This document shows positions 1 through 64,000 of a stretch of DNA of 64,000 nt, piece by piece; position 1 is the first letter of the stretch, and every line of letters starts with the position of its first letter. The notes below the pieces were generated by a model. It was not told the DNA's origin. It ran no database searches and saw only the letters and a program-made list of their open reading frames with translations. The stretch comes from an uncultured Verrucomicrobiota bacterium (GTDB taxonomy: Bacteria; Verrucomicrobiota; Verrucomicrobiia; Limisphaerales; UBA9464): assembly GCA_903916195.1 (NCBI GenBank), contig CAIWVP010000013.1:1-64000 (forward strand), given 5' to 3'. The translations under genes were made by a program, and so were the position numbers.

Positions 1-35
1 CCAAGGACGTGCTCTGCCAACTGAGCTACTTGGGC
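1..35 (-). tRNA. tRNA 5' half, truncated by window edge, anticodon GGN (probably tRNA-Thr-GGT)
   Basis: Reverse complement GCCCAAGTAGCTCAGTTGGCAGAGCACGTCCTTGG has acceptor 5' strand, D-arm and anticodon 5' stem; anticodon positions 34-35 = GG, third base outside window. Confidence 0.8.
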
Positions 36-503
36 TTACCTAGGTGCGATTTGTCGCCGCTCGGCGACAAAAAAAACAGTTTCCCTGCCTCTTACGGGAC
101 GAGGAAACCGAAGTTCGGACGCCTGCAACTCGCAATTGCAGGCGCGAATTGATAGGAGGGGGTTCCGGAGGTGTCAACGGTTTTTGGGAAGTCTTGTTAG
201 ATTTGATGGAAGCGCCGGTCGATCGGTTCGCTCCGATGCATGAGGCTGTTTCCCGGGCCGCAGGGCCAGGCGAGGGGACATCGAGCCGCCGGGATCCACA
301 ACCGGCTCGCACCCGGCGGCCCGGGGTTCCATCCTTTCACCCCCATGTTTCCCGCAACAGCAGCGCGTCGATCGTTGTCAAGCAGCGCGATGCCCCCCCT
401 TCTCGCCGTCTCCGCGGAGGGCTCTCGCCACGGCATATCCGGGTCGGCCCCATCCGAAGGGGCACCCAACGGGCCGATGCAGCCAAGCGCAAGATCTTAC
501 GCC

Positions 504-3341
504 ATGCCCAGGCTCGCATCCGCGTTGGGCCATTGGATGGCGGCCGTGCTCGCGACGGTCGCCATGGGAGCACCGGTCCCGACGCAAGCAGGGCCGGCCG
601 GATCAGGGGCGACCCTGTTCGAGGGTGGGCAGGTGGGGGCCATCCAGTCGGCCGGCAAGACAGGCCTCGAAGACTTCCGAAGGGCAGGGGAGGGAGCGGG
701 GTGCGGAAACGTTCATCTCGACGGGTCCGGACCTGGATCCGGCTATCCGCGCGCGGTCGCTCGCGCGAGGACGCGGACTGATCGGGTCGCCGCGGGCATG
801 ATTAAATCGTCCACAGCCGGGTTCTTCGAAGACGCTCTCGACGATCGTTGGATCGCCGCTCCGGTGGATATTTTCGTGAACGGCCGGACCTATACCGGCA
901 CGACCGCGTCGACGGGTTCGCTGCTGTTGGATGCCGGCGAGCACCGTCTCGCGTCCAAGGCGATCATGGCCGATCCGAAGGCCGGGAAGCCCTACTCCCT
1001 CGGCCTCGATCATGCCCTGCTCACCCCGGGCGATGCCTCCGGTCTCGTCGCGCCGGGGCCGCGCCTCAAAGCGTCGTCCAAACCGGCCGCCGCGGCCGCG
1101 GAACTGAAGATCGGCAACGCGGTCGATGTCCAAGCGCGCACGCCGGCAGAACAACGTGCGGCGTTCACCGTTCCGGACGGGTTCGAGATCGATCTGGTCG
1201 CGAGCGAGGAGACCGGTCTGCCGAAGCCGTCCATGGTCGCCTTCGACGATGCGGGACGCCTCTGGTCCGCCACGGCGACCGCGTACCCGTGCGACAACGA
1301 TCCGGACCTCTGGACGCGTCCCGGGAACGACCGCATCGTCATCATCGACGATCCGTGCTCTCCCGGGCCGCACCCGGTGCGCTCGTTCGCGGACGGCATG
1401 GTGATGCCGCTGTCCGTGCTGCCGTCCAAGAACGGCGCCTACGTCGCCCAAGGACCCGACATCGTGTTCCTCGCGGACACCGACGGCGACGGAAAGGCGG
1501 ATTCCCGCAAGGTCCTGCTCCACGGCTTCGGTGTGCAGGACACGCACACGCTCCCTCACCAGCTTTTCCAGTTGCCCGGTGGACGCATCGTCTATTCGCA
1601 GGGCGTGCTGAACACCGGCAAGGTCACCGACGCGGCGGGCAGGACCATCGACATCGATCGAACGGTGGTCGCGACCTTCCGGCCCGACGGCACCGGGCAC
1701 GAGATCGTCGGCGTCGGGCTCAACAACATCTGGTCCTGGGCCTTGTCGCGGCAAGGCCGTGTGTTCGTCCATGAGGCGAACGATTTCGGCTACAGCGTCG
1801 TCCCGTTCGAAGAAGATTCGACGTATCCCAGCTTCATCCAGACGAAGCTGCATCCGGCGACGCCGATGCATCCGCCGACCGCCCAAGGGCTCGACCTCGG
1901 CGGGACCGGCTTCAGCGGCCTCGCCCTCTGCGACGACCGCTCCGGCTCCTATCCCGCGCCTTGGCACGGGAGGGTCTATGTGGCGAACCCGATCCTCGGC
2001 AAGATCCATGCCGTCGCGACGAGCCGCGGACCGGATGGCGTTTCGTCCTTCCAGAAGACCGGTGATCTCGTGTCCTGCACCGACCCTATGTTCCGTCCCG
2101 TCGCCATCACTTTCGGGCCGGACGGCTGCCTCTACATCACCGATTGGTACAACCGCATCATCTCGCACAACGAGGTCGCGCGCGACCATCCCGGTCGTGA
2201 CAAGACGCGCGGCCGCATCTGGCGCGTCCGCCACCGCAGCCAGACGGCCCGCGCGATCCCCGATCTCACCCGCGTGCCCGAAGCTGGCCTCGTCCGCCAC
2301 CTCGCCGCGGACAACACGTGGGAGATGCGCGCCGCGTGGCACCAGATCGCCGCCCGCGCCGCCCGATCCACCGCGCCCGCCCTCGCGACGATGGTCCGCG
2401 ACGCCGCGACGCCGACCGATACGCGCATCCACGCGCTGTGGTCGTTGGAGGACATCGGAGCCTTCGACGCCGTTCTCTGGAAGGAGATGTTGGCCAGCAG
2501 CGATTCCGACCTGCGCCGGGAAGCCGTCCGCGCGCTGTCCTCGCTCAGGATCGGTACCGCCATCGCGGCCCCGCTCTTGCGCCCGCTCGCCGCCGAGACC
2601 GATTGGTCCGCCCGCTACGCCGTCCTCCGGTATTTCCGCCGCGCCGGTGCCGCCGCGACCGATCTGGAACCGTTCCGTCCATGGAGCGCCGTCCCGGCCG
2701 ACGCAAGGAAGGTCGACGGCTGGAACGGACCGTTCCTCGCGCTCGGCGGCGCGTATGAACGCGCCTTCCAGGATTTCCTTGCCCTGCTTGTCACCGACAC
2801 GCATCCGGCCGCCAAGCCGACCGATCCGCGTTGGGACCAGGTCATCGCCACGCAACCGGTGCGCTCGCCGGAGAAGGCCGCCGCGATGGTTCGCCGGATC
2901 GCGGCCGTCCAGACCGCGGTCGCGGCCGGCACGTCCAAGCCGACCGACCCCGGTCAGAGCCTCGTCCGGACGCTCTGCCTCGCCTGCCACCGCATCGGTG
3001 ACAAAGGTGTCGCTCTCGCCCCACCGCTCGACGGTGCGGCCAGCCGCGACACCGAAGCGCTCATCACGGCGATCCTCGATCCCGACGCCGCGATCGAGAA
3101 CGTCTTCCGCGCCTACCGGGTCGAGCTGACCAACGGCACCAAGGCGGAAGGCTTCCGCAAGGGCCTCGACGGAAGCCGGGTCACGCTGATGTCGATGGGC
3201 GGCGGTACGCGCAGCATCCCGACCGGCGAGATCAAGGCCGCCGGCTACGTCGATGGCCGGTCCGTCATGCCCCCTCTCGCGGTCGGGCTCCAGGACTCCC
3301 AGGTCGCCGACATCGTCCTTTACCTGAAGACGCTGAAGTAG
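504..3341 (+). CDS. PVC-type membrane-bound dehydrogenase / heme-binding c-type cytochrome protein
   Basis: Signal-peptide-like start MPRLASALGHWMAAVLATVAMGAP; beta-propeller motifs (YITDWYNRIISHNEVARDHPGRDKTRGRIWRV); C-terminal CLACH heme motif; start chosen inside longer ORF 240..3341. Confidence 0.85.
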   Translation: MPRLASALGHWMAAVLATVAMGAPVPTQAGPAGSGATLFEGGQVGAIQSAGKTGLEDFRRAGEGAGCGNVHLDGSGPGSGYPRAVARARTRTDRVAAGMIKSSTAGFFEDALDDRWIAAPVDIFVNGRTYTGTTASTGSLLLDAGEHRLASKAIMADPKAGKPYSLGLDHALLTPGDASGLVAPGPRLKASSKPAAAAAELKIGNAVDVQARTPAEQRAAFTVPDGFEIDLVASEETGLPKPSMVAFDDAGRLWSATATAYPCDNDPDLWTRPGNDRIVIIDDPCSPGPHPVRSFADGMVMPLSVLPSKNGAYVAQGPDIVFLADTDGDGKADSRKVLLHGFGVQDTHTLPHQLFQLPGGRIVYSQGVLNTGKVTDAAGRTIDIDRTVVATFRPDGTGHEIVGVGLNNIWSWALSRQGRVFVHEANDFGYSVVPFEEDSTYPSFIQTKLHPATPMHPPTAQGLDLGGTGFSGLALCDDRSGSYPAPWHGRVYVANPILGKIHAVATSRGPDGVSSFQKTGDLVSCTDPMFRPVAITFGPDGCLYITDWYNRIISHNEVARDHPGRDKTRGRIWRVRHRSQTARAIPDLTRVPEAGLVRHLAADNTWEMRAAWHQIAARAARSTAPALATMVRDAATPTDTRIHALWSLEDIGAFDAVLWKEMLASSDSDLRREAVRALSSLRIGTAIAAPLLRPLAAETDWSARYAVLRYFRRAGAAATDLEPFRPWSAVPADARKVDGWNGPFLALGGAYERAFQDFLALLVTDTHPAAKPTDPRWDQVIATQPVRSPEKAAAMVRRIAAVQTAVAAGTSKPTDPGQSLVRTLCLACHRIGDKGVALAPPLDGAASRDTEALITAILDPDAAIENVFRAYRVELTNGTKAEGFRKGLDGSRVTLMSMGGGTRSIPTGEIKAAGYVDGRSVMPPLAVGLQDSQVADIVLYLKTLK

Positions 3342-3420
3342 AGATCTTCATCTCCCCGACGCCCCGCCAACTCTCGCTTGCCCGCCGATGACTGGGCCGT
3401 TCTTCTCCGCACATCGGACC

Positions 3421-4215
3421 ATGAAGTACACTTACGAGCAGCTCGCCAAGATGATCGACCACTCGCTCCTGCATCCGACGATGACGGACCAGGAGCTCGA
3501 CGACGGGTGCCGGCTCGCCGCCCGGTACGGCGTCGCCTCGGTCTGCATCAAGCCCTACGCCGTGAAACGCGCGGCCGAGCTGCTCCGTGGCACCGGCGTG
3601 CTCGTCGGAGCGGTCATCGGGTTCCCGCACGGCAACAGCGCCACCGAATCGAAGCGCTACGAGACCGGGCTCGCCTGCAAGGACGGCGCGGCCGAGATCG
3701 ACATGGTCATCAACCTCGGCAAGGCGCTCAGCGGCGACTGGGACCATGTCGAAAGCGACGTGAAGACCGTGTGCGACGAGGCCGCGAAGCACGGCGCGCA
3801 GGTGAAGGTCATCTTCGAGAACGACTACCTGACGAAGGGCGGTGCGGGCCTGGGCAGCGACGAGTTCAAGGTCAAGCTCTGCCAGATCTGCGAACGCGCG
3901 GGCGCGGCGTGGGTGAAGACGAGCAGCGGCTACGGCTTCGTGAAGCAGCCCGACGGCGGCTACAACTACAAGGGCGCCACCGAGCACGACCTCGCGCTGA
4001 TGCGGGCCAACGTGTCGGCGAAGGTGCAGGTCAAGGCCGCCGGCGGCGTGCGCGACCTCGACGGGCTCATCAAGGTCCGCGACCTCGGCGGATCCCGCTG
4101 CGGCGCGACCGCGACCGCGGCGATGATGGACGAATACCGCCGCCGTGAAGCCGCGGAGCAAGCAGGTGCGGTGGTGGAGGCCAAGTCCGCCGCCATCGGC
4201 TCGGGAGGCTATTGA
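3421..4215 (+). CDS. deoC: deoxyribose-phosphate aldolase
   Basis: MKYTYEQLAKMIDHSLLHPTMTDQELDDGC..., EIDMVINLG, KTSSGYG motifs typical of DeoC. Confidence 0.95.
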   Translation: MKYTYEQLAKMIDHSLLHPTMTDQELDDGCRLAARYGVASVCIKPYAVKRAAELLRGTGVLVGAVIGFPHGNSATESKRYETGLACKDGAAEIDMVINLGKALSGDWDHVESDVKTVCDEAAKHGAQVKVIFENDYLTKGGAGLGSDEFKVKLCQICERAGAAWVKTSSGYGFVKQPDGGYNYKGATEHDLALMRANVSAKVQVKAAGGVRDLDGLIKVRDLGGSRCGATATAAMMDEYRRREAAEQAGAVVEAKSAAIGSGGY

Positions 4216-6434
4216 TGCGACCCTGTCCGATGAGACGACAAGGGGGCAGCGATCAGCGGCCGGTCATACGTGGCCGATGGTTGGAGCCGTTGCTGGGCGG
4301 GTTGCTGGCACTGGTCACCGTTCCACTGCTTGCGGCTCCCCGCTCACCAGCCGCGGACTCCGACTGGGGCACCTATCTCGGCGACAAGGCCAGCAGCCAT
4401 TTCTCCGCGCTCCGGCAGATCACACCGCGGAACGTCGCCAACCTGGAGGTCGCGTGGATCTATCGGGCCGGTGGCGCGGATACCAACAACCGGACCCAGA
4501 TCCAGTGCAATCCGTTGGTCATCGACGGCGTGCTCTACGGCACCTCGCCGGATCTCCAGCTGTTCGCGCTCGATGCGGCCGGCGGGCGTGAGCTGTGGCG
4601 GTTCGATCCGGCGTCCGTGAAAGGGGCGGGCAAGAGCGGTGTCAACCGCGGGCTGGTCCATTGGGCCGACGGCGCGGACCGCCGGATCTTCTACGGCAAC
4701 GACCACTTCCTCCATTGCCTCGACGCGCGCACGGGACGGCGCGTGGCCTCCTTCGGCGAGGGCGGCTCGATCGACCTCAAGCACGACCTCGGCCGCGACG
4801 TCGGCGCGCTCGCCCTGCAATCCACGACGCCGGGCGTCCTCTACGGCGACCTGCTCATCATGGGCATGCGTTTGGGCGAAGGGCCCGCGCCGGCGGCGCC
4901 CGGGCACATCCGCGCCTACGACGTGCGCAACGGCAAACTGGTCTGGCGCTTCAACACCATCCCGCGGCCCGGCGAGTCCGGATACGAGACCTGGCCGCCC
5001 AACGCGCACACCTACATCGGCGGCGTCAACGTCTGGACGGGCTTCGCTTTGGACGAGAAACGCGGCCTCGTCTTCTGCCCGACCGGCTCGGCGGCGTTCG
5101 ATTTCTGGGGCGGCAACCGTATCGGCCAAGGTCTCTACGCCAACTGTCTGGTCGCGCTCGACGCCAAGACCGGTCGGCGCGTCTGGCATCAGCAGCTGGT
5201 CCGGCATGATCTGTGGGACCGAGACCTGCCCGCGCCGCCGAATCTCCTGACCCTCACGCGCGGCGGGAAGAAGGTGGACGCCGTCGCGCAGGTCACGAAG
5301 TCCGGGCACGTCTTCGTGTTCGACCGCGAGACCGGCGAACCGGTCTTCCCGCTGCGCGAGGTGGCGGCGCCGATGTCGGATCTCCAGGGCGAATCGGCCT
5401 GGCCGACCCAGCCGCTGCCCACGAAGCCCGCGCCGTTCACCCGTCAGCTCTTCACCGCCGACGAGATCACCGACATCTCACCCGCGTCGCATCGCCAGGT
5501 GCTCGACCGCTTCGTGCGGTTGCGGCCGCACGCGCAGTTCCTGCCGCCGAGCCGCGAGGGCACGATCATCTTCCCGGGCTTCGACGGCGGCGCGGAATGG
5601 GGCGGCGCGGCGGCCGATCCGGACGGCGTGCTCTACGTCAACGCGAACGAGATGCCGTGGGTGCTCAACATGGTGGAGACGAAGCGCGCCGACGGAGGCC
5701 CGCTGTCGAGCGGCGAGGCGATCTTCACGCAGATCTGCGCCGCCTGCCACGGCATCGACCGGACCGGCAACAAGGCCCAGAACGTCCCGTCCCTGGTCGG
5801 CGTCGGGCAGCGATTGAAGAAGGCCGACGTGCTGGCCCTGTTGAAGACCGGCAAGGGCGTGATGCCTTCGTTCGATTTCCTCAGCGGACCGCAACGCGAG
5901 GCGGTCGTCGACCATCTGCTCGGGGACGCCCCGGCCTCGACGCCGGCATCGGCGAACGACCCGAGGGGCAAGGAAGAGCTCGGCGGGGCGGACGCCTTGG
6001 GCGGCATCCCGTACACGATGACCGGCTACCACCGATGGCTCGACACCAACGGATACCCGGCGATCAAGCCACCGTGGGGCACGCTCAACGCAATCGATCT
6101 GAACACCGGCGGATACCGGTGGCGCGTCACGCTCGGCGAGTGGCCCGAGCTCATGGCCAAGGGCATCCCGCCGACCGGCACCGAGAACTACGGCGGCCCG
6201 GTGGTGACCGCCGGCGGGCTCGTCTTCATCGCCGCCAGCCGCGACGAGCATCTCCGCGCCTTCGACCGCAAGAGCGGCAAAGAGCTATGGAAGGCCAAGC
6301 TCCCGGCGGCCGGCTACGCCACGCCGGCGACCTACTCGGTCGGCGGCCGGCAATACGTCGTGATCGCCTGTGGCGGCGGCAAGATCGGCACCCAGAGCGG
6401 GGATGCTTATGTCGCGTTCCGGCTGCCGAGATGA
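4215..6434 (+). CDS. PQQ-dependent dehydrogenase-like quinoprotein with internal cytochrome c motif
   Basis: PQQ/BamB-like beta-propeller sequence ([34 protein letters not shown]...); CAACHG motif; start overlaps deoC stop (TGATG). Confidence 0.88.
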
Positions 6435-6444
6435 ACCTGCGCCG

Positions 6445-7200
6445 ATGCCCGCGAAGCGGACTCCCGCACACGGGAGCGCGGGCGGTCCGCCCGCACGGGA
6501 CCCATCACCGGCCGCTTTCACGCTGATCGAGCTGCTGGTCGTCGTCGCGATCATCGCCCTCCTCGCGTCGCTGTTGTTGCCGGCGTTGGCCCGGGCGCAA
6601 GGATCGGCCCGGAGATCCGCCTGCGTCTCCAATGAACGGCAACTCGGCCTCGCGTGGATGATGTATCTCGCCGACCACGCGGACCGCTTCCCCGACCGGC
6701 GCGACCTGAAGCAGTCGCTTCCCGGCGGCTACATGCCGTGGACGACCTGGCCGAAGAGTGATCCGCGCGCCGGCTGGGCCGCGGTGGTCCTGGGCAACGG
6801 GGTTCCCGAGGGCCGCGTCTGGGCCTGCCCGGCGATGGCATCGGGGCCGCTGGCGACGGCTCCGCAGGCGCATCAGATCGGCGGGACCGGCACCGCCGCC
6901 GCGCCGGTGGTGAGCTATTGGATGTGGCGCTTCGACCGGTCCGATGATCCGGTGCCGCTCGATGGTTTCTGGGGCAAGACCGTCCCGGAAGCCGTCGACC
7001 AGCTGCGCGAGGCCGACAACCCGACCGCGGGCCGACCGTCGGGACCGACCGAGGTCGAGCTCGTGGTGGACCCGTATTTTCCCGGCACGATCGCGGCGGT
7101 GCCGGAGGCGCTCCGAGGGTGGTCCGCACATCTGGGAGGACGCAACCGGCTGATGCTCGACGGACACGTGGAGCACTTCAAAGACCGGCGGACGCGATAG
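6445..7200 (+). CDS. type II secretion/pilin-like protein with prepilin N-terminal cleavage/methylation domain
   Basis: [28 protein letters not shown] prepilin motif. Confidence 0.88.
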
Positions 7201-7301
7201 CCGGCCGGTCGCGGCGCCGCACGGCCCGTGCCGCACGACGAGGACCAGAGCCCGGATTTTCTTGGGACCGAGGTCCAGGGCCTCGCGGAGAACCGCCAGG
7301 G

Positions 7302-8450
7302 TCACTCCTCCTCGTCCTTGATGCCGGGGATGCGCTTGAGCGGGCAACCGGCGCGGAGCCAGCCGTTCACATACGGATCGAGCTCGCCGTCCATGACCGC
7401 CTGGACGTTGCTGGTCTGCACGCCGGTGCGGAGGTCCTTCACCATGCGGTACGGCTGGAAGACATAGCTGCGGATCTGGTTGCCCCAGGACACGCTGCCC
7501 TTGTCGCCGTAGAAGCGCTCCATCTCACCCTTCGCTTGGTCGAGCTTCAGCGCGTAGACCTTGGAGATGAGCATGGCCATCGCGGTCATCTCGTTCTGCG
7601 CCTGGCTGCGCTGCGCTTGCGACGCCGCGACGAGGCCGGTCGGGAGGTGGGTGAGGCGGACGGCGGTCTCGACCTTGTTCACGTTCTGCCCGCCTTTGCC
7701 GCCGGAGCGGAAGGTGTCGCGCAGGATCTCGCTCTTGGGGAGCACGATATCGGCCTCGGTGAGGTCGCTGATCTCGGCGATGCAATCGACGCTCGCGAAG
7801 CTGGTGTGGCGGCGCTTGTTCGAGTCGAAGGGCGAGATGCGGACGAGGCGGTGGACGCCGCGCTCTGCCTTGCAGAAGCCGTAGGCGTTGTCGCCCACCA
7901 CGCGGTAGGTGATGCTCTTCACGCCCGCGGAATCGCCGGGCAGCAGGTCGGTGATCTCGGCTTCCCAGCCGCGCGCCTCGAACCAGCGGGCGTACATGCG
8001 CGAGATCATCTCCGCCCAGTCCTGCGCCTCGGTGCCGCCGGCGCCGGCGTTGATGCTGAAGATGCAGTGCTTCCCGTCGTGCGGCCCGGTCAGGAGGATC
8101 TCGAGCTCGAACTTGTCCACCGCCTTCGCCAGCACCGCGAGGTCGGTGTCGGCCTCCTTCTGGACGGCGTCCTGTCCGGCGGGCGGCTCCGCTTCGCCCA
8201 GCTCGAGCAGGACCTTGGTGTCCTCGATGCGTTTCTCGAAACTGACCTGGGGGTCGACCTTCTTCTTGAGCCCGTTGGCCTCGTCGATGGTCTTGCGGGC
8301 GGCTTCCTGGTTGTTCCAGAAGTTGTCGGTCGCCATCTGCGAATCGAGCTCGGCCAGGCGCCGTTGGGCGCTGGGCACATCGAGAAATTTCCGCAGCTGC
8401 GCGAGTTTTGCGGAGATCGCGTCGAGCTCGGCGCGGGTGGCTTCGAACAT
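7302..8450 (-). CDS. prfB: peptide chain release factor 2
   Basis: GGQNVNKVETAVRLTH catalytic motif and SPF specificity motif (VRISPFDSNKRRHTSF). Confidence 0.96.
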   Translation of the reverse strand: MFEATRAELDAISAKLAQLRKFLDVPSAQRRLAELDSQMATDNFWNNQEAARKTIDEANGLKKKVDPQVSFEKRIEDTKVLLELGEAEPPAGQDAVQKEADTDLAVLAKAVDKFELEILLTGPHDGKHCIFSINAGAGGTEAQDWAEMISRMYARWFEARGWEAEITDLLPGDSAGVKSITYRVVGDNAYGFCKAERGVHRLVRISPFDSNKRRHTSFASVDCIAEISDLTEADIVLPKSEILRDTFRSGGKGGQNVNKVETAVRLTHLPTGLVAASQAQRSQAQNEMTAMAMLISKVYALKLDQAKGEMERFYGDKGSVSWGNQIRSYVFQPYRMVKDLRTGVQTSNVQAVMDGELDPYVNGWLRAGCPLKRIPGIKDEEE

Positions 8451-8535
8451 AAGGGGAGGACGTTAGGAAGCGGGCGGGGACGTGACGAGGGGGAAGTTGC
8501 GGCAGGACGAGCGCACGAGCGCACGAGCAAGCCCG

Positions 8536-9243
8536 TCAGCCGGCCGGTGGGACGGCGAGGACCTTGGTCTGCTCGCCGGTCCGCCCGGCCTCCATTTCCC
8601 GCAGCCGCTCCGTGAGTGCGGCGAACAGGGCCGGCCGGTCGGTGAGATGCGTCACCTCGCCAGCGGGCGCGACCAGGCCGAAACCTTCGCCATAGGCCGG
8701 GCCGTTGGCGACGCAGAGGTCGTTGCGCGATTCGGCGAATTGCCGCGCGACCCGCGCGAGGACGGCCGCACGATCGCCGTCGGCTTCGAACTTCCATCCC
8801 ACGATCCATCCGGCCGGGAACAGCGCGCGGAGGCGGGGGAGGATCTTCGGCGTCGGCACCAGCTCGACCAGCAACGTTCCGCCACGGGTCGAGAGTTTTC
8901 CGGCGGAAAGCGGCGACAGCGTGCCGTCGGACGAACGCTCCAGCGCGGCGCCCCCGGTGAAATCGCTCACGGCGGCGGCGTGGAAGAAGGCAACGGGCTC
9001 CGGGCCGGCATGGGCGATGATGCGATCACCGAGCGAGGCCGTGGTGGAGAACTCCTCGACCTTCACCGCGGCGAGCGGTCCGCGCCAGACGGCGGATCCG
9101 CCCAAGAAAAGCCGGACCTCGTGTCCGGCGGCGGCAAGGTGGTTCGCCAACTGGCCGCCGAGGCTGCCGGTGGAGAAGTTGGTGAGACGGCGGACGCGGT
9201 CGAGGGGTTCCCAGGTCGGGCCGGCGGTCACGAAACAGCGCAT
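8536..9243 (-). CDS. coaB: phosphopantothenoylcysteine synthetase (CoaB-like domain protein)
   Basis: MRCFVTAGPTWEPLDRVRRLTNFSTGSLGGQLANHLAAAGHEV typical of CoaB/Dfp C-terminal domain. Confidence 0.85.
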   Translation of the reverse strand: MRCFVTAGPTWEPLDRVRRLTNFSTGSLGGQLANHLAAAGHEVRLFLGGSAVWRGPLAAVKVEEFSTTASLGDRIIAHAGPEPVAFFHAAAVSDFTGGAALERSSDGTLSPLSAGKLSTRGGTLLVELVPTPKILPRLRALFPAGWIVGWKFEADGDRAAVLARVARQFAESRNDLCVANGPAYGEGFGLVAPAGEVTHLTDRPALFAALTERLREMEAGRTGEQTKVLAVPPAG

Positions 9244-9356
9244 GGCGGGAGCTTGGGGTCGGCCGGACGGGATGCGAGCCGGGAGGCGGGTTTCCAGTGC
9301 GGCGGCACGCGAAAGGGCGAGGCCGAGGCCTCGCCCTTGTCGATGCGGACGGACGG

Positions 9357-9794
9357 CTACTTGGCGACCGCGTCAGCCGCGGCGGCCTTCGCCGGCTTGG
9401 CGGCCTTGGCGGCCTTGGCAGCTTTGGCAGCGGTGGCGTCGTAGGCGGCTTCCTTGACGAAAGTGGCTCCCTTGCCGATGCGCTTGCGCAGATAGGTGAG
9501 CTTGGCGCGGCGGACCTTGCCTTCGCGCTCGACCTCGACCTTGTCCACGCGGGGGGAGTGCATCGGGAAGATGCGCTCGACGCCCTCGCCGTAGCTGATG
9601 CGGCGGACGGTGAACGTCTCGTTCAGGCCGTGGCCGCGCATCCCGATGACGACGCCGGCGAACACCTGGAGGCGCTCTTTGTCGCCTTCGACGACCTTGG
9701 TGTGGACGCGCACGCTGTCGCCCACGTTGAACTTTGCCGGCTCCTTGCGGAATTGCTCGGACTCGATCTTGTCAAACAATGCACCTTTGTTCAT
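9357..9794 (-). CDS. rplS: 50S ribosomal protein L19
   Basis: [67 protein letters not shown]. Confidence 0.97.
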
Positions 9795-9804
9795 GGCTCG
9801 TTCC

Positions 9805-10515
9805 TCAAATCTTTCTCGCGGGCTTCGCCCACTTCATTTTTTCCCACAGGTCGGGCCTGCGTTCGGCGGTGCGTTTCATCGCCTGCGCCCTCCGCCATCG
9901 CTCGATGGCGGAATGGTTCCCCGACTGCAAAATCTCCGGCACGCGCCAGCCCCTGAATTCGACCGGCCGCGTGTACTGCGGATACTCGAGCAGTCCGTGG
10001 CTGAACGACTCGTCCTGGCTGCTGGCATCGTCGCCCAGCGCGCCGGGCAACAGCCGGGCCACCGCGTCGATGACGACCATCGCGGGCAGCGCCCCGTTGG
10101 TCAGCACAAAATCGCCGATGCTCAACTCGTCGTCCGCCAAGTGCTCGCGCACCCGCTCGTCAAACCCCTCGTAGCTGCCGCAGACCAGCAGCACGCTCTC
10201 CTCGGCGGCCAGCTCGCGGGCGACGTCCTGCGTGAACGTCCGCCCGGCCGGGGAGGTGAGGACCACCTTGGTCCTCGTCCCGCTCGCCGCCTTCAGGGCC
10301 TCGACTGCTTCAAAGATCGGTCCTGGCTTCAGCACCATCCCGGGGCCGCCGCCGTAGGGAGTGTCGTCGACCGTCCGGTGACGGTCGTGCGCCCAATCCC
10401 TTAGATTATGTATCCTCAGGTCGAGGATCCCGGCATTCCGGGCGCGCTTGACGATGCTCTCGTCGAGCGGCCCAGCGAACATCGCAGGGAACAGTGTCAG
10501 GACATCGATTCTCAT
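9805..10515 (-). CDS. trmD: tRNA (guanine37-N1)-methyltransferase
   Basis: [66 protein letters not shown]. Confidence 0.97.
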
Positions 10516-10565
10516 CGGCGGTTCGCGCGGTCCTCGGTCCTGTCAGCCCGCGCGGGCCTTTCTGG

Positions 10566-10799
10566 TCAATCTTCCACCAGGTCCAGCGTGCAGCGGACGC
10601 CTTTCTTCTGGGCGCCCACCTGCAACAACGACCGCAACGCCTGGATGGTCGTGCCCCGTCGGCCGATCACCTTGCCGGCATCGCCCGGGGCCACGCTCAG
10701 CTCGTACACGGTCAGGCCACCCTTCTCGATCGGCACGACCTGCACGACATCGGGTTGGTCCACCAACCCTTTCACGACGAACTCGACGAATGCCTGCAT
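10566..10799 (-). CDS. khpA: KH domain RNA-binding protein
   Basis: 77-aa KH protein, GKVIGRRGTTIQALRSLLQ; located between rpsP and trmD; start inside longer ORF 10566..11264. Confidence 0.92.
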   Translation of the reverse strand: MQAFVEFVVKGLVDQPDVVQVVPIEKGGLTVYELSVAPGDAGKVIGRRGTTIQALRSLLQVGAQKKGVRCTLDLVED

Positions 10800-10819
10800 G
10801 GCCGCGGGGCGTGGAAGGT

Positions 10820-11083
10820 TCAGGCCGGCTGCGTCGCCGCGGCCGCCTTGCTCGCCTTCTTGATCATGCTGGCCACGGTCTCGCTCGGCTGCGCGCCGAC
10901 GCCGACCCAATACTTCACACGCTCGAGGTCGAGGGTGAAGTTGATGGCGTCCGCCTTGAGGGGCTGGTAGGTGCCGATCTCCTCGATGAACTTGCCATCG
11001 CGCGGGCTGCGGCGGTCGGCCACGACCACGCGGTAGACCGGAGTGTTCTTCGTGCCGACACGTTTCAAACGAATCTTGACCAT
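10820..11083 (-). CDS. rpsP: 30S ribosomal protein S16
   Basis: [41 protein letters not shown]. Confidence 0.97.
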
Positions 11084-11307
11084 AGGTGCTGTGCTTAGAG
11101 TGTCCGGTCGGGGACCGGCGTTCCTTCAAAGGAGCGGGGAAAGTGACGGGTGGTAAGTTTCCGTGCAAGCCCTGTTTTCGGTTGCCGTGGTTATCGCCAC
11201 CTGCGGCGGACCTGCCTGCGACCGGGCCGCTGGGCATCTTGGGGCTTGCGCCGCTCGTGTGCACGGCCTAAAAGCCGGGCGTGGATTCCTTCGCCAACCT
11301 TCGGCTT

Positions 11308-11355
11308 ATGACCGCCGCGCTGCTGATCAGCCGCGCGGCCGCCGGGGTCTGGTGA
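11308..11355 (+). CDS. candidate leader peptide of leuA (MTAALLISRAAAGVW)
   Basis: 15-codon ORF with Leu-Leu-Ile, followed by a terminator hairpin and then leuA; no clear Shine-Dalgarno seen. Confidence 0.5.
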   Translation: MTAALLISRAAAGVW

Positions 11356-11373
11356 ATGCCCACGAAGCTTCCC

Positions 11374-11412
11374 GCCCCGCTGCCGCGACCCGGCCGTGGG
11401 GCTTTTTGTTTT
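11374..11412 (+). terminator. candidate intrinsic terminator/attenuator upstream of leuA
   Basis: GCCCCGC...GTGGGGC stem (one G-U) followed by TTTTTGTTTT. Confidence 0.75.
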
Positions 11413-11465
11413 CCACGACGCGGGGCGCGACCTGAAGGCCGACGACTCCACGAAACCACGCCACC

Positions 11466-13124
11466 ATGTTGAAGAACCCCGCATCGAAGTATCGACCGTT
11501 CCATCCGGTGAGCCTGCCCGACCGGCGCTGGCCCGACCGCGTCCTCACCGCCGCCCCGACCTGGTGCAGCGTGGATCTCCGCGACGGCAACCAGGCGCTC
11601 GCCGTGCCGATGAACGTGTCGCAGAAGCTCGAGCTCTTCGACGCGCTGGTGAAGTGCGGTTTCAAGGAGATCGAGGTCGGCTTCCCGTCCGCCTCCAACA
11701 CCGAGTTCGCCTTCAACCGCCGCTTGATCGAGGAGGGGCGCATCCCCGACGACGTCACCATCCAGTGCCTCGTCCAGGCCCGCGAGGACCTCATCGAGAA
11801 GACCGTCCAATCGCTCGTCGGCGCCAAGAAGGTCATCATCCATCTCTACAACTCCACCTCGCCGGCGCAGCGCCGCGTGGTCTTCGGCAAGTCCAAGGAG
11901 GAGATCAAGGCCATCGCGGTGCAGGGCGCCCGATGGATCCAGGAGCGTTTGCCGCGCCTGGCCGGGACCGACGTGCGGCTCCAGTACTCGCCGGAGAGCT
12001 TCAGCATGACCGAGGTGGAGTACGCGAAGGAGATCGCCGAGGCCGTGATGGACGTCTGGCGCCCCACGCCGGAGCGCAAGATGATCCTCAACCTGCCCGA
12101 CACCGTCGAGGTCGCGATGCCGAACGTCTATGCCGACCAGATCGAGTGGATCTGCCGGAACATCCGCGACCGCGGATCGCTCATCGTCAGCCTGCACACG
12201 CACAACGATCGCGGCACCGGCATCGCCGCCACGGAGCTCGGGCTGCTCGCCGGCGCGGACCGCGTCGAGGGCACGCTCTTCGGCAACGGCGAACGCACCG
12301 GCAACCTCGACCTCGTCGCCGTGGCCCTGAACCTCTACATGCACGGCATCGGATCCGGCCTCGACTTCTCCGACCTCGGCAAGGTGGTGGATGTCTACGA
12401 GCGCTGCACCGGCATGACCGTGCCTCCGCGGCAACCTTACGCCGGCGAACTGGTCTTCACCGCGTTCAGCGGATCGCACCAGGACGCCATCAAGAAGGGG
12501 CTCACCGAATGGGAGAAGGGCGGCCGTCCGAACTGGGACGTCCCGTACCTCACCATCGACCCCGCCGATATCGGTCGCCGTTACCAGGAGGTGATCCGCG
12601 TGAACAGCCAGTCCGGCAAAGGCGGCGTCGCCTATCTGCTGGAGGCGGAGTTCGGCATCGAGCTGCCCAAGGACATGCAGCGCGAGTTCGGCCCGATCGC
12701 GAACGACCTGGTCGACGCCCTCGGCCGCGAGGTGAAGGCCGACGAGCTCAAGGCGATGTTCTGGCGCGAGTACGTGGACCGCGTGTCGCCGTGGGAACTC
12801 GTCCACTTCCATGCCGACGGCGTGGACGGCCGGTTCCAGGCCCGCGCCTCGCTGAGACGCCTCGGCGTGGAGGCGAAGGTCGACGGCGAAGGCAACGGGC
12901 CGATCGCTGCGTTCGTCGCCGCGCTCGTCGCGGCCGGCGCGCCGGGGTTCGAGGTCGCCAACTACCGCGAGCACGCGCTCAGCGCCGGATCCGGCGCCAG
13001 CGCGATCTCCTACATCCAGATCAAGACCGCCGACGGCCGCGTGAGATGGGGTGCCGGCGTGGACACCAACATCGAGCTCGCGTCGATGAAGGCCGTGCTC
13101 AGCGCGCTCAACCGTTTGGGCTGA
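11466..13124 (+). CDS. leuA: 2-isopropylmalate synthase
   Basis: LPDRRWPDRVLTAAPTWCSVDLRDGNQAL..., SLHTHNDRGTGIAATELG. Confidence 0.96.
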   Translation: MLKNPASKYRPFHPVSLPDRRWPDRVLTAAPTWCSVDLRDGNQALAVPMNVSQKLELFDALVKCGFKEIEVGFPSASNTEFAFNRRLIEEGRIPDDVTIQCLVQAREDLIEKTVQSLVGAKKVIIHLYNSTSPAQRRVVFGKSKEEIKAIAVQGARWIQERLPRLAGTDVRLQYSPESFSMTEVEYAKEIAEAVMDVWRPTPERKMILNLPDTVEVAMPNVYADQIEWICRNIRDRGSLIVSLHTHNDRGTGIAATELGLLAGADRVEGTLFGNGERTGNLDLVAVALNLYMHGIGSGLDFSDLGKVVDVYERCTGMTVPPRQPYAGELVFTAFSGSHQDAIKKGLTEWEKGGRPNWDVPYLTIDPADIGRRYQEVIRVNSQSGKGGVAYLLEAEFGIELPKDMQREFGPIANDLVDALGREVKADELKAMFWREYVDRVSPWELVHFHADGVDGRFQARASLRRLGVEAKVDGEGNGPIAAFVAALVAAGAPGFEVANYREHALSAGSGASAISYIQIKTADGRVRWGAGVDTNIELASMKAVLSALNRLG

Positions 13125-13200
13125 ATCGTCGGCAGATTTTTCCCGATACGTCCGTCGTGACGCGCCAAGCCCTCCATGGATGCCGCCGCCTGGCGGTCCG

Positions 13201-13479
13201 ATGAAGTCCCCACCACCTCTCCGGGGTGCGCGGCACCAGCCGGACGCCCTCGATGCCGCCCTGGTGATTGATGTCCCGGATGTCGCGGACGCCGACCTCA
13301 ACCGCATCCCGGACCTGCTGGAGGTGTCGCAGGCGACGGCACCGGTCATGACCGCCGGTGCGATCGTCCACGACGACGGAATCGAGGGCGTCGACCGGAC
13401 GCTCGCCGCCGATCCGGAGGACGTGGAACTTCCGCTGCCGGCGGAAGGGACGCGGCTCTATCGCGTCCGCGTGCTCTGA
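13201..13479 (+). CDS. hypothetical protein
   Basis: Small ORF with Asp-rich DVADADLNRIPDLLEV segment; no family recognised. Confidence 0.3.
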   Translation: MKSPPPLRGARHQPDALDAALVIDVPDVADADLNRIPDLLEVSQATAPVMTAGAIVHDDGIEGVDRTLAADPEDVELPLPAEGTRLYRVRVL

Positions 13480-13486
13480 TCCGCCG

Positions 13487-14500
13487 TCAGCGCAACCGCT
13501 CCTCGAACCACTCCCTCACGACTGGTCCGAGGCGCTGGAAATCGTACGGCAAGGATTCGTGGATCGCTTCGTCGAGCACGACCATCTTGCTGTCGGCGAC
13601 GACGGACCACTGTAGCTCGCGCACGTCGCCGACCGGTGCGACCACGTCGCGTCCGCCGGCCACGAACAGCACAGGGACGCGGATGCGACCGGCGATGCTG
13701 GTGGTGTCCAACGCGTCGCCGCGTTCCGCGAGCAGCCCCGGCAGCTCCTTCGCCGCGGCCTGCACCCACGTGGCCGGCACCCATCTCGCGTAGGTCTTGC
13801 GGATGCCTTCCATCGCGGTCGAGAGCCGCGCGTACGGCGCCATGGCGACGACCGTCCTGACGCGCGGATCGTCCGCGGCCCAGCGCAGAGCGATCGCCGC
13901 GCCGTAGGAATCGCCCAGCACGCCGATCGGGCCGGAGATGTGTCCGAGGCGGGCGAGCCGGGTCAGGAGCTCCGTCATGTCCCTCGACTCGACCGGGCCG
14001 AAGTGGATCTGGCGTCCGCCCGAACGGCCGTGCCCGCGCAGATCGACCAGCACGCAACGATAGCCCTGCTCGGCGAGGAAGAACCCCCACGGCGCCATCA
14101 CGGTCTTGTTGAGGGCGTAGCCGTGCAGGATGACGACGGTGCCGTGCGGAGGGGCGGAGCGGAGCTGCTTGGCCGGCACCACCGCGTCCATGCCGAACTT
14201 CAGCACCGGGCGTCCATGGTCGGTCTCCCAGTGGTCCGTCGCGCGGAACCCGTAGTCCCCGGGCTCGACGAAGCGGCAGTGGATCGGCACGGGCGGATCC
14301 CCGAGCGGGACGAAAAGCTCGGGCAGGGACTGCACCGGATGGTTGGTGTAGCTGAGCACGACCTTCGCGGCCGGTGTGTAGACATCGGGGAACGAGTTCG
14401 GCGCCTGGATCAGCTGGCGCGCGATGAAGCGGCCGGGAGCGCATCCGCCGCCGATGCCGGCGAGCAGGAGGAGGAGCGGGAGGAGGGAGCGGCGGTCCAT
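13487..14500 (-). CDS. alpha/beta hydrolase, probable lipoprotein
   Basis: MDRRSLLPLLLLLAGIGGGC lipobox-like start; VILHGYALNKT, GVLGDSYGAAIALRW nucleophile elbow. Confidence 0.85.
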   Translation of the reverse strand: MDRRSLLPLLLLLAGIGGGCAPGRFIARQLIQAPNSFPDVYTPAAKVVLSYTNHPVQSLPELFVPLGDPPVPIHCRFVEPGDYGFRATDHWETDHGRPVLKFGMDAVVPAKQLRSAPPHGTVVILHGYALNKTVMAPWGFFLAEQGYRCVLVDLRGHGRSGGRQIHFGPVESRDMTELLTRLARLGHISGPIGVLGDSYGAAIALRWAADDPRVRTVVAMAPYARLSTAMEGIRKTYARWVPATWVQAAAKELPGLLAERGDALDTTSIAGRIRVPVLFVAGGRDVVAPVGDVRELQWSVVADSKMVVLDEAIHESLPYDFQRLGPVVREWFEERLR

Positions 14501-14628
14501 GGCGACGGGCGCGATCATCCTCCCGGCCGCGTTCCCGCCAACCGGAATCGCGCCGCCGCGCGTCCCGTGCCTCGTTGGCAATTCCGTTTGAATCTCGTCG
14601 GCCCGGCGCGCTTCATCACGAGGTCGCC

Positions 14629-17169
14629 ATGAAGCACCGTCTCTTCTTCGCCATCCCGTTCGCCATCGCCGTGTGCGCCGCCTCGTGTCTTTCCGCCGAG
14701 GTGCCGCTCGGCAAGGACGGGCATCCGTTGAACCTCGGTTTCGAGACCGGCGACCTTCGCGACTGGACCGCGACCGGGACCGCGTTCGCCGGACAACCGG
14801 TGAAAGGCGACCTGCCCAAGGCCCGTCGTGCCGACATGAGCTCGCACCACATCGGAGAACATTGGATCGGCGGCTACGAGAAGGCGGGCGACGATCCGAA
14901 AGGCACGCTCACGTCCGCTCCGTTCAAGGTGACCCGGCCTTGGGCGAGCTTCCGTTTCGCGGCCGGCGCCTGGCCCGAGACCCGGGTCGAGCTCGTGGAC
15001 GCGGCGACGGGCAGCGTGTTCCTCAAAATGAGCGGTGTGGAGAGCGAGACCCTCCGGCCGGTCGCTGCGGACCTCCGGGACCGCGTCGGCAAAGAGATCT
15101 TCATCCGCCTCGTCGACGACCGTTCCGGCCACTGGGGCCACGTGAACTTCGACGACTTCCAGTTCCACGCGGCGCGGCCGACGTTCCCCGACGAGTACAC
15201 CCTTGCCGACGCGCAGAAGAACGTCCCGCCGCCGGCCGACTCGGTGCTCTTCGCCGGTCTATCGCCCGAGCAGGCCGTCGCCAAGGCCTCGCTTCCCGCG
15301 GGCTTCAAGATGCATCTCTTCGCCGGCGAGCCCGATGTGAAGCAGCCGATCGCCTTCTGCGACGACGACCGCGGCCGTCTCTGGGTCGTCGAGGGCCACA
15401 CCTATCCGAAGCGCGTCGGCACCCCGCCGAAGGACGGCACCGACGAGGCGAAGATGAAGGACATCCTCGGCGGCAAGGACCGCTTGGTCGTGTTCGAGGA
15501 CACCGACGGCGACCACAAGTTCGACAAGCGCACCGTGGTGCTCGAAGGGCTCAACCTCGTCTCCGGCATCGAGTACGGCTTCGGCGGCGTCTTCATCGGC
15601 GCGGCGCCGTACCTGATGTTCCTGCCCATCATCGACGGCGACGCGCCGCGACCGGCCGGTCCGCCGCAGTTGTTGCTCGACGGCTGGAACTACTCCGCCG
15701 ACACGCATGAGACGTTGAACACCTTCAACTGGGGCCCCGACGGCTGGCTTTACGGCTGCCACGGCGTCTTCTGCCCCTCGCACGTCGGCAAGCCCGGCGC
15801 GGCCGAATCCGAGCGCCAATGGATGGACGCCGGCGTCTGGCGGTATCATCCGACCCAACGCGTGTTCGAGGTGTTCGCCGAGGGCACGAGCAACCCGTGG
15901 GGCGTGGATTTCGACGCCGACGGACAATGCTGGATCGAGGCCTGCGTCATCCCGCACCTGTTCCACATGATCCAGGGCGGACGCTACGAGCGGCAAGGCG
16001 GCGAGCACTTCACCGTCGGTGCCGAGGAGACCGCGCGGAACGCCAAGCACCGTCAATCCGGCAGCCGGAAGCCGGTCTTCCCCTACGTCTACGAGGACAT
16101 CACGACCGTGGCCGACCACCGCCATTACGCGGGCAACCAAGGTCCGCACGCCGGCAACGGCCGCAGCGACGCCGCCGGCGGCGGCCACGCCCACGCGGGC
16201 ATGATGGTCTACCTCGGCACGAGCTGGCCCGAGCAGTATCGCGGCGGCTTGTTCATGGGGAACATCCACGGACAGCGCATGAACATGGACGTGCCCGTGC
16301 GGTCCGGATCCGGGTACATCGGCAAGCACGGCGCGGATTTCCTGAACTTCAACGACACCTGGAGCCAGACGCTGAACCAGCGGTACGACGCGGACGGATC
16401 GGTCTACGTCATCGACTGGTACGACAAGAACCAGTGCCACCACGGCCGCGAGGACGGCCACGACCGCAGCAACGGACGCATCTACAAGATCGTCTACAGC
16501 GATCAACCCAAGACGAAAGTGGACCTCGCCAAGCTCGGCGACGAAGAGTTGGTGAAGCTCGTGCCGTCCAAGAACGAGTGGATGAGCCGGCACGCGCGGC
16601 GGTTGCTCGCCGAACGCGCCGCGGCCGGCAAGCTGTCCGGCGCCGCGCGCCAGGAGATCCGCGAGCTGATGCTGGCGGGCCGCGACACCGGGTCGACGCT
16701 GCGCGGCATCTGGGCGATGCACGTCACCGGCGGCATCGCGTTCGAGGACATCGGCCAGTTGGTGCAGAGCGGCGACGAACAGGCCCGCGGCTGGGCGATC
16801 CAAGCGGCGACCGAGGCCGCGCCCTACCGGACCGCGGAGCACTGGGCCGAGGAGAACGTCCGCGGCGCCCTCGATGCGTTGGCGGGCATCGCCGCCGCGG
16901 AGACCTCGCCGGTCGTCCGCCGCCAGATCGCCTCGGCCGCGCAGCGCCTGCCCGCCGCCAGCCGCAAGGCCATCCTCACCGCGCTCGTCTCGCACGGCGA
17001 GGACGTCGGCGACCACAACCTGCCGTTGCTCTACTGGTACGCGGCGGAGGGCGCCGTCGCGACCGACCCGGCTTTCGGTTTGGACCTCCTGCGTTCCTGC
17101 AAGATCCCCAAGATCCGCGAGTTCATCGCCCGCCGCCTTGCCACCGCCAGTCTCGCTTCCGCCCAATGA
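14629..17169 (+). CDS. PVC-type membrane-bound dehydrogenase-like beta-propeller protein
   Basis: Signal peptide MKHRLFFAIPFAIAVCAASCLSAEVPLG; LPAGFKMHLFAGEPDVKQPIAFCDDDRGRLWVVEGHTYP; YVIDWYDKNQCHHGREDGHDRSNGRIYKI. Confidence 0.85.
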   Translation: MKHRLFFAIPFAIAVCAASCLSAEVPLGKDGHPLNLGFETGDLRDWTATGTAFAGQPVKGDLPKARRADMSSHHIGEHWIGGYEKAGDDPKGTLTSAPFKVTRPWASFRFAAGAWPETRVELVDAATGSVFLKMSGVESETLRPVAADLRDRVGKEIFIRLVDDRSGHWGHVNFDDFQFHAARPTFPDEYTLADAQKNVPPPADSVLFAGLSPEQAVAKASLPAGFKMHLFAGEPDVKQPIAFCDDDRGRLWVVEGHTYPKRVGTPPKDGTDEAKMKDILGGKDRLVVFEDTDGDHKFDKRTVVLEGLNLVSGIEYGFGGVFIGAAPYLMFLPIIDGDAPRPAGPPQLLLDGWNYSADTHETLNTFNWGPDGWLYGCHGVFCPSHVGKPGAAESERQWMDAGVWRYHPTQRVFEVFAEGTSNPWGVDFDADGQCWIEACVIPHLFHMIQGGRYERQGGEHFTVGAEETARNAKHRQSGSRKPVFPYVYEDITTVADHRHYAGNQGPHAGNGRSDAAGGGHAHAGMMVYLGTSWPEQYRGGLFMGNIHGQRMNMDVPVRSGSGYIGKHGADFLNFNDTWSQTLNQRYDADGSVYVIDWYDKNQCHHGREDGHDRSNGRIYKIVYSDQPKTKVDLAKLGDEELVKLVPSKNEWMSRHARRLLAERAAAGKLSGAARQEIRELMLAGRDTGSTLRGIWAMHVTGGIAFEDIGQLVQSGDEQARGWAIQAATEAAPYRTAEHWAEENVRGALDALAGIAAAETSPVVRRQIASAAQRLPAASRKAILTALVSHGEDVGDHNLPLLYWYAAEGAVATDPAFGLDLLRSCKIPKIREFIARRLATASLASAQ

Positions 17170-18350
17170 AACGTCTCCTTGCCCTCTGCGCCCTTTGCGT
17201 GACGGCCATCCTGCCGCTCCGCGCCGTCGATTCGTTGCCGCAGCTCGCGCAGATCCTGCGCGGATCCGATGACACCCAGCTCCAGCGCGACATCCTCCGC
17301 GGCCTCGGCGCCGCCCTGAAGGGCCGTCGTTCGGTGCCGATGCCCGCGGGCTGGGAGGCCGTCGAGACCAAGCTCTCCGCCAGCTCCGACGCCGAGGTCC
17401 GCACGCTCGCGCAGACGCTCTCGCTCACCTTCGGCAGCCCGCGCGCGAAGGCCGCCCTCCGCGCGACCGCGGCCGATGTCGCGGCCGATGCCGCGGCCCG
17501 GCGCACGGCGCTGGAATCGTTGCTCGGCATCCGCGACCCGGAGCTCCCGCCGGTCCTCCAGAAGCTCGTCGCCGATCCTGCCGTCCGGGGCACCGCCTTG
17601 CGGGGTCTCGCCACCTACGATGACGCCGCCACACCGGCCGCGGTGCTCGGTGCCTACGCTTCGTACGCGGGAACGGAGAAGCGCGACGCCTTGAACACCC
17701 TCGCCTCGCGGACCGCCTTCGCGAAGCCGCTGCTCGTCGCCGTCGCCGACGGCAAGGTCGCCAAGACCGACCTCACGGCCGACCTCGTCCGCCAGCTCCG
17801 CAACCTCAAGGACGACGGCATCAAGGCCCGGCTCACCGAGCTCTGGGGCGTGATGCAGGAGACGAGCCCGGACATGCAGAAAGAGGTCGAGCGGGTGACC
17901 CGTCTCTATTGGGCGGGTGGATCTACTCCGGGCGTCGCGCCGCGCGGTCGAGTGGTCTTCAACAAGGTCTGCGCGCAGTGCCACGCACTGTTCGACAGCG
18001 GCGGACACGTCGGGCCCGACATCACCGGCGCGAACCGCGGCGACCTCGATTATCTGTTGCAGAACATCCTCTTCCCGAACGCGGTCATCCCGAACGAATA
18101 CCGCGCCACCACGGTGGAGACGAAGGACGACCGGGTCATCACCGGCATCGTGAAGGAGCAGACCGCCGCGGCGCTCTCGATCCAGACCGCGAACGAACTG
18201 GTGACCATCCCGCGTGCCGAGGTGAAGAGCACGTCCACGAGCGACCAATCGCTCATGCCGGAAGGCCTCATCTCCCAGCTCAAGGAGCAGGAGATCCGCG
18301 ACCTGCTCTACTACCTGAGCCGCCCCGGCCAGGTCGCGCTGCCGCAGTGA
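17166..18350 (+). CDS. PVC-type heme-binding (CxxCH) C-terminal domain protein
   Basis: Signal peptide MKRLLALCALCVTAILPLRA; helical repeat region; CAQCH; LFPNAVIPNEYRATTVETKDDRVITGIV; ATGA overlap with preceding gene. Confidence 0.85.
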   Translation: MKRLLALCALCVTAILPLRAVDSLPQLAQILRGSDDTQLQRDILRGLGAALKGRRSVPMPAGWEAVETKLSASSDAEVRTLAQTLSLTFGSPRAKAALRATAADVAADAAARRTALESLLGIRDPELPPVLQKLVADPAVRGTALRGLATYDDAATPAAVLGAYASYAGTEKRDALNTLASRTAFAKPLLVAVADGKVAKTDLTADLVRQLRNLKDDGIKARLTELWGVMQETSPDMQKEVERVTRLYWAGGSTPGVAPRGRVVFNKVCAQCHALFDSGGHVGPDITGANRGDLDYLLQNILFPNAVIPNEYRATTVETKDDRVITGIVKEQTAAALSIQTANELVTIPRAEVKSTSTSDQSLMPEGLISQLKEQEIRDLLYYLSRPGQVALPQ

Positions 18351-18525
18351 GCGCGGCGACCTCGCCACGACCGATCGGAGGGGCCTCGGTCTCCTGTCGG
18401 TAGGTGGATGGTGGATGGTGGATGGCCTTTGTCCCGCGGAGGATCGGTCTCATCGTGGACAACCTTCCCCGGGCCCTTCCGTTTCCCGCCTTCATCCTTC
18501 TTCCTTCCGCGTCCATCCTCCGGCC

Positions 18526-19626
18526 GTGCCGCGGGTCATCCTCCATCTCGACATGGACGCCTTCTACGCGTCCGTGGAGCAGCGCGACCGGCCCGAACTT
18601 CGAGGGTTGCCGGTCATCGTGGGCGGTTCCAGCGAGCAGCGCGGCGTCGTCTGCGCGGCGAGCTACGAGGCGCGGAAATTCGGAGTGCGCTCCGCCATGC
18701 CCAGCCGGATCGCCGCCCGGTTGTGCCCGCTCGGGGTCTTCATCCGGCCGCGCATGGACGCCTACCGCGACGAATCGCGCGCCATCTTCCGGCTCGTGGC
18801 GGAAACGGGCGTGGTGGTCGAACAGGTCTCGGTCGACGAGGCTTATCTGGAGGCCACGGCGATCGTGGGGCCGTCCGGAGAAGCCGGTGGGGACGGGGAC
18901 TTGCGCGCGGCCGTGCCCATCGCCGAACGGTTGCGCGCGGAGATCCGTGCGCAGCGCGGGTTGACGGCCAGCATCGGCATCGCATCGAACAAGCTGCTGG
19001 CCAAACTCGGAAGCGATTTCAAGAAACCCGACGGCCTCACCCTCATCACCGAGCGCGACAAGGTGACCTTTCTCCGGCCGTTGCCCTGCCGCGCGCTGCA
19101 CGGCGTCGGCGCCGTCACCGCCGAGGTCCTGGCCAAGGCCGGTCTCAACACCGTGGGCGACCTCCAGGACCATCCGGGCGACCTGCGCGCGCTGGTCGGG
19201 TCGTTCGGGCCGGTGCTCAAGCGTTTCGCTTTCGGCGAGGACGACCGTCCGCTCGAGCTCGGCGACGAGGTGAAGAGCATCAGCAGCGAGACGACCTTCG
19301 ACCGTGACACGGCGGATCGTCCGGAACTGCGGGCCTGCCTGCGCGACCAAGCGACGGAGATCGCCGGGAAGCTCCAGCGCCGCCGCCTCGCCGCGCGCAC
19401 GGTGCAGGTGAAGGTCCGCTACGGCGACTTCACCACGCTCACGCGGCAGATCTCGGTGGAGGAGCCGTTGACCGATGCCAAGGAGATCTTCCGGTTCGGC
19501 TGCTGGTTGTTGGCGAGGGAAGACCTCGTCCATCGTCCGCTGCGCCTGCTCGGGCTCGGTGTCAGCGGGCTCGGCGAGATGGCGGCGGTCCAACTCGCGT
19601 TGCCATGGGCGAAGCTGTCGGGCTGA
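18526..19626 (+). CDS. dinB: DNA polymerase IV (Y-family)
   Basis: PRVILHLDMDAFYASVEQRDRPELRGLPVIVGG; SVDEAYLE; GTG start chosen within ORF 18415..19626. Confidence 0.93.
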   Translation: MPRVILHLDMDAFYASVEQRDRPELRGLPVIVGGSSEQRGVVCAASYEARKFGVRSAMPSRIAARLCPLGVFIRPRMDAYRDESRAIFRLVAETGVVVEQVSVDEAYLEATAIVGPSGEAGGDGDLRAAVPIAERLRAEIRAQRGLTASIGIASNKLLAKLGSDFKKPDGLTLITERDKVTFLRPLPCRALHGVGAVTAEVLAKAGLNTVGDLQDHPGDLRALVGSFGPVLKRFAFGEDDRPLELGDEVKSISSETTFDRDTADRPELRACLRDQATEIAGKLQRRRLAARTVQVKVRYGDFTTLTRQISVEEPLTDAKEIFRFGCWLLAREDLVHRPLRLLGLGVSGLGEMAAVQLALPWAKLSG

Positions 19627-19740
19627 GACCGACCAGGCGACCGCAGAACCCGCAGGGACGAGGTGTGACGGGTCCCGCGGTTCTCCGGAAAGACCGGAGG
19701 CTCCTCACGTCGTCGCCGGCCCGACCCGGCGCCGCGTCGT

Positions 19741-20409
19741 TCAGGAGAAGCGGTCGTCGGTCCAGGGATCGGCGGTGTTCGAGTAGCCGCGCACCTCCCA
19801 GAAGCCGAGGATGTCGCGGTCGAGGAAGGTGATCTCGCGGATCCATTTCGCGCCCTTCCATGCATAGCGCTTGGGGACGATGACACGGGCCGGGCCGCCA
19901 TGTTCGCGGGGCAGGGGAGCGCCGTTCCATGAGTGGGCGATGAGCACGTCGTCGTCCATCATCACGTCGAGCGGGTTGTTGGTGGAATAGCCGTCGTAGC
20001 TCTTGAAGAAGACGTGGGTGGCGCTGTCCTTGGGCCGGACGAGGTCGGTGAGCGTGAAGAACGAGACGCCTTCCCACGCCATATCGAACTGGCTCCAGGT
20101 GGTCACGCAGTGGAAATCGCTCACGTCCTTGGACTGCGGTAGCGCGAGGAAGGCATCCCATGAGAGCGTGACCGGGTTCTCGACGTGGCCGCCGATCTTG
20201 AGCTGCCATCGGTCGGGCGCCACCTCCGGCTTCACGCCGAGGTCGAGCACCGGAAAGTTCTCGACCTGGCGTTGTCCCGGAGGCAGCCGGTCGGACGAGC
20301 GGACGGTCGGCTTGGCGAGGCCGGATTGCTTGCGGGCCCAGCGTTCTTTGGCCGCGATGTATGCTTCTTTCACCGCCGCGGAGTGTGGCGGCGGACCGCG
20401 GGAACGCAA
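19741..20409 (-). CDS. sulfite oxidase-like molybdopterin oxidoreductase
   Basis: WQLKIGGHVENPVTLSWDAFLALPQ, DFHCVTTWSQFDMAWEGV, HGGPARVIVPKRYAWKGAKWI. Confidence 0.88.
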   Translation of the reverse strand: MRSRGPPPHSAAVKEAYIAAKERWARKQSGLAKPTVRSSDRLPPGQRQVENFPVLDLGVKPEVAPDRWQLKIGGHVENPVTLSWDAFLALPQSKDVSDFHCVTTWSQFDMAWEGVSFFTLTDLVRPKDSATHVFFKSYDGYSTNNPLDVMMDDDVLIAHSWNGAPLPREHGGPARVIVPKRYAWKGAKWIREITFLDRDILGFWEVRGYSNTADPWTDDRFS

Positions 20410-20487
20410 GACGACCGAAATAAGGCTTGCACCGGATTTGGCGGACCGTTAACTACGCCGCTCCTTTAAGACGAAAGGCAAAATTTT

Positions 20488-20757
20488 ATGGCTCGTATCT
20501 GTCCTATCTCCGGCAAGCGCCCCATCAAGGGCAACCACATCTGGCGCTCCGGTAAGGCGAAGAAAAAAGGCGGCATCGGTACCCACGTGACCGCCATCAC
20601 CAAGCGCCGGTTCTTCCCGAACCTGCAGAAGGTGAAGGTCCTCCTGCCCAACGGCCAGGTGAAGCGCCTCCGCGTCGCGGTGAGCGTCATCAAGAAGGGC
20701 CAGCTCAAACTGGCGCCGTTGCGCACGTGGAAGAAGCCCGAGGCGAAGGCGGCCTGA
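20488..20757 (+). CDS. rpmB: 50S ribosomal protein L28
   Basis: MARICPISGKRPIKGNHIWRSGKAKKKGGIGTHVTAITKRRFFPNLQKVKV. Confidence 0.96.
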   Translation: MARICPISGKRPIKGNHIWRSGKAKKKGGIGTHVTAITKRRFFPNLQKVKVLLPNGQVKRLRVAVSVIKKGQLKLAPLRTWKKPEAKAA

Positions 20758-20780
20758 GCCGTCGACATCGGTCTGCAAAG

Positions 20781-20813
20781 AAGGCGCAGTCCTTGAAGGG
20801 CTGTGCCTTTTTT
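20781..20813 (+). terminator. intrinsic terminator after rpmB
   Basis: AAGGCGCAGTCC ttgaa GGGCTGTGCCTT stem followed by T-run. Confidence 0.85.
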
Positions 20814-20897
20814 CGTGCCTTCGGACGGATGACCGCCCGGGATGCCGATCTCGGCACCACGGTTGCGGCCTCCCGGTCCCGCCCGTAGTCTGCGGCC

Positions 20898-22118
20898 ATG
20901 GTCCATGACCCGTCCCATGATGCGCTGCTCCAGAAGGTCTGGGACGGCGGACGCATCGACCGCGCCGAAGCATCGCGTCTCTGGCAGCTCCCGCTCGAGG
21001 AGCTCGGCGCGCTGGCCGACCGCCGCCGGCGACTCGTGAAGGCCCCGGCTTTCGGCGGCCGCGGCGCCGATATCGTCACCTATATCGTCGACCGCAACGT
21101 CAACTACACCAACGTCTGCGACGTCTACTGCAAGTTCTGCGCGTTCTGGCGCACCGAGAAGGACGCCGACAGCTACGTCATCACCCTCGACGAGCTGGAC
21201 CGCAAGATCGAGGAGACCCTCGCGCTCGGCGGCACGCAGATGCTGATGCAGGGCGGCCACCATCCGAAGCTCACCAAGCAGTGGTACCTCGACCTGCTCG
21301 GCCACGTGCGCGCGAAGTTCCCGGGCTTCAACATCCACGGCTTCAGCCCGAGCGAGTTCATCCATTTCCAGGAGGTCTTCGGTGAACCGGTCGAGCAGAT
21401 CCTCCGCGATTTCGTGGCCGCCGGTTACGGATCGTTGCCCGGCGGCGGCGGCGAGATCCTCGTGGACCGCGTGCGCAAGAAGATCTCGCCGCTCAAGGCG
21501 GACACCGCCGAGTGGATGGGCGTGATGGACGTCGCGCACCGCCTCGGCTTGGCGAGCACGGCGACGATGATGTTCGGCCACGTCGAGACCCTCGATGAGC
21601 GCATCGAGCACCTGGACGTCGTCCGCGGGCAGCAGGACCGGTCGCTGGCCCGGATGCGGGATGCCCGGAGCGGGCTGTGGGACGCCGGAGCGTCGCCCCT
21701 CCAGCAGGCCGCGGCCTATGCCGGGGCGCTGGAGAACGGCACGGTCGATGGTGGCGCGTTCACCGCGTTCATCTGCTGGACCTTCCAACCCGAGAACACG
21801 GTGCTCAAGGCGCCGACGGTCGGCGCCCACGAGTATCTCAGGACGCAGGCGCTCGGCCGGATCTACTTGGACAACATCCCGAACATCCAGAGCTCATGGG
21901 TCACCCAGGGCCAGGAGATCGGGCAGGTCGCGCTGACCTACGGGGCGAACGACCTCGGCTCGATCATGATCGAGGAGAACGTGGTGAGCAGCGCCGGCAC
22001 GACCTTCCGGATGGGTGTCTCCGACATGCGCCGTCTCATCGCCGACCTCGGCCACGAACCGCGCCAGCGCGACAACTGGTACCGCGAAGCGGGACGGGGA
22101 GATGGGTCCCGGGTCTAA
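20898..22118 (+). CDS. mqnC: cyclic dehypoxanthinyl futalosine synthase (radical SAM)
   Basis: NVNYTNVCDVYCKFCAFWR (CxxxCxxC), GGTQMLMQGGHHP, GFTAFICWTFQPENT-like motif. Confidence 0.9.
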   Translation: MVHDPSHDALLQKVWDGGRIDRAEASRLWQLPLEELGALADRRRRLVKAPAFGGRGADIVTYIVDRNVNYTNVCDVYCKFCAFWRTEKDADSYVITLDELDRKIEETLALGGTQMLMQGGHHPKLTKQWYLDLLGHVRAKFPGFNIHGFSPSEFIHFQEVFGEPVEQILRDFVAAGYGSLPGGGGEILVDRVRKKISPLKADTAEWMGVMDVAHRLGLASTATMMFGHVETLDERIEHLDVVRGQQDRSLARMRDARSGLWDAGASPLQQAAAYAGALENGTVDGGAFTAFICWTFQPENTVLKAPTVGAHEYLRTQALGRIYLDNIPNIQSSWVTQGQEIGQVALTYGANDLGSIMIEENVVSSAGTTFRMGVSDMRRLIADLGHEPRQRDNWYREAGRGDGSRV

Positions 22119-22124
22119 GGTCCG

Positions 22125-22228
22125 AAGTCTCAAGTCGAAGGTTCTGTCGCGTCACGTCTCACGGAGCTTGGTCTTGCACCTTGGCTCTTGGTTCGACCTT
22201 CGACCTTCGACCTTCGACCCGAGACTTA
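22125..22228. repeat. intergenic inverted repeat with 4 tandem heptamers (TTCGACC)
   Basis: AAGTCTC-AA-GTCGAAGGT arm complementary to ACCTTCGAC-CC-GAGACTT; TTCGACC x4 at 22192-22219. Confidence 0.8.
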
Positions 22229-24310
22229 CTTCTTCAGATACTCCGCCAGCCAAGCGAAGATCGTCTGGTGCCAGAGCTCGCTGTTCTGCGGCTTGAGCAC
22301 CCAGTGGCCCTCGTCGGGGAAGTAGAGCAGCTTGGACGGCACGCCCTGCCTTTGCAGCGCGGTGAAAAGATCCAGCCCCTGCGCGATGGGCACGCGGAAA
22401 TCGAGCTCGTTGTGGACGACGAGGTTCGGCGTCTTGAACCGCTTCGCGAAGCGGTGCGGCGAGTGGTCGCTGAACTTCGGGTTCTCCCAGGGCAGACCGT
22501 GGTCCCATTCGTCGAACCATAGCTCCTCGGTCGTGCCGTACATCGTGTCGAAGTTGTACACGCCGCAGTGCGTGACCAGCGTCTTGAACTTGTCCGTGTG
22601 GCCCTGGAACCAGTTCATCATGTAGCCGCCGAACGAAGCGCCGGCGGATGCCATCCGGGTCGTGTCCACGTACGGCTGCTTCTCTAGCTGCGCGAGGCAC
22701 GCCATCAGGTCGTCCACCACCTTGCCGCCCCAGTCGCCGGAGATCTCGTCGGTGAACTTCTGGCCGAATCCCGTGGATCCGCGCGGGTTGGGCATCGCGA
22801 CCACGTAGCCCTGCGCCGCCCAGACCTGCGGGTTCCAGCGGTAGGACCATGCATCCATGAAGGCGCCCTGCGGGCCGCCATGGACCCAGAAGATGAGCGG
22901 CCACTTCTTCGCCGGATCGAAGCCGGGCGGCCTCAGGATCCACATCTGCACCGGCGTGCCACCAGCACCCGGAACCGTGATCGTTTCCGGGCGCGCCAGA
23001 TCGAGCTGTGCGACGAGCGCATCGTTCACATGCGTCAACGCCTTCGCTCCGGCGCCGTCCAGCGACGCGCGGAAGATCTCGGCCGGAGCGCCCATGTGGT
23101 GGCGGGTGAAGACGACCGACTTGCCGTCCGGCGTCGCGTCCGCCTCGCCGGAGACGCCGCCGGTGGCGAGCGGTCTCACGTCTTCGCCGACGGTGGAGAC
23201 GGTCCACAACGCCTTGGTGCCCTCGTCCTCGGCGGCGATGACGATCGTCTTCGATCCGGGGATCCAGGTGATGTCCTCGACGGTGGAATCGAAGCCGGCG
23301 GTCAGGCCGCGGCTCGCGCCGGTCGCGCGGTCGAGCAGCATCAGCTGCCAGCGATCGGCCTCGAAACCCGGACGGGCCTGCGCGCGGTACGCGATGGACT
23401 TGCCGTCGGGCGAGTACCGGGGGCATCCGTCCGCGGCGGGATTCTTCGTGAGCTGGCGTCGCGCTCCGGACTTCAGGTCCACGGCCCACAGGTCATGGTC
23501 GGTGCTCCAGGCCTCGCTGTGCGGCGGCGTGGGCGTGGCGGTGTAGGCCAGCTCCGCGCCGTCGGGGGAGAAGGCGAACTCGTCGCCGGCGCTGAAGGTG
23601 TCGGACGTCGGGACGGCGTCGCGGTCGCCGGGCGTGAGGTCGCGTGGTTCGCCGGCGACGGCACCTGCCGCGACGGGCACGACGAACAGGTGCTGGCGCT
23701 TGTCGTCGACCCAGGAATCCCAGTGCCGATAGAGCAGCTTCGTGATGACGCGGGCCTTCACCTTGCTCTGCTCGCGGGCTTCGAGCTTGTCCTTGTTCGC
23801 CTTGTCGGAACGGGCGAACGGCTGGTCGGAGAACTCCGCGAACACGGCGGAGACGAAGGCGATGTTCTTGCCGTCGGGCGACCAGACCGGTTGCGTGGCC
23901 TCGGTGGAGACCGAGGTGAGCTTGCGCGCCTCGCCGCCATCGGACGGGATGACCCAGACCTGGAAGTCGCCGCCACGGTTCGATTCGAAGGCGATCCACC
24001 GGCCGTCCGGCGACCAGGTCGGATGCCGGTCGTGCTTGGGCGAGCTGGTGAGCCGGCGCGGTGCGCCGCCGTCCGCCGGGACGAGCCAGATGTCGCTGTC
24101 GGTCTTGTTCGCGGCCTTGTCCACGTCGGTGGCGACGTAGGCCACCCACTTGCCATCCGGCGATGCCTGCGGGCTGGAGAGCCGGTGGCACGCGACGAGG
24201 TCATCGAAGGTCATCGGCCTTGGCGCGGCGATGGCGGAGAAGACCGTTGCGGACCCGAGCGCGACCCTCAGGACGGCGCTGCGGACGGAGGAGATGCCGG
24301 GGCGGATCAT
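22226..24310 (-). CDS. S9 family peptidase (prolyl oligopeptidase-like) with WD40-like propeller
   Basis: WSPDGRWIAFESNRGGDFQVWV propeller repeats; STGFGQKFTDEISGDWGGKVVDDL, ASAGASFGGYMMNWFQGHTDKFK, FPDEGHWVLKPQNSELWHQTIFAWL. Confidence 0.93.
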   Translation of the reverse strand: MIRPGISSVRSAVLRVALGSATVFSAIAAPRPMTFDDLVACHRLSSPQASPDGKWVAYVATDVDKAANKTDSDIWLVPADGGAPRRLTSSPKHDRHPTWSPDGRWIAFESNRGGDFQVWVIPSDGGEARKLTSVSTEATQPVWSPDGKNIAFVSAVFAEFSDQPFARSDKANKDKLEAREQSKVKARVITKLLYRHWDSWVDDKRQHLFVVPVAAGAVAGEPRDLTPGDRDAVPTSDTFSAGDEFAFSPDGAELAYTATPTPPHSEAWSTDHDLWAVDLKSGARRQLTKNPAADGCPRYSPDGKSIAYRAQARPGFEADRWQLMLLDRATGASRGLTAGFDSTVEDITWIPGSKTIVIAAEDEGTKALWTVSTVGEDVRPLATGGVSGEADATPDGKSVVFTRHHMGAPAEIFRASLDGAGAKALTHVNDALVAQLDLARPETITVPGAGGTPVQMWILRPPGFDPAKKWPLIFWVHGGPQGAFMDAWSYRWNPQVWAAQGYVVAMPNPRGSTGFGQKFTDEISGDWGGKVVDDLMACLAQLEKQPYVDTTRMASAGASFGGYMMNWFQGHTDKFKTLVTHCGVYNFDTMYGTTEELWFDEWDHGLPWENPKFSDHSPHRFAKRFKTPNLVVHNELDFRVPIAQGLDLFTALQRQGVPSKLLYFPDEGHWVLKPQNSELWHQTIFAWLAEYLKK

Positions 24311-24414
24311 CGCGTCGACATTCCTTTGGGTCCGTCCGCGCGGCAAGCACCCGGATCGGGCGGGGCCGAGGCGCGCGGCGCCCGACGCGCGCCACCGTGC
24401 TGGTCAGCGGCGAC

Positions 24415-24450
24415 GGCGATGGCGATGGCGATGGCGATGGCGATGGCGGT
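24415..24450. repeat. hexamer tandem repeat (GGCGAT)5 + GGCGGT
   Basis: Read directly from sequence. Confidence 0.95.
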
Positions 24451-24469
24451 GGTCGGACGAGCGGTCCCG

Positions 24470-24863
24470 GGCCGACCGCCTGCATCTCGCGGAACAGCCA
24501 GGCTTAGGCGTAGGCCCACCAGCGCTTCGCCGTCGGCTCGGACACGTTCATGACCTTCGCCGCCTGCTCGGTCGTGAGGCCGACGAAGTAAAGCAGCTTC
24601 ACCAGCTCGGCCTTCGGCGGATCCACGGTGGCCAAGCGGTCCAGGGCCTTGTTCAACGCGAGCAACTGCTCGTCGTCCACCGGGCCGGGGCGTTCCAAGA
24701 AGGTCTGCGCCTCGCCGCTCGCCTGGAGCAGGGCCTCGATGCGGGCGCGCAGCCCGGGGTTGCCGGCTGAGGCTTATTTCAGATAGGCGGCGCGCTGGGC
24801 GGGCGTCTCCCACGGGAGCGCGGCGGCGAAGATCGTCTCTTCGGAGCCGGCGGGATCGTTCAT
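24470..24863 (-). pseudogene. chimeric relic: Ser/Thr kinase N-terminus joined in frame to ECF sigma factor C-terminus, two in-frame TAA codons
   Basis: Manual translation: MNDPAGSEETIFAAALPWETPAQRAAYLK*ASAGNPGLRARIEALLQASGEAQTFLERPG...LATVDPPKAELVKLLYFVGLTTEQAAKVMNVSEPTAKRWWAYA*AWLFREM. Confidence 0.75.
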
Positions 24864-24979
24864 GGGCGAGGGCGAGGGCATACCGTCCTTACAAGCGTGA
24901 AGCCGCCGTGAAAGGGATCACGGGTTCTTCCGGAAAGATTTTTGATCCCATCCGGTGCTGGTTTGCGCATAAGGGGATC

Positions 24980-25201
24980 ATGTCCGACACCCCCGTCACC
25001 TCCGAGTTCAAGTTCTACTGTTCCCACTGCGATCAACCGCTGAAGTGCGAGGTGCGCTTCGCCGGACGACAAATCCAGTGCCCCGGCTGCCAAGTCCTGA
25101 TCCGCATCCCGAATCCGCCCTCGGGCACAGGTTTCACCCACATCTCGCCCGAATCCGGCCGGACATGGGACACGCATGTCCCCACCAAGAAGAAGGAGTA
25201 G
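24980..25201 (+). CDS. small zinc-ribbon protein
   Basis: FYCSHCDQPLKCEVRFAGRQIQCPGCQVLIRIP (two CxxC pairs); AAGGGGA upstream of ATG. Confidence 0.75.
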   Translation: MSDTPVTSEFKFYCSHCDQPLKCEVRFAGRQIQCPGCQVLIRIPNPPSGTGFTHISPESGRTWDTHVPTKKKE

Positions 25202-25245
25202 CCACGGCGTGACCGGGGACGGCGGGTTGCGGTGCGGCCGTCCGC

Positions 25246-25434
25246 GCCCGCTTCGCGGACACCGATGCGCCCGCTTCTCTGCCGCCGGAGCGACGGCAGG
25301 CCGCGTTGGCGCAGGTGACGATGCGGCCCTTCGGCCGTCCGGAAGAAGTGGCGGTCGCGGTTTGCTTTTTGGCGGGCGCAGAGGCCGGCCACATCACCGG
25401 AGCCGTGCTGAACATCGACGGCGGCATCCTGTGA
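25246..25434 (+). pseudogene. 5'-truncated SDR-family reductase (FabG-like) remnant
   Basis: In-frame translation without a plausible start: RARFADTDAPASLPPERRQAALAQVTMRPFGRPEEVAVAVCFLAGAEAGHITGAVLNIDGGIL*. Confidence 0.75.
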
Positions 25435-25720
25435 CGGCCCGGCCGGGTGCGGTCAGAATTCGCGGAAAAGGCAGCCAGGGCAGAATCGCGTTTGCTCTGA
25501 TGAAGACATGGGCCGGAGAGAGAGAATATGTTCCACAGTGCAGATGTTGTTTAGCTGCATCGCACGTCGTCGATCGGCAGGCGCCTCTTCCTGCCCAGCT
25601 AGGTCCGACTCGGCGACAATAGCACAACTCCGCAAAACGATCCGCCACATCGCATCGCCGCCGTGCTGCCCGGCCGCATACGTTGACGCTCCCGCGGGCG
25701 GCCCGTACGTTCCCGTCGCC

Positions 25721-26116
25721 ATGATCGCTGGAAAAATCGGAGCCGCCACCGCCACCGCCGCCTTGCCCAGTTTCCGCACGGGCGACGAGCGGCTCATCAA
25801 GCTGACCGGCGACGCGGGCAAGAAGGTCACCTCGCTGCTCACGCGTCAGGGCCGTCCGCAGGGCGTGCTGCGCGTGGCGGTCGTGGGCGGCGGCTGCTCC
25901 GGGCTCCAGTACAAGATGGATCTGCAGGACCAGCCGCAGAACCGCGACATCCTCGTCGAGAGCGCCGGCGTGCGCGTGGTCGTCGATCCCAAGAGCGCGT
26001 TGTACGTGACCGGATCCGAGCTGGATTACGTGGACGCCCTGACCGAGGGCGGCTTCAAGGTGAAGAATCCGAACGCCGCGACGAGTTGCTCCTGCGGCGA
26101 GAGCTTCAGCGCGTGA
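25721..26116 (+). CDS. iron-sulfur cluster assembly A-type protein (IscA/ErpA family)
   Basis: VAVVGGGCSGLQYKMDL and CSCGESF cysteines; DPKSALYVTGSELDYVD. Confidence 0.92.
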   Translation: MIAGKIGAATATAALPSFRTGDERLIKLTGDAGKKVTSLLTRQGRPQGVLRVAVVGGGCSGLQYKMDLQDQPQNRDILVESAGVRVVVDPKSALYVTGSELDYVDALTEGGFKVKNPNAATSCSCGESFSA

Positions 26117-26225
26117 ACCGGCGTCGAGCGGCAGTTTCCCGTGGACGGGTTGTTTGCCTCTGAAGGGGCCGGCATCCCACAGGCCGGCTCCAAGTGTTGT
26201 CGCGAGATCTTCCTCTTTGAGACCC

Positions 26226-26846
26226 ATGACCGACGCTTTCGCCATCCTCTCCGAACCCCGACGTCCTTGGCTCGATGCGGATGTCCTCAAGGCGCGCTAT
26301 CTGCCGCTCGCCACGGCGGTGCATCCGGACCGTGTCCATGGGGCATCCGAATCCGAGAAGGTGGCGGCGGCGGAGCGCTACGCCGCGCTGGACTCCGCCT
26401 TCAACATCCTCCGCGAACCGCGCGAACGTCTGCTCCATCTGCTCGAGCTGGAAGCCGGCGCCAAGCCCGGCGACATCCAGCGGATCCCGCCCGGCACGAT
26501 GGATCTGTTCGTCGAGGTCGGGCAGACCTGCCGCGACGCCGACGCCTTCCTCGCCAAGAAATCCACCGCCACCTCGCCGATGCTGAAGCTGCGGCTCATG
26601 CAGGAAGGCCTGGAGTGGGCGGACACGCTGCAAGGGCTTCAGAACCGCGTGAACGCACGACGCGACGAACTCACCGCCGAACTGAGGGCGATGAACGCGG
26701 CCTGGGATGCCGCGCCGCCGGTGGGTTCGCTGGACCGCGCTTCCGCGCTTCCGCTGGAACGCCTCGAACAGATCTACCGCGCGATGAGCTACGTGGCGCG
26801 CTGGACGGAGCAGTTGTCCGAGCGCGTGGTCCAGTTGGCGATCTGA
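26226..26846 (+). CDS. hscB: Fe-S protein assembly co-chaperone HscB
   Basis: J-domain HPD motif (ATAVHPDRVHG), C-terminal HSCB-type helical region. Confidence 0.88.
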   Translation: MTDAFAILSEPRRPWLDADVLKARYLPLATAVHPDRVHGASESEKVAAAERYAALDSAFNILREPRERLLHLLELEAGAKPGDIQRIPPGTMDLFVEVGQTCRDADAFLAKKSTATSPMLKLRLMQEGLEWADTLQGLQNRVNARRDELTAELRAMNAAWDAAPPVGSLDRASALPLERLEQIYRAMSYVARWTEQLSERVVQLAI

Positions 26847-26848
26847 GA

Positions 26849-26975
26849 GCGTGCTGCCGGCATCTTGCCGGCAGAGGCGGGCTGCGAGGCGGGCTGCGAG
26901 GCGGGCTGCGAACGGGGGACGAAGGCGCCCGGAGACGAGGGCGGGCCCCTGCCGGCGGGACGCACGGCAGCATGC
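26849..26975. repeat. long inverted repeat enclosing a 12-mer tandem repeat (AGGCGGGCTGCG)3
   Basis: Left GCGTGCTGCCGGCATCTTGCCGGCAG (26849-26874), right CTGCCGGCGGGACGCACGGCAGCATGC (26949-26975); tandem repeat 26875-26910. Confidence 0.85.
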
Positions 26976-27023
26976 TGAAGCGCGGCGTTGCGGGAGGTTC
27001 CGGCCCGCGGCACGCTCTTGCGC

Positions 27024-27476
27024 ATGGGCCAGCTCACCCACATCTCCGCCACCGGCGAGGCCAGCATGGTGGACGTCTCGCATAAACCCGCCGTGCTCCG
27101 CGAAGCCGTGGCTCGCGGCGAGATCCGTCTCGCTCCGGAGACCTTGGCGCTCGTGGAATCCGACCGGATCGCCAAGGGCAACGTGCTCGCGACCGCCCGC
27201 ATCGCCGGGATCCAGGCCGCCAAGAAGACCGGTGAGCTGATCCCGCTCTGCCATCCGCTGCCCATCACGCATTGTGCCGTGGATTTCTCGGTGCCGCCGT
27301 CGCGCGACCGCATCGAGATCACCGCCTCGGCCAAGATCACCGCGCCGACCGGCGTCGAGATGGAGGCACTCACCGCCGTCACCGTCGCGGCCCTGACCAT
27401 CTACGACATGTGCAAGGCGGTGGACAAAGGCATGGTCATCGGCGAGGTGCGGTTGGTGTCGAAGCGGAAGGGGTAG
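27024..27476 (+). CDS. moaC: cyclic pyranopterin monophosphate synthase
   Basis: MVDVSHKPAVLREAVARG, GELIPLCHPLPITH, GVEMEALTAVTVAALTIYDMCKAVDKGM. Confidence 0.97.
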   Translation: MGQLTHISATGEASMVDVSHKPAVLREAVARGEIRLAPETLALVESDRIAKGNVLATARIAGIQAAKKTGELIPLCHPLPITHCAVDFSVPPSRDRIEITASAKITAPTGVEMEALTAVTVAALTIYDMCKAVDKGMVIGEVRLVSKRKG

Positions 27477-27578
27477 AGCGAGTGAGCCAGTGAGCGAGTG
27501 AGCCAGTGAGCCGGCAGGGGCGAGAACGGTGATCTTCCTCTCTCCCACTGGCTTTCTGGCTCACTCGCCCACTCGCAG
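27477..27578. repeat. inverted repeat built from GAGTGAGC/CAGTGAGC octamers
   Basis: GCGAGTGAGCCAGTGAGCGAGTGAGCCAGTGAGC arm and CCCACTGGCTTTCTGGCTCACTCGCCCACTCGC arm. Confidence 0.85.
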
Positions 27579-27630
27579 CCTCGCTTCCCGCCTTTCCCCG
27601 GCGCGCGGCGGATGCTTCACTCCGCGGCGA

Positions 27631-28242
27631 GTGATCACGTTTCTCCACGGCAAGCTGGTCGATGCGCTGCCCACGACCGTCACGGTGGATGTCCATGGCG
27701 TCGGCTACGAGGTGCTCATCCCGTTGTCGTCGTTCGACCGTCTGCCGCCGGTCGGCAGCGAGGTGCATCTGCTCACCCATCTCGTGGTTCGGGAGGATGC
27801 CCATGTCCTCTACGGGTTCATGGGCACCGCCGAGCGCGACCTTTTCCGCCTGCTCGTCCATGCCGTTTCCGGCGTCGGGCCGAAGCTCGCGCTGAACGTC
27901 CTCAGCGGCACCAGCGTCGCCGGCTTCCGCATCGCGGTCGCGGCAGGCGATGTGAAGGCGCTCTCCAGCATCTCCGGCGTCGGCAAGAAGACGGCCGAAC
28001 GCATCATCGTCGAGCTCAAGGACAAGCTCGGTGCTTTCGGCACGGGCGGCACGCCGGGAGCGGCGGGCGCGAAGGGAGCCTCTCCCGCGGACACGAAGCT
28101 CAATGACGCGGTGCTGGCGTTGAGCGCGCTGGGGTTCAAGCCGACGGATGCCCACGAGGCGGTCCGGGGCGCTTTGTCGCTGCTGGGCGAGACCGCGACC
28201 GTCGAGCAGCTGGTCCGCGCCTGCCTCAAGAAAGGCGCATGA
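27631..28242 (+). CDS. ruvA: Holliday junction branch migration protein RuvA
   Basis: VITFLHGKLVDALPTTVTVDVHGVGYEVLIP; HhH motif SSISGVGKKTAERIIVELKDKL; GTG start. Confidence 0.95.
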   Translation: MITFLHGKLVDALPTTVTVDVHGVGYEVLIPLSSFDRLPPVGSEVHLLTHLVVREDAHVLYGFMGTAERDLFRLLVHAVSGVGPKLALNVLSGTSVAGFRIAVAAGDVKALSSISGVGKKTAERIIVELKDKLGAFGTGGTPGAAGAKGASPADTKLNDAVLALSALGFKPTDAHEAVRGALSLLGETATVEQLVRACLKKGA

Positions 28243-28955
28243 TGGAGGGCTGCCCGCCGAACCTGCCGCCCGACGCGGGCCCCCGAAGCAAGGTCGTCGT
28301 CCCGGAACCGTTGAAGTGGCACGGCGAGCTCGCCGCTTGGCTCATCTGGGCGCTGATCAACACGCTGGCCTCGACCTTGCGGTGGCGTTTCGACGACCGG
28401 TCGGGCCTGTGCTGGGCGGGCGGCACCGATCGGGCGATCTTCGTGTTCTGGCACAACCGGCTCGCTCTTTCGTTCAATCTCTACCGGCGGCATGTCGCCA
28501 AACCGACGGCGGGCCGGAGGGGCGCGGCGCTCATCAGCGCCAGCCGAGATGGCGGGCTGCTGGCGCGGGTGATGGGGTTGTCCGGCGTGGTGGCCGCCCG
28601 CGGTTCATCGAGCCGGCGCGGCGCTGCGGCGCTGCGGGAGCTGGTGTCCGCCGCCAAGGCCGGATGCGACCTCGCCATCACGCCTGATGGTCCGCGCGGC
28701 CCGTGCTACCAGGTGCAAGATGGCGTGATCCTCGCGGCGCAGCTGACGGGCCTGCCCATCGTGCCCCTCAGCTATCGGTTGGGCTGGAAGAAGACATTGC
28801 GCAGCTGGGACCGCTTCCAGGTCCCGCTGCCGTTCAGCCGCGTGGAGGTGATGCTCGGAGCACCGATCGGGGTCCCGCGCGACACCGACGAAGCCGGCCG
28901 GGCCCGTCTACGTGATGAGCTGCAAGGCCGGTTGATGGCGATCACCCACGACTGA
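28239..28955 (+). CDS. lysophospholipid acyltransferase-like protein (DUF374 family)
   Basis: FVFWHNRL, RGSSSRRGAAALRELV, ITPDGPRGPCYQVQDGVILAAQLTGLPIVP; ATGA-type overlap with ruvA stop. Confidence 0.85.
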   Translation: MMEGCPPNLPPDAGPRSKVVVPEPLKWHGELAAWLIWALINTLASTLRWRFDDRSGLCWAGGTDRAIFVFWHNRLALSFNLYRRHVAKPTAGRRGAALISASRDGGLLARVMGLSGVVAARGSSSRRGAAALRELVSAAKAGCDLAITPDGPRGPCYQVQDGVILAAQLTGLPIVPLSYRLGWKKTLRSWDRFQVPLPFSRVEVMLGAPIGVPRDTDEAGRARLRDELQGRLMAITHD

Positions 28956-29135
28956 GCGGGGCGGTCCAGGTCCGGGAGAACGGGAACCGGGATCCGCATC
29001 CAGAACGGTTCCGGTGGCGTCCCGCGTCGGCTCTCCAGCCCACGGACCGATGGCGACGACGTGGGTCGTTGTTTCACGATTCGCGCGCTGGTGCTGCATT
29101 TTCTTTGGTCCAGCTTTTCCTGCTTTCCTGCTTTC

Positions 29136-29151
29136 CAGATGGATCCATCTG
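29136..29151. repeat. perfect 16-bp palindrome CAGATGGATCCATCTG
   Basis: Read directly; preceded by short tandem TGCTTTCC repeat. Confidence 0.9.
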
Positions 29152-29204
29152 CCCGCCCGGTTTCTTGACGCTCCGGGCGCTGGTCCTACTGTGGCTGCCC
29201 AACG

Positions 29205-30467
29205 ATGCACTCCGAGCCCTTGCCGGCTGCCAGCGGCGCCCTCCCTTCCGCAACATTCCTTGCGCTGAAAGGATTCAATGAACCCGGCCGTGGCCCTTGG
29301 GCCGATGTCCCCGAAGCCGATTGGTCCGATTGGCGTTGGCAGCTCAAGCACCGCATCACCACGTTGGAGCAGCTCGAGAAGCTCCTGCCCACGCTGACGG
29401 CCTCCGAACGCGCCGGAGCCACGCTCGCCCGTTCCAAGCTGGCGATGGCCATCACGCCGTACTTCTTCAACCTCATCGACCCGGACGACGAGGATTGCCC
29501 CATCCGCCGCCAGGTCGTGCCCCGCATGGAGGAGACGCACACGGCCGGTTGGGAGATGAGCGATCCGTGCGGCGAGGACAGCCATTCCCCGGTCCCGGGG
29601 CTGGTCCACCGGTATCCCGACCGGGTGCTCTTCTTGGTCACCGACCGGTGCGCGGCCTATTGCCGCTACTGCACGCGGTCCCGGTTGGTCAGCAACGCGG
29701 CCGGCTACGATTTTCATCCCGAGTTCGACCGCCAGATCGCCTACGTCGAGCAGCATCCGGAAGTCCGCGACGTGCTGCTCAGCGGCGGCGACCCGTTGCT
29801 GCTCAGCGACGACAAGCTCGGCTACCTGCTTTCCCGGCTCCGGGCCATCCCGCACGTCGAGTTCCTCCGCATCGGCACACGGATCCCGGTCTTCCTGCCC
29901 CAGCGGATCACGCCGGCACTCTGCGAGCTGCTCCGGAAGTTCCATCCCCTGTTTATCAGCATCCATAGCAACCATCCGCGGGAGCTCACCCCCAAAGTTA
30001 GGGAGGCCTTGGGTCGGTTGGCGGATGTCGGGATCCCTCTCGGGAACCAATCCGTGCTGCTCCGCCATGTCAACGACGACCCGGAGGTCATGAAGGCCCT
30101 CGTGCACAAGCTGCTGATGTGCCGGGTGCGCCCGTACTACCTCTACCAGTGCGACCTCATCGCGGGTTCGGACCATCTCCGCGCCAGCGTGCGCAAAGGC
30201 TTGGAGATCATGGAGTCCCTACGGGGACATACCACCGGCTACGCGGTGCCGCAGTACGTGATCGATGCTCCTGGAGGGGGCGGCAAAGTGCCGGTCAACC
30301 CCAGCTATCTCCTGGGCCGGGAAGACGGCAACGTTCTCATCCGTAATTTCGAGGGACGGGTGTTCGGATATCCCGAACCGGCGCCTCTCCTTGGGAATGT
30401 TGCCGTCAGAAAATTTCTTACCCATCTTAAGCCATCCGTCAGGAACAAATCGGTTGACCCTGGTTGA
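29205..30467 (+). CDS. kamA: lysine 2,3-aminomutase family radical SAM protein
   Basis: TDRCAAYCRYCTRSRLV, DVLLSGGDPLLLSDDKL, LYQCDLIAGSDHLRASVRKGLEIMESLRGHTTGYAVPQYVIDAPGGGGK. Confidence 0.92.
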   Translation: MHSEPLPAASGALPSATFLALKGFNEPGRGPWADVPEADWSDWRWQLKHRITTLEQLEKLLPTLTASERAGATLARSKLAMAITPYFFNLIDPDDEDCPIRRQVVPRMEETHTAGWEMSDPCGEDSHSPVPGLVHRYPDRVLFLVTDRCAAYCRYCTRSRLVSNAAGYDFHPEFDRQIAYVEQHPEVRDVLLSGGDPLLLSDDKLGYLLSRLRAIPHVEFLRIGTRIPVFLPQRITPALCELLRKFHPLFISIHSNHPRELTPKVREALGRLADVGIPLGNQSVLLRHVNDDPEVMKALVHKLLMCRVRPYYLYQCDLIAGSDHLRASVRKGLEIMESLRGHTTGYAVPQYVIDAPGGGGKVPVNPSYLLGREDGNVLIRNFEGRVFGYPEPAPLLGNVAVRKFLTHLKPSVRNKSVDPG

Positions 30468-30519
30468 GCTGGAACTGTACAAAATACAGTCAGTCCGGAG
30501 TACTTAACGAAATCTGACC

Positions 30520-31266
30520 TTGAACACCTCCAAAACCCTTCTCGCCCTCGCGATTGCCATGGTGGCTGCCTCCCCGGCCTTCGCTTTGACTGACGGCCCG
30601 TACACTGCCAGCTTCCCAAACTCTGGCACCACCGCGCTGGACTTCGCGAACGGAACCACCGTTTCCATCCCGAAGTTCAATATTGGCGGCGGCATTCTCG
30701 ACAACATCAACATCAAAGTTGCCTACTCCGGTAACAGCCAGATTCGGTTTGAGAATTTGGGCGCGGGTGCTGGTTCGGTAGCTTTCGCTGGCCGTTCCGT
30801 GATTCTCGAGCTTCAGCGGCCAGGTGGCACTGGGCTTCTGAATGATCCGAATGCCTTGCTCCAAGACAGCAAGAGTCTCCTTGGGTTCAGCTTCGATTAC
30901 TCTGGCTACGACAACACCACGGATTACGCAGGCACCTCAGGCTCTTCCTCCAGCAACGCAGCTTACTCTAAAAACAACAACCCCGGTGATGATTTCACCG
31001 GTGGAGCGGATAAAACGACGTTTTCCGGCGCTGGAAGTGTGGTTCTGCCGCTTATCAACAAGGTCGGGTACTCCGTCTTCGGTGCCGGCACTTCCTCGAT
31101 TCTGACGCCGACCACCGGAAGTGCCTCGGTCACTGTGACATACACATACCACCTCGCCGAGACCCAAGTCCCCGAGCCCCGCGTCTATGGTGCCATCGGC
31201 GCGGTCGCCTGCCTCGGTCTGCTCGGCTACCGCCGGCTCCGCGCTCGTCAAGCCGCCCAGGCTTGA
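30520..31266 (+). CDS. secreted protein with PEP-CTERM-like sorting signal
   Basis: TTG start, signal peptide TSKTLLALAIAMVAASPAFA; C-terminal VPEPRVYGAIGAVACLGLLGYRRLRARQ. Confidence 0.8.
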   Translation: MNTSKTLLALAIAMVAASPAFALTDGPYTASFPNSGTTALDFANGTTVSIPKFNIGGGILDNINIKVAYSGNSQIRFENLGAGAGSVAFAGRSVILELQRPGGTGLLNDPNALLQDSKSLLGFSFDYSGYDNTTDYAGTSGSSSSNAAYSKNNNPGDDFTGGADKTTFSGAGSVVLPLINKVGYSVFGAGTSSILTPTTGSASVTVTYTYHLAETQVPEPRVYGAIGAVACLGLLGYRRLRARQAAQA

Positions 31267-31303
31267 TCAGGCTTGATCAGGCGTCGCAATTCTAAGTGCT
31301 CCG

Positions 31304-31333
31304 AGGCCGCGTGGATTCCACGGGGCCTTTTTT
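31304..31333 (+). terminator. intrinsic terminator after PEP-CTERM-like gene
   Basis: AGGCC-g-CGTGG att CCACG-g-GGCCT + T-run. Confidence 0.85.
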
Positions 31334-31594
31334 GCGTCTCTTTCGCTTCTCTTCTCTGGCGGAAGTCCCCTTTCGGGTGCCCCCTGCGCCGTTGGATCGG
31401 TCAGGGGGTAGGAGACGACGTGAGGAGTCTCTTGATTGTACGGCCTGAGAACCGAGAAGAGGGAATCCTCGCGTCGTCTCCTGCGAGGTTCATGGGGTGG
31501 AAGATGAACCACCTGCATCCTTGGCACCACCACGACCGTCCGGCGATGCCGGGCGGGTCATCTGCGTTTTTGCATCCGCCCGCTTCCGACGGGC

Positions 31595-31798
31595 CTACCG
31601 GCACCGATAATCGCTCGGGTTCCTGAGACGGTCGAGGCGTTCGGCTTCCGCGGCCCTCCGATCCCGCGCGGTCCCGGTCGCCGACGAAGGGCGGTCGCCG
31701 GGCGCGGCCGGAAGTGTCGACGACCGACCGGATGCGCGCAGGCGTCGCAAGACGGCCGACCAAAGGGCGCTGGATCGTCTGATCAGCGTTCGGAACAT
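31595..31798 (-). CDS. small hypothetical protein
   Basis: 67-aa ORF ending AEAERLDRLRNPSDYRCR; no confident family. Confidence 0.35.
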   Translation of the reverse strand: MFRTLIRRSSALWSAVLRRLRASGRSSTLPAAPGDRPSSATGTARDRRAAEAERLDRLRNPSDYRCR

Positions 31799-31856
31799 GG
31801 CTTCAGAGGAGAGAGAAAAGGAGGGCCGGGCGGTGGTGTTCGCTGGAGGGCGCGGG

Positions 31857-32528
31857 TCAACGGGCCGGCGTTGTCGGTTGGCACTCGATGATGCCGGAGG
31901 CGATGGCGTAGCGCGTCAGGCCGGCGGTGTCGTGCACGCCGATCTTGAGCATGAGGTGCTCGCGATGCTTCTCGACGGTCTTGATGCCGATGCCCAGTTC
32001 GACGGCGACCTCTTTGTTGGCCTTGCTCTCCGCGATCAGCTGCAGGACCTCCGTCTCGCGCGAGGTCAGGCCGACTGATTTCTTCTTTGGCGGGACCGGG
32101 CGCCCTGAGGAGCGTTCGGCGAGGATGCGGCGGACGATCGTGGGGGCGAAGATGAGGCTTCCTTTGTGGATGTCGCGGATCGCGCGGGACAACCCGGTGG
32201 CGGACGACTGCTTGAACAGGAACCCGGATGCGCCGGCCTCGATGGCTTCTTCCACGTACGCGGGGTCGGAGTGCGCTGAAAGCATCAAGACCTTGGTGAG
32301 CGGGCATGCCTTGCGGATCTGGCGGGTGGCTTCCAAGCCGTTCAGCAGCGGCATCGCGATGTCCATCATGACGACGTCCGGCAGGAGCTTCGTCGCCATC
32401 GCCACCGCTTGGCGTCCGGTCTGGGCCTCGCCGACGACCGCGATGTCGGTCTCGGTATCGAGAAGTTTCCGGAAGCCTTCCCGGACGATGGGGTGGTCGT
32501 CCGCGAGCAGGACGGTGATGGATCTCAT
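31857..32528 (-). CDS. NarL/FixJ-type response regulator
   Basis: Receiver domain (VLLADDHPIVREGFRKLL, DVVMMDIAMPLLNGLE) and LuxR HTH (LTSRETEVLQLIAESKANKEVAVELGIGIKTVEKHREHLMLKIGVHD). Confidence 0.95.
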   Translation of the reverse strand: MRSITVLLADDHPIVREGFRKLLDTETDIAVVGEAQTGRQAVAMATKLLPDVVMMDIAMPLLNGLEATRQIRKACPLTKVLMLSAHSDPAYVEEAIEAGASGFLFKQSSATGLSRAIRDIHKGSLIFAPTIVRRILAERSSGRPVPPKKKSVGLTSRETEVLQLIAESKANKEVAVELGIGIKTVEKHREHLMLKIGVHDTAGLTRYAIASGIIECQPTTPAR

Positions 32529-32941
32529 GAGAGGGATGGCACCGGCAAGCGGTTGACGGGCGACGGGAGACGGTCAGATCCGGCGCGGACCGGCACGCGC
32601 ACCTGGATGGTGGTGCCCTTGCCGGGTTCGGAGACGACGCTGAACTGTCCGCCCACGCAGGAGGCCCGCTCGGACATGCTCAGCAGGCCGAATCCATGGA
32701 TCTTCCCCGTGCCGGCCTTGCGCTTCGCCGGGCTGAACCCGATCCCGTCGTCGCGCACCGTCAGGATGGCCGACGCCCCACGGCGCTCCAAGAGGATGTG
32801 CACCGTGCGGGCGCGGGCGTGCTCTGCGATGTTCTTCAGTGCCTCTTGCGCGATGCGGTAGCAGGCCAACGCCGTGCCTGCGGGAAGCTTGACGGTCAAC
32901 GGGCGGCAGGTGACCTCGACGGCGAGGCCCGATTTTTTCAA
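32525..32941 (-). CDS. truncated sensor histidine kinase (HATPase_c portion only)
   Basis: CYRIAQEALKNIAEHARA (N-box), VRDDGIGF (G1), GFGLLSMSERA (G2); no HisKA_3, sensor or TM region upstream; TTG start. Confidence 0.75.
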   Translation of the reverse strand: MKKSGLAVEVTCRPLTVKLPAGTALACYRIAQEALKNIAEHARARTVHILLERRGASAILTVRDDGIGFSPAKRKAGTGKIHGFGLLSMSERASCVGGQFSVVSEPGKGTTIQVRVPVRAGSDRLPSPVNRLPVPSLS

Positions 32942-32972
32942 GCGTGTCCGCGCTCCGGGACCCGTCCGCGGA

Positions 32973-33377
32973 TCACGGTTTGTCCGTGATCTTGTCCCAA
33001 TCGAAATCGCGGGTCTCCGCGTAGCGTTCGAAGGCGCGTTCGTGCAGGATGAGCACTGCCCGGGCGACGCTCGAATCGTCCGACCGTCCGACCATCCCGA
33101 GCGAATCCGGGATGAGGTCCATCTTCCGGTGCGCGTAGGTGAGGGCGAAGACCGCGGCGGTCAGCGCGTGGTAGGGCAGGTCCTTGTAGGCGCCCTCGGC
33201 GACGTCCTCGACGGCGTCGGCGAGGAACTCGAGCTGGTCCACGAGGTGCGGGAACTGCGGCGCGTTGATCTGGGCGAACTCCACCTTCCACATCGGGAGG
33301 CTGCGCAGGACTTTCTCGACCAGCGCGGGGGTGACCTGCGCTGAACCGTGGTTCACGAAGTTGGCGATCTCGGACAT
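32973..33377 (-). CDS. hypothetical protein, possibly DUF1232/YkvA-like
   Basis: ALTAAVFALTYAHRKMDLIPDSLGMVGRSDDSSVARAVL resembles DUF1232 (DLIPD...DD). Confidence 0.55.
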   Translation of the reverse strand: MSEIANFVNHGSAQVTPALVEKVLRSLPMWKVEFAQINAPQFPHLVDQLEFLADAVEDVAEGAYKDLPYHALTAAVFALTYAHRKMDLIPDSLGMVGRSDDSSVARAVLILHERAFERYAETRDFDWDKITDKP

Positions 33378-33496
33378 GCGCGAAGACTAGCGGCCTCGTC
33401 CGATCGGGCAACCCGCAACATGCGGCGATCGCGTGACGGACGCTCCTCCGACCGGGGCTCGGCACGTGCTCCGTGCTCCTCTCCGGGCGAGGAGCC

Positions 33497-34609
33497 TCAC
33501 CAGACCTCCACCGGGCCTTTGGGCACGGGGATGGCGGTCCGGGTCGCCGAGGCCGGTTCTTCTTCGCGCATGAAGCTCGCGACCAACGGCGGCGGCGCGA
33601 AGCGCGGCAGGAGCTCTCCCTGGTCGTCGCAGAACTGGGCGCGCCAGGGGAGATAATCCGCGAGGATCTCGTGGAACTCGGCGCGCGACGACATCAGGAC
33701 CACCTTCTTGTTGAAGCCGCTCACCGGGCCGAACCGCTTCGCGTACCACGGCGCGACCTTGCGGAACATCACGCAGCCCAGATCCTCGCCGAAGACCTCG
33801 ACCATCAGGTCCAGGTGCCGGCCCATGACGCGGATGCGGTCGGCGAAGGCGGGTTCGGGCGGTAGCGCGCCGGTCGCCAGGTACCGTTGGGTGCGCGTGA
33901 AGATCCAAGGATCGTAGAACGCGCCGCGGCCGATGCTCACGCCGGCGCAACCGGTCTCGTCGGCCATCATCTTGGCCGCCACCGGCGTGGTGACGTCGCC
34001 ATTGCCGATCACCGGGATCCGCCGGGCCGCCTGCACCACGGAGCGGATGCCCGCGAGGTTCACCGTGCCGGTGAATCCTTGTTCCCGGGTGCGGCCGTGG
34101 ATGAAGACCGCGGCGATGCCCGCGTCCTCCAGCGCCCTCACCAGGTCCGGCGCCGTGAGGTTCTCGTCGTCCCAGCCGAGGCGCATCTTGGCGGTGACCG
34201 GGATCTTCAGCGCATCGACCATGGTCCGGACCAAGTGCGAGGTCTTGTCGAGCTCGGTCATCATCGCCGAGCCGCCGCCGACGCGGCAGACCTTCTTCAC
34301 CGGGCAGCCCATGTTGATGTCGATGGAGCTGACGCCTTGGGCTTCGAGCCAGAGCGCCGCGTCGCGCATCTCCTCGGGCACCGCGCCGAAAAGTTGGACC
34401 GCCAACGGCCGGTCCCGGTGGTCGGTCTCGATCAATTTCAGGGCCTTGCGGTTCTTCTCGATCAGGGAGCGGGCGTTGACGAGATCCGTCGTGGCGAGGT
34501 CGAGCCCGCCGATCTCCCGCGCCACGATGCGGAAGGGCAGGTTGGTGTAGCCCGCCAACGGCGACAGGAAGAGATTGGAGCGCAGCCGGAGCGGCCCGAA
34601 CGAGATCAC
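33497..34609 (-). CDS. dusB: tRNA-dihydrouridine synthase (DusB-like)
   Basis: LSPLAGYTNLPFRIVARE, INMGCPVKKVCRVGGGSAMM, VTAKMRLGWDD, VFIHGRTREQGFTG. Confidence 0.93.
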   Translation of the reverse strand: MISFGPLRLRSNLFLSPLAGYTNLPFRIVAREIGGLDLATTDLVNARSLIEKNRKALKLIETDHRDRPLAVQLFGAVPEEMRDAALWLEAQGVSSIDINMGCPVKKVCRVGGGSAMMTELDKTSHLVRTMVDALKIPVTAKMRLGWDDENLTAPDLVRALEDAGIAAVFIHGRTREQGFTGTVNLAGIRSVVQAARRIPVIGNGDVTTPVAAKMMADETGCAGVSIGRGAFYDPWIFTRTQRYLATGALPPEPAFADRIRVMGRHLDLMVEVFGEDLGCVMFRKVAPWYAKRFGPVSGFNKKVVLMSSRAEFHEILADYLPWRAQFCDDQGELLPRFAPPPLVASFMREEEPASATRTAIPVPKGPVEVW

Positions 34610-34888
34610 GCGGCGAGCCTAGCCGTCACGGCGTGATGGCGGAAGCCGCGGGTGAAAGGGACCGAGAAAAACTCGACTGCCCGCTTCCGCAGGCCGCGGG
34701 CGTCCTCCTCCGCGGTTCAAGGCAGGTCCTGGCCATGGCGGGCCGACTGCATTCCAAGCGGCTTCCCGCGGAGACCTCCGGTGCCGATCGCTTGCCTCCA
34801 TCGGAAACCGTATGGCTCCGCAGGCGCTCGGATCGCCCCATCAGGACAGCCGGTCCGCTGCATCACGGGAAGGCAAGGCGGCTCGGCG

Positions 34889-36973
34889 TCAGAACCGGGC
34901 CGTCAACACGACCCGCGCGGAGAGCGGCTCCACCGGATGCGAATGGATGTCGTTGTAGCCTCCGGATGCCGCGTCGAAGCGAGGATCGGCCGGATCGATG
35001 GCCTCGCCGCGCAGACGCGAGGTGTACAGGTAGTCGATGTCGCTGTCCTTCCGGTCCAGCAGGTTGAAGATCTCCACCGCGAGCGTCCAATCGGCGTTGA
35101 AACGGTAGCCCGCCTGCGCGTTGAGCATCAGCGTGCCGGCGCTACGGACGGAATCGTCCTCGATCAACGGGCGCGGCCCGAAGTAGCGGAGGCGCAGGCT
35201 GGCGAAGAAGCCTTTCAGCGCCGGAAGATCGTGCACGCTGACGCCGGCCGCGACGACGGTCTCGATGCTGCCCGGGATCTCCCGGCCGGCCGGATCCGCG
35301 TCGCGGAAACGGGCCCGGGACCCGCTCAGGTCGACGTCGAGCGTGAGCCACTTCGTCGCCGTGTAGTAGTTGGCGAACTCGATCCCGTAGCGGCGGCTCG
35401 GGCGGCTCGGTTCGGTGCTGCCGGCGTCGCCGACGAAGAGCAGCTCGGAATCGACGTCGAGCCACCACACGGACACCGTGCTCTGCAGGCCCTTCACGGC
35501 GATAGTGCGGATCCCGAACTCGGCGCCGTAGGTCCGCACGAGCGGATCCACCGGCGTCGTCGCCGCGCCGGTCGCCGGATCGACCTTCGTGGTCGCTCCG
35601 CGGCCGTCGTTGCTGTGGAAGCCGAGCCCGCCGTCGAGATAGAACTCCGTGTCGGCCCAAGGTCCGATCACCAGGGCGGCTTTCGGGCTGGCCAGGGTGG
35701 CGTCCTTGGTCCCGCTGTTGGCCGGGTTGTCGGAACGGACGTCGAAGCGGTAGTGGTCCACGCGCGCGCCGAGCGTGGAACGGAGCTTGTCCCCCCACCG
35801 CGTCACGTCCTGCACATAGGGCGAGATGCTGATCTCGTCCACGGTGTCGGCGCGCGTCGTTGCGAGGAGCTGGCGGCGTTCCGTCGCGTTCAGCCCGTTC
35901 TCGATGTGGTCGCCGCGGACCTGGATCCCGATGGTGTCCTCCATCTCGTGCCCGGCCAGCTCGTGCTTCCAGGTATGGTGCGCCTTCAGCCCGCCGAATC
36001 CGCGACGGTCGTGCTGCTCGAACTGGTCGCCGCGGACCGGGTCGGCGAGGAAGTAGGTGAAGTTCGAGAACAGGTCCAAGTCGTAGTACACTCCATAGAC
36101 CTGGGCCTCGGTGTGGCCCGAGTCGGTCTCGTGATGCCAAGCGGCGGCGAGGCTGAAGCGCTTCGACTCGCCGCCGTCGGAATCGTCGAGCGCGTCGTAG
36201 CGACCGATCGGCGCGCGCCGGGCCACCTGGTCGGTCGAATCCCAACGGCCGGCGTAGGCGAGCGCGGTCACGTCGAAGCCGGTGCCGTCGTGTTCCAGGC
36301 TGTAGCGGAGGACGCCGTTGATCTTCTGGTAGTCCTGGGGGTTAGTCCACGGGCCGTCGTCGTGCGCCAGTTCCAGGCCGTAGAGCAGGTTCCCCGGACC
36401 GGTCTTGCCGGAGCCCGCGAACACGCCGCGCGCGTATCCGAACGAGCCTGCTTCGAGCTGCGCGAGCCCTCGGTCGAGAGTCTTCGCGTAGCTGAGATCG
36501 GCCGCGCCGGCGGAACCGAAATCGCCGACGTCCGCGTGGTAGGGCCCCTTGCGGTAGTGGACGGTCTCGACCAGCTCCGGGATGAGGAAGTTGAGGTCGG
36601 TGTAGCCTTGGCCGTGGGCGTGCGTCGGGAGGTTCACCGGCACGCCGTCGAGCGACGTCGCGAAATCCGTCCCGTGGTCGAGGTTGAAGCCGCGGAGGAA
36701 GTACTGGTTCGCCTTGCCCGCGCCGCTGTGCTGCGTGGCGAGAAGCCCGGGAACCGTCTCCAGCACTTCGCCGGGCCGGAGCAGCGGCCGGAGATCGAGA
36801 TGGTCGCGGCCGACGTAACCTTCGCTGCTCGCCGCGGCGATCCCCAACAACGGATCGGCGCGCCCGGTGACGACCTGTTTCTGCATCACCTCGGGCTCGT
36901 GGGCGAGGAGAAGCGCGGGGAGGAGCATGCCGGCGAGGCCGGCGACCGGACGGACGGAGTATCGTTTGTTCAT
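34889..36973 (-). CDS. TonB-dependent receptor
   Basis: Signal peptide; plug-like ARPGEVLETVPGLLATQHSGAGKANQYFLRGFNLDHGTDFATSLDGVPVN; C-terminal barrel ending VVLTARF. Confidence 0.92.
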   Translation of the reverse strand: MNKRYSVRPVAGLAGMLLPALLLAHEPEVMQKQVVTGRADPLLGIAAASSEGYVGRDHLDLRPLLRPGEVLETVPGLLATQHSGAGKANQYFLRGFNLDHGTDFATSLDGVPVNLPTHAHGQGYTDLNFLIPELVETVHYRKGPYHADVGDFGSAGAADLSYAKTLDRGLAQLEAGSFGYARGVFAGSGKTGPGNLLYGLELAHDDGPWTNPQDYQKINGVLRYSLEHDGTGFDVTALAYAGRWDSTDQVARRAPIGRYDALDDSDGGESKRFSLAAAWHHETDSGHTEAQVYGVYYDLDLFSNFTYFLADPVRGDQFEQHDRRGFGGLKAHHTWKHELAGHEMEDTIGIQVRGDHIENGLNATERRQLLATTRADTVDEISISPYVQDVTRWGDKLRSTLGARVDHYRFDVRSDNPANSGTKDATLASPKAALVIGPWADTEFYLDGGLGFHSNDGRGATTKVDPATGAATTPVDPLVRTYGAEFGIRTIAVKGLQSTVSVWWLDVDSELLFVGDAGSTEPSRPSRRYGIEFANYYTATKWLTLDVDLSGSRARFRDADPAGREIPGSIETVVAAGVSVHDLPALKGFFASLRLRYFGPRPLIEDDSVRSAGTLMLNAQAGYRFNADWTLAVEIFNLLDRKDSDIDYLYTSRLRGEAIDPADPRFDAASGGYNDIHSHPVEPLSARVVLTARF

Positions 36974-37035
36974 GTTGCCCTTGCCGGTCGTCCGCACGCG
37001 GACCGGCGACGCAGGTTTTTCAACGTGCGGGCAGC

Positions 37036-37094
37036 AAAAAGCCACCCGCGCGACAGCTACGGAAACGTTTCCGCCATTGCTGCCCCGGGTGGCT
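37036..37094 (-). terminator. large nested hairpin terminator between phosphatase/cytochrome gene and TonB receptor
   Basis: Minus strand AGCCACCCG...CGGGTGGCT + TTTT; nested palindrome CGGAAACGTTTCCG. Confidence 0.75.
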
Positions 37095-37235
37095 GGTCCA
37101 AGGGAGTCAGGATCAGGCCGGCCCTGCAAGCAATGCGTGGTGGAGCGCATGTCGTTGGTTCCAACGATCGAGACCTCGGAACGGATGCATGCGAAGCAGC
37201 AAGATCCGCGGCGGTGGCAGCGGCGGACGATCCGG

Positions 37236-38195
37236 TCAGTTCCGGAACTTCTTGTGGCACCCGGCACAGGCCTCGCCCGCCGCTTTGGACAGGGCGTCGG
37301 CCCGCCGGAGGGCGGCCGCGTCGAGCGTTGTCGCGCGGGAAGCGAGCAGGGCGTGCAGGTCCTTCGCGTCGGATTCCGCTTTGCGGAGGAGCCCGAGGAA
37401 CGTGTCGCCCTTGGCCTGTGCCAGGGCATCGCGCTGGAGTTCGCGATAGGCCTCTTGCAACAGCAGCGCCTCGGTCGCCGGGATGAGGTCGGGCTGGCCC
37501 GGCGGGGCGCGCCAGCCGGCCTTTCGCACGGCCTTCAGGTGGTCCCATCGATGGTCGATCGCGACCATGGCGTCGACGAGGCCGGACACCTCGGCACGGG
37601 ACGGGAACGCGTCCGGCACCCGCGTCAGCGCCTCTGCGGTGGGCATGCGGAAATCGGCGTTGGCGCGGTAGAGCCCGGAGTGATCCGGCGAGGTGCCTGC
37701 CTGCTTCATCCAGGCGACGGCTTGGTCCGGCGTCCAGCCGGCGGTGGCCTGGCAGATCACGCCGACGGCCGCGGGACCGCGGTGCTGTCCGTGATGGCAG
37801 TGGACGAAGATGGGGCCTTCCAGCGTCCGCGCCGCTTTGACCAAGCACGCCGCCGTCTCCGCCGGGATGCCGTCGTAGCCGTGCGGGATATGGACGTAGC
37901 ACAGCTGGAATTTCGCGGCGCGTTCCACGTCGGGCGGGGTGCCGTCCACCGAGAGGATCGTCTTCACCCCGAGCTTTCGCAGCGAGGCGAAGGCCTCGTC
38001 GCCTTTGGGTTGGCTGCCGGAATAGATGCGGTCGGTCGCGCGGAAGAGATTGTCGATCCCCGGCGCTTGGAGCGGTCCGGCTTTCGGAGCCATCGGGGCG
38101 GGCCCGTTGTCCGCCGGCTCCTGCGCCGGCGCGATCGCCACGACCGCGCAGACCGCTGCCACGCGGAAGAACTTGGCGAGGGTCGGGAAGTTCAT
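37236..38195 (-). CDS. periplasmic HCX5R (tyrosine/dual-specificity-like) phosphatase fused to C-terminal heme-binding CxxCH segment
   Basis: Signal peptide; IFVHCHHGQHRGPAAVGVICQ (HCX5R); C-terminal GEACAGCHKKFRN resembling cytochrome c'/c556. Confidence 0.78.
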   Translation of the reverse strand: MNFPTLAKFFRVAAVCAVVAIAPAQEPADNGPAPMAPKAGPLQAPGIDNLFRATDRIYSGSQPKGDEAFASLRKLGVKTILSVDGTPPDVERAAKFQLCYVHIPHGYDGIPAETAACLVKAARTLEGPIFVHCHHGQHRGPAAVGVICQATAGWTPDQAVAWMKQAGTSPDHSGLYRANADFRMPTAEALTRVPDAFPSRAEVSGLVDAMVAIDHRWDHLKAVRKAGWRAPPGQPDLIPATEALLLQEAYRELQRDALAQAKGDTFLGLLRKAESDAKDLHALLASRATTLDAAALRRADALSKAAGEACAGCHKKFRN

Positions 38196-38250
38196 GCGGA
38201 GAACGCGGCGACGAGAGCAGCCGTGCACATCTGCGGCAAGCATCGCGGCG

Positions 38251-38976
38251 TCACGCGGTTTCGCCGAGATGGCGCCGGAGCAAGGCCCGGAGCTGGCGGG
38301 GCTCCCGGACCACCAACGTCCCGGCCTTCACCTCGAGCAGGCCTTGGCCGCGGAACTTGGCGAGCGTGCGCGACAGGGTCTCGCTCACGGTGCCGAGCTC
38401 GGCGGCGAGCACGCGTTTGGTGGTCTTGAGCTCGATCGCCACGGGCCCCGCGGCGGCGGAATCGGGGCAGCGCCGCAGCAGCCAGTTGGCGAGGCGCGTC
38501 TCCACGTCCTTGAGGGTGAGGTCCTCGAGCTGTGCGACCAGCACGCGCAGGTGCGAGCTCATGGAGGCGAGCATGCGCAAGGCGAGCTCGGGCCGGTGCC
38601 GGAGCAGGGCAAGGAACCCCGCCTTCTGCACGAGCAGCACCTGGGACGGCTCGATGGCCCGGGCCTCGGCGGGGTAGCCGTCCGGAGTGACGAGCGACAC
38701 CTCGGCGAAGGTGTCGCCGGCCCGGAAGACGTGGATGACCTGCTCTTTGCCGGCCGCGTTGACCCGGTGGACGTTCACCGCGCCGCGCTGGACAAGATAG
38801 AAACCGGACGACGGGTCGCCTTCGTGGAAAAGGTAGCTGCCTTTGTCGAGCGACTTGCTGCTGACCAGCGCGGAGATCGCCTCGAGGTCGGCCATGGGCA
38901 ATCCGCTGAAGAGCTGGCTCGTGCGGAGCGTGTGGACGACGGCGGCGTGCTTCAGCGCTTCGGCGGGGGCGGGCAT
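38251..38976 (-). CDS. Crp/Fnr-family transcriptional regulator
   Basis: cNMP-binding-like domain (SYLFHEGDPSSGFYLVQRGAVNVHRV) and HTH (LKTTKRVLAAELGTVSETLSRTLAKFRGQGLLEVKAGTLVV). Confidence 0.92.
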   Translation of the reverse strand: MPAPAEALKHAAVVHTLRTSQLFSGLPMADLEAISALVSSKSLDKGSYLFHEGDPSSGFYLVQRGAVNVHRVNAAGKEQVIHVFRAGDTFAEVSLVTPDGYPAEARAIEPSQVLLVQKAGFLALLRHRPELALRMLASMSSHLRVLVAQLEDLTLKDVETRLANWLLRRCPDSAAAGPVAIELKTTKRVLAAELGTVSETLSRTLAKFRGQGLLEVKAGTLVVREPRQLRALLRRHLGETA

Positions 38977-38986
38977 CGCTGCGACG

Positions 38987-39229
38987 TTACGGAACGGCCC
39001 GCCAAATGAACACCAACCAATCCGAGGCGTCGCCCCGCTCGACCTTCGAGGCGAAGCCTTCGCCGCCGAGAAGCTCGATGAGCGGCGACGGCAGGAAGGG
39101 CGCGAGCAGGAGCAAGCCTTCGCCGTCCTGGAGCGAGGCAAGGCGCTTCCGGACCGCGGGCAAGGGTTCGATGCCCCGGGCAAGCAGCCGTCGGACGTCG
39201 AGGCGGCGGAATCGGTCGAGCGGTGGCAT
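38987..39229 (-). CDS. DUF2249-like small protein
   Basis: LDVRRLLARGIEPLPAVRKRLASLQDGEGLLLLAPFLPSPLIELLGGEGFASKVERGD resembles DUF2249. Confidence 0.65.
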   Translation of the reverse strand: MPPLDRFRRLDVRRLLARGIEPLPAVRKRLASLQDGEGLLLLAPFLPSPLIELLGGEGFASKVERGDASDWLVFIWRAVP

Positions 39230-39250
39230 GGCGAGGACGGGTATCGGCGG

Positions 39251-40729
39251 TCAGAACGAGAGCGTCGCCTGGGTGAATAAAAAGTCCGCGTCGGTCGCTC
39301 CGAACCCCGGCGAGGCGAGCGATCGCTCGATATAGCCGCCGACGAAGAAGTGCCCGTAGCCGGCCTGCAACGTCGCCCACGGCCGGAGCGTCCAGGTCGC
39401 GGTGAGGTCCGCTTCCTGGCCGATGTAGCTGTCGAAGGCCGGGTTGATCCCGTAGCCGGTCCCCGGTCCCGCGACTTGGCCGGTGCGTCGCGCGCCGTTG
39501 ACCTGGTAGAAGCTGTCATGCGTGTCGGCGAGCCAGAAGGCATGCCAGTCGAGCGCGAGGAGCAGCCGCTTGACCGGCTTCACCGAGGAGGAGGCGCGGA
39601 GGTCGTGGAGGTTCTGCCACGAGGCGAAGTCCATGTGCCCGTAGAAGCGGTGGTTCGTGGGGAAAAGGTTGTCGAAGGTGCCGTGCCGGCCGTCGGTCGG
39701 ATCGCTGTCGCCGGAAGAGTAGTCGTGCTCGAGCCCGAGCCTCGGCGACGCCGGAAGATCGGCGAAGGTGTATCCGCCGGCGATGTGGGTAGCGAAAGCC
39801 TGTTGCGACAGGCTCGGTCCGGCGACGGCGTCCTTGAAGCGCCCGAACTGGCCGGCGGCCTCGAAGCTGTGGTCCCAGCCGTGCAGTTTCCCGGGCAACG
39901 ACCTCATCCGGATGCCGACCGTGTAGATGTCCCGCGGGCTGGCGCCGGTCATGGTCGCGGGCAGACCGGCGCCCAGCGTCGTCGGTGATCCCGTTCCTGT
40001 GTTGCGGGCGAGCACGTAGGCCTGGGTCTCCTGGAACGGGACGAGGGTGCCCGACGAGGCGTAGATGCCGGAGAACCCGTCGTAATCGTTGGCCAGATCG
40101 AGGTTGTGGTCGTCCGGGACGACCACGCGTCCGGCAAAGGCGTCCACCCAGACGTCGCGGTCCTCGTAGCGCAGCTTCGCCGCGTCGAAGACGCGTCCGA
40201 CGTTGTTCCAATCGAACGCACCGACCAAGCGTTCGTCGCCGTAGCTCAGCTCTTGGCGGCCGATCTTCGCATGGAGCGGGAATCCGGCCGGATCGCCGAG
40301 CCGGAGGTAGGCCTGGTGCAGCTCGGCGCGGTCCGATTCCGGGTCCGGGACACGGTCGTCGTGGAGCGAGAAGCTGTCGCGCCCCTCGACGAGGACACCG
40401 GCCCAAGCGGTCGGCGCGTACCCGAGATGGAGCGTCGTGCGGAAGAGCTCGTAGGTGTTGCCCGTATCGGCGCCGTGGTCGCGGAAATCGATCGCGCCCG
40501 GCGAACCGGGTATCGCGGTGTGCCCACGGTGCTCGAAGCGGGCGCGGAACTGACCACCGATATCCCACGCGCTGAAGGTGCCGCTCTGTTGCCGGAGCCA
40601 GTGGTTGGCGAGCCCTTCCGAGGAGGGTGCCAAGGACGCCGCGGCGGCGGTTGCGGCCGTGGCGGTCTGGGCGACAGCGAACGCCGGGGAAAGAGCGGCG
40701 ATGAGGCTGAGGACGGCCCGTGGTTTCAT
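39251..40729 (-). CDS. outer-membrane beta-barrel, alginate-export-like family
   Basis: Signal peptide MKPRAVLSLIAALSPAFAVAQ; barrel-like FRARFEHRG, LHLGYAPTAWAGVLVEGRDSFSLHDDRVPDPESDRAELHQAYLRLG; C-terminal ATLSF. Confidence 0.82.
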   Translation of the reverse strand: MKPRAVLSLIAALSPAFAVAQTATAATAAAASLAPSSEGLANHWLRQQSGTFSAWDIGGQFRARFEHRGHTAIPGSPGAIDFRDHGADTGNTYELFRTTLHLGYAPTAWAGVLVEGRDSFSLHDDRVPDPESDRAELHQAYLRLGDPAGFPLHAKIGRQELSYGDERLVGAFDWNNVGRVFDAAKLRYEDRDVWVDAFAGRVVVPDDHNLDLANDYDGFSGIYASSGTLVPFQETQAYVLARNTGTGSPTTLGAGLPATMTGASPRDIYTVGIRMRSLPGKLHGWDHSFEAAGQFGRFKDAVAGPSLSQQAFATHIAGGYTFADLPASPRLGLEHDYSSGDSDPTDGRHGTFDNLFPTNHRFYGHMDFASWQNLHDLRASSSVKPVKRLLLALDWHAFWLADTHDSFYQVNGARRTGQVAGPGTGYGINPAFDSYIGQEADLTATWTLRPWATLQAGYGHFFVGGYIERSLASPGFGATDADFLFTQATLSF

Positions 40730-40763
40730 GGAGGCACGGTGCCGCCCCCCGGCTGCTGCCGCA

Positions 40764-40777
40764 TTGACTTTGATCAA
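40764..40777. promoter_or_regulatory. FNR/DNR-like site TTGACTTTGATCAA
   Basis: One mismatch to TTGAT-N4-ATCAA; divergent intergenic region of beta-barrel and diheme cytochrome genes. Confidence 0.75.
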
Positions 40778-40988
40778 TGCTTCCTCCCCCCGGGGGCGCA
40801 ATCGCGGAGTGGTGTCGGGCAAGCCGCGGGTGGACGGGGTCTTCGCACACGGGTCTGCTGTCGTACATGCAAACCAGGCCTACGCCGTTGCCCGCGGGCA
40901 GGGTCTGCCAAGACCGCGACGTTCGCTCCGCGCTCGGCTCGGAGATCGTCGCGAGGAGGCTGGTTGAAACGGTCGCGGTCTCCGTCTC

Positions 40989-41804
40989 GTGAGCTTTCGC
41001 CTGAGGACAACGGTCTGGTGCGCATCTTGCGTGGCTTTCCTCGCGGCGGGTGCCGTGACCGCGGAGGTCGCTCCGTCGTGGTTCCGTCCGTCGGTGATGT
41101 CGCTCATCCCGGAAGGCCGCTTCGTCTATGAACGGAATTGCCAGGTCTGCCACGGGCGATGGGGCGACGGTGACGGCGAGATGGCGAAGGGGATGCTCCC
41201 GCGTCCGCGCAAGTTTTCCGCCGGCGTCTTCAAGTACCGCAGCACGCCGTCGGGAGCGCTCCCGTCCGACGCCGATCTGGAGCGCACGATCCGCGGCGGG
41301 GTCTACGGCAGCGCGATGCCCGTGTTCGCGCAGCTGGGCGACCGGGAGGTGCGTTCGGTCATCGCCTACGTGAAGTCGTTCTCGTCGCGTTGGGACAAGC
41401 CGCAGAACTTCGCGGCGCCGCTTGCCATCCCCGAGGCTCCGGGCTGGATGTCCGACAACGTCGAGCTCGACCGGCACGCGGTCCGGGGGAAGGCGTTCTT
41501 CGAGCGTGCCTGCGCCGCCTGCCACGGCCCGGAAGGCAAGGGCGACGGCCCCTCCGCGGAGAACCTCGAAGATGATCTCGGCCGACCGGCCAGACCTCAG
41601 GACCTCGGCCTGCCCTCGATCGGCAGCGGGCCCGGCCCGCGGGACATCTACAAGGCGCTGGTCACCGGCCTGAACGGCACTCCGATGCCCAGCTTCTCGG
41701 AGGCGACCAGCGAAGGCGAACGTTGGGACCTGGTCGCCTTCGTGGAGACCCTGCGCCGGGCCGCCCAGCAGGCCGCCCAGCAGGCCGACCGGAGGACCGA
41801 TTGA
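40989..41804 (+). CDS. diheme c-type cytochrome
   Basis: CQVCHGRWGDGDGEMAKGM and CAACHGPEGKGDGPS motifs; signal peptide. Confidence 0.92.
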   Translation: MSFRLRTTVWCASCVAFLAAGAVTAEVAPSWFRPSVMSLIPEGRFVYERNCQVCHGRWGDGDGEMAKGMLPRPRKFSAGVFKYRSTPSGALPSDADLERTIRGGVYGSAMPVFAQLGDREVRSVIAYVKSFSSRWDKPQNFAAPLAIPEAPGWMSDNVELDRHAVRGKAFFERACAACHGPEGKGDGPSAENLEDDLGRPARPQDLGLPSIGSGPGPRDIYKALVTGLNGTPMPSFSEATSEGERWDLVAFVETLRRAAQQAAQQADRRTD

Positions 41805-41857
41805 GCGGTCGATGCTGTCGGGAAGCGCAGGACCGCGGCGGGGCGTGGGGGCGCTTC

Positions 41858-42145
41858 TCAGCGGCGGATCCGCGCGGTGAACTCCTCGCTGTCGTAGGCC
41901 GGTGTCGTCTCACAGCGGACGCTCCCGCCCGCGTTGAGCTCGGCCAACAGACGACCGATCAGGGTGCCGTCGTCGCAGCTCAGCACCAGGACGCCGTCGT
42001 AGCGGCCCAGGGTCCACCACTGGCCGACGATCTTGACCCCGGCCTTCCTTGCGACGTCGTCGAAGGCGAGGGCGCGGGAGACGGAATGTCCGATGTCTTT
42101 GGCACCGGCTTCGGTGAAGCGGAGCAACGCGATGTAGGTGGGCAC
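41858..42145 (-). CDS. GYD-domain-like protein
   Basis: VPTYIALLRFTEAGAKDIGHS...GVKIVGQWWTLGRYDGVLVLSCDD resembles GYD domain; GTG start. Confidence 0.75.
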   Translation of the reverse strand: MPTYIALLRFTEAGAKDIGHSVSRALAFDDVARKAGVKIVGQWWTLGRYDGVLVLSCDDGTLIGRLLAELNAGGSVRCETTPAYDSEEFTARIRR

Positions 42146-42223
42146 GGATGGACGCTGCGCGATGGTGGCGGCCTGCGCGTTGACCGCGGTCAAGACATCG
42201 GTGCGAGGCCGGATGACGGAGCC

Positions 42224-42237
42224 TTGACCCGGATCAA
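42224..42237. promoter_or_regulatory. FNR/DNR-like site TTGACCCGGATCAA
   Basis: Within dyad CCTTGA-CCCGGA-TCAAGG between divergent GYD and cupin genes. Confidence 0.75.
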
Positions 42238-42271
42238 GGCGGGTCCTGTCCGGGCACCCGAGAGTGGGCAC

Positions 42272-42667
42272 GTGCAGACTTTCCCGTCGTTCTCATCGGA
42301 CCGGCCCGGCGTGCTCTCGTTGCCGCTGGAGACCCGGTATGCCGACCAAGGCATCGTGAGCCGCACGTTGCTCAGCACGCCCGACCTGCGTGTCGTGCTG
42401 TTCGGCTTCGCGGCCGGCCAGGAGCTCACCGAGCACACGTCGACGCAGCAAGCGCTCATCCAGGTGCTGTCCGGCTCCTGCGAGGTGACACTCGGCGGCG
42501 TCGCGCGCGCGCTGGGATCCGGCGACCTCGTGTGGATGCCGCCCGGTCTGCTCCATGCCGTGAAGGCGACGGAACGCTTCTCGATGCTGCTGACCTTGGC
42601 GAGACCCGGGGGGGCGATGCCGCCACCCCTGCCGCCCGCGGCCGGCCGCATCCCGCTGACGGCATGA
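42272..42667 (+). CDS. cupin-domain protein
   Basis: LFGFAAGQELTEHTSTQQALIQVLSGSCEVTLGGVARALGSGDLVWMPPGLLHAVKA. Confidence 0.85.
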   Translation: MQTFPSFSSDRPGVLSLPLETRYADQGIVSRTLLSTPDLRVVLFGFAAGQELTEHTSTQQALIQVLSGSCEVTLGGVARALGSGDLVWMPPGLLHAVKATERFSMLLTLARPGGAMPPPLPPAAGRIPLTA

Positions 42668-42677
42668 CTTTCATCAA
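42664..42677 (+). promoter_or_regulatory. degenerate FNR/DNR-like site ATGACTTTCATCAA upstream of nirK
   Basis: ATCAA half-site intact, other half ATGAC; 84 nt before nirK ATG. Confidence 0.5.
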
Positions 42678-42760
42678 GGCCGGACTTCGTTGGCCGGCCC
42701 AGATCCACAACCGCGGTCGGCGACGTCCGGCCGGCAACGAAGATCGGAAGACCCATCACC

Positions 42761-44302
42761 ATGAAGAACCCGCTACACCCGTCATCGCCAGCGCGCGCCG
42801 CGCGCTGGGCCAAGATCCTGCCCGGCCTGTTGCTGGCAGCCACCGCGCTCGCCGCCGACAGCCCGGGCGCGTCGCCCAAGGTCATCGATCCGGAGATCCA
42901 GGGCGAGGAGAAGGCCGTGCTCACCCATGCGCCGATGGTGCCGCCGCCGATCACCCGACGGCATGCGACCAAGGTCCTCGTCGACGTCGAGGTGAAGGAG
43001 GTCGTGCGCCGGTTGGCGGACGGCGTGGACTACCTTTTCTGGACGTTCGGAGGGGAGGTCCCCGGCCTGTTCATCCGGGTGAGGGAGGGCGACCTGGTCG
43101 AGTTCACGCTTGAGAACCATCCGTCGTCGAAGATGCCGCACAACATCGATCTGCACGCCGTCACCGGCCCGGGCGGCGGTGCCGCGTCGTCGTTCACCGC
43201 GCCAGGGCATTCGTCCCGGTTCTCGTTCAAGGCGCTGAACCCGGGCCTCTACGTCTACCATTGCGCGACCGCGCCGGTGCCCATGCACATCGGCAACGGC
43301 ATGTACGGGCTCATCCTCGTCGAGCCGAAGGAGGGGCTCCCGAAGGTGGACCGCGAATACTACGTGATGCAGGGCGATGTCTACACCACGGGCAGATACG
43401 GCACGCCCGGCCTGCAGACCTTCGACCAGGAGAAGGCCATCGACGAGCGGCCGACCTATGTCGTCTTCAACGGATCCGTCGGCGCGCTCGTGGGCGACCA
43501 TGCCATCACGGCCAAAGTCGGCGAGACGGTGCGGCTCTACGTCGGCAACGGCGGGCCCAACCTGCTCTCGTCGTTCCACGTGATCGGCGAGATCTTCGAC
43601 CGTGTCTATCCCGAGGGCGGCACCGTCGCGTCGCAGCAGAACGTCCAGACCACGCTCGTCCCGGCCGGCGGATCGGCCATCGTCGACTTCAAGGTGCAGG
43701 TACCGGGCACGTTCGTGATCGTGGACCACTCGCTTTCCCGGGCCTTCAACAAAGGCGCGCTCGGCATGCTGAAGGTCAGCGGCAAGGAGGACCTGCTCGT
43801 CTATTCCGGCAAGGAGGTCGATGCGGTGTATCTCGGACGACAGGCCGAGGCGGGCAGCGATTCTGAGAAGAAGGTCGCGTCGTTGCAGGCGCAGATGAAG
43901 GAGGCCATCAAGACCGACCCGCGCATCGCCAGCCTGACCAAGGAGATCCAGGTCGAGAAGGGCAAGCAGGTCTTCATGCAGACCTGTTTCGTGTGTCATC
44001 AGGTGGAAGGGCAGGGCATCCCGGGGCAGATCCCGCCGTTGGCCAAGTCGGACTTCTTGATGGCGGACAAGGAACGTGCCGTGCGGACCGTCCTGCAAGG
44101 CATGTCGGGCGAGGTCACCGTCAACGGGACCAAGTTCAGCGGCACGATGATCCCGCTGAACTATCTTCCCGACGAGGACATCGCCAACGCGGTCACCTAC
44201 GTGCGCAACAGTTGGGGCAACAGCGGGGACGCGGTGAGCGTCGCCGAGGTCCGTCGCATCCGTAGCGAAGCCCCGCCACCGCCGGCCAACACCTTCGAAT
44301 GA
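42761..44302 (+). CDS. nirK: copper-containing nitrite reductase with C-terminal cytochrome c domain
   Basis: [43 protein letters not shown] copper ligands, [15 protein letters not shown]-terminal [20 protein letters not shown]. Confidence 0.96.
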
Positions 44303-44312
44303 GAAGCCGACG

Positions 44313-45275
44313 ATGAGCCCCATCCGAGAACCTCTCGGCCCGACGAGCGGGCCGCCGACCCAGCCCCTGCGACCGGCGGTCCATCGCCGGATCGCGGACG
44401 ACCGCCGGGTGATGGCGCTCGGTCCTTCGAAGCCGCGGCTCGCGAGGCCGATGACCGTGTTCTTGTCCATCGCCTGTCTCATGACCTTCGCCAAGGTGCT
44501 CGCATCGGGAGTTCCGGAGGGGACCCGCCCACCGGTCGGCATGGTCACCGTGCCCGCCGGTGTCTACCAGCCGCCCTTCCGTAGCGAGACCGACGCCAAG
44601 CAGGTGCCGGTCAAGGCGTTCGCGCTGGACCGTTTGCCGGTCACGAACGGCGACTTCCTCGGGTTCGTCCGCGCCAACCCACGTTGGCGCCGGTCACAGG
44701 TGAAACGGCTCTTCGCGGACGTCAACTATCTTGCGGACTGGAACGGCGATCTGGAGCCGGGCGCCTCCTCGCCGGTGGACAGCCCGGTGACCCAGGTCTC
44801 TTGGTTCGCGGCCAAGGCCTACGCGTCATGGAAGGGCAAGCGTCTTCCCACCACATCCGAGTGGGAAATCGCCGCCGCCGCGAGCCCCACGCGTCCCGAC
44901 GGCGAGAACGACGCCGATTTCCAGAGGCAGATCGCCGCATGGCATTCGGCCCCTTCGCCCGGCCGTCTGCCCGCGGTCGGCGGCGGCCGGGCGAACTGTT
45001 TCGGCGTGCTGGACCTGCACGGCCTTGTTTGGGAGTGGGTGTCGGACTTCAACACCGCGATGGTCACCGGCGACGCGCGCGGCGATGCGGGGCTTGAGCG
45101 GCGGCTCTTCTGCGGCAGCGGTTCGCAGACGGCGAAGAACCCGACGGACTACGCGGCCTTCCTCCGCTTCGGTCTCCGCAGCAGCCTGCAAGCATCCTAC
45201 GCTGTCCACAACCTCGGCTTCCGCTGCGCCCAAGACCTGCCTGAGCTATCCGTCCTCCCGCCCCCGGCCCCATGA
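44313..45275 (+). CDS. nirV: formylglycine-generating-enzyme-like (SUMF1) protein, NirV-like
   Basis: PVTQVSWFAAKAYASWKGKRLPTTSEWEIAAAA, FGVLDLHGLVWEWVSDF; directly after nirK; signal-peptide start at 44451 also possible. Confidence 0.85.
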   Translation: MSPIREPLGPTSGPPTQPLRPAVHRRIADDRRVMALGPSKPRLARPMTVFLSIACLMTFAKVLASGVPEGTRPPVGMVTVPAGVYQPPFRSETDAKQVPVKAFALDRLPVTNGDFLGFVRANPRWRRSQVKRLFADVNYLADWNGDLEPGASSPVDSPVTQVSWFAAKAYASWKGKRLPTTSEWEIAAAASPTRPDGENDADFQRQIAAWHSAPSPGRLPAVGGGRANCFGVLDLHGLVWEWVSDFNTAMVTGDARGDAGLERRLFCGSGSQTAKNPTDYAAFLRFGLRSSLQASYAVHNLGFRCAQDLPELSVLPPPAP

Positions 45276-45913
45276 AGACTTGTCTCGCGTCGTCCATCGC
45301 TCTCGGTCTCGGTCTCGTGATGGTCCTGCGGGCAGGTCCGGTCACGACGTCCGTTGTCACCCATCTTCCGCCCTGCTGTCGCGCCTTGCCCACTACGAAC
45401 GAGCCTTCCGAGAGATCGCTTTATCTGCTCGAATCCACTTGGACCTCCGATGTCGGTCGCAAGGTGAAGCTCGGCGTGTTGCGCGGACGCCGACAGGTGC
45501 TGGCCATGGTCTTCACCCGCTGCGAATTCGCCTGCCCCATCATCGTGGACGACCTTCAACGGATCCAGCGGACCCTCGCGCCGGAACTGCGCGACCAGGT
45601 GGATTTCGTGCTCGTCAGCTTCGACCCGGAACGCGACACCCCCGGGGTCCTGCGCGCCTATCGTCAGCAGATGCACCTTGGTGAGGACCACTGGACCCTG
45701 CTCACGGGGCGGCCTGACGACGTGCGCGAGCTCGCTGTCCTGCTCGGCGTGAACTACCAGCGCGATGCGCGCGGCCAGTTCGCCCATTCCAACGTCATCA
45801 CGGTGCTCAACGCCGAGGGCGAGATCATCCACCGTCAAGTCGGCCTGGGCCGAGGACCAGCGGAGACGGTCGCCGCGCTCACCGCGACCTTGCCGGCCGA
45901 GGCCAAACGTTAG
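45272..45913 (+). CDS. SCO1/SenC-family protein
   Basis: MVFTRCEFACPIIVDDL (CxxxC), SFDPERDTPGVLRAYR; ATGA overlap with NirV-like gene. Confidence 0.92.
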   Translation: MKTCLASSIALGLGLVMVLRAGPVTTSVVTHLPPCCRALPTTNEPSERSLYLLESTWTSDVGRKVKLGVLRGRRQVLAMVFTRCEFACPIIVDDLQRIQRTLAPELRDQVDFVLVSFDPERDTPGVLRAYRQQMHLGEDHWTLLTGRPDDVRELAVLLGVNYQRDARGQFAHSNVITVLNAEGEIIHRQVGLGRGPAETVAALTATLPAEAKR

Positions 45914-45961
45914 GTCCCGTGATGAGCGCGACGCCGGCAGTGCCGCAGCGGGGGCTGGTGC

Positions 45962-46408
45962 TCAGACAGTCCGGCAACCGAGCGTGAGAAGCACGTTGGC
46001 CCACAGGGCCTGGTCACCGGTCTGCACGGTGAGCACATGGTCGGGCGACTCGACGGCTTTGTAGAAATCCCACTTCAGAACCGGCAGCAGCCGTAGTTCA
46101 GGGTCGTTCGCTGCCAAGATCTCACGGAATTCCGCCCACGCAGGAGGTTCGCCGAACTTGGCGTAAGCGTCGTCCGCCGGGATGCCCATGGTGTTCACGA
46201 GATCCACCGGGACCGCGCTCAGGATGGTCTTCAGCACCTGCGCGACCGTGACACAGCCGGGCGCCAGGTTGAGATGGATCACCTGTGCGTTCGGGCCTTT
46301 CTTCGTCGAAGCGGGATAGTTGCCGTCGGCGATGAGGACCTTCGCGTGGTGGCCCGCGCGGCCGAGGATGGCGTTGATCTCAGGATGGATCAGGGAGTGC
46401 TTGAGCAT
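45962..46408 (-). CDS. RbsD/FucU-family sugar mutarotase/pyranase-like protein
   Basis: MLKHSLIHPEINAILGRAGHHAKVLIADGNYPASTKKGPNAQVIHLNLAPG. Confidence 0.88.
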   Translation of the reverse strand: MLKHSLIHPEINAILGRAGHHAKVLIADGNYPASTKKGPNAQVIHLNLAPGCVTVAQVLKTILSAVPVDLVNTMGIPADDAYAKFGEPPAWAEFREILAANDPELRLLPVLKWDFYKAVESPDHVLTVQTGDQALWANVLLTLGCRTV

Positions 46409-46823
46409 GGGGGGACGCTTGGAGGCCGGGCCGAAAATTTCAACCCCGAACCCGGGGAGGGCCGCTCCATGATTCCCCGGTTTCGTTGAGTCCTGGGGCG
46501 AAAGAAATCCAGCCGAGGCCTGTTCGTCATCTCCGCCCACCATGTCGCCCCGGCACCCAGTCGGCTCCTTGTTCACTGGAAGCCCTCGACATTCCGGACC
46601 TTCGCAGATTTTTTGCAGGGGCCTGGCTTTCGCGCCGAAATTCAACAGAAGGCCTTCAAACAGGAGGTTTCATCGACTCTATCGCCAGCGCATCCCGTGT
46701 CGGTCCGCGAAAAAAATCAAAAAAGGTATTGCGGCAAAGCCTCCAATTCCTAAGCTCTGCGCTCCCGTTTCAATTGTAACTGGTTGATGCGGGGAGTCGG
46801 TTAGGCCGACAACCAATCCGCTC

Positions 46824-46858
46824 CACGCGGGGAGGGAATTATGGCCGAACCCCGCGTG
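46824..46858 (+). promoter_or_regulatory. leader hairpin upstream of rplB
   Basis: CACGCGGGG...CCCCGCGTG 9-bp perfect stem, followed 14 nt later by a T-run. Confidence 0.5.
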
Positions 46859-46883
46859 AGCTCCGCTTCGTGATTTTTTTGCT

Positions 46884-47732
46884 GTGAAAACGTTTAGACC
46901 GTTAACGCCGTCCCAGCGGTATACGACCGTGCAGGATTTTTCGGACGTCACAAAGACGTACCCGGAAAGTTCGCTTGTGTTCACCAAGAAGAAGACTGGT
47001 GGCCGCAACAACTACGGCCGGGTGACCGCCCGCGCCATAGGTGGCGGGCACAAGCAGAAGATTCGCATCGTCGACTTCATGCGAAAGAAGTTCGGTGTGC
47101 CGGCGACCGTCGTCGCCATCGAATACGATCCGGGCCGGAGTGCCCGTATCGCCCTCTTGGAGTATTCCGACAAGGAGAAGACGTACATCGTTGCTCCGGA
47201 CGGAATCAAAGTCGGCGACACCCTGATGAGCGGTGATGCGGCGGCCCCGACTGTCGGGAACGCGCTTCCTCTTGGCAGCATCCCGGTCGGCGTCAGCATC
47301 CACAACATCGAACTCGTGCCGGGCCGTGGTGCCCAGATCGTCCGGTCCGCCGGTTCGTTCGCGACGTTGATGTCGCGGGACGGCGGGTATGCCCAGGTCA
47401 AGTTGCCGTCGGGTGAGATCCGGTTGATCCACGAGCGTTGCTTGGCCACCATCGGTCAGGTAGGCAATGCCCAATGGGAGAATATCACCATCGGCAAAGC
47501 TGGCCGCAATGTGTGGTTGGGCAAGCGAGGGATGAGCCGCGGCATGGTCCGCAACCCGGTCGACCACCCGAACGGTGGCGGTCAGGGCAAATCTAAGGGT
47601 GGTGGCGGACGCCAGCACCTGATGTCGCCGTGGGGCAAACTTGCCAAGGGTGCCCGCACCCGCAACAAACGCAAGATTTCGAACCGGTTCATCCTGGTTC
47701 GTCGCGATGGTCGGCCGATGAAACTCAAGTAA
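46884..47732 (+). CDS. rplB: 50S ribosomal protein L2
   Basis: [62 protein letters not shown] start. Confidence 0.98.
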
Positions 47733-47736
47733 GCGT

Positions 47737-48018
47737 ATGGGACGTTCACTAAAAAAGGGTCCGTTTGTCGACCTGTATCTGTTGGACAAAGTCGAGAAGG
47801 CCAAGACTGCAAAGTCGAAGTTGCCGATCAAGACTTGGTCTCGTCGGTCCACCATCACGCCCGATTTCGTCGGGCTGACGTTCAATGTCCACAACGGGAG
47901 GGCATTCATCCCGGTGTTCGTGACCGAGAACATGGTCGGGCATAAATTGGGAGAGTTCTCGATCACCCGGACCTTCAAGAAGCACGGCGCCCACACGGCC
48001 AAGGCTGAAGCCAAGTAG
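47737..48018 (+). CDS. rpsS: 30S ribosomal protein S19
   Basis: [23 protein letters not shown]...[51 protein letters not shown]. Confidence 0.98.
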
Positions 48019-48032
48019 TCCTAAGGATTCGC

Positions 48033-48365
48033 ATGGAAGTCACCGCCACATACAAAAATCTCCGGATGTCCGCCCAGAAGGCGCGCGAAGTCGTGCGCCA
48101 AGTCAGGGGGATGAACGCGGTCCAAGCGCTCTCCACGCTCGGCTTTGTGCGCCGCAAGGCTGCCACCGCCGTCGCGAAGACGCTCAAGTCCGCGATCGCC
48201 AACGCCGAGAACAACCACGGTCTCAAGTCCGAGACCTTGGTCATCGCCGAGGCTCACGCTCTCACCGCCGGCAGCATGAAACGCTTTCTGCCCAAGGCGC
48301 GTGGGTCCGCCGGTCCCATGCTGAAGCGCAGCTGCCATATCAAAATCGTTCTCACGAACAAGTAA
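48033..48365 (+). CDS. rplV: 50S ribosomal protein L22
   Basis: [51 protein letters not shown]. Confidence 0.97.
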
Positions 48366-48369
48366 GCAT

Positions 48370-49035
48370 ATGGGCCAGAAAACAAATCCGATAGGCTTCC
48401 GCATCCCGGTCAACCATGACTGGCGCTCGAAGTGGTTCGCGTCCAACAAGGAGTTCGGGGCTCTGTTGCACGAGGACCGCATCATCCGGGAGACCCTCCA
48501 TCGTCGCCTCGAGTCGGCGTCCGTCCCTCGTATCAACATCGAACGCGCCGCGTCCCGTTGCCGCGTCACGATTTTCACGGCGCGTCCTGGTGTCGTCATC
48601 GGTCGCAAGGGCACCGAAATCGACAAGTTGAAGGAAGATCTTTCGAAGCTGACCGGCAAGGATGTCTATGTCGACATCCAAGAGGTCAAGCAGCCCGAGA
48701 TCGACGCACAGTTGGTGGCGGTCAACATCGCCATCCAGTTGGAACGGCGTATCTCCTTCCGCCGCGCCATGAAAAAAGCGTTGCAGACCGCGATGGATTT
48801 CGGTGCCGAAGGCATCAAGGTCCGCTGCGGCGGCCGGCTCGGCGGCGCGGAGATTTCCCGCGTGGAGACATACCACGAGGGTAGTGTTCCTTTGCACACG
48901 TTGCGCGCCAACATCGACTACGGCTTCACTGAAGCCCGCACGATGTACGGCAAGCTGGGTATCAAGGTCTGGATATGCAAAGGCGAGATCAAGAAGGCGC
49001 CTTTGACCACGAAGACGACCGAGGCTTCCGCCTAG
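48370..49035 (+). CDS. rpsC: 30S ribosomal protein S3
   Basis: [44 protein letters not shown]. Confidence 0.98.
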
Positions 49036-49072
49036 GTCCGCCGACAACCACCATTTCTAGAAGAGAGCGTTT

Positions 49073-49492
49073 ATGGCTTTGATGCCGGCCAGAGTAAAGT
49101 ATCGGAAAATGCACCGCGGTCATAGGACCGGTCTCGCGTCCCGCGGGAACGCGGTTGCGTTCGGTGAGTACGCCCTGCAGGCGTTGGAACGTTGCTGGCT
49201 GGACACCAAGCAGATCGAGGCAGCTCGTGTCGCGGTGACCCGCTACATGAAACGTCGCGGCAAGGTGTGGATCCGTGTCTTCCCCGACAAGAGCTACACC
49301 AAGAAGCCTCTCGAAGTCCGGATGGGTACCGGCAAAGGCGCCGTCGAATCTTGGGTCGCTGTCATCCGCCCCGCGAACATCCTGTTCGAGGTGGACGGTG
49401 TCACCGAGGCGGTCGCCAGGGAGGCGATGCGTCTTGCCTCCACCAAGCTCCCCATCTCCACGAAGTTCATCGTCCGGCGCAAGCTGGCTTGA
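49073..49492 (+). CDS. rplP: 50S ribosomal protein L16
   Basis: [62 protein letters not shown]. Confidence 0.98.
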
Positions 49493-49502
49493 GGAAGACC
49501 AC

Positions 49503-49712
49503 ATGGCTAAAACTGTTTTCAGCGATCTGTCCGCGCAGGAACTCAAGGCAAAGAGCCTTGATCTGCGGCAGGAGCTGTTCAATCTTACACTCCAGAAGGC
49601 GACCGCCCGGCTCGAGAAGCCGCACCGTATCCGCGAGCTGCGGAAGGAGATCGCCCGTGGTCAGACCCGTCTGACCGAATTGCGCAAGAAAACCGCCGCT
49701 CCGAAAGCTTGA
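49503..49712 (+). CDS. rpmC: 50S ribosomal protein L29
   Basis: DLSAQELKAKSLDLRQELFNLTLQKATARLEKPHRIRELRKEIARGQT; start inside longer ORF 49275..49712. Confidence 0.97.
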   Translation: MAKTVFSDLSAQELKAKSLDLRQELFNLTLQKATARLEKPHRIRELRKEIARGQTRLTELRKKTAAPKA

Positions 49713-49718
49713 CGAACT

Positions 49719-50006
49719 ATGGCTGAGCAATCCCAAGTCCGCGGTCACCGCAAAGAACGTGTCGGAGAAGTGGTCTCCGACAAGATGACCAAGACCATCG
49801 TCGTCCGCGTCGAGCGCCGTTTCCAGCACCCGCAGTATAAGAAGGTCGTGAAGAGCTACAAGAAGCTCTACGCCCATGACGACGCCGAGCTCGCCTCCGT
49901 CGGTGACATCGTCAGGATCCAAGAGACCCGGCCGTTGTCGAAGACGAAGTGCTGGCGCCTGGTCGAGGTGCTCAACCCTGATGGGTCGAGCAAACCGAAA
50001 CCCTGA
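49719..50006 (+). CDS. rpsQ: 30S ribosomal protein S17
   Basis: [44 protein letters not shown]. Confidence 0.97.
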
Positions 50007-50021
50007 TCCGAAAGACATTCT

Positions 50022-50387
50022 ATGCTTCAAGTACGCTCAGGTGCAGACGTCGCCGACAATACCGGTGCGAAAATCGCATGGGTCATCGGTGTGCTCGGTC
50101 GCAACCAACGTTATGCCGAGGTGGGTGACGTGATCAAGGTCCACATCAAGGAAGCCGCCCCGGACGGCTCCGTGAAAAAAGGCGAGGTCCAGGATGCGGT
50201 TGTCGTTCGGACCAAGAAGATTATCCGCCGCTCCGACGGGTCTTATGTCCGGTTCGACCGGAACGCCGTCGTCATCATCGACAAGGACCACAACCCTAAG
50301 GGGACCCGCATCTTCGGACCTGTCGCCCGGGAGTTGCGCGAAAAGAAGTTCATGAAGATCATCTCGCTCGCCCCTGAGGTGATCTGA
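50022..50387 (+). CDS. rplN: 50S ribosomal protein L14
   Basis: [25 protein letters not shown]...[30 protein letters not shown]. Confidence 0.98.
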
Positions 50388-50401
50388 CCGCTACACGAAC
50401 C

Positions 50402-50725
50402 ATGAAAGTGGAAACAAAACGATTGCATATCCGCAGCGGGGACGAGGTTGTCGTCATCGCAGGTTCCGCCAAAGGGCGGCGCGGCAAGGTGAAGGAAGTC
50501 CTCAACAAGAAGGCGGCCGTGGTCCTCGAAGGCTCCGATGAACGGAGCAAAGAGAACGACGAGAAACGTCGTCTTGTGAAGCCGGTCCTGCATCATCTCA
50601 CCAAGAGCCAGCAGAACCCGGAAGGCGGGCTCCTCTGGTTGGAGGGCTCCATCCATTCCTCGAACGTGATGAAAGTCGAGGAATTCGAACGCCGGAGCGC
50701 GAAGCGTTCCAAAGAAACCCGATAA
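50402..50725 (+). CDS. rplX: 50S ribosomal protein L24
   Basis: LHIRSGDEVVVIAGSAKGRRGKVKEVLNKKAAVVLEG. Confidence 0.94.
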   Translation: MKVETKRLHIRSGDEVVVIAGSAKGRRGKVKEVLNKKAAVVLEGSDERSKENDEKRRLVKPVLHHLTKSQQNPEGGLLWLEGSIHSSNVMKVEEFERRSAKRSKETR

Positions 50726-50739
50726 TCTCCTAGACCGTC

Positions 50740-51279
50740 ATGAAGCCCCGTCTCTACACGAAGTACGTCCAAGAAGTGGTCCCAGCGCTCAAGGAGAAGC
50801 GCGGCTACACGAACGTGCACCAGATCCCGCGCATCGAAAAAATCGTAGTCAACATGGGCGTGAGCGCATCGGCCGAGAAAGGTTCGGTCGAGGAGGCGGT
50901 CAAGGACATGACCTCCATAACCGGCAGGAAGCCTGTCATCTGCAAGGCGAAAAAGAGCGTCGCGAACTTCAAGCTCCGGGAAGGCCAGGCCATCGGCTGC
51001 CGGGTGACCCTTCGTCGGGATGTGATGTACGAGTTCTTCGACCGGTTGGTGACCTCGACCCTTCCTCGCATCCGGGACTTCCGCGGGATCTCGGCCCGTC
51101 AGTTCGACGGACGCGGCAGTTTCTCGCTCGGACTTCCGGACCAGACGATCTTCCCCGAGATCGAACTCGAGAAAATCAAGCGGCAGCAGGGGATGGACAT
51201 CACCATCGTCACCACGGCTGACAACAACGAAGAGGCGTACGATCTCCTCAAGTTGATGGGTATGCCGTTCTCTAAGTAA
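50740..51279 (+). CDS. rplE: 50S ribosomal protein L5
   Basis: [75 protein letters not shown]. Confidence 0.98.
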
Positions 51280-51298
51280 ATTTTTCCAGAGACATCAT

Positions 51299-51568
51299 AT
51301 GGCCAAAACATCCTGGCGCGAACGCAACCTGAAGAAACAGGAGACGGTCAAGAAGTACGCCGCCGTCCGGGCGGAGCTGAAGGCCAAAGGGGACTATCTC
51401 GGTCTCCAGAAGCTTCCCAAGAACGCCAGCCCGGTCCGGGTGGTCAACCGGTGTAAGTTCAGCGGCCGTCGCCGCGGATATCTTCGCAAGTACGCCTGCT
51501 CCCGACTCACTTTCCGTGAAGCCGCTCTCGCCGGGCTCATCCCGGGCGTGATCAAGGCCAGTTGGTAA
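51299..51568 (+). CDS. rpsN: 30S ribosomal protein S14
   Basis: [33 protein letters not shown]...[38 protein letters not shown]. Confidence 0.97.
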
Positions 51569-51580
51569 CCATTTGCCGCC

Positions 51581-51967
51581 ATGCACGACCCGATTTCAGA
51601 CCTTCTGACCCGCATCCGTAATGGGGGTCTCGCCCAGCACGCCGAAGTGGTCATCCCTCATTCCAAGATGAAGGAGTCCATCTCCCGGATCTTGAAGGAC
51701 GAGGGTTATATCTCTTCCGTCACGGTCGAGGGCTCCACCATCAAACAGATGAAGCTCCGCTTGAAGTACCAAGGTAAACAGAGCGTCATCGTCGGCCTGA
51801 AACAGGTCAGCACCCCTGGGCTCCGCCGCTATGTGAGCAGCTCGGAGATTCCTCGGGTCTTGGGCGGCATGGGTGTCGCCATCCTTTCGACCCCGAAAGG
51901 CCTCCTCACCGGGACCGAGGCGCGCAAACAAAACATCGGTGGAGAGCTCGTCTGCTTCGTTTGGTAA
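51581..51967 (+). CDS. rpsH: 30S ribosomal protein S8
   Basis: MHDPISDLLTRIRNG...GLRRYVSSSEIPRVLGGMGVAILSTPKGLLTGTEARKQNIGGELVCFVW. Confidence 0.98.
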   Translation: MHDPISDLLTRIRNGGLAQHAEVVIPHSKMKESISRILKDEGYISSVTVEGSTIKQMKLRLKYQGKQSVIVGLKQVSTPGLRRYVSSSEIPRVLGGMGVAILSTPKGLLTGTEARKQNIGGELVCFVW

Positions 51968-51976
51968 AGGATTCGT

Positions 51977-52513
51977 ATGTCCCGTATTGGTAAAACTCCG
52001 GTAGTGATCCCCGCTAAGGTCAAGGTGACCGTCGCCGGGAACCGTGTCTCCGTCGAAGGACCCAAGGGCAAGCTTGAGCTTGAACTTCCAGCCTTGACCA
52101 CCGCCAAAATCGACAGCGGAAACGTCCTCGTCCAGCGGGCCGACGACACGTCCCGCTCGAAGGCCATGCACGGGCTCGCCCGTGCCTTGGTCAACAATCT
52201 CGTCAAAGGCGTGAACGACGGCTTCCAGAAGAAGCTCGAGATCCAAGGCGTCGGCTTCAAAGCCGCGGTGCAGGGCGCTGTGGTGAACCTATCCCTCGGC
52301 TACAGCCACCCGATCCTCTATCCCATCCCCGCCGGTATCAAGGTGACGGTCGAGGAGAACACGAAGGTCACGATCGAAGGCGCGAGCAAAGAGGTCGTCG
52401 GCCGCGTCGCTTCCGAGATCCGCAGCTATTATCCTCCCGAGCCGTACAAGGGCAAAGGTGTCCGTTACGTCGGCGAGAAGGTCATCCGCAAGGAAGGCAA
52501 GACCGTCCAGTAA
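51977..52513 (+). CDS. rplF: 50S ribosomal protein L6
   Basis: MSRIGKTPVVIPAKVKVTVAGNRVSVEGPKGKLELELP; YYPPEPYKGKGVRYVGEKVIRKEGK. Confidence 0.98.
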   Translation: MSRIGKTPVVIPAKVKVTVAGNRVSVEGPKGKLELELPALTTAKIDSGNVLVQRADDTSRSKAMHGLARALVNNLVKGVNDGFQKKLEIQGVGFKAAVQGAVVNLSLGYSHPILYPIPAGIKVTVEENTKVTIEGASKEVVGRVASEIRSYYPPEPYKGKGVRYVGEKVIRKEGKTVQ

Positions 52514-52549
52514 GGTGTTTATCCTTCAACCACTGATTTCCGTCTCAGA

Positions 52550-52912
52550 ATGAGAACCGAACATAAGCAGCGACTCGCCCAGCTCCGCCATTGGCGTGTC
52601 CGAAAGAAGGTCAGCGGCAGCTCTGAGCGGCCCCGGATGAGCGTGAAGTTCACCGGCCAACATATCTACGTGCAGTTCATCGATGACGCCGCCGGGCATA
52701 CCGTCGCCGCCGTCAGCAGCCGGGACAAGGTTGCCCCTGCCGGAGTGAAGGGCGCCAACGTCGTGTCCGCCGCCATCATCGGCAAGGCGGCCGCCGAAGC
52801 GGCCAAGTCCAAAGGAGTCGCCGAGGTCGTGTTCGACCGCGGTTCGGCCAAGTACCATGGCAAAGTCAAGGCGCTTGCCGATGCCGCTCGCGAGGCCGGT
52901 CTCAAGTTTTAA
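52550..52912 (+). CDS. rplR: 50S ribosomal protein L18
   Basis: RHWRVRKKVSGSSERPRMSVKFTGQHIYVQFIDDAAGHTVAAVSS; VVFDRGSAKYHGKVKALADAAREAGLKF. Confidence 0.97.
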   Translation: MRTEHKQRLAQLRHWRVRKKVSGSSERPRMSVKFTGQHIYVQFIDDAAGHTVAAVSSRDKVAPAGVKGANVVSAAIIGKAAAEAAKSKGVAEVVFDRGSAKYHGKVKALADAAREAGLKF

Positions 52913-52932
52913 TCCAAACGGAGGAATCTATA

Positions 52933-53568
52933 GTGGCTGACGATATCACAAATGTTACCCCGACGCCGGCGGCCGTTGTGCCTGCCGAGGCGCCTCAAGG
53001 ACGTCCGGAACAACGCTTCGACCGGGGCGGACCCCGTGGGCCGCGTCGTCCTCGTCGTCCGGGTGGGGACTTCGGCGACGACAAGGGCGAGTTCACCGAG
53101 AAGACGGTGTTCATCAATCGCTCGTCGAAGGTCGTCAAAGGCGGTCGTCGTTTCAGCTTCAGTGCTTTGATAGTGATCGGCGACCGTCAAGGACGGGTCG
53201 GCCTGGGCTTGGGGAAGGGCAAAGAGGTCAGCGAAGCCATCCGCAAGGGCGGCGAGAACGCCAAATCACGCCTGTTGGCGGTGTCCTTGAAGGACAAGAC
53301 CATCCCCCATGAGGTCTACTCCCATTTCGGTGGTGCCAAGGTGCTCCTCCGACCGGCCAGCCCCGGTACCGGCTTGATCTGCGGAAAGACGGTCCGCGCC
53401 ATCGTGGAGTCGGTCGGGATCAAGGACGTCTTGTCCAAGTCTCTCGGTTCCAAGAACGCCGCGAACGTCGCCAAGGCCACGTTGAAGGCGCTTCTTCAGC
53501 TCCGTCGCCGCGAAACCATCTATAAAGGCCGCGGCTTGGAAGCGCGGCTCACCAAGAAGACCTCCTGA
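52933..53568 (+). CDS. rpsE: 30S ribosomal protein S5 with N-terminal RG-rich extension
   Basis: [45 protein letters not shown] start. Confidence 0.97.
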
Positions 53569-53570
53569 GT

Positions 53571-54023
53571 ATGATGCGCCTCCATAATCTTAAGCCTCGC
53601 CCAGGTGCGAAGCATCGCAAGAAGCGTTACGGCATCGGCGAATCGAGCGGCCACGGCAAAACGTCCGGCCGAGGCGGAAAAGGCCAGACCGCCCGTTCCG
53701 GAAGCTCCATCCGTATCGGGTTCGAAGGCGGCCAGATGCCGTTAATCCGGCGTCTGCCCAAGCGTGGTTTCAACAACGACGCGTTCCGCACCGAATATCT
53801 CCCCATCAATGTGGAACTGCTCAACGAGTTCGACGACGGTGCCATCATCGACGATGCTCTTCTGCGGACCTCGGGGCTTGCGAGCGGCAAGAAGAAACTG
53901 AAAGTCAAGATTCTTGGGGCCGGTGAGCTGACCAAGAAGCTGCATGTGAAGGCTGCCAAGTTCAGCGCCACCGCGAAGGCGGCGATCGAAAAACTCGGCG
54001 GGACCGCAGAAGTGGTCTCCTAA
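53571..54023 (+). CDS. rplO: 50S ribosomal protein L15
   Basis: LHNLKPRPGAKHRKKRYGIGESSGHGKTSGRGGKGQTARSGSSIRIGFEGGQMPLIRRLPKRGF. Confidence 0.98.
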   Translation: MMRLHNLKPRPGAKHRKKRYGIGESSGHGKTSGRGGKGQTARSGSSIRIGFEGGQMPLIRRLPKRGFNNDAFRTEYLPINVELLNEFDDGAIIDDALLRTSGLASGKKKLKVKILGAGELTKKLHVKAAKFSATAKAAIEKLGGTAEVVS

Positions 54024-54045
54024 GACGTTCCAATCATCGCGCATC

Positions 54046-55434
54046 ATGTTCGGCCAGTTATTCCAGACATTCGCCAATTGCTTCAAGATTCCCGAGCTGC
54101 GCTCGAGGATTTTGTTCACGGCTTTGGTACTCGGTGTCTGCCGGCTGATTGCCATGACGCCGATACCAGGGCTCGATGGCCATGCTCTGTCGGACTTCTT
54201 CGAGAGCCAATCCAAGTCGGCGGGAGGAAACTCGGTGGTGGGGCTCTATAGCCTGTTCACCGGAGGCGCTCTCGAGAAATGTGCGGTCGGATCGTTGGGC
54301 ATCATGCCCTACATCAGCGCGACGATCATCATCCAGTTGTTGACCGCGGTCATCCCTGCGTTGAGCAAGTTGGCTCGCGAAGAGGGTGGACGCGCCAAAA
54401 TCATAGCCTATGGACGCTATCTGACGGTACTGCTCTGCCTTGGGCAAGGATTGGTCATGACCTTGGGCTGGGAGCATCCCGACAAGACATTCTCCGGTTT
54501 CACGGGGTCTTTGATTCCAGCCGATGCCAACATATGGTGGTATCGCGCTCAAACCGTGGTGGTCCTGACAACCGCCACGCTGCTTCTGATGTGGCTGGGA
54601 GAGCAGATCACTGAGCGCGGCGTGGGTAATGGTGTCTCCTTGATCATCACCATCGGCATCTTGGCTCGACTCCCCCTGGCCTTGAAGTCACTCCAGGTGA
54701 TGTTCTTTCCCCCTGAAGGTGTCGAGCAGGCGGCCCGCTGGCCGACGGCGTTCCTCTTGGTCGCATGTCTCGGCGTGGTCGTTGCCGGTGTCATCGCAAT
54801 CACCCAGGCTCAAAGGAAGATACCGGTCCAGTACGCTCAAAGAGCCGTCGGGCGGAAGGTTTTCTCAGGTGGGACCTCGTTCATGCCGCTGCGTGTCAAC
54901 TACGCAGGTGTCATGCCGGTGATTTTCGCCCAGGCGATCCTGATGTTTCCGAGCATGATTTTCGCGAAGCTCGGTGAGCTCTACAAGATCAGCTTCTTGA
55001 CCGCTTTGGGGGTCTCGCTCTCTGAACATGGATGGTTGTATCTCTTCCTGTTCGCTTTGATGATCCTGTTTTTCTCGTATTTCTGGGTGGCGACCCAATT
55101 CAATGAACTTCAGGTTTCCGACGACCTGAAAAAGCACGGTGGATACATACCCGGTGTCCGCCCTGGTAGCCAGACAAGTGACTTTCTGCACCGGACGATG
55201 AGCCGTATCACTTTGGCCGGAGCCATCTTCTTGGTGATCATCGCCACCATCCCGACCTTGATGTCGAAGTATCTTGGTATCGACTACACGGTTGCTCAAT
55301 TTTTCGGAGGCACCTCCATGCTGATCACGGTTGGCGTCCTTTTGGACACCATGCGGCAGATGGAGTCTTATCTCTTGATGCGGCACTATGACGGGTTCTT
55401 GAAAAAGGGTCGCGTCAAAGGCCGGATGGGGTGA
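54046..55434 (+). CDS. secY: preprotein translocase subunit SecY
   Basis: Multi-TM; GIMPYISATIIIQLLTAVIPALSKLAREEGGRAKIIAYGRYLTV; INYAGVMPVIFAQAIL-like segment. Confidence 0.97.
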   Translation: MFGQLFQTFANCFKIPELRSRILFTALVLGVCRLIAMTPIPGLDGHALSDFFESQSKSAGGNSVVGLYSLFTGGALEKCAVGSLGIMPYISATIIIQLLTAVIPALSKLAREEGGRAKIIAYGRYLTVLLCLGQGLVMTLGWEHPDKTFSGFTGSLIPADANIWWYRAQTVVVLTTATLLLMWLGEQITERGVGNGVSLIITIGILARLPLALKSLQVMFFPPEGVEQAARWPTAFLLVACLGVVVAGVIAITQAQRKIPVQYAQRAVGRKVFSGGTSFMPLRVNYAGVMPVIFAQAILMFPSMIFAKLGELYKISFLTALGVSLSEHGWLYLFLFALMILFFSYFWVATQFNELQVSDDLKKHGGYIPGVRPGSQTSDFLHRTMSRITLAGAIFLVIIATIPTLMSKYLGIDYTVAQFFGGTSMLITVGVLLDTMRQMESYLLMRHYDGFLKKGRVKGRMG

Positions 55435-55526
55435 GGCCCGCGAGTGTCTGTTCTTTTAATTTTTAAGGTGCGTATGCCCCGGTTCAAAGGCCTAGTGCCT
55501 CCGGTGGCGACGACCCAAGGTGGAGC

Positions 55527-56297
55527 ATGGGAAGCGTGATCACCAAGAACCCATCGGAGATCAACGCCATGCGCGAAGCCGGGAGGCTGGCAGCGGTGGT
55601 GTTGCGGTCGGGTATCGGGCTGGTAGAGCCGGGTATGACCACTCTTGAACTGGATGCCAAGGTCGGCAGTTTGATCAAGGCTCATGGTGCGGTGAGCGCT
55701 TTTTGCGGTTATCGTGGTTTTCCAGGGCAATGCTGCATATCCGTGAATGAAGCTGTGGTCCACGGGATAGGAAACACCCGTAGGCTCCAGTTCGGCGATC
55801 TCGTCAAACTCGATATCGGTGTCCGGTACAAGGGGTTCGTGGGGGATGTGGCGATGTCCATCGCGGTCGGAGGATGTTTGCCGGCAGGGCAGAAACTCAT
55901 GGACGTGACGACACAAGCGCTCTATGACGGGATTTCCTTTGCGAGAGCTGGAAACCGGGTGAGTGATATTTCGAGGGCTGTCCAGAAGCGGGTCGAGGCC
56001 GCCGGGTTCAGCATCGTTCGGGAATTTGTAGGGCACGGTGTCGGCCGGTCGGTCCACGAGGAACCGCAGGTGCCGAACTACGTGGATCTACGGAACGACG
56101 TGCGGCTAAGGGCCGGCATGACAATCGCCATCGAACCGATGGTCAACGCAGGCGGTGCGGCGGTGGAGGTGTTGGACGACCGGTGGACGGTGGTTACGAA
56201 GGACCGGCAGTTGTCGGCCCATTTCGAGCATACCGTGCTGGTGACCGACGGGGAGGCGGAGATCCTGACGAAGGATGGATTGCCGCCGTTGTATTGA
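55527..56297 (+). CDS. map: type I methionine aminopeptidase
   Basis: FPGQCCISVNEAVVHGIGNTRRLQFGDLVKLDIGVRYKGFVGDVAMSIAVG; GHGVGRSVHEEPQVPNY. Confidence 0.97.
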   Translation: MGSVITKNPSEINAMREAGRLAAVVLRSGIGLVEPGMTTLELDAKVGSLIKAHGAVSAFCGYRGFPGQCCISVNEAVVHGIGNTRRLQFGDLVKLDIGVRYKGFVGDVAMSIAVGGCLPAGQKLMDVTTQALYDGISFARAGNRVSDISRAVQKRVEAAGFSIVREFVGHGVGRSVHEEPQVPNYVDLRNDVRLRAGMTIAIEPMVNAGGAAVEVLDDRWTVVTKDRQLSAHFEHTVLVTDGEAEILTKDGLPPLY

Positions 56298-56321
56298 GGT
56301 GGTGAGAGCAAGGATTTTAAG

Positions 56322-56435
56322 ATGAAAGTCAGAGCATCAGTAAAAAAACTTTGTGAGAATTGCAAGATTGTGCGCCGAAAGGGCATCATCCGTGTGATTT
56401 GCTCCAACGCGCGCCATAAGCAGCGCCAAGGCTGA
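56322..56435 (+). CDS. rpmJ: 50S ribosomal protein L36
   Basis: Manual translation [37 protein letters not shown]; absent from supplied ORF track because of size. Confidence 0.96.
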
Positions 56436-56447
56436 ACCATTTGAGCT

Positions 56448-56840
56448 ATGCCACGTATTCTAGGTGTTGATATTCCGGGTGACAAGCGGGTGGACATCTC
56501 CCTCCGCTACATCTACGGCATCGGTCCGGTGAACGCCAAGGTCATCTTGGCCAAGGCTGGAATCGATCCAGCGACCCGTGCCAAGACGTTGACCGAACAG
56601 CAGATGTCGCTGATCGTGAACGCGATCCAGGACGGAAAGTACGTCGTCGAGGGCGATCTGCGCCGGGAACTCGGCATCAACCTCAAGCGGTTGCAAGCGA
56701 TCAAGTGCTATCGCGGGCAACGCCATCTCCGCAGCCTTCCGGTGCGCGGGCAACGTACCCAGACCAATTCCCGGACCCGCAAGGGGCCGCGGAAGACCGT
56801 CGGCGTGCAACGGGCGATGGCGGCCAAGGCCGGCAAGTAA
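56448..56840 (+). CDS. rpsM: 30S ribosomal protein S13
   Basis: [47 protein letters not shown]-like [19 protein letters not shown]. Confidence 0.98.
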
Positions 56841-56859
56841 ACTTATCTGACGAACGATT

Positions 56860-57447
56860 ATGGCTGACGAGATTAAGCCCAAAAAGGCTCCTGCGAAGAA
56901 GGACGGCGTCGACGCCGCGGCGGTTCCGGCGCCGAAGCGCGCCAAGAAGGCGGATGGCGCGGTGGAAGACACCACGGCGCCGGTCACCGCAGGTGCCGTG
57001 GCGACTCCGGTCCCGCCGACGGTCGCCACGCCCACGGCGGCGGAGCTGCTCGGTGATGATCCCAATGCCAAGAAGATCGTAAAGGTCAAAGGCGCCAAGA
57101 ACATCTCGGTCGGCATCGCGAACGTGCTTGCCACCTTCAACAACACCCAGGTGTCCATCACGGACATGCAGGGTAATGTGATTGGTTGGAGCACCGCGGG
57201 CCGCGTCGGGTTCAAGGGTTCACGGAAGAGCACCGCCTTCGCCGCCCAGCAGGCCGCGCAAGACGCCGCTCGTCAGGCTATGTCCCACGGGATGCGCGAA
57301 GTCGAGGTCAGGGTGAACGGGCCCGGTTCCGGCCGCGAATCTGCCATCCGCGCCCTGCAGGCCATCGGTCTCGAGATTTCGGCCATCAAGGACGTCACAC
57401 CGGTACCTCACAATGGTTGCCGCCCGCGCAAGAAGCGCCGCGTCTAG
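56860..57447 (+). CDS. rpsK: 30S ribosomal protein S11 with long N-terminal extension
   Basis: [74 protein letters not shown]. Confidence 0.97.
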
Positions 57448-57483
57448 TCTTCGCTCCACCGTAATCGATAATACGTACGTCTT

Positions 57484-58092
57484 ATGGCTCGTTATACCGG
57501 CCCCCGCACCCGCATCAGCCGCCGTTTCGGCATCCCCATCTTCGGTCCGTCGAAGTATCTCGAACGCCGCAACTACGGCCCGGGCGTCCATGGACCCAAG
57601 TCCCGTCGCAAGTTCAGCGACTACGCCCTCGGTCTTCTGGAGAAGCAGAAGTTCCGCTATTTCTACGGCCTCCAAGAGCGCCAGTTCCGCAACGTCTACG
57701 AAAAGGCGCTGCGTATGCGTGGCGTCACTGGTGAGAAGATGCTCCAGATTTTGGAGTGCCGCCTCGACAACTTGGTGTACCACGCGGGTTTTGCCCTCAC
57801 CCGTCCTGCTGCGCGTCAGTTGGTCGGCCATGGCCACGTCAAGGTGAACGGGCGGAAGGTCAGCATCTCGAGCTACGCGGTGAAGGTGAACGATGTAATC
57901 GAGGTTCGCGACCACACTGTCAGCAAGCAGCTCGCGACCAAGAACGTCGAAGGCTCCACCAGTCGTGTGGTGCCGGATTGGTTGTCGGTCGACAAGGCCG
58001 CCTTGAAGGGCGTCCTGCTGCGCATCCCGTCCCGTGACGAGATCAACCCGATCGCCAACGAACAGGCGGTCGTCGAATTCTACTCCCGTTAA
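57484..58092 (+). CDS. rpsD: 30S ribosomal protein S4
   Basis: RKFSDYALGLLEKQKFRYFYGLQERQFRNVYEKALRMRGVTGEKMLQILECRLDNLVYHAGFALTRPAARQLVGHGHVKVNG. Confidence 0.98.
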   Translation: MARYTGPRTRISRRFGIPIFGPSKYLERRNYGPGVHGPKSRRKFSDYALGLLEKQKFRYFYGLQERQFRNVYEKALRMRGVTGEKMLQILECRLDNLVYHAGFALTRPAARQLVGHGHVKVNGRKVSISSYAVKVNDVIEVRDHTVSKQLATKNVEGSTSRVVPDWLSVDKAALKGVLLRIPSRDEINPIANEQAVVEFYSR

Positions 58093-58133
58093 CCCGTCCT
58101 CCCCTGAAAAAGGGGGACAAAAGCAATTATATG

Positions 58134-58173
58134 GGGCTGCCGCCGTGGGGGAATCAGTGACGGTGCGGCCCAG
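58134..58173 (+). promoter_or_regulatory. hairpin between rpsD and rpoA
   Basis: GGGCTGCCGCCGT pairs with ACGGTGCGGCCC (wobble and small bulge). Confidence 0.4.
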
Positions 58174-58197
58174 TTTAAAATTGCATCCATAAAAAAT

Positions 58198-59208
58198 ATG
58201 CCAGTTCGTCTAGGCCGTTTTGAGATGCCGAAGCGTTTGACCAAGGATGAGTCGAGCGCGACGGATACCTATGCCAAGTTTGTCGCGGAGCCCTTTGAGA
58301 CGGGCTTTGGGCACACCATCGGAAACTCGCTTCGTCGGGTTCTGCTCAGCTCGCTGGAGGGAAGCGCCATCACATCCGTCAAGATCGACGGGGCGATGCA
58401 CGAGTTCACGACCGTGGACGGCGTCGTCGAGGATGTGACCGATATCGTCCTGAACCTGAAGAAAATCAAGTTCAAGTCGACATCCCGCGAACCTGTCACC
58501 CTGTTGTTGTCCGCCAACAAAGAGGGCGTCGTCACCGCGGGCGACATCCAGCTCAAGCAGAACATCGAGGTGGTCAACCCCACCCAGCCGATCTGCACGC
58601 TCGACCGGAAGAAGAAGTTCGAGATGGAGATCGAGGTCAAGGTAGGCCGCGGTTTCTGCCCTTGGGACGAGAACAAGAAGGTCGACCAGTCCATCGGGGT
58701 GATTGCAATCGATTCTCTGTTTTCGCCGGTGAGCCGTGTCCGCTACGCGGTCGAGGCGGCCCGTGTCGGACAACGGACCGATTACGACAAGCTCTTGATC
58801 GAGATCTGGACCGATGGACGCATCTCTCCGGACGATGCGTTGACCCAGGCCTCGGCCATCCTCCAGCACCATCTCGACGTGTTCGTCGGCTACGACAAGA
58901 ACGCGATCGAGTTCGAGGAGGAGCAGAAGCCCCAGGACGACGAAAAGTCGAAGCTGCGGAAGCTGCTCAACATGAGCGTCAACGAAATCGAGTTGTCGGT
59001 CCGCGCCGCGAACTGCCTGAACAACGCGAACATCACCTCGGTCGGCCAGTTGGCCATGAAGACCGAGGCGGAGATGCTGAAGTACCGCAACTTCGGAAAA
59101 AAATCCTTGAACGAGATCAAAGAGAAGCTCACCGGTCTCGGCCTATCCCTCGGAATGAACATCGACGCCGCCCTGTTGGAGCCGTCGGTGGAACCCAAAA
59201 CCATCTGA
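58198..59208 (+). CDS. rpoA: DNA-directed RNA polymerase subunit alpha
   Basis: FVAEPFETGFGHTIGNSLRRVLLSSLEGSAITSVKIDGAMHEF; ELSVRAANCLNNANITSVGQLAMKTEAEMLKYRNFGKKSLNEIKEKL. Confidence 0.98.
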   Translation: MPVRLGRFEMPKRLTKDESSATDTYAKFVAEPFETGFGHTIGNSLRRVLLSSLEGSAITSVKIDGAMHEFTTVDGVVEDVTDIVLNLKKIKFKSTSREPVTLLLSANKEGVVTAGDIQLKQNIEVVNPTQPICTLDRKKKFEMEIEVKVGRGFCPWDENKKVDQSIGVIAIDSLFSPVSRVRYAVEAARVGQRTDYDKLLIEIWTDGRISPDDALTQASAILQHHLDVFVGYDKNAIEFEEEQKPQDDEKSKLRKLLNMSVNEIELSVRAANCLNNANITSVGQLAMKTEAEMLKYRNFGKKSLNEIKEKLTGLGLSLGMNIDAALLEPSVEPKTI

Positions 59209-59214
59209 CGTACC

Positions 59215-59757
59215 ATGCGCCACCTTCGTCGCACCGCCAAACTCGGCCGCACCGGCTCACATCGCAACGCGATGTTGGCCAACATGATTTGCAGCCTCAT
59301 CAAGCATAAGCGTATCACCACGACGCTTGCGAAAGCCAAAGCGGCCCGCCCGGTCGCCGAGAAGTTGCTCACCTTGGGCAAGCATGCCCAGGTCGCCATC
59401 GCTTCCATCGCCGCCGCTGGCGACGACAAGCAGAAGGCCTTGGGGACCGCTCAGAACGTCCACTACCGCCGCCTCGCCGCCGCCAAGCTTCGGCAGCACC
59501 CGCGCACCCAGTTCAAGGGGACCAAGAAGTTCCCGGGCAAAGTCGCACGCGAGCTGTTCCGTGAGAACGAGGACGTCGTGCACATCTTGTTCGATAAAAT
59601 CGCGCCGCTTTTCAAGGAGCGCTCCGGCGGCTACACCCGCATCGTCAAACTCGGCCAACGCCGGGGTGACGTCGCCCACATGGCCATCCTCGAGTGGGTC
59701 GAACAACCGACCACCGAGACCACCCCTGTGGTCGCGCCGGCTGAAGCATCCAAGTAA
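59215..59757 (+). CDS. rplQ: 50S ribosomal protein L17
   Basis: MRHLRRTAKLGRTGSHRNAMLANMICSLIKHKRITTTLAKAKAARPVAEKLLTL; SGGYTRIVKLGQRRGDVAHMAILEWVE. Confidence 0.97.
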   Translation: MRHLRRTAKLGRTGSHRNAMLANMICSLIKHKRITTTLAKAKAARPVAEKLLTLGKHAQVAIASIAAAGDDKQKALGTAQNVHYRRLAAAKLRQHPRTQFKGTKKFPGKVARELFRENEDVVHILFDKIAPLFKERSGGYTRIVKLGQRRGDVAHMAILEWVEQPTTETTPVVAPAEASK

Positions 59758-59789
59758 GTTTTGCGGGCCATCCGGCTCGTGTCAGAGAA

Positions 59790-59823
59790 GGCGTCCCGGC
59801 TCAAGCAGGGACGCCTATTTTTT
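59790..59823 (+). terminator. intrinsic terminator after rplQ
   Basis: GGCGTCCC ggctcaagca GGGACGCC then TATTTTTT. Confidence 0.93.
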
Positions 59824-60154
59824 GGTTTCCGTCAGCACGGGGATCGGGTGGCAGCGGGAAGCAAGAGACGGCAGTGTCCATGGGTATCGGCGAGATGGGC
59901 GCGGTTTGGCGATTTCACGCGCCCTCGCGCGATGCGTTCGTCTTGGGCGACGTCATCGTCTCCATCGCCATCGGCCGGATGCCGTGATCTTGACTTGGTC
60001 TAAGGCGGGACGGTCTCGTGCTGGAGACGGCGGCCGCGTTCGTACTCGTTCCGGATCGGCGGCCGTCCTTCCCGGCTCCGGTGGGTAGGATCTTCACCGC
60101 GCCGGCCACAGGCGGCACGGTATCGTTCCGTGTCCGCCCTCCCGGGGCCGCGGT

Positions 60155-61483
60155 CTACTCGAACGGCTCGACCCGGATCATCACCGGCGCGTCCTTCACG
60201 GCGCTGAGCTTCGCGATCTGGGCGAGGGCGCGCTTCATCGCGGCATTCGGTGCGTCGTGGATCATCAGGATGACCGGCACGGTCTCACCGGCGTGGCCTT
60301 CGGGCTGGATGATCGACGAGATGCCGATGCGGGCCTTCGCGAGGAGGTTGGCGATGCGGGCGAAGACGCCGGGCCGGTCCACGACCGTGAGGCGCACGTA
60401 GTAGCGGGAGACCACGTCGTCCATCGGCACCACGCAGCCGTCGCCGGAATGGGCGACGAAGCAGGGGACGCGGTTGTGCGAACCGTGCTTGAGATCGAGC
60501 GCGGCGTCGGCGAGGTCGCTGAGGACGGCGCTCGCGGTCGGTTCGGCGCCGGCGCCGCGGCCGTAGAAGAGTGTGTCGCCCACGACATCGCCGCGGACGG
60601 AGATGGCGTTGAACGCGTGGTTCACCGAGGCGAGCACATGGGTGTCCGGCACCAGTGCGGGATACACGGCGACCTGGATCGGCGGGCATGGGCCGGGACG
60701 ACCGCGTTTCGCGGACGGGACCTGCTTGACCACGCCGAGCAGCTTGATGGTGTAGCCGAGCCGCGCGGCGAACTGGATGTCCAGCTTGCTGATGCCGCGG
60801 ATGCCTTCCGTGTGGATCTGGCCGGGCTTCACCCAGAAACCGTGCGCCAACGAGGCGAGGATGCCCGTCTTGTGGGCTGCGTCGTGGCCGTCGATGTCCA
60901 GCGAGGGCTCGGCCTCGGCGTATCCAAGGCGCTGGGCGTCGGCGAGGACGTCGGCGAACTCCGCGCCCTCCAGCTTCATCCGGGTGAGGATGTAGTTGCA
61001 GGTGCCGTTGACGATGCCGTGCACGGAGATCAGCCGGTTCCCGACGAGCGATTCGCGCAGGACCTTGATGACCGGGATGCCGCCGGCGACCGACGCCTCG
61101 TAGTAGAGGTTTGCTCCATGCTTGGCCGCGGCGGCGAAGAGCTCCGGTCCGTGCGTGGATAGCAGGGCCTTGTTCGCGGTCACCACCGGTTTGCCCAAGC
61201 GCAGCGCGGCGAGCACGACCTCCTTCGCGGTGGTCGTCCCGCCCATCAGCTCGACGATCACCTGCACCGCGGGGTCCTGGACGACGCCGCGCCAATCGTC
61301 GGTCAGCAGACCGGCGGGGATCGCGGCTGCGCGGGCCTTCGTGAGGTCGCGGACGGCGACTTTGGCGACGGTCAATCCGATGCCGAGCCGCGAGGCCATG
61401 AGCGCGCCGTTGCGTTGCAGAGCTTGGTGGACGCCGCCGCCCACGGTGCCGCCTCCGATGAGGCCGAATGTGACCTGTTGCAT
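60155..61483 (-). CDS. hom: homoserine dehydrogenase
   Basis: FGLIGGGTVGGGVHQALQ; VVTANKALLSTHGPELF; VHGIVNGTCNYILTRM; LGYAEAEPSLDIDGHDAAHKTGILASLA; C-terminal ACT-like region. Confidence 0.96.
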   Translation of the reverse strand: MQQVTFGLIGGGTVGGGVHQALQRNGALMASRLGIGLTVAKVAVRDLTKARAAAIPAGLLTDDWRGVVQDPAVQVIVELMGGTTTAKEVVLAALRLGKPVVTANKALLSTHGPELFAAAAKHGANLYYEASVAGGIPVIKVLRESLVGNRLISVHGIVNGTCNYILTRMKLEGAEFADVLADAQRLGYAEAEPSLDIDGHDAAHKTGILASLAHGFWVKPGQIHTEGIRGISKLDIQFAARLGYTIKLLGVVKQVPSAKRGRPGPCPPIQVAVYPALVPDTHVLASVNHAFNAISVRGDVVGDTLFYGRGAGAEPTASAVLSDLADAALDLKHGSHNRVPCFVAHSGDGCVVPMDDVVSRYYVRLTVVDRPGVFARIANLLAKARIGISSIIQPEGHAGETVPVILMIHDAPNAAMKRALAQIAKLSAVKDAPVMIRVEPFE

Positions 61484-61650
61484 ACCAGGCGCGAAGCGTG
61501 CCGATGCGCCGTGGACGGGACAACGCGATTCTGACCGGGGGATTCTGACCGGGCCCGGGTCGGCCCCATCCGCATGCGCCCTCCGGCCGGTCTGCAGAAG
61601 TTTCGCCGTCGTTGCGCGGCGGGCTGCCGATCCGCTAGCTTGCCCGTCCT

Positions 61651-63369
61651 GTGACCGCGAAGAAACTTGTCCCCGCCGCGCCCGCCACGCCGACCCGCCC
61701 CCGCACCGTGGGGCTCATCTCGCTCGGTTGCGCCAAGAACCTCGTCGATGCCGAGATCATGCTCGGGTCGTTGCTCAAGGGCGGCTTCGAGATCGTGAAC
61801 GACCCGGCCGAGGCGGATGCCGTCATCGTCAACACCTGTTCCTTCATCGACGCGGCACAGGAGGAGAGTGTAGACACCATCTTCGAGTCGACTGAGTTCC
61901 GCGAGAAGACGCGGCCCGGCCAAGCGGTGATCGTCTCCGGCTGCATGCCCCAGAGGTTCCGCGAGGAGCTGCCCAAACTCATGCCCGAGGTGGATGTCTT
62001 CATGGGCATCGACCAGGTGGAGCAGGTCGGCCAGCTGGTCGAGCAAGCGATCGCGAGCCGGGCGCTCAAGGTCCAGGATCCCAAGGCCGTCACGTCCGCC
62101 GCCAAGGCCGCGCTCAAGGCCAAGCTCGCCGAGCTCGAGGGGGCGAAGGGCCGGCACGACCACGACCACGGCGATGACCAAGGGGCGTCGTCCGGAGCGG
62201 ACGGGAAGCCCGGCAAGACCAAGAAGGTCGTGGCGGCCAAGGCGGCGCCGGCGAAGCCCGTCGTCGATGTCACGTCACGTCCGCTGTACATCCCGCAGTT
62301 CGAGACGCCGCGGTTCCGTCTGACGCCGAAACATTTCGCCTACGTGAAGATCGCGGAGGGCTGCAACCATCCGTGCAGTTTCTGCATCATCCCGCGCATG
62401 CGCGGCTCGCACCGCAGCCGCACCCAGGCCGATGTCGTCGCCGAGGCCAAGGCGCTGATCAAGGACGGCGTGAAGGAGCTGAACCTGATCTCGCAGGACT
62501 CCACCTACTACGGCCTCGATCTGCGCCCGGGACATTCCCGCGCCATCGCGTCGCCGGAGAAGTTCACGGCGGCCACCAAGGCGTTGGCTGCGGATGCGAC
62601 CACGCTCAGCTCCTTGCTGCGCGAACTGGACGCGATCAAGGGCGATTTCTGGATCCGCCTGCTCTACACGCATCCGGCCCACTGGACCGACGAGCTCATC
62701 CGCACCATCGCTGATTGCCCGAAGGTGGCGCGCTACGTGGACATGCCGCTCCAGCACGTCCACGACGACCTGCTGGCCCGCATGCGCCGCGAGACGACCG
62801 GCGATTATATCCGCGAACTGATCGCGAAGATCCGCGCCGGCGTCCCCGGGATCGCCTTGCGCACGACCTTCATCGTCGGCTTCCCCGGCGAGACCGAGGC
62901 GCATCTTCGGACGCTGCTGGATTTCATCCGCGACACGAGGTTCGAGCGGCTCGGCGTGTTCGCCTACTCGCAGGAGGACGGCACCATCGCGGGCAAGATG
63001 GCGGGGCAGGTCACCCCGAAGCAGCGCCAGAAACGCCGTGGGCAGGCGATGGCGGCGCAGCACGAGGTCGCGGTGGGGGTCGCAGAATCGTTCGTCGGGC
63101 GCACGCTCAAGGTGCTGGTCGAGGGCGAGGCCACGGCCAAGCAGATCGAAGCGGCGCGCGTGCAGTCGTGGGAGCACGGCCTGATGCGCGACGGCGCGGC
63201 CGCCGATGCGAAGCTCGGCACGCGGAAGTACCTGGTCGCCCGCGGCGAGGCCGACGCTCCCGATATCGATGGCCGGGTGTACATCCGCGGCAAGCTGCCG
63301 GTCGGCCAGTTCGCGCAGGTGAAGATCGTCGGCCACACCGATTACGACCTGATCGCGGAGCCGGTCTGA
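61651..63369 (+). CDS. rimO: ribosomal protein S12 methylthiotransferase RimO with two apparent insertions
   Basis: VGLISLGCAKNLVDAEIMLGSL; radical SAM AEGCNHPCSFCIIPRMRG; C-terminal TRAM-like domain. Confidence 0.9.
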   Translation: MTAKKLVPAAPATPTRPRTVGLISLGCAKNLVDAEIMLGSLLKGGFEIVNDPAEADAVIVNTCSFIDAAQEESVDTIFESTEFREKTRPGQAVIVSGCMPQRFREELPKLMPEVDVFMGIDQVEQVGQLVEQAIASRALKVQDPKAVTSAAKAALKAKLAELEGAKGRHDHDHGDDQGASSGADGKPGKTKKVVAAKAAPAKPVVDVTSRPLYIPQFETPRFRLTPKHFAYVKIAEGCNHPCSFCIIPRMRGSHRSRTQADVVAEAKALIKDGVKELNLISQDSTYYGLDLRPGHSRAIASPEKFTAATKALAADATTLSSLLRELDAIKGDFWIRLLYTHPAHWTDELIRTIADCPKVARYVDMPLQHVHDDLLARMRRETTGDYIRELIAKIRAGVPGIALRTTFIVGFPGETEAHLRTLLDFIRDTRFERLGVFAYSQEDGTIAGKMAGQVTPKQRQKRRGQAMAAQHEVAVGVAESFVGRTLKVLVEGEATAKQIEAARVQSWEHGLMRDGAAADAKLGTRKYLVARGEADAPDIDGRVYIRGKLPVGQFAQVKIVGHTDYDLIAEPV

Positions 63370-63540
63370 ACGGTCAGAGCGGCAAGTCCGCACGACCCGG
63401 AGGGCGGCGGTGATCGGCGGCGGGTCGAAGGATCTTCGCCTTCGCAGGGGGACGTCGCCGGGAAGCCCTGATGTTCCTGGGGATGACCGGGCTCGTGGGT
63501 CCGGCTCCCGTGGCGACACCTCTCCGCCAGGGCGCCGGCA

Positions 63541-64000
63541 TCAGCGCCGGCGCAAGCGCAGCGCGTTCCCGATCACCACAACGTCGCTCAGGCCCATGGC
63601 CAGCGCGCACACGACGGGACTGAGGAAGCCGAGAGCCGCGAGAGGGATAGCGGCCGCGTTGTAGAAGAAGGCCCAGAACAAATTCTGGCGGATCACCCGC
63701 AACGTCGCCTGCGCGAGGTCGAGCGCGGCGGGGATCGCGGCGAGATCCGCGCGGAGAAGCACGATGTCCGCCGCTTCGCGCGCCACGTCGGTCGCCCGGG
63801 AGACCGCGATGCCGAGATCGGCCTGCGCGAGCGCAGGACCGTCGTTCAGACCGTCGCCGATGAACGCCACCCGCCTGCCTTCGCCCTGGAGCCGCCGGAT
63901 GTGCGCCGCTTTCTGCTCAGGATGCACCTCGGCGAAGACGTCCGCCGCGGCGATCCCGACCTCGTGAGCGACGGCGTCGGCGGTCCGGCGGTTGTCGCCG
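63541..64000 (-). CDS. heavy-metal-translocating P-type ATPase, C-terminal part (truncated by window edge)
   Basis: GDNRRTADAVAHEVGIAAADVFAEVHPEQKAAHIRRLQGEGRRVAFIGDGLNDGPALAQADLGIAV. Confidence 0.92.
   Translation of the reverse strand, partial: GDNRRTADAVAHEVGIAAADVFAEVHPEQKAAHIRRLQGEGRRVAFIGDGLNDGPALAQADLGIAVSRATDVAREAADIVLLRADLAAIPAALDLAQATLRVIRQNLFWAFFYNAAAIPLAALGFLSPVVCALAMGLSDVVVIGNALRLRRR

Follow-up and report, generated by a model that had tools for sequence, protein, structure and literature searches.

A predicted exported protein joining a TpbA-like phosphatase fold to a class II cytochrome c domain in Verrucomicrobiota

The locus and its predicted product

The gene considered here lies on the minus strand of the window, the whole 64,000-nucleotide stretch of verrucomicrobial DNA that was analysed, and is present as a single copy in the source genome. 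It starts with the ATG at 38195 and its stop codon ends at 37236; a second in-frame ATG is found at 38243, but the signal peptide begins at 38195. The resultant 319-residue product (P0001) is predicted to combine an export signal, a phosphatase-type domain and a heme-binding domain, the features of which are collected in Table 1. Examination of the 49 full-length fused homologues established that 46 have a strongly hydrophobic N-terminus, in some cases with a lipobox, a result which supports the prediction that the protein is exported and thus extracytoplasmic.

Table 1. Predicted features of the fusion gene and its product, with positions in the window
Feature	Position	Strand	Basis
CDS, predicted exported DSP-class II cytochrome c fusion, 319 aa	37236..38195	minus	ORF and homologues
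Predicted Sec signal peptide, residues about 1-25 (MNFPTLAKFFRVAAVCAVVAIAPAQ)	38121..38195	minus	sequence and homologue N-termini
TpbA-like DSP/PTP domain, residues about 42-191	37623..38072	minus	phmmer, profile, AF2 model, Foldseek
Asp108, candidate general acid, aligned with TpbA Asp105	37872..37874	minus	phmmer alignment and family alignment
Variant P-loop HCHHGQHRGP, residues 132-141, with Cys133 and Arg139	37773..37802	minus	family alignment
Four-helix class II cytochrome c (c'/c556/b562-type) domain, residues 205-319	37239..37583	minus	AF2 helices, PF01322, profile
Met210, candidate sixth heme ligand	37566..37568	minus	invariant 52/52; b562 Met7 alignment, low probability
CxxCH heme c attachment motif, C310-A-G-C313-H314	37254..37268	minus	sequence; 52/52
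Arg318 of CxxCHxxxR	37242..37244	minus	52/52; same in cytochrome c'

Genes located near the fusion gene in the window code for a Crp/Fnr-type regulator, a TonB receptor, an alginate-export-type porin, a diheme cytochrome and a NirK-cytochrome c fusion. The regulator gene (38251-38964) is on the same strand and directly upstream of the fusion gene, from which it is separated by a gap of 55 bp, and a homologue of the porin gene (39254-40729) also adjoins the fusion gene in a distant locus (L006). The NirK-type copper nitrite reductase with its C-terminal cytochrome c domain (42761-44302; TIGR02376, 8.2e-107) is coded for 4.6 kb from the fusion gene, and is followed by FGE-sulfatase-type and SCO1/SenC genes.

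The phosphatase-type domain

Comparison of P0001 with solved structures by phmmer matched it to TpbA (2m3v; 8.4e-8), as did an equivalent search conducted with a profile of 46 family members (7.4e-9). The AlphaFold2 model generated from six sequences (mean pLDDT 77.9) consisted of an alpha/beta phosphatase core followed by four C-terminal helices, and its top Foldseek match was likewise TpbA (4r0s; E 2.6e-6; TM 0.73 by target length), a periplasmic phosphatase in which Asp105 serves as the general acid (PMC4409338). When scanned singly, 39 of the 46 members gave a DSP-PTPase family match at E<=0.01, P0001 alone giving Pfam matches that fell under the curated cut-offs.

The HCX5R motif of P0001 spans residues 132-139, and the longer loop of which it forms part, HCHHGxHRGP, was invariant throughout the 52 family proteins, both the catalytic Cys133 and Arg139 being present in every one. 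Position 108 was occupied by Asp in 44 of 50 family proteins, N, G or Q being recorded in some members. Gly140 directly followed the catalytic Arg in all 52, a position held by Thr in the unfused relatives; Ser or Thr at this point is usual, albeit not universal, in Cys-based DSP/PTP enzymes. Since the Gly is found in every member and the general acid is absent from some, the enzyme may be a weak phosphatase or may perform another chemistry. The only invariant cysteines were Cys133 and the two that would bind heme, Cys148 being Cys in 38 of the 52, and since the active site has no further Cys of this constancy close by, nothing points to a classical disulfide switch. Taken together, these sequence and model data support the assignment of the N-terminal domain as a DSP fold equipped with Cys, Arg and Asp active-site residues.

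The cytochrome domain and its heme

The four C-terminal helices of the full model comprise residues 205-225, 238-255, 264-286 and 293-317, and the protein terminates in CAGCHKKFRN, such that the CxxCH motif (310-314) lies five residues from the end and Arg318 is placed four residues past His314, a spacing identical to that of cytochrome c'. PF01322 (Cytochrom_C_2) matched 37 of the 46 members at E<=0.01 when each was scanned singly (best 9.8e-7); P0001 alone gave E 0.036 and 15.5 bits, below the cut-off of 26.5. A profile of the C-terminal domain detected cytochrome c' among solved structures (5agf; 4.2e-4), with b562 just behind. The isolated domain was modelled poorly (pLDDT 62.3) and the corresponding Foldseek search returned no match at E<=0.001, so that the class II assignment is founded on the profiles, the CxxCHxxxR motif and the four-helix layout, which together support a class II cytochrome c domain with predicted heme attachment. 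The source genome codes for two cytochrome c assembly (PF01578) proteins, and attachment of the heme is thus possible. A search of the same genome for stand-alone PF01322 proteins gave no match, but is uninformative, since the control genomes equally gave none.

Besides C310, C313, H314 and R318, the residues M210, D214, L220, E248, E252 and R255 were invariant in the 52 family proteins, and invariance on this scale indicates that the motifs of the fusion are not chance occurrences. Glu248, Glu252 and Arg255 (window 37429-37454, minus strand) are located on the second cytochrome helix, and are possible heme-propionate or domain-interface residues. Met210 is sited near the start of the first C-terminal helix of the model, and in an up-down bundle should therefore lie at the end that faces His314. 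In a global alignment of low probability, in which sequences of b562 and of an Alcaligenes cytochrome c' served as a rough guide, it pairs with Met7 of b562, the axial heme ligand of that protein. From the invariance of Met210 at this likely ligand position we infer a six-coordinate, low-spin His314/Met210 heme, a type suited to electron transfer and less so to the binding of NO.

Distribution and conservation of the fusion

Full-length homologues were located by protein searches within the genus, the family and the order of the source organism, and also in a member of another class of Verrucomicrobiota (G236); the breadth in Planctomycetota consists of two plasmid records, one from Aquisphaera giovannonii and one from Planctomyces sp. 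SH-PL62. Of 320 genomes belonging to the order, 56 were matched by a DNA pattern for the P-loop built without reference to the heme site, as were 3 in a phylum-wide sample of 388; every fetched match not cut by a contig end carried CxxCHxxxR at its C-terminus. All 28 unfused TpbA-like proteins of the phylum had the loop HCx(H/Y)GxDRTG, and none had CxxCH. Among the pattern matches and these unfused relatives, the loop variant and the heme domain were thus never encountered one without the other.

In a tree constructed from the phosphatase domain alone, a single branch (100/99) separated the 49 fused from the 28 unfused sequences. That loop variant and heme site are never apart, and that the fused proteins form one clade, implies functional coupling of the two as opposed to a chance fusion. 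The two planctomycete copies were nested among the verrucomicrobial sequences, which suggests plasmid-borne transfer of the fusion gene between phyla; both plasmid replicons were typed as rep_cluster_171. No match was found in the phages or viral contigs searched for a phage or viral origin.

Much of the preliminary description of this gene, which had proposed a periplasmic HCX5R phosphatase fused to a heme-binding segment, is borne out by these data. The P-loop fold it named is that matched to TpbA by phmmer, profile and Foldseek; the signal peptide it had noted has counterparts in nearly all full-length homologues (vide supra); the likeness of the C-terminus to the heme site of cytochrome c'/c556 agrees with the PF01322 matches, the CxxCHxxxR motif and the four helices; and the fusion itself, the conservation of which it had proposed to check among homologues, retains both HCX5R and CxxCH in 52 of 52. 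Of its proposed HMMER and Foldseek comparisons, that of the phosphatase half was positive by both routes and that of the cytochrome half by profile only.

Genomic context

Around a homologue 87% identical to P0001 (L055), the Crp, TonB and NirK genes were absent, the genes shared being those for Dus, the diheme cytochrome and one further protein. No common functional theme emerged among the genes directly flanking about 40 homologues (enolase in three; SCO1 and CusF in two each), and an operon or island function for the fusion gene was rejected on that account. A role in defence found no PADLOC match.

Only roughly one in five genomes of the family gave a strong NirK match. Across 50 family genomes, NirK was present in 8 of the 24 with the fusion gene and in 2 of the 26 without it (p 0.035), a weak association which vanished on removal of one small-genome genus (p=0.43) and is explained by genus composition. 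A link with denitrification was rejected on this basis, and because gene order was not conserved. The preliminary description had read the NirK island and TonB receptor as a linked context, and had gone on to suggest a redox- or NO-gated module; that gene arrangement does not extend to the close relative described above, and with NirK wanting from 16 of the 24 genomes that carry the fused gene, the gene context around the homologues lends the NO gate no support.

Proposed mechanism and alternatives

The protein is most readily viewed as a redox-responsive, extracytoplasmic enzyme of the Cys-phosphatase fold, the active site of which would be linked to how oxidised or reduced the electron carriers of the periplasm are; the probability of this reading is put at roughly 0.4. 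In a protein predicted to work outside the cytoplasm, a TpbA-like DSP domain is permanently joined to one of the class II cytochrome c type, the heme of which would be attached by the cytochrome c maturation system of the cell. Held by His314 and Met210, this would constitute a low-spin electron-transfer heme that trades electrons with carriers in the periplasm; whether it is oxidised or reduced might, either directly or through contact between the domains, determine whether the active-site Cys is reduced and working, such that an exported substrate would be dephosphorylated in response to the respiratory redox state. A more far-reaching form of the proposal, in which the HCHHGxHRGP loop and the cytochrome co-evolved to convert a phosphatase fold into a heme-wired redox enzyme or switch with passage of electrons between heme and Cys, is doubtful; were it correct, respiratory electron flow would directly set either periplasmic dephosphorylation or a Cys-based oxyanion or sulfur chemistry.

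Domain fusions often serve targeting alone, and the heme domain might accordingly be an anchor or a docking or maturation element and nothing else, or the DSP domain a phosphate-binding pseudo-enzyme, with no gating in either case. Replacement of the P-loop Thr by Gly and the occasional loss of the general acid are consistent with such an outcome, which is nevertheless judged somewhat unlikely, given that Cys133 and Arg139 are retained by every family member, unlike the situation in typical pseudophosphatases, and that the unfailing co-occurrence of the loop variant with the heme site suggests joint chemistry. Unlikely too is a role in which the P-loop Cys undertakes redox or sulfur chemistry (reduction of arsenate or another oxyanion, or transfer of sulfane sulfur) while the heme, which beside a Cys would be a natural electron donor or acceptor, provides or takes up electrons. 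The fusion loop ends in R-G-P like that of Cdc25 (HCEFSSERGP, as present in PDB Cdc25 chains), and Cdc25B and Cdc25C act as arsenate reductases in vitro when supplied with glutathione and glutaredoxin (PMC10135228), so that a loop of this kind can be catalytic and redox or arsenate-type chemistry is possible in the fusion; weak matches to the Blh sulfur transferase model (31 of 46 members) and the TIGR01244 sulfur transferase (18 of 46) point the same way. Against this, TpbA, the nearest relative over the full domain, is a phosphatase; five residues separate Cys from Arg in the loop, as in phosphatases; and arsenic and sulfur genes were not a recurrent feature of the neighbourhoods of about 40 homologues.

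The NO gate of the preliminary description, by which an open cytochrome c'-type heme would bind NO and so control the phosphatase in a denitrification response, draws on the CxxCHxxxR motif and PF01322 likeness to NO-binding cytochrome c', and on the proximity of the NirK gene and of the Crp/Fnr regulator on the same strand. It is highly improbable given the invariant Met210 at what is probably a ligand position, the loss of statistical association outside a single genus, and a gene arrangement that an 87%-identical homologue lacks.

Both halves of the protein are known folds; no description of the heme c-Cys-phosphatase combination, its loop signature or its spread was found in the family libraries and papers searched, a literature which left most subscription journals outside its range. 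A phosphatase-like enzyme appears here to be wired to an electron carrier. If the heme does control or use the active-site Cys, it would tie the redox state of respiration directly, at the molecular level, to phosphorylation or dephosphorylation outside the cytoplasm in Verrucomicrobiota and Planctomycetota, phyla with poorly known envelope signalling; the fixed association of the loop variant with the heme site yields a clear and testable prediction.

Comparison with known systems

The closest solved relative of P0001, by sequence and by fold, is TpbA (PA3885) of Pseudomonas aeruginosa (PDB 4r0s, 2m3v), with which it shares the DSP fold, the HCX5R Cys and Arg, an aligned general-acid Asp and a periplasmic location, predicted in the case of P0001. 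However, TpbA has the loop HCKHGNNRTG and no heme domain, whereas the fusion has HCHHGxHRGP and a C-terminal cytochrome domain. The full-length homologue WP_148599161.1, from plasmid pOJF2_1 of A. giovannonii, is 50% identical and has the same fusion, although its record names it only as 'dual specificity protein phosphatase' and does not note the CxxCH site. The DUF442, BLH_phosphatase and TIGR01244 sulfur transferase domains are of a related DSP-like fold and gave weak matches, but differ in the loop, and we know of no heme domain in any of them. In Cdc25, which with Acr2 represents the rhodanese-fold phosphatases and arsenate reductases, HCX5R is followed by Gly-Pro as in the fusion loop; the rhodanese fold is nonetheless a different one, and this local likeness is probably convergent. 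With the class II cytochromes c (c', c-556) and cytochrome b562 the fusion shares the C-terminal CxxCHxxxR heme site and, by prediction, a four-helix domain, but those proteins normally stand alone, whereas the fusion family has E248, E252 and R255 as invariant residues and, where the distal site of cytochrome c' is usually open, an invariant Met210.
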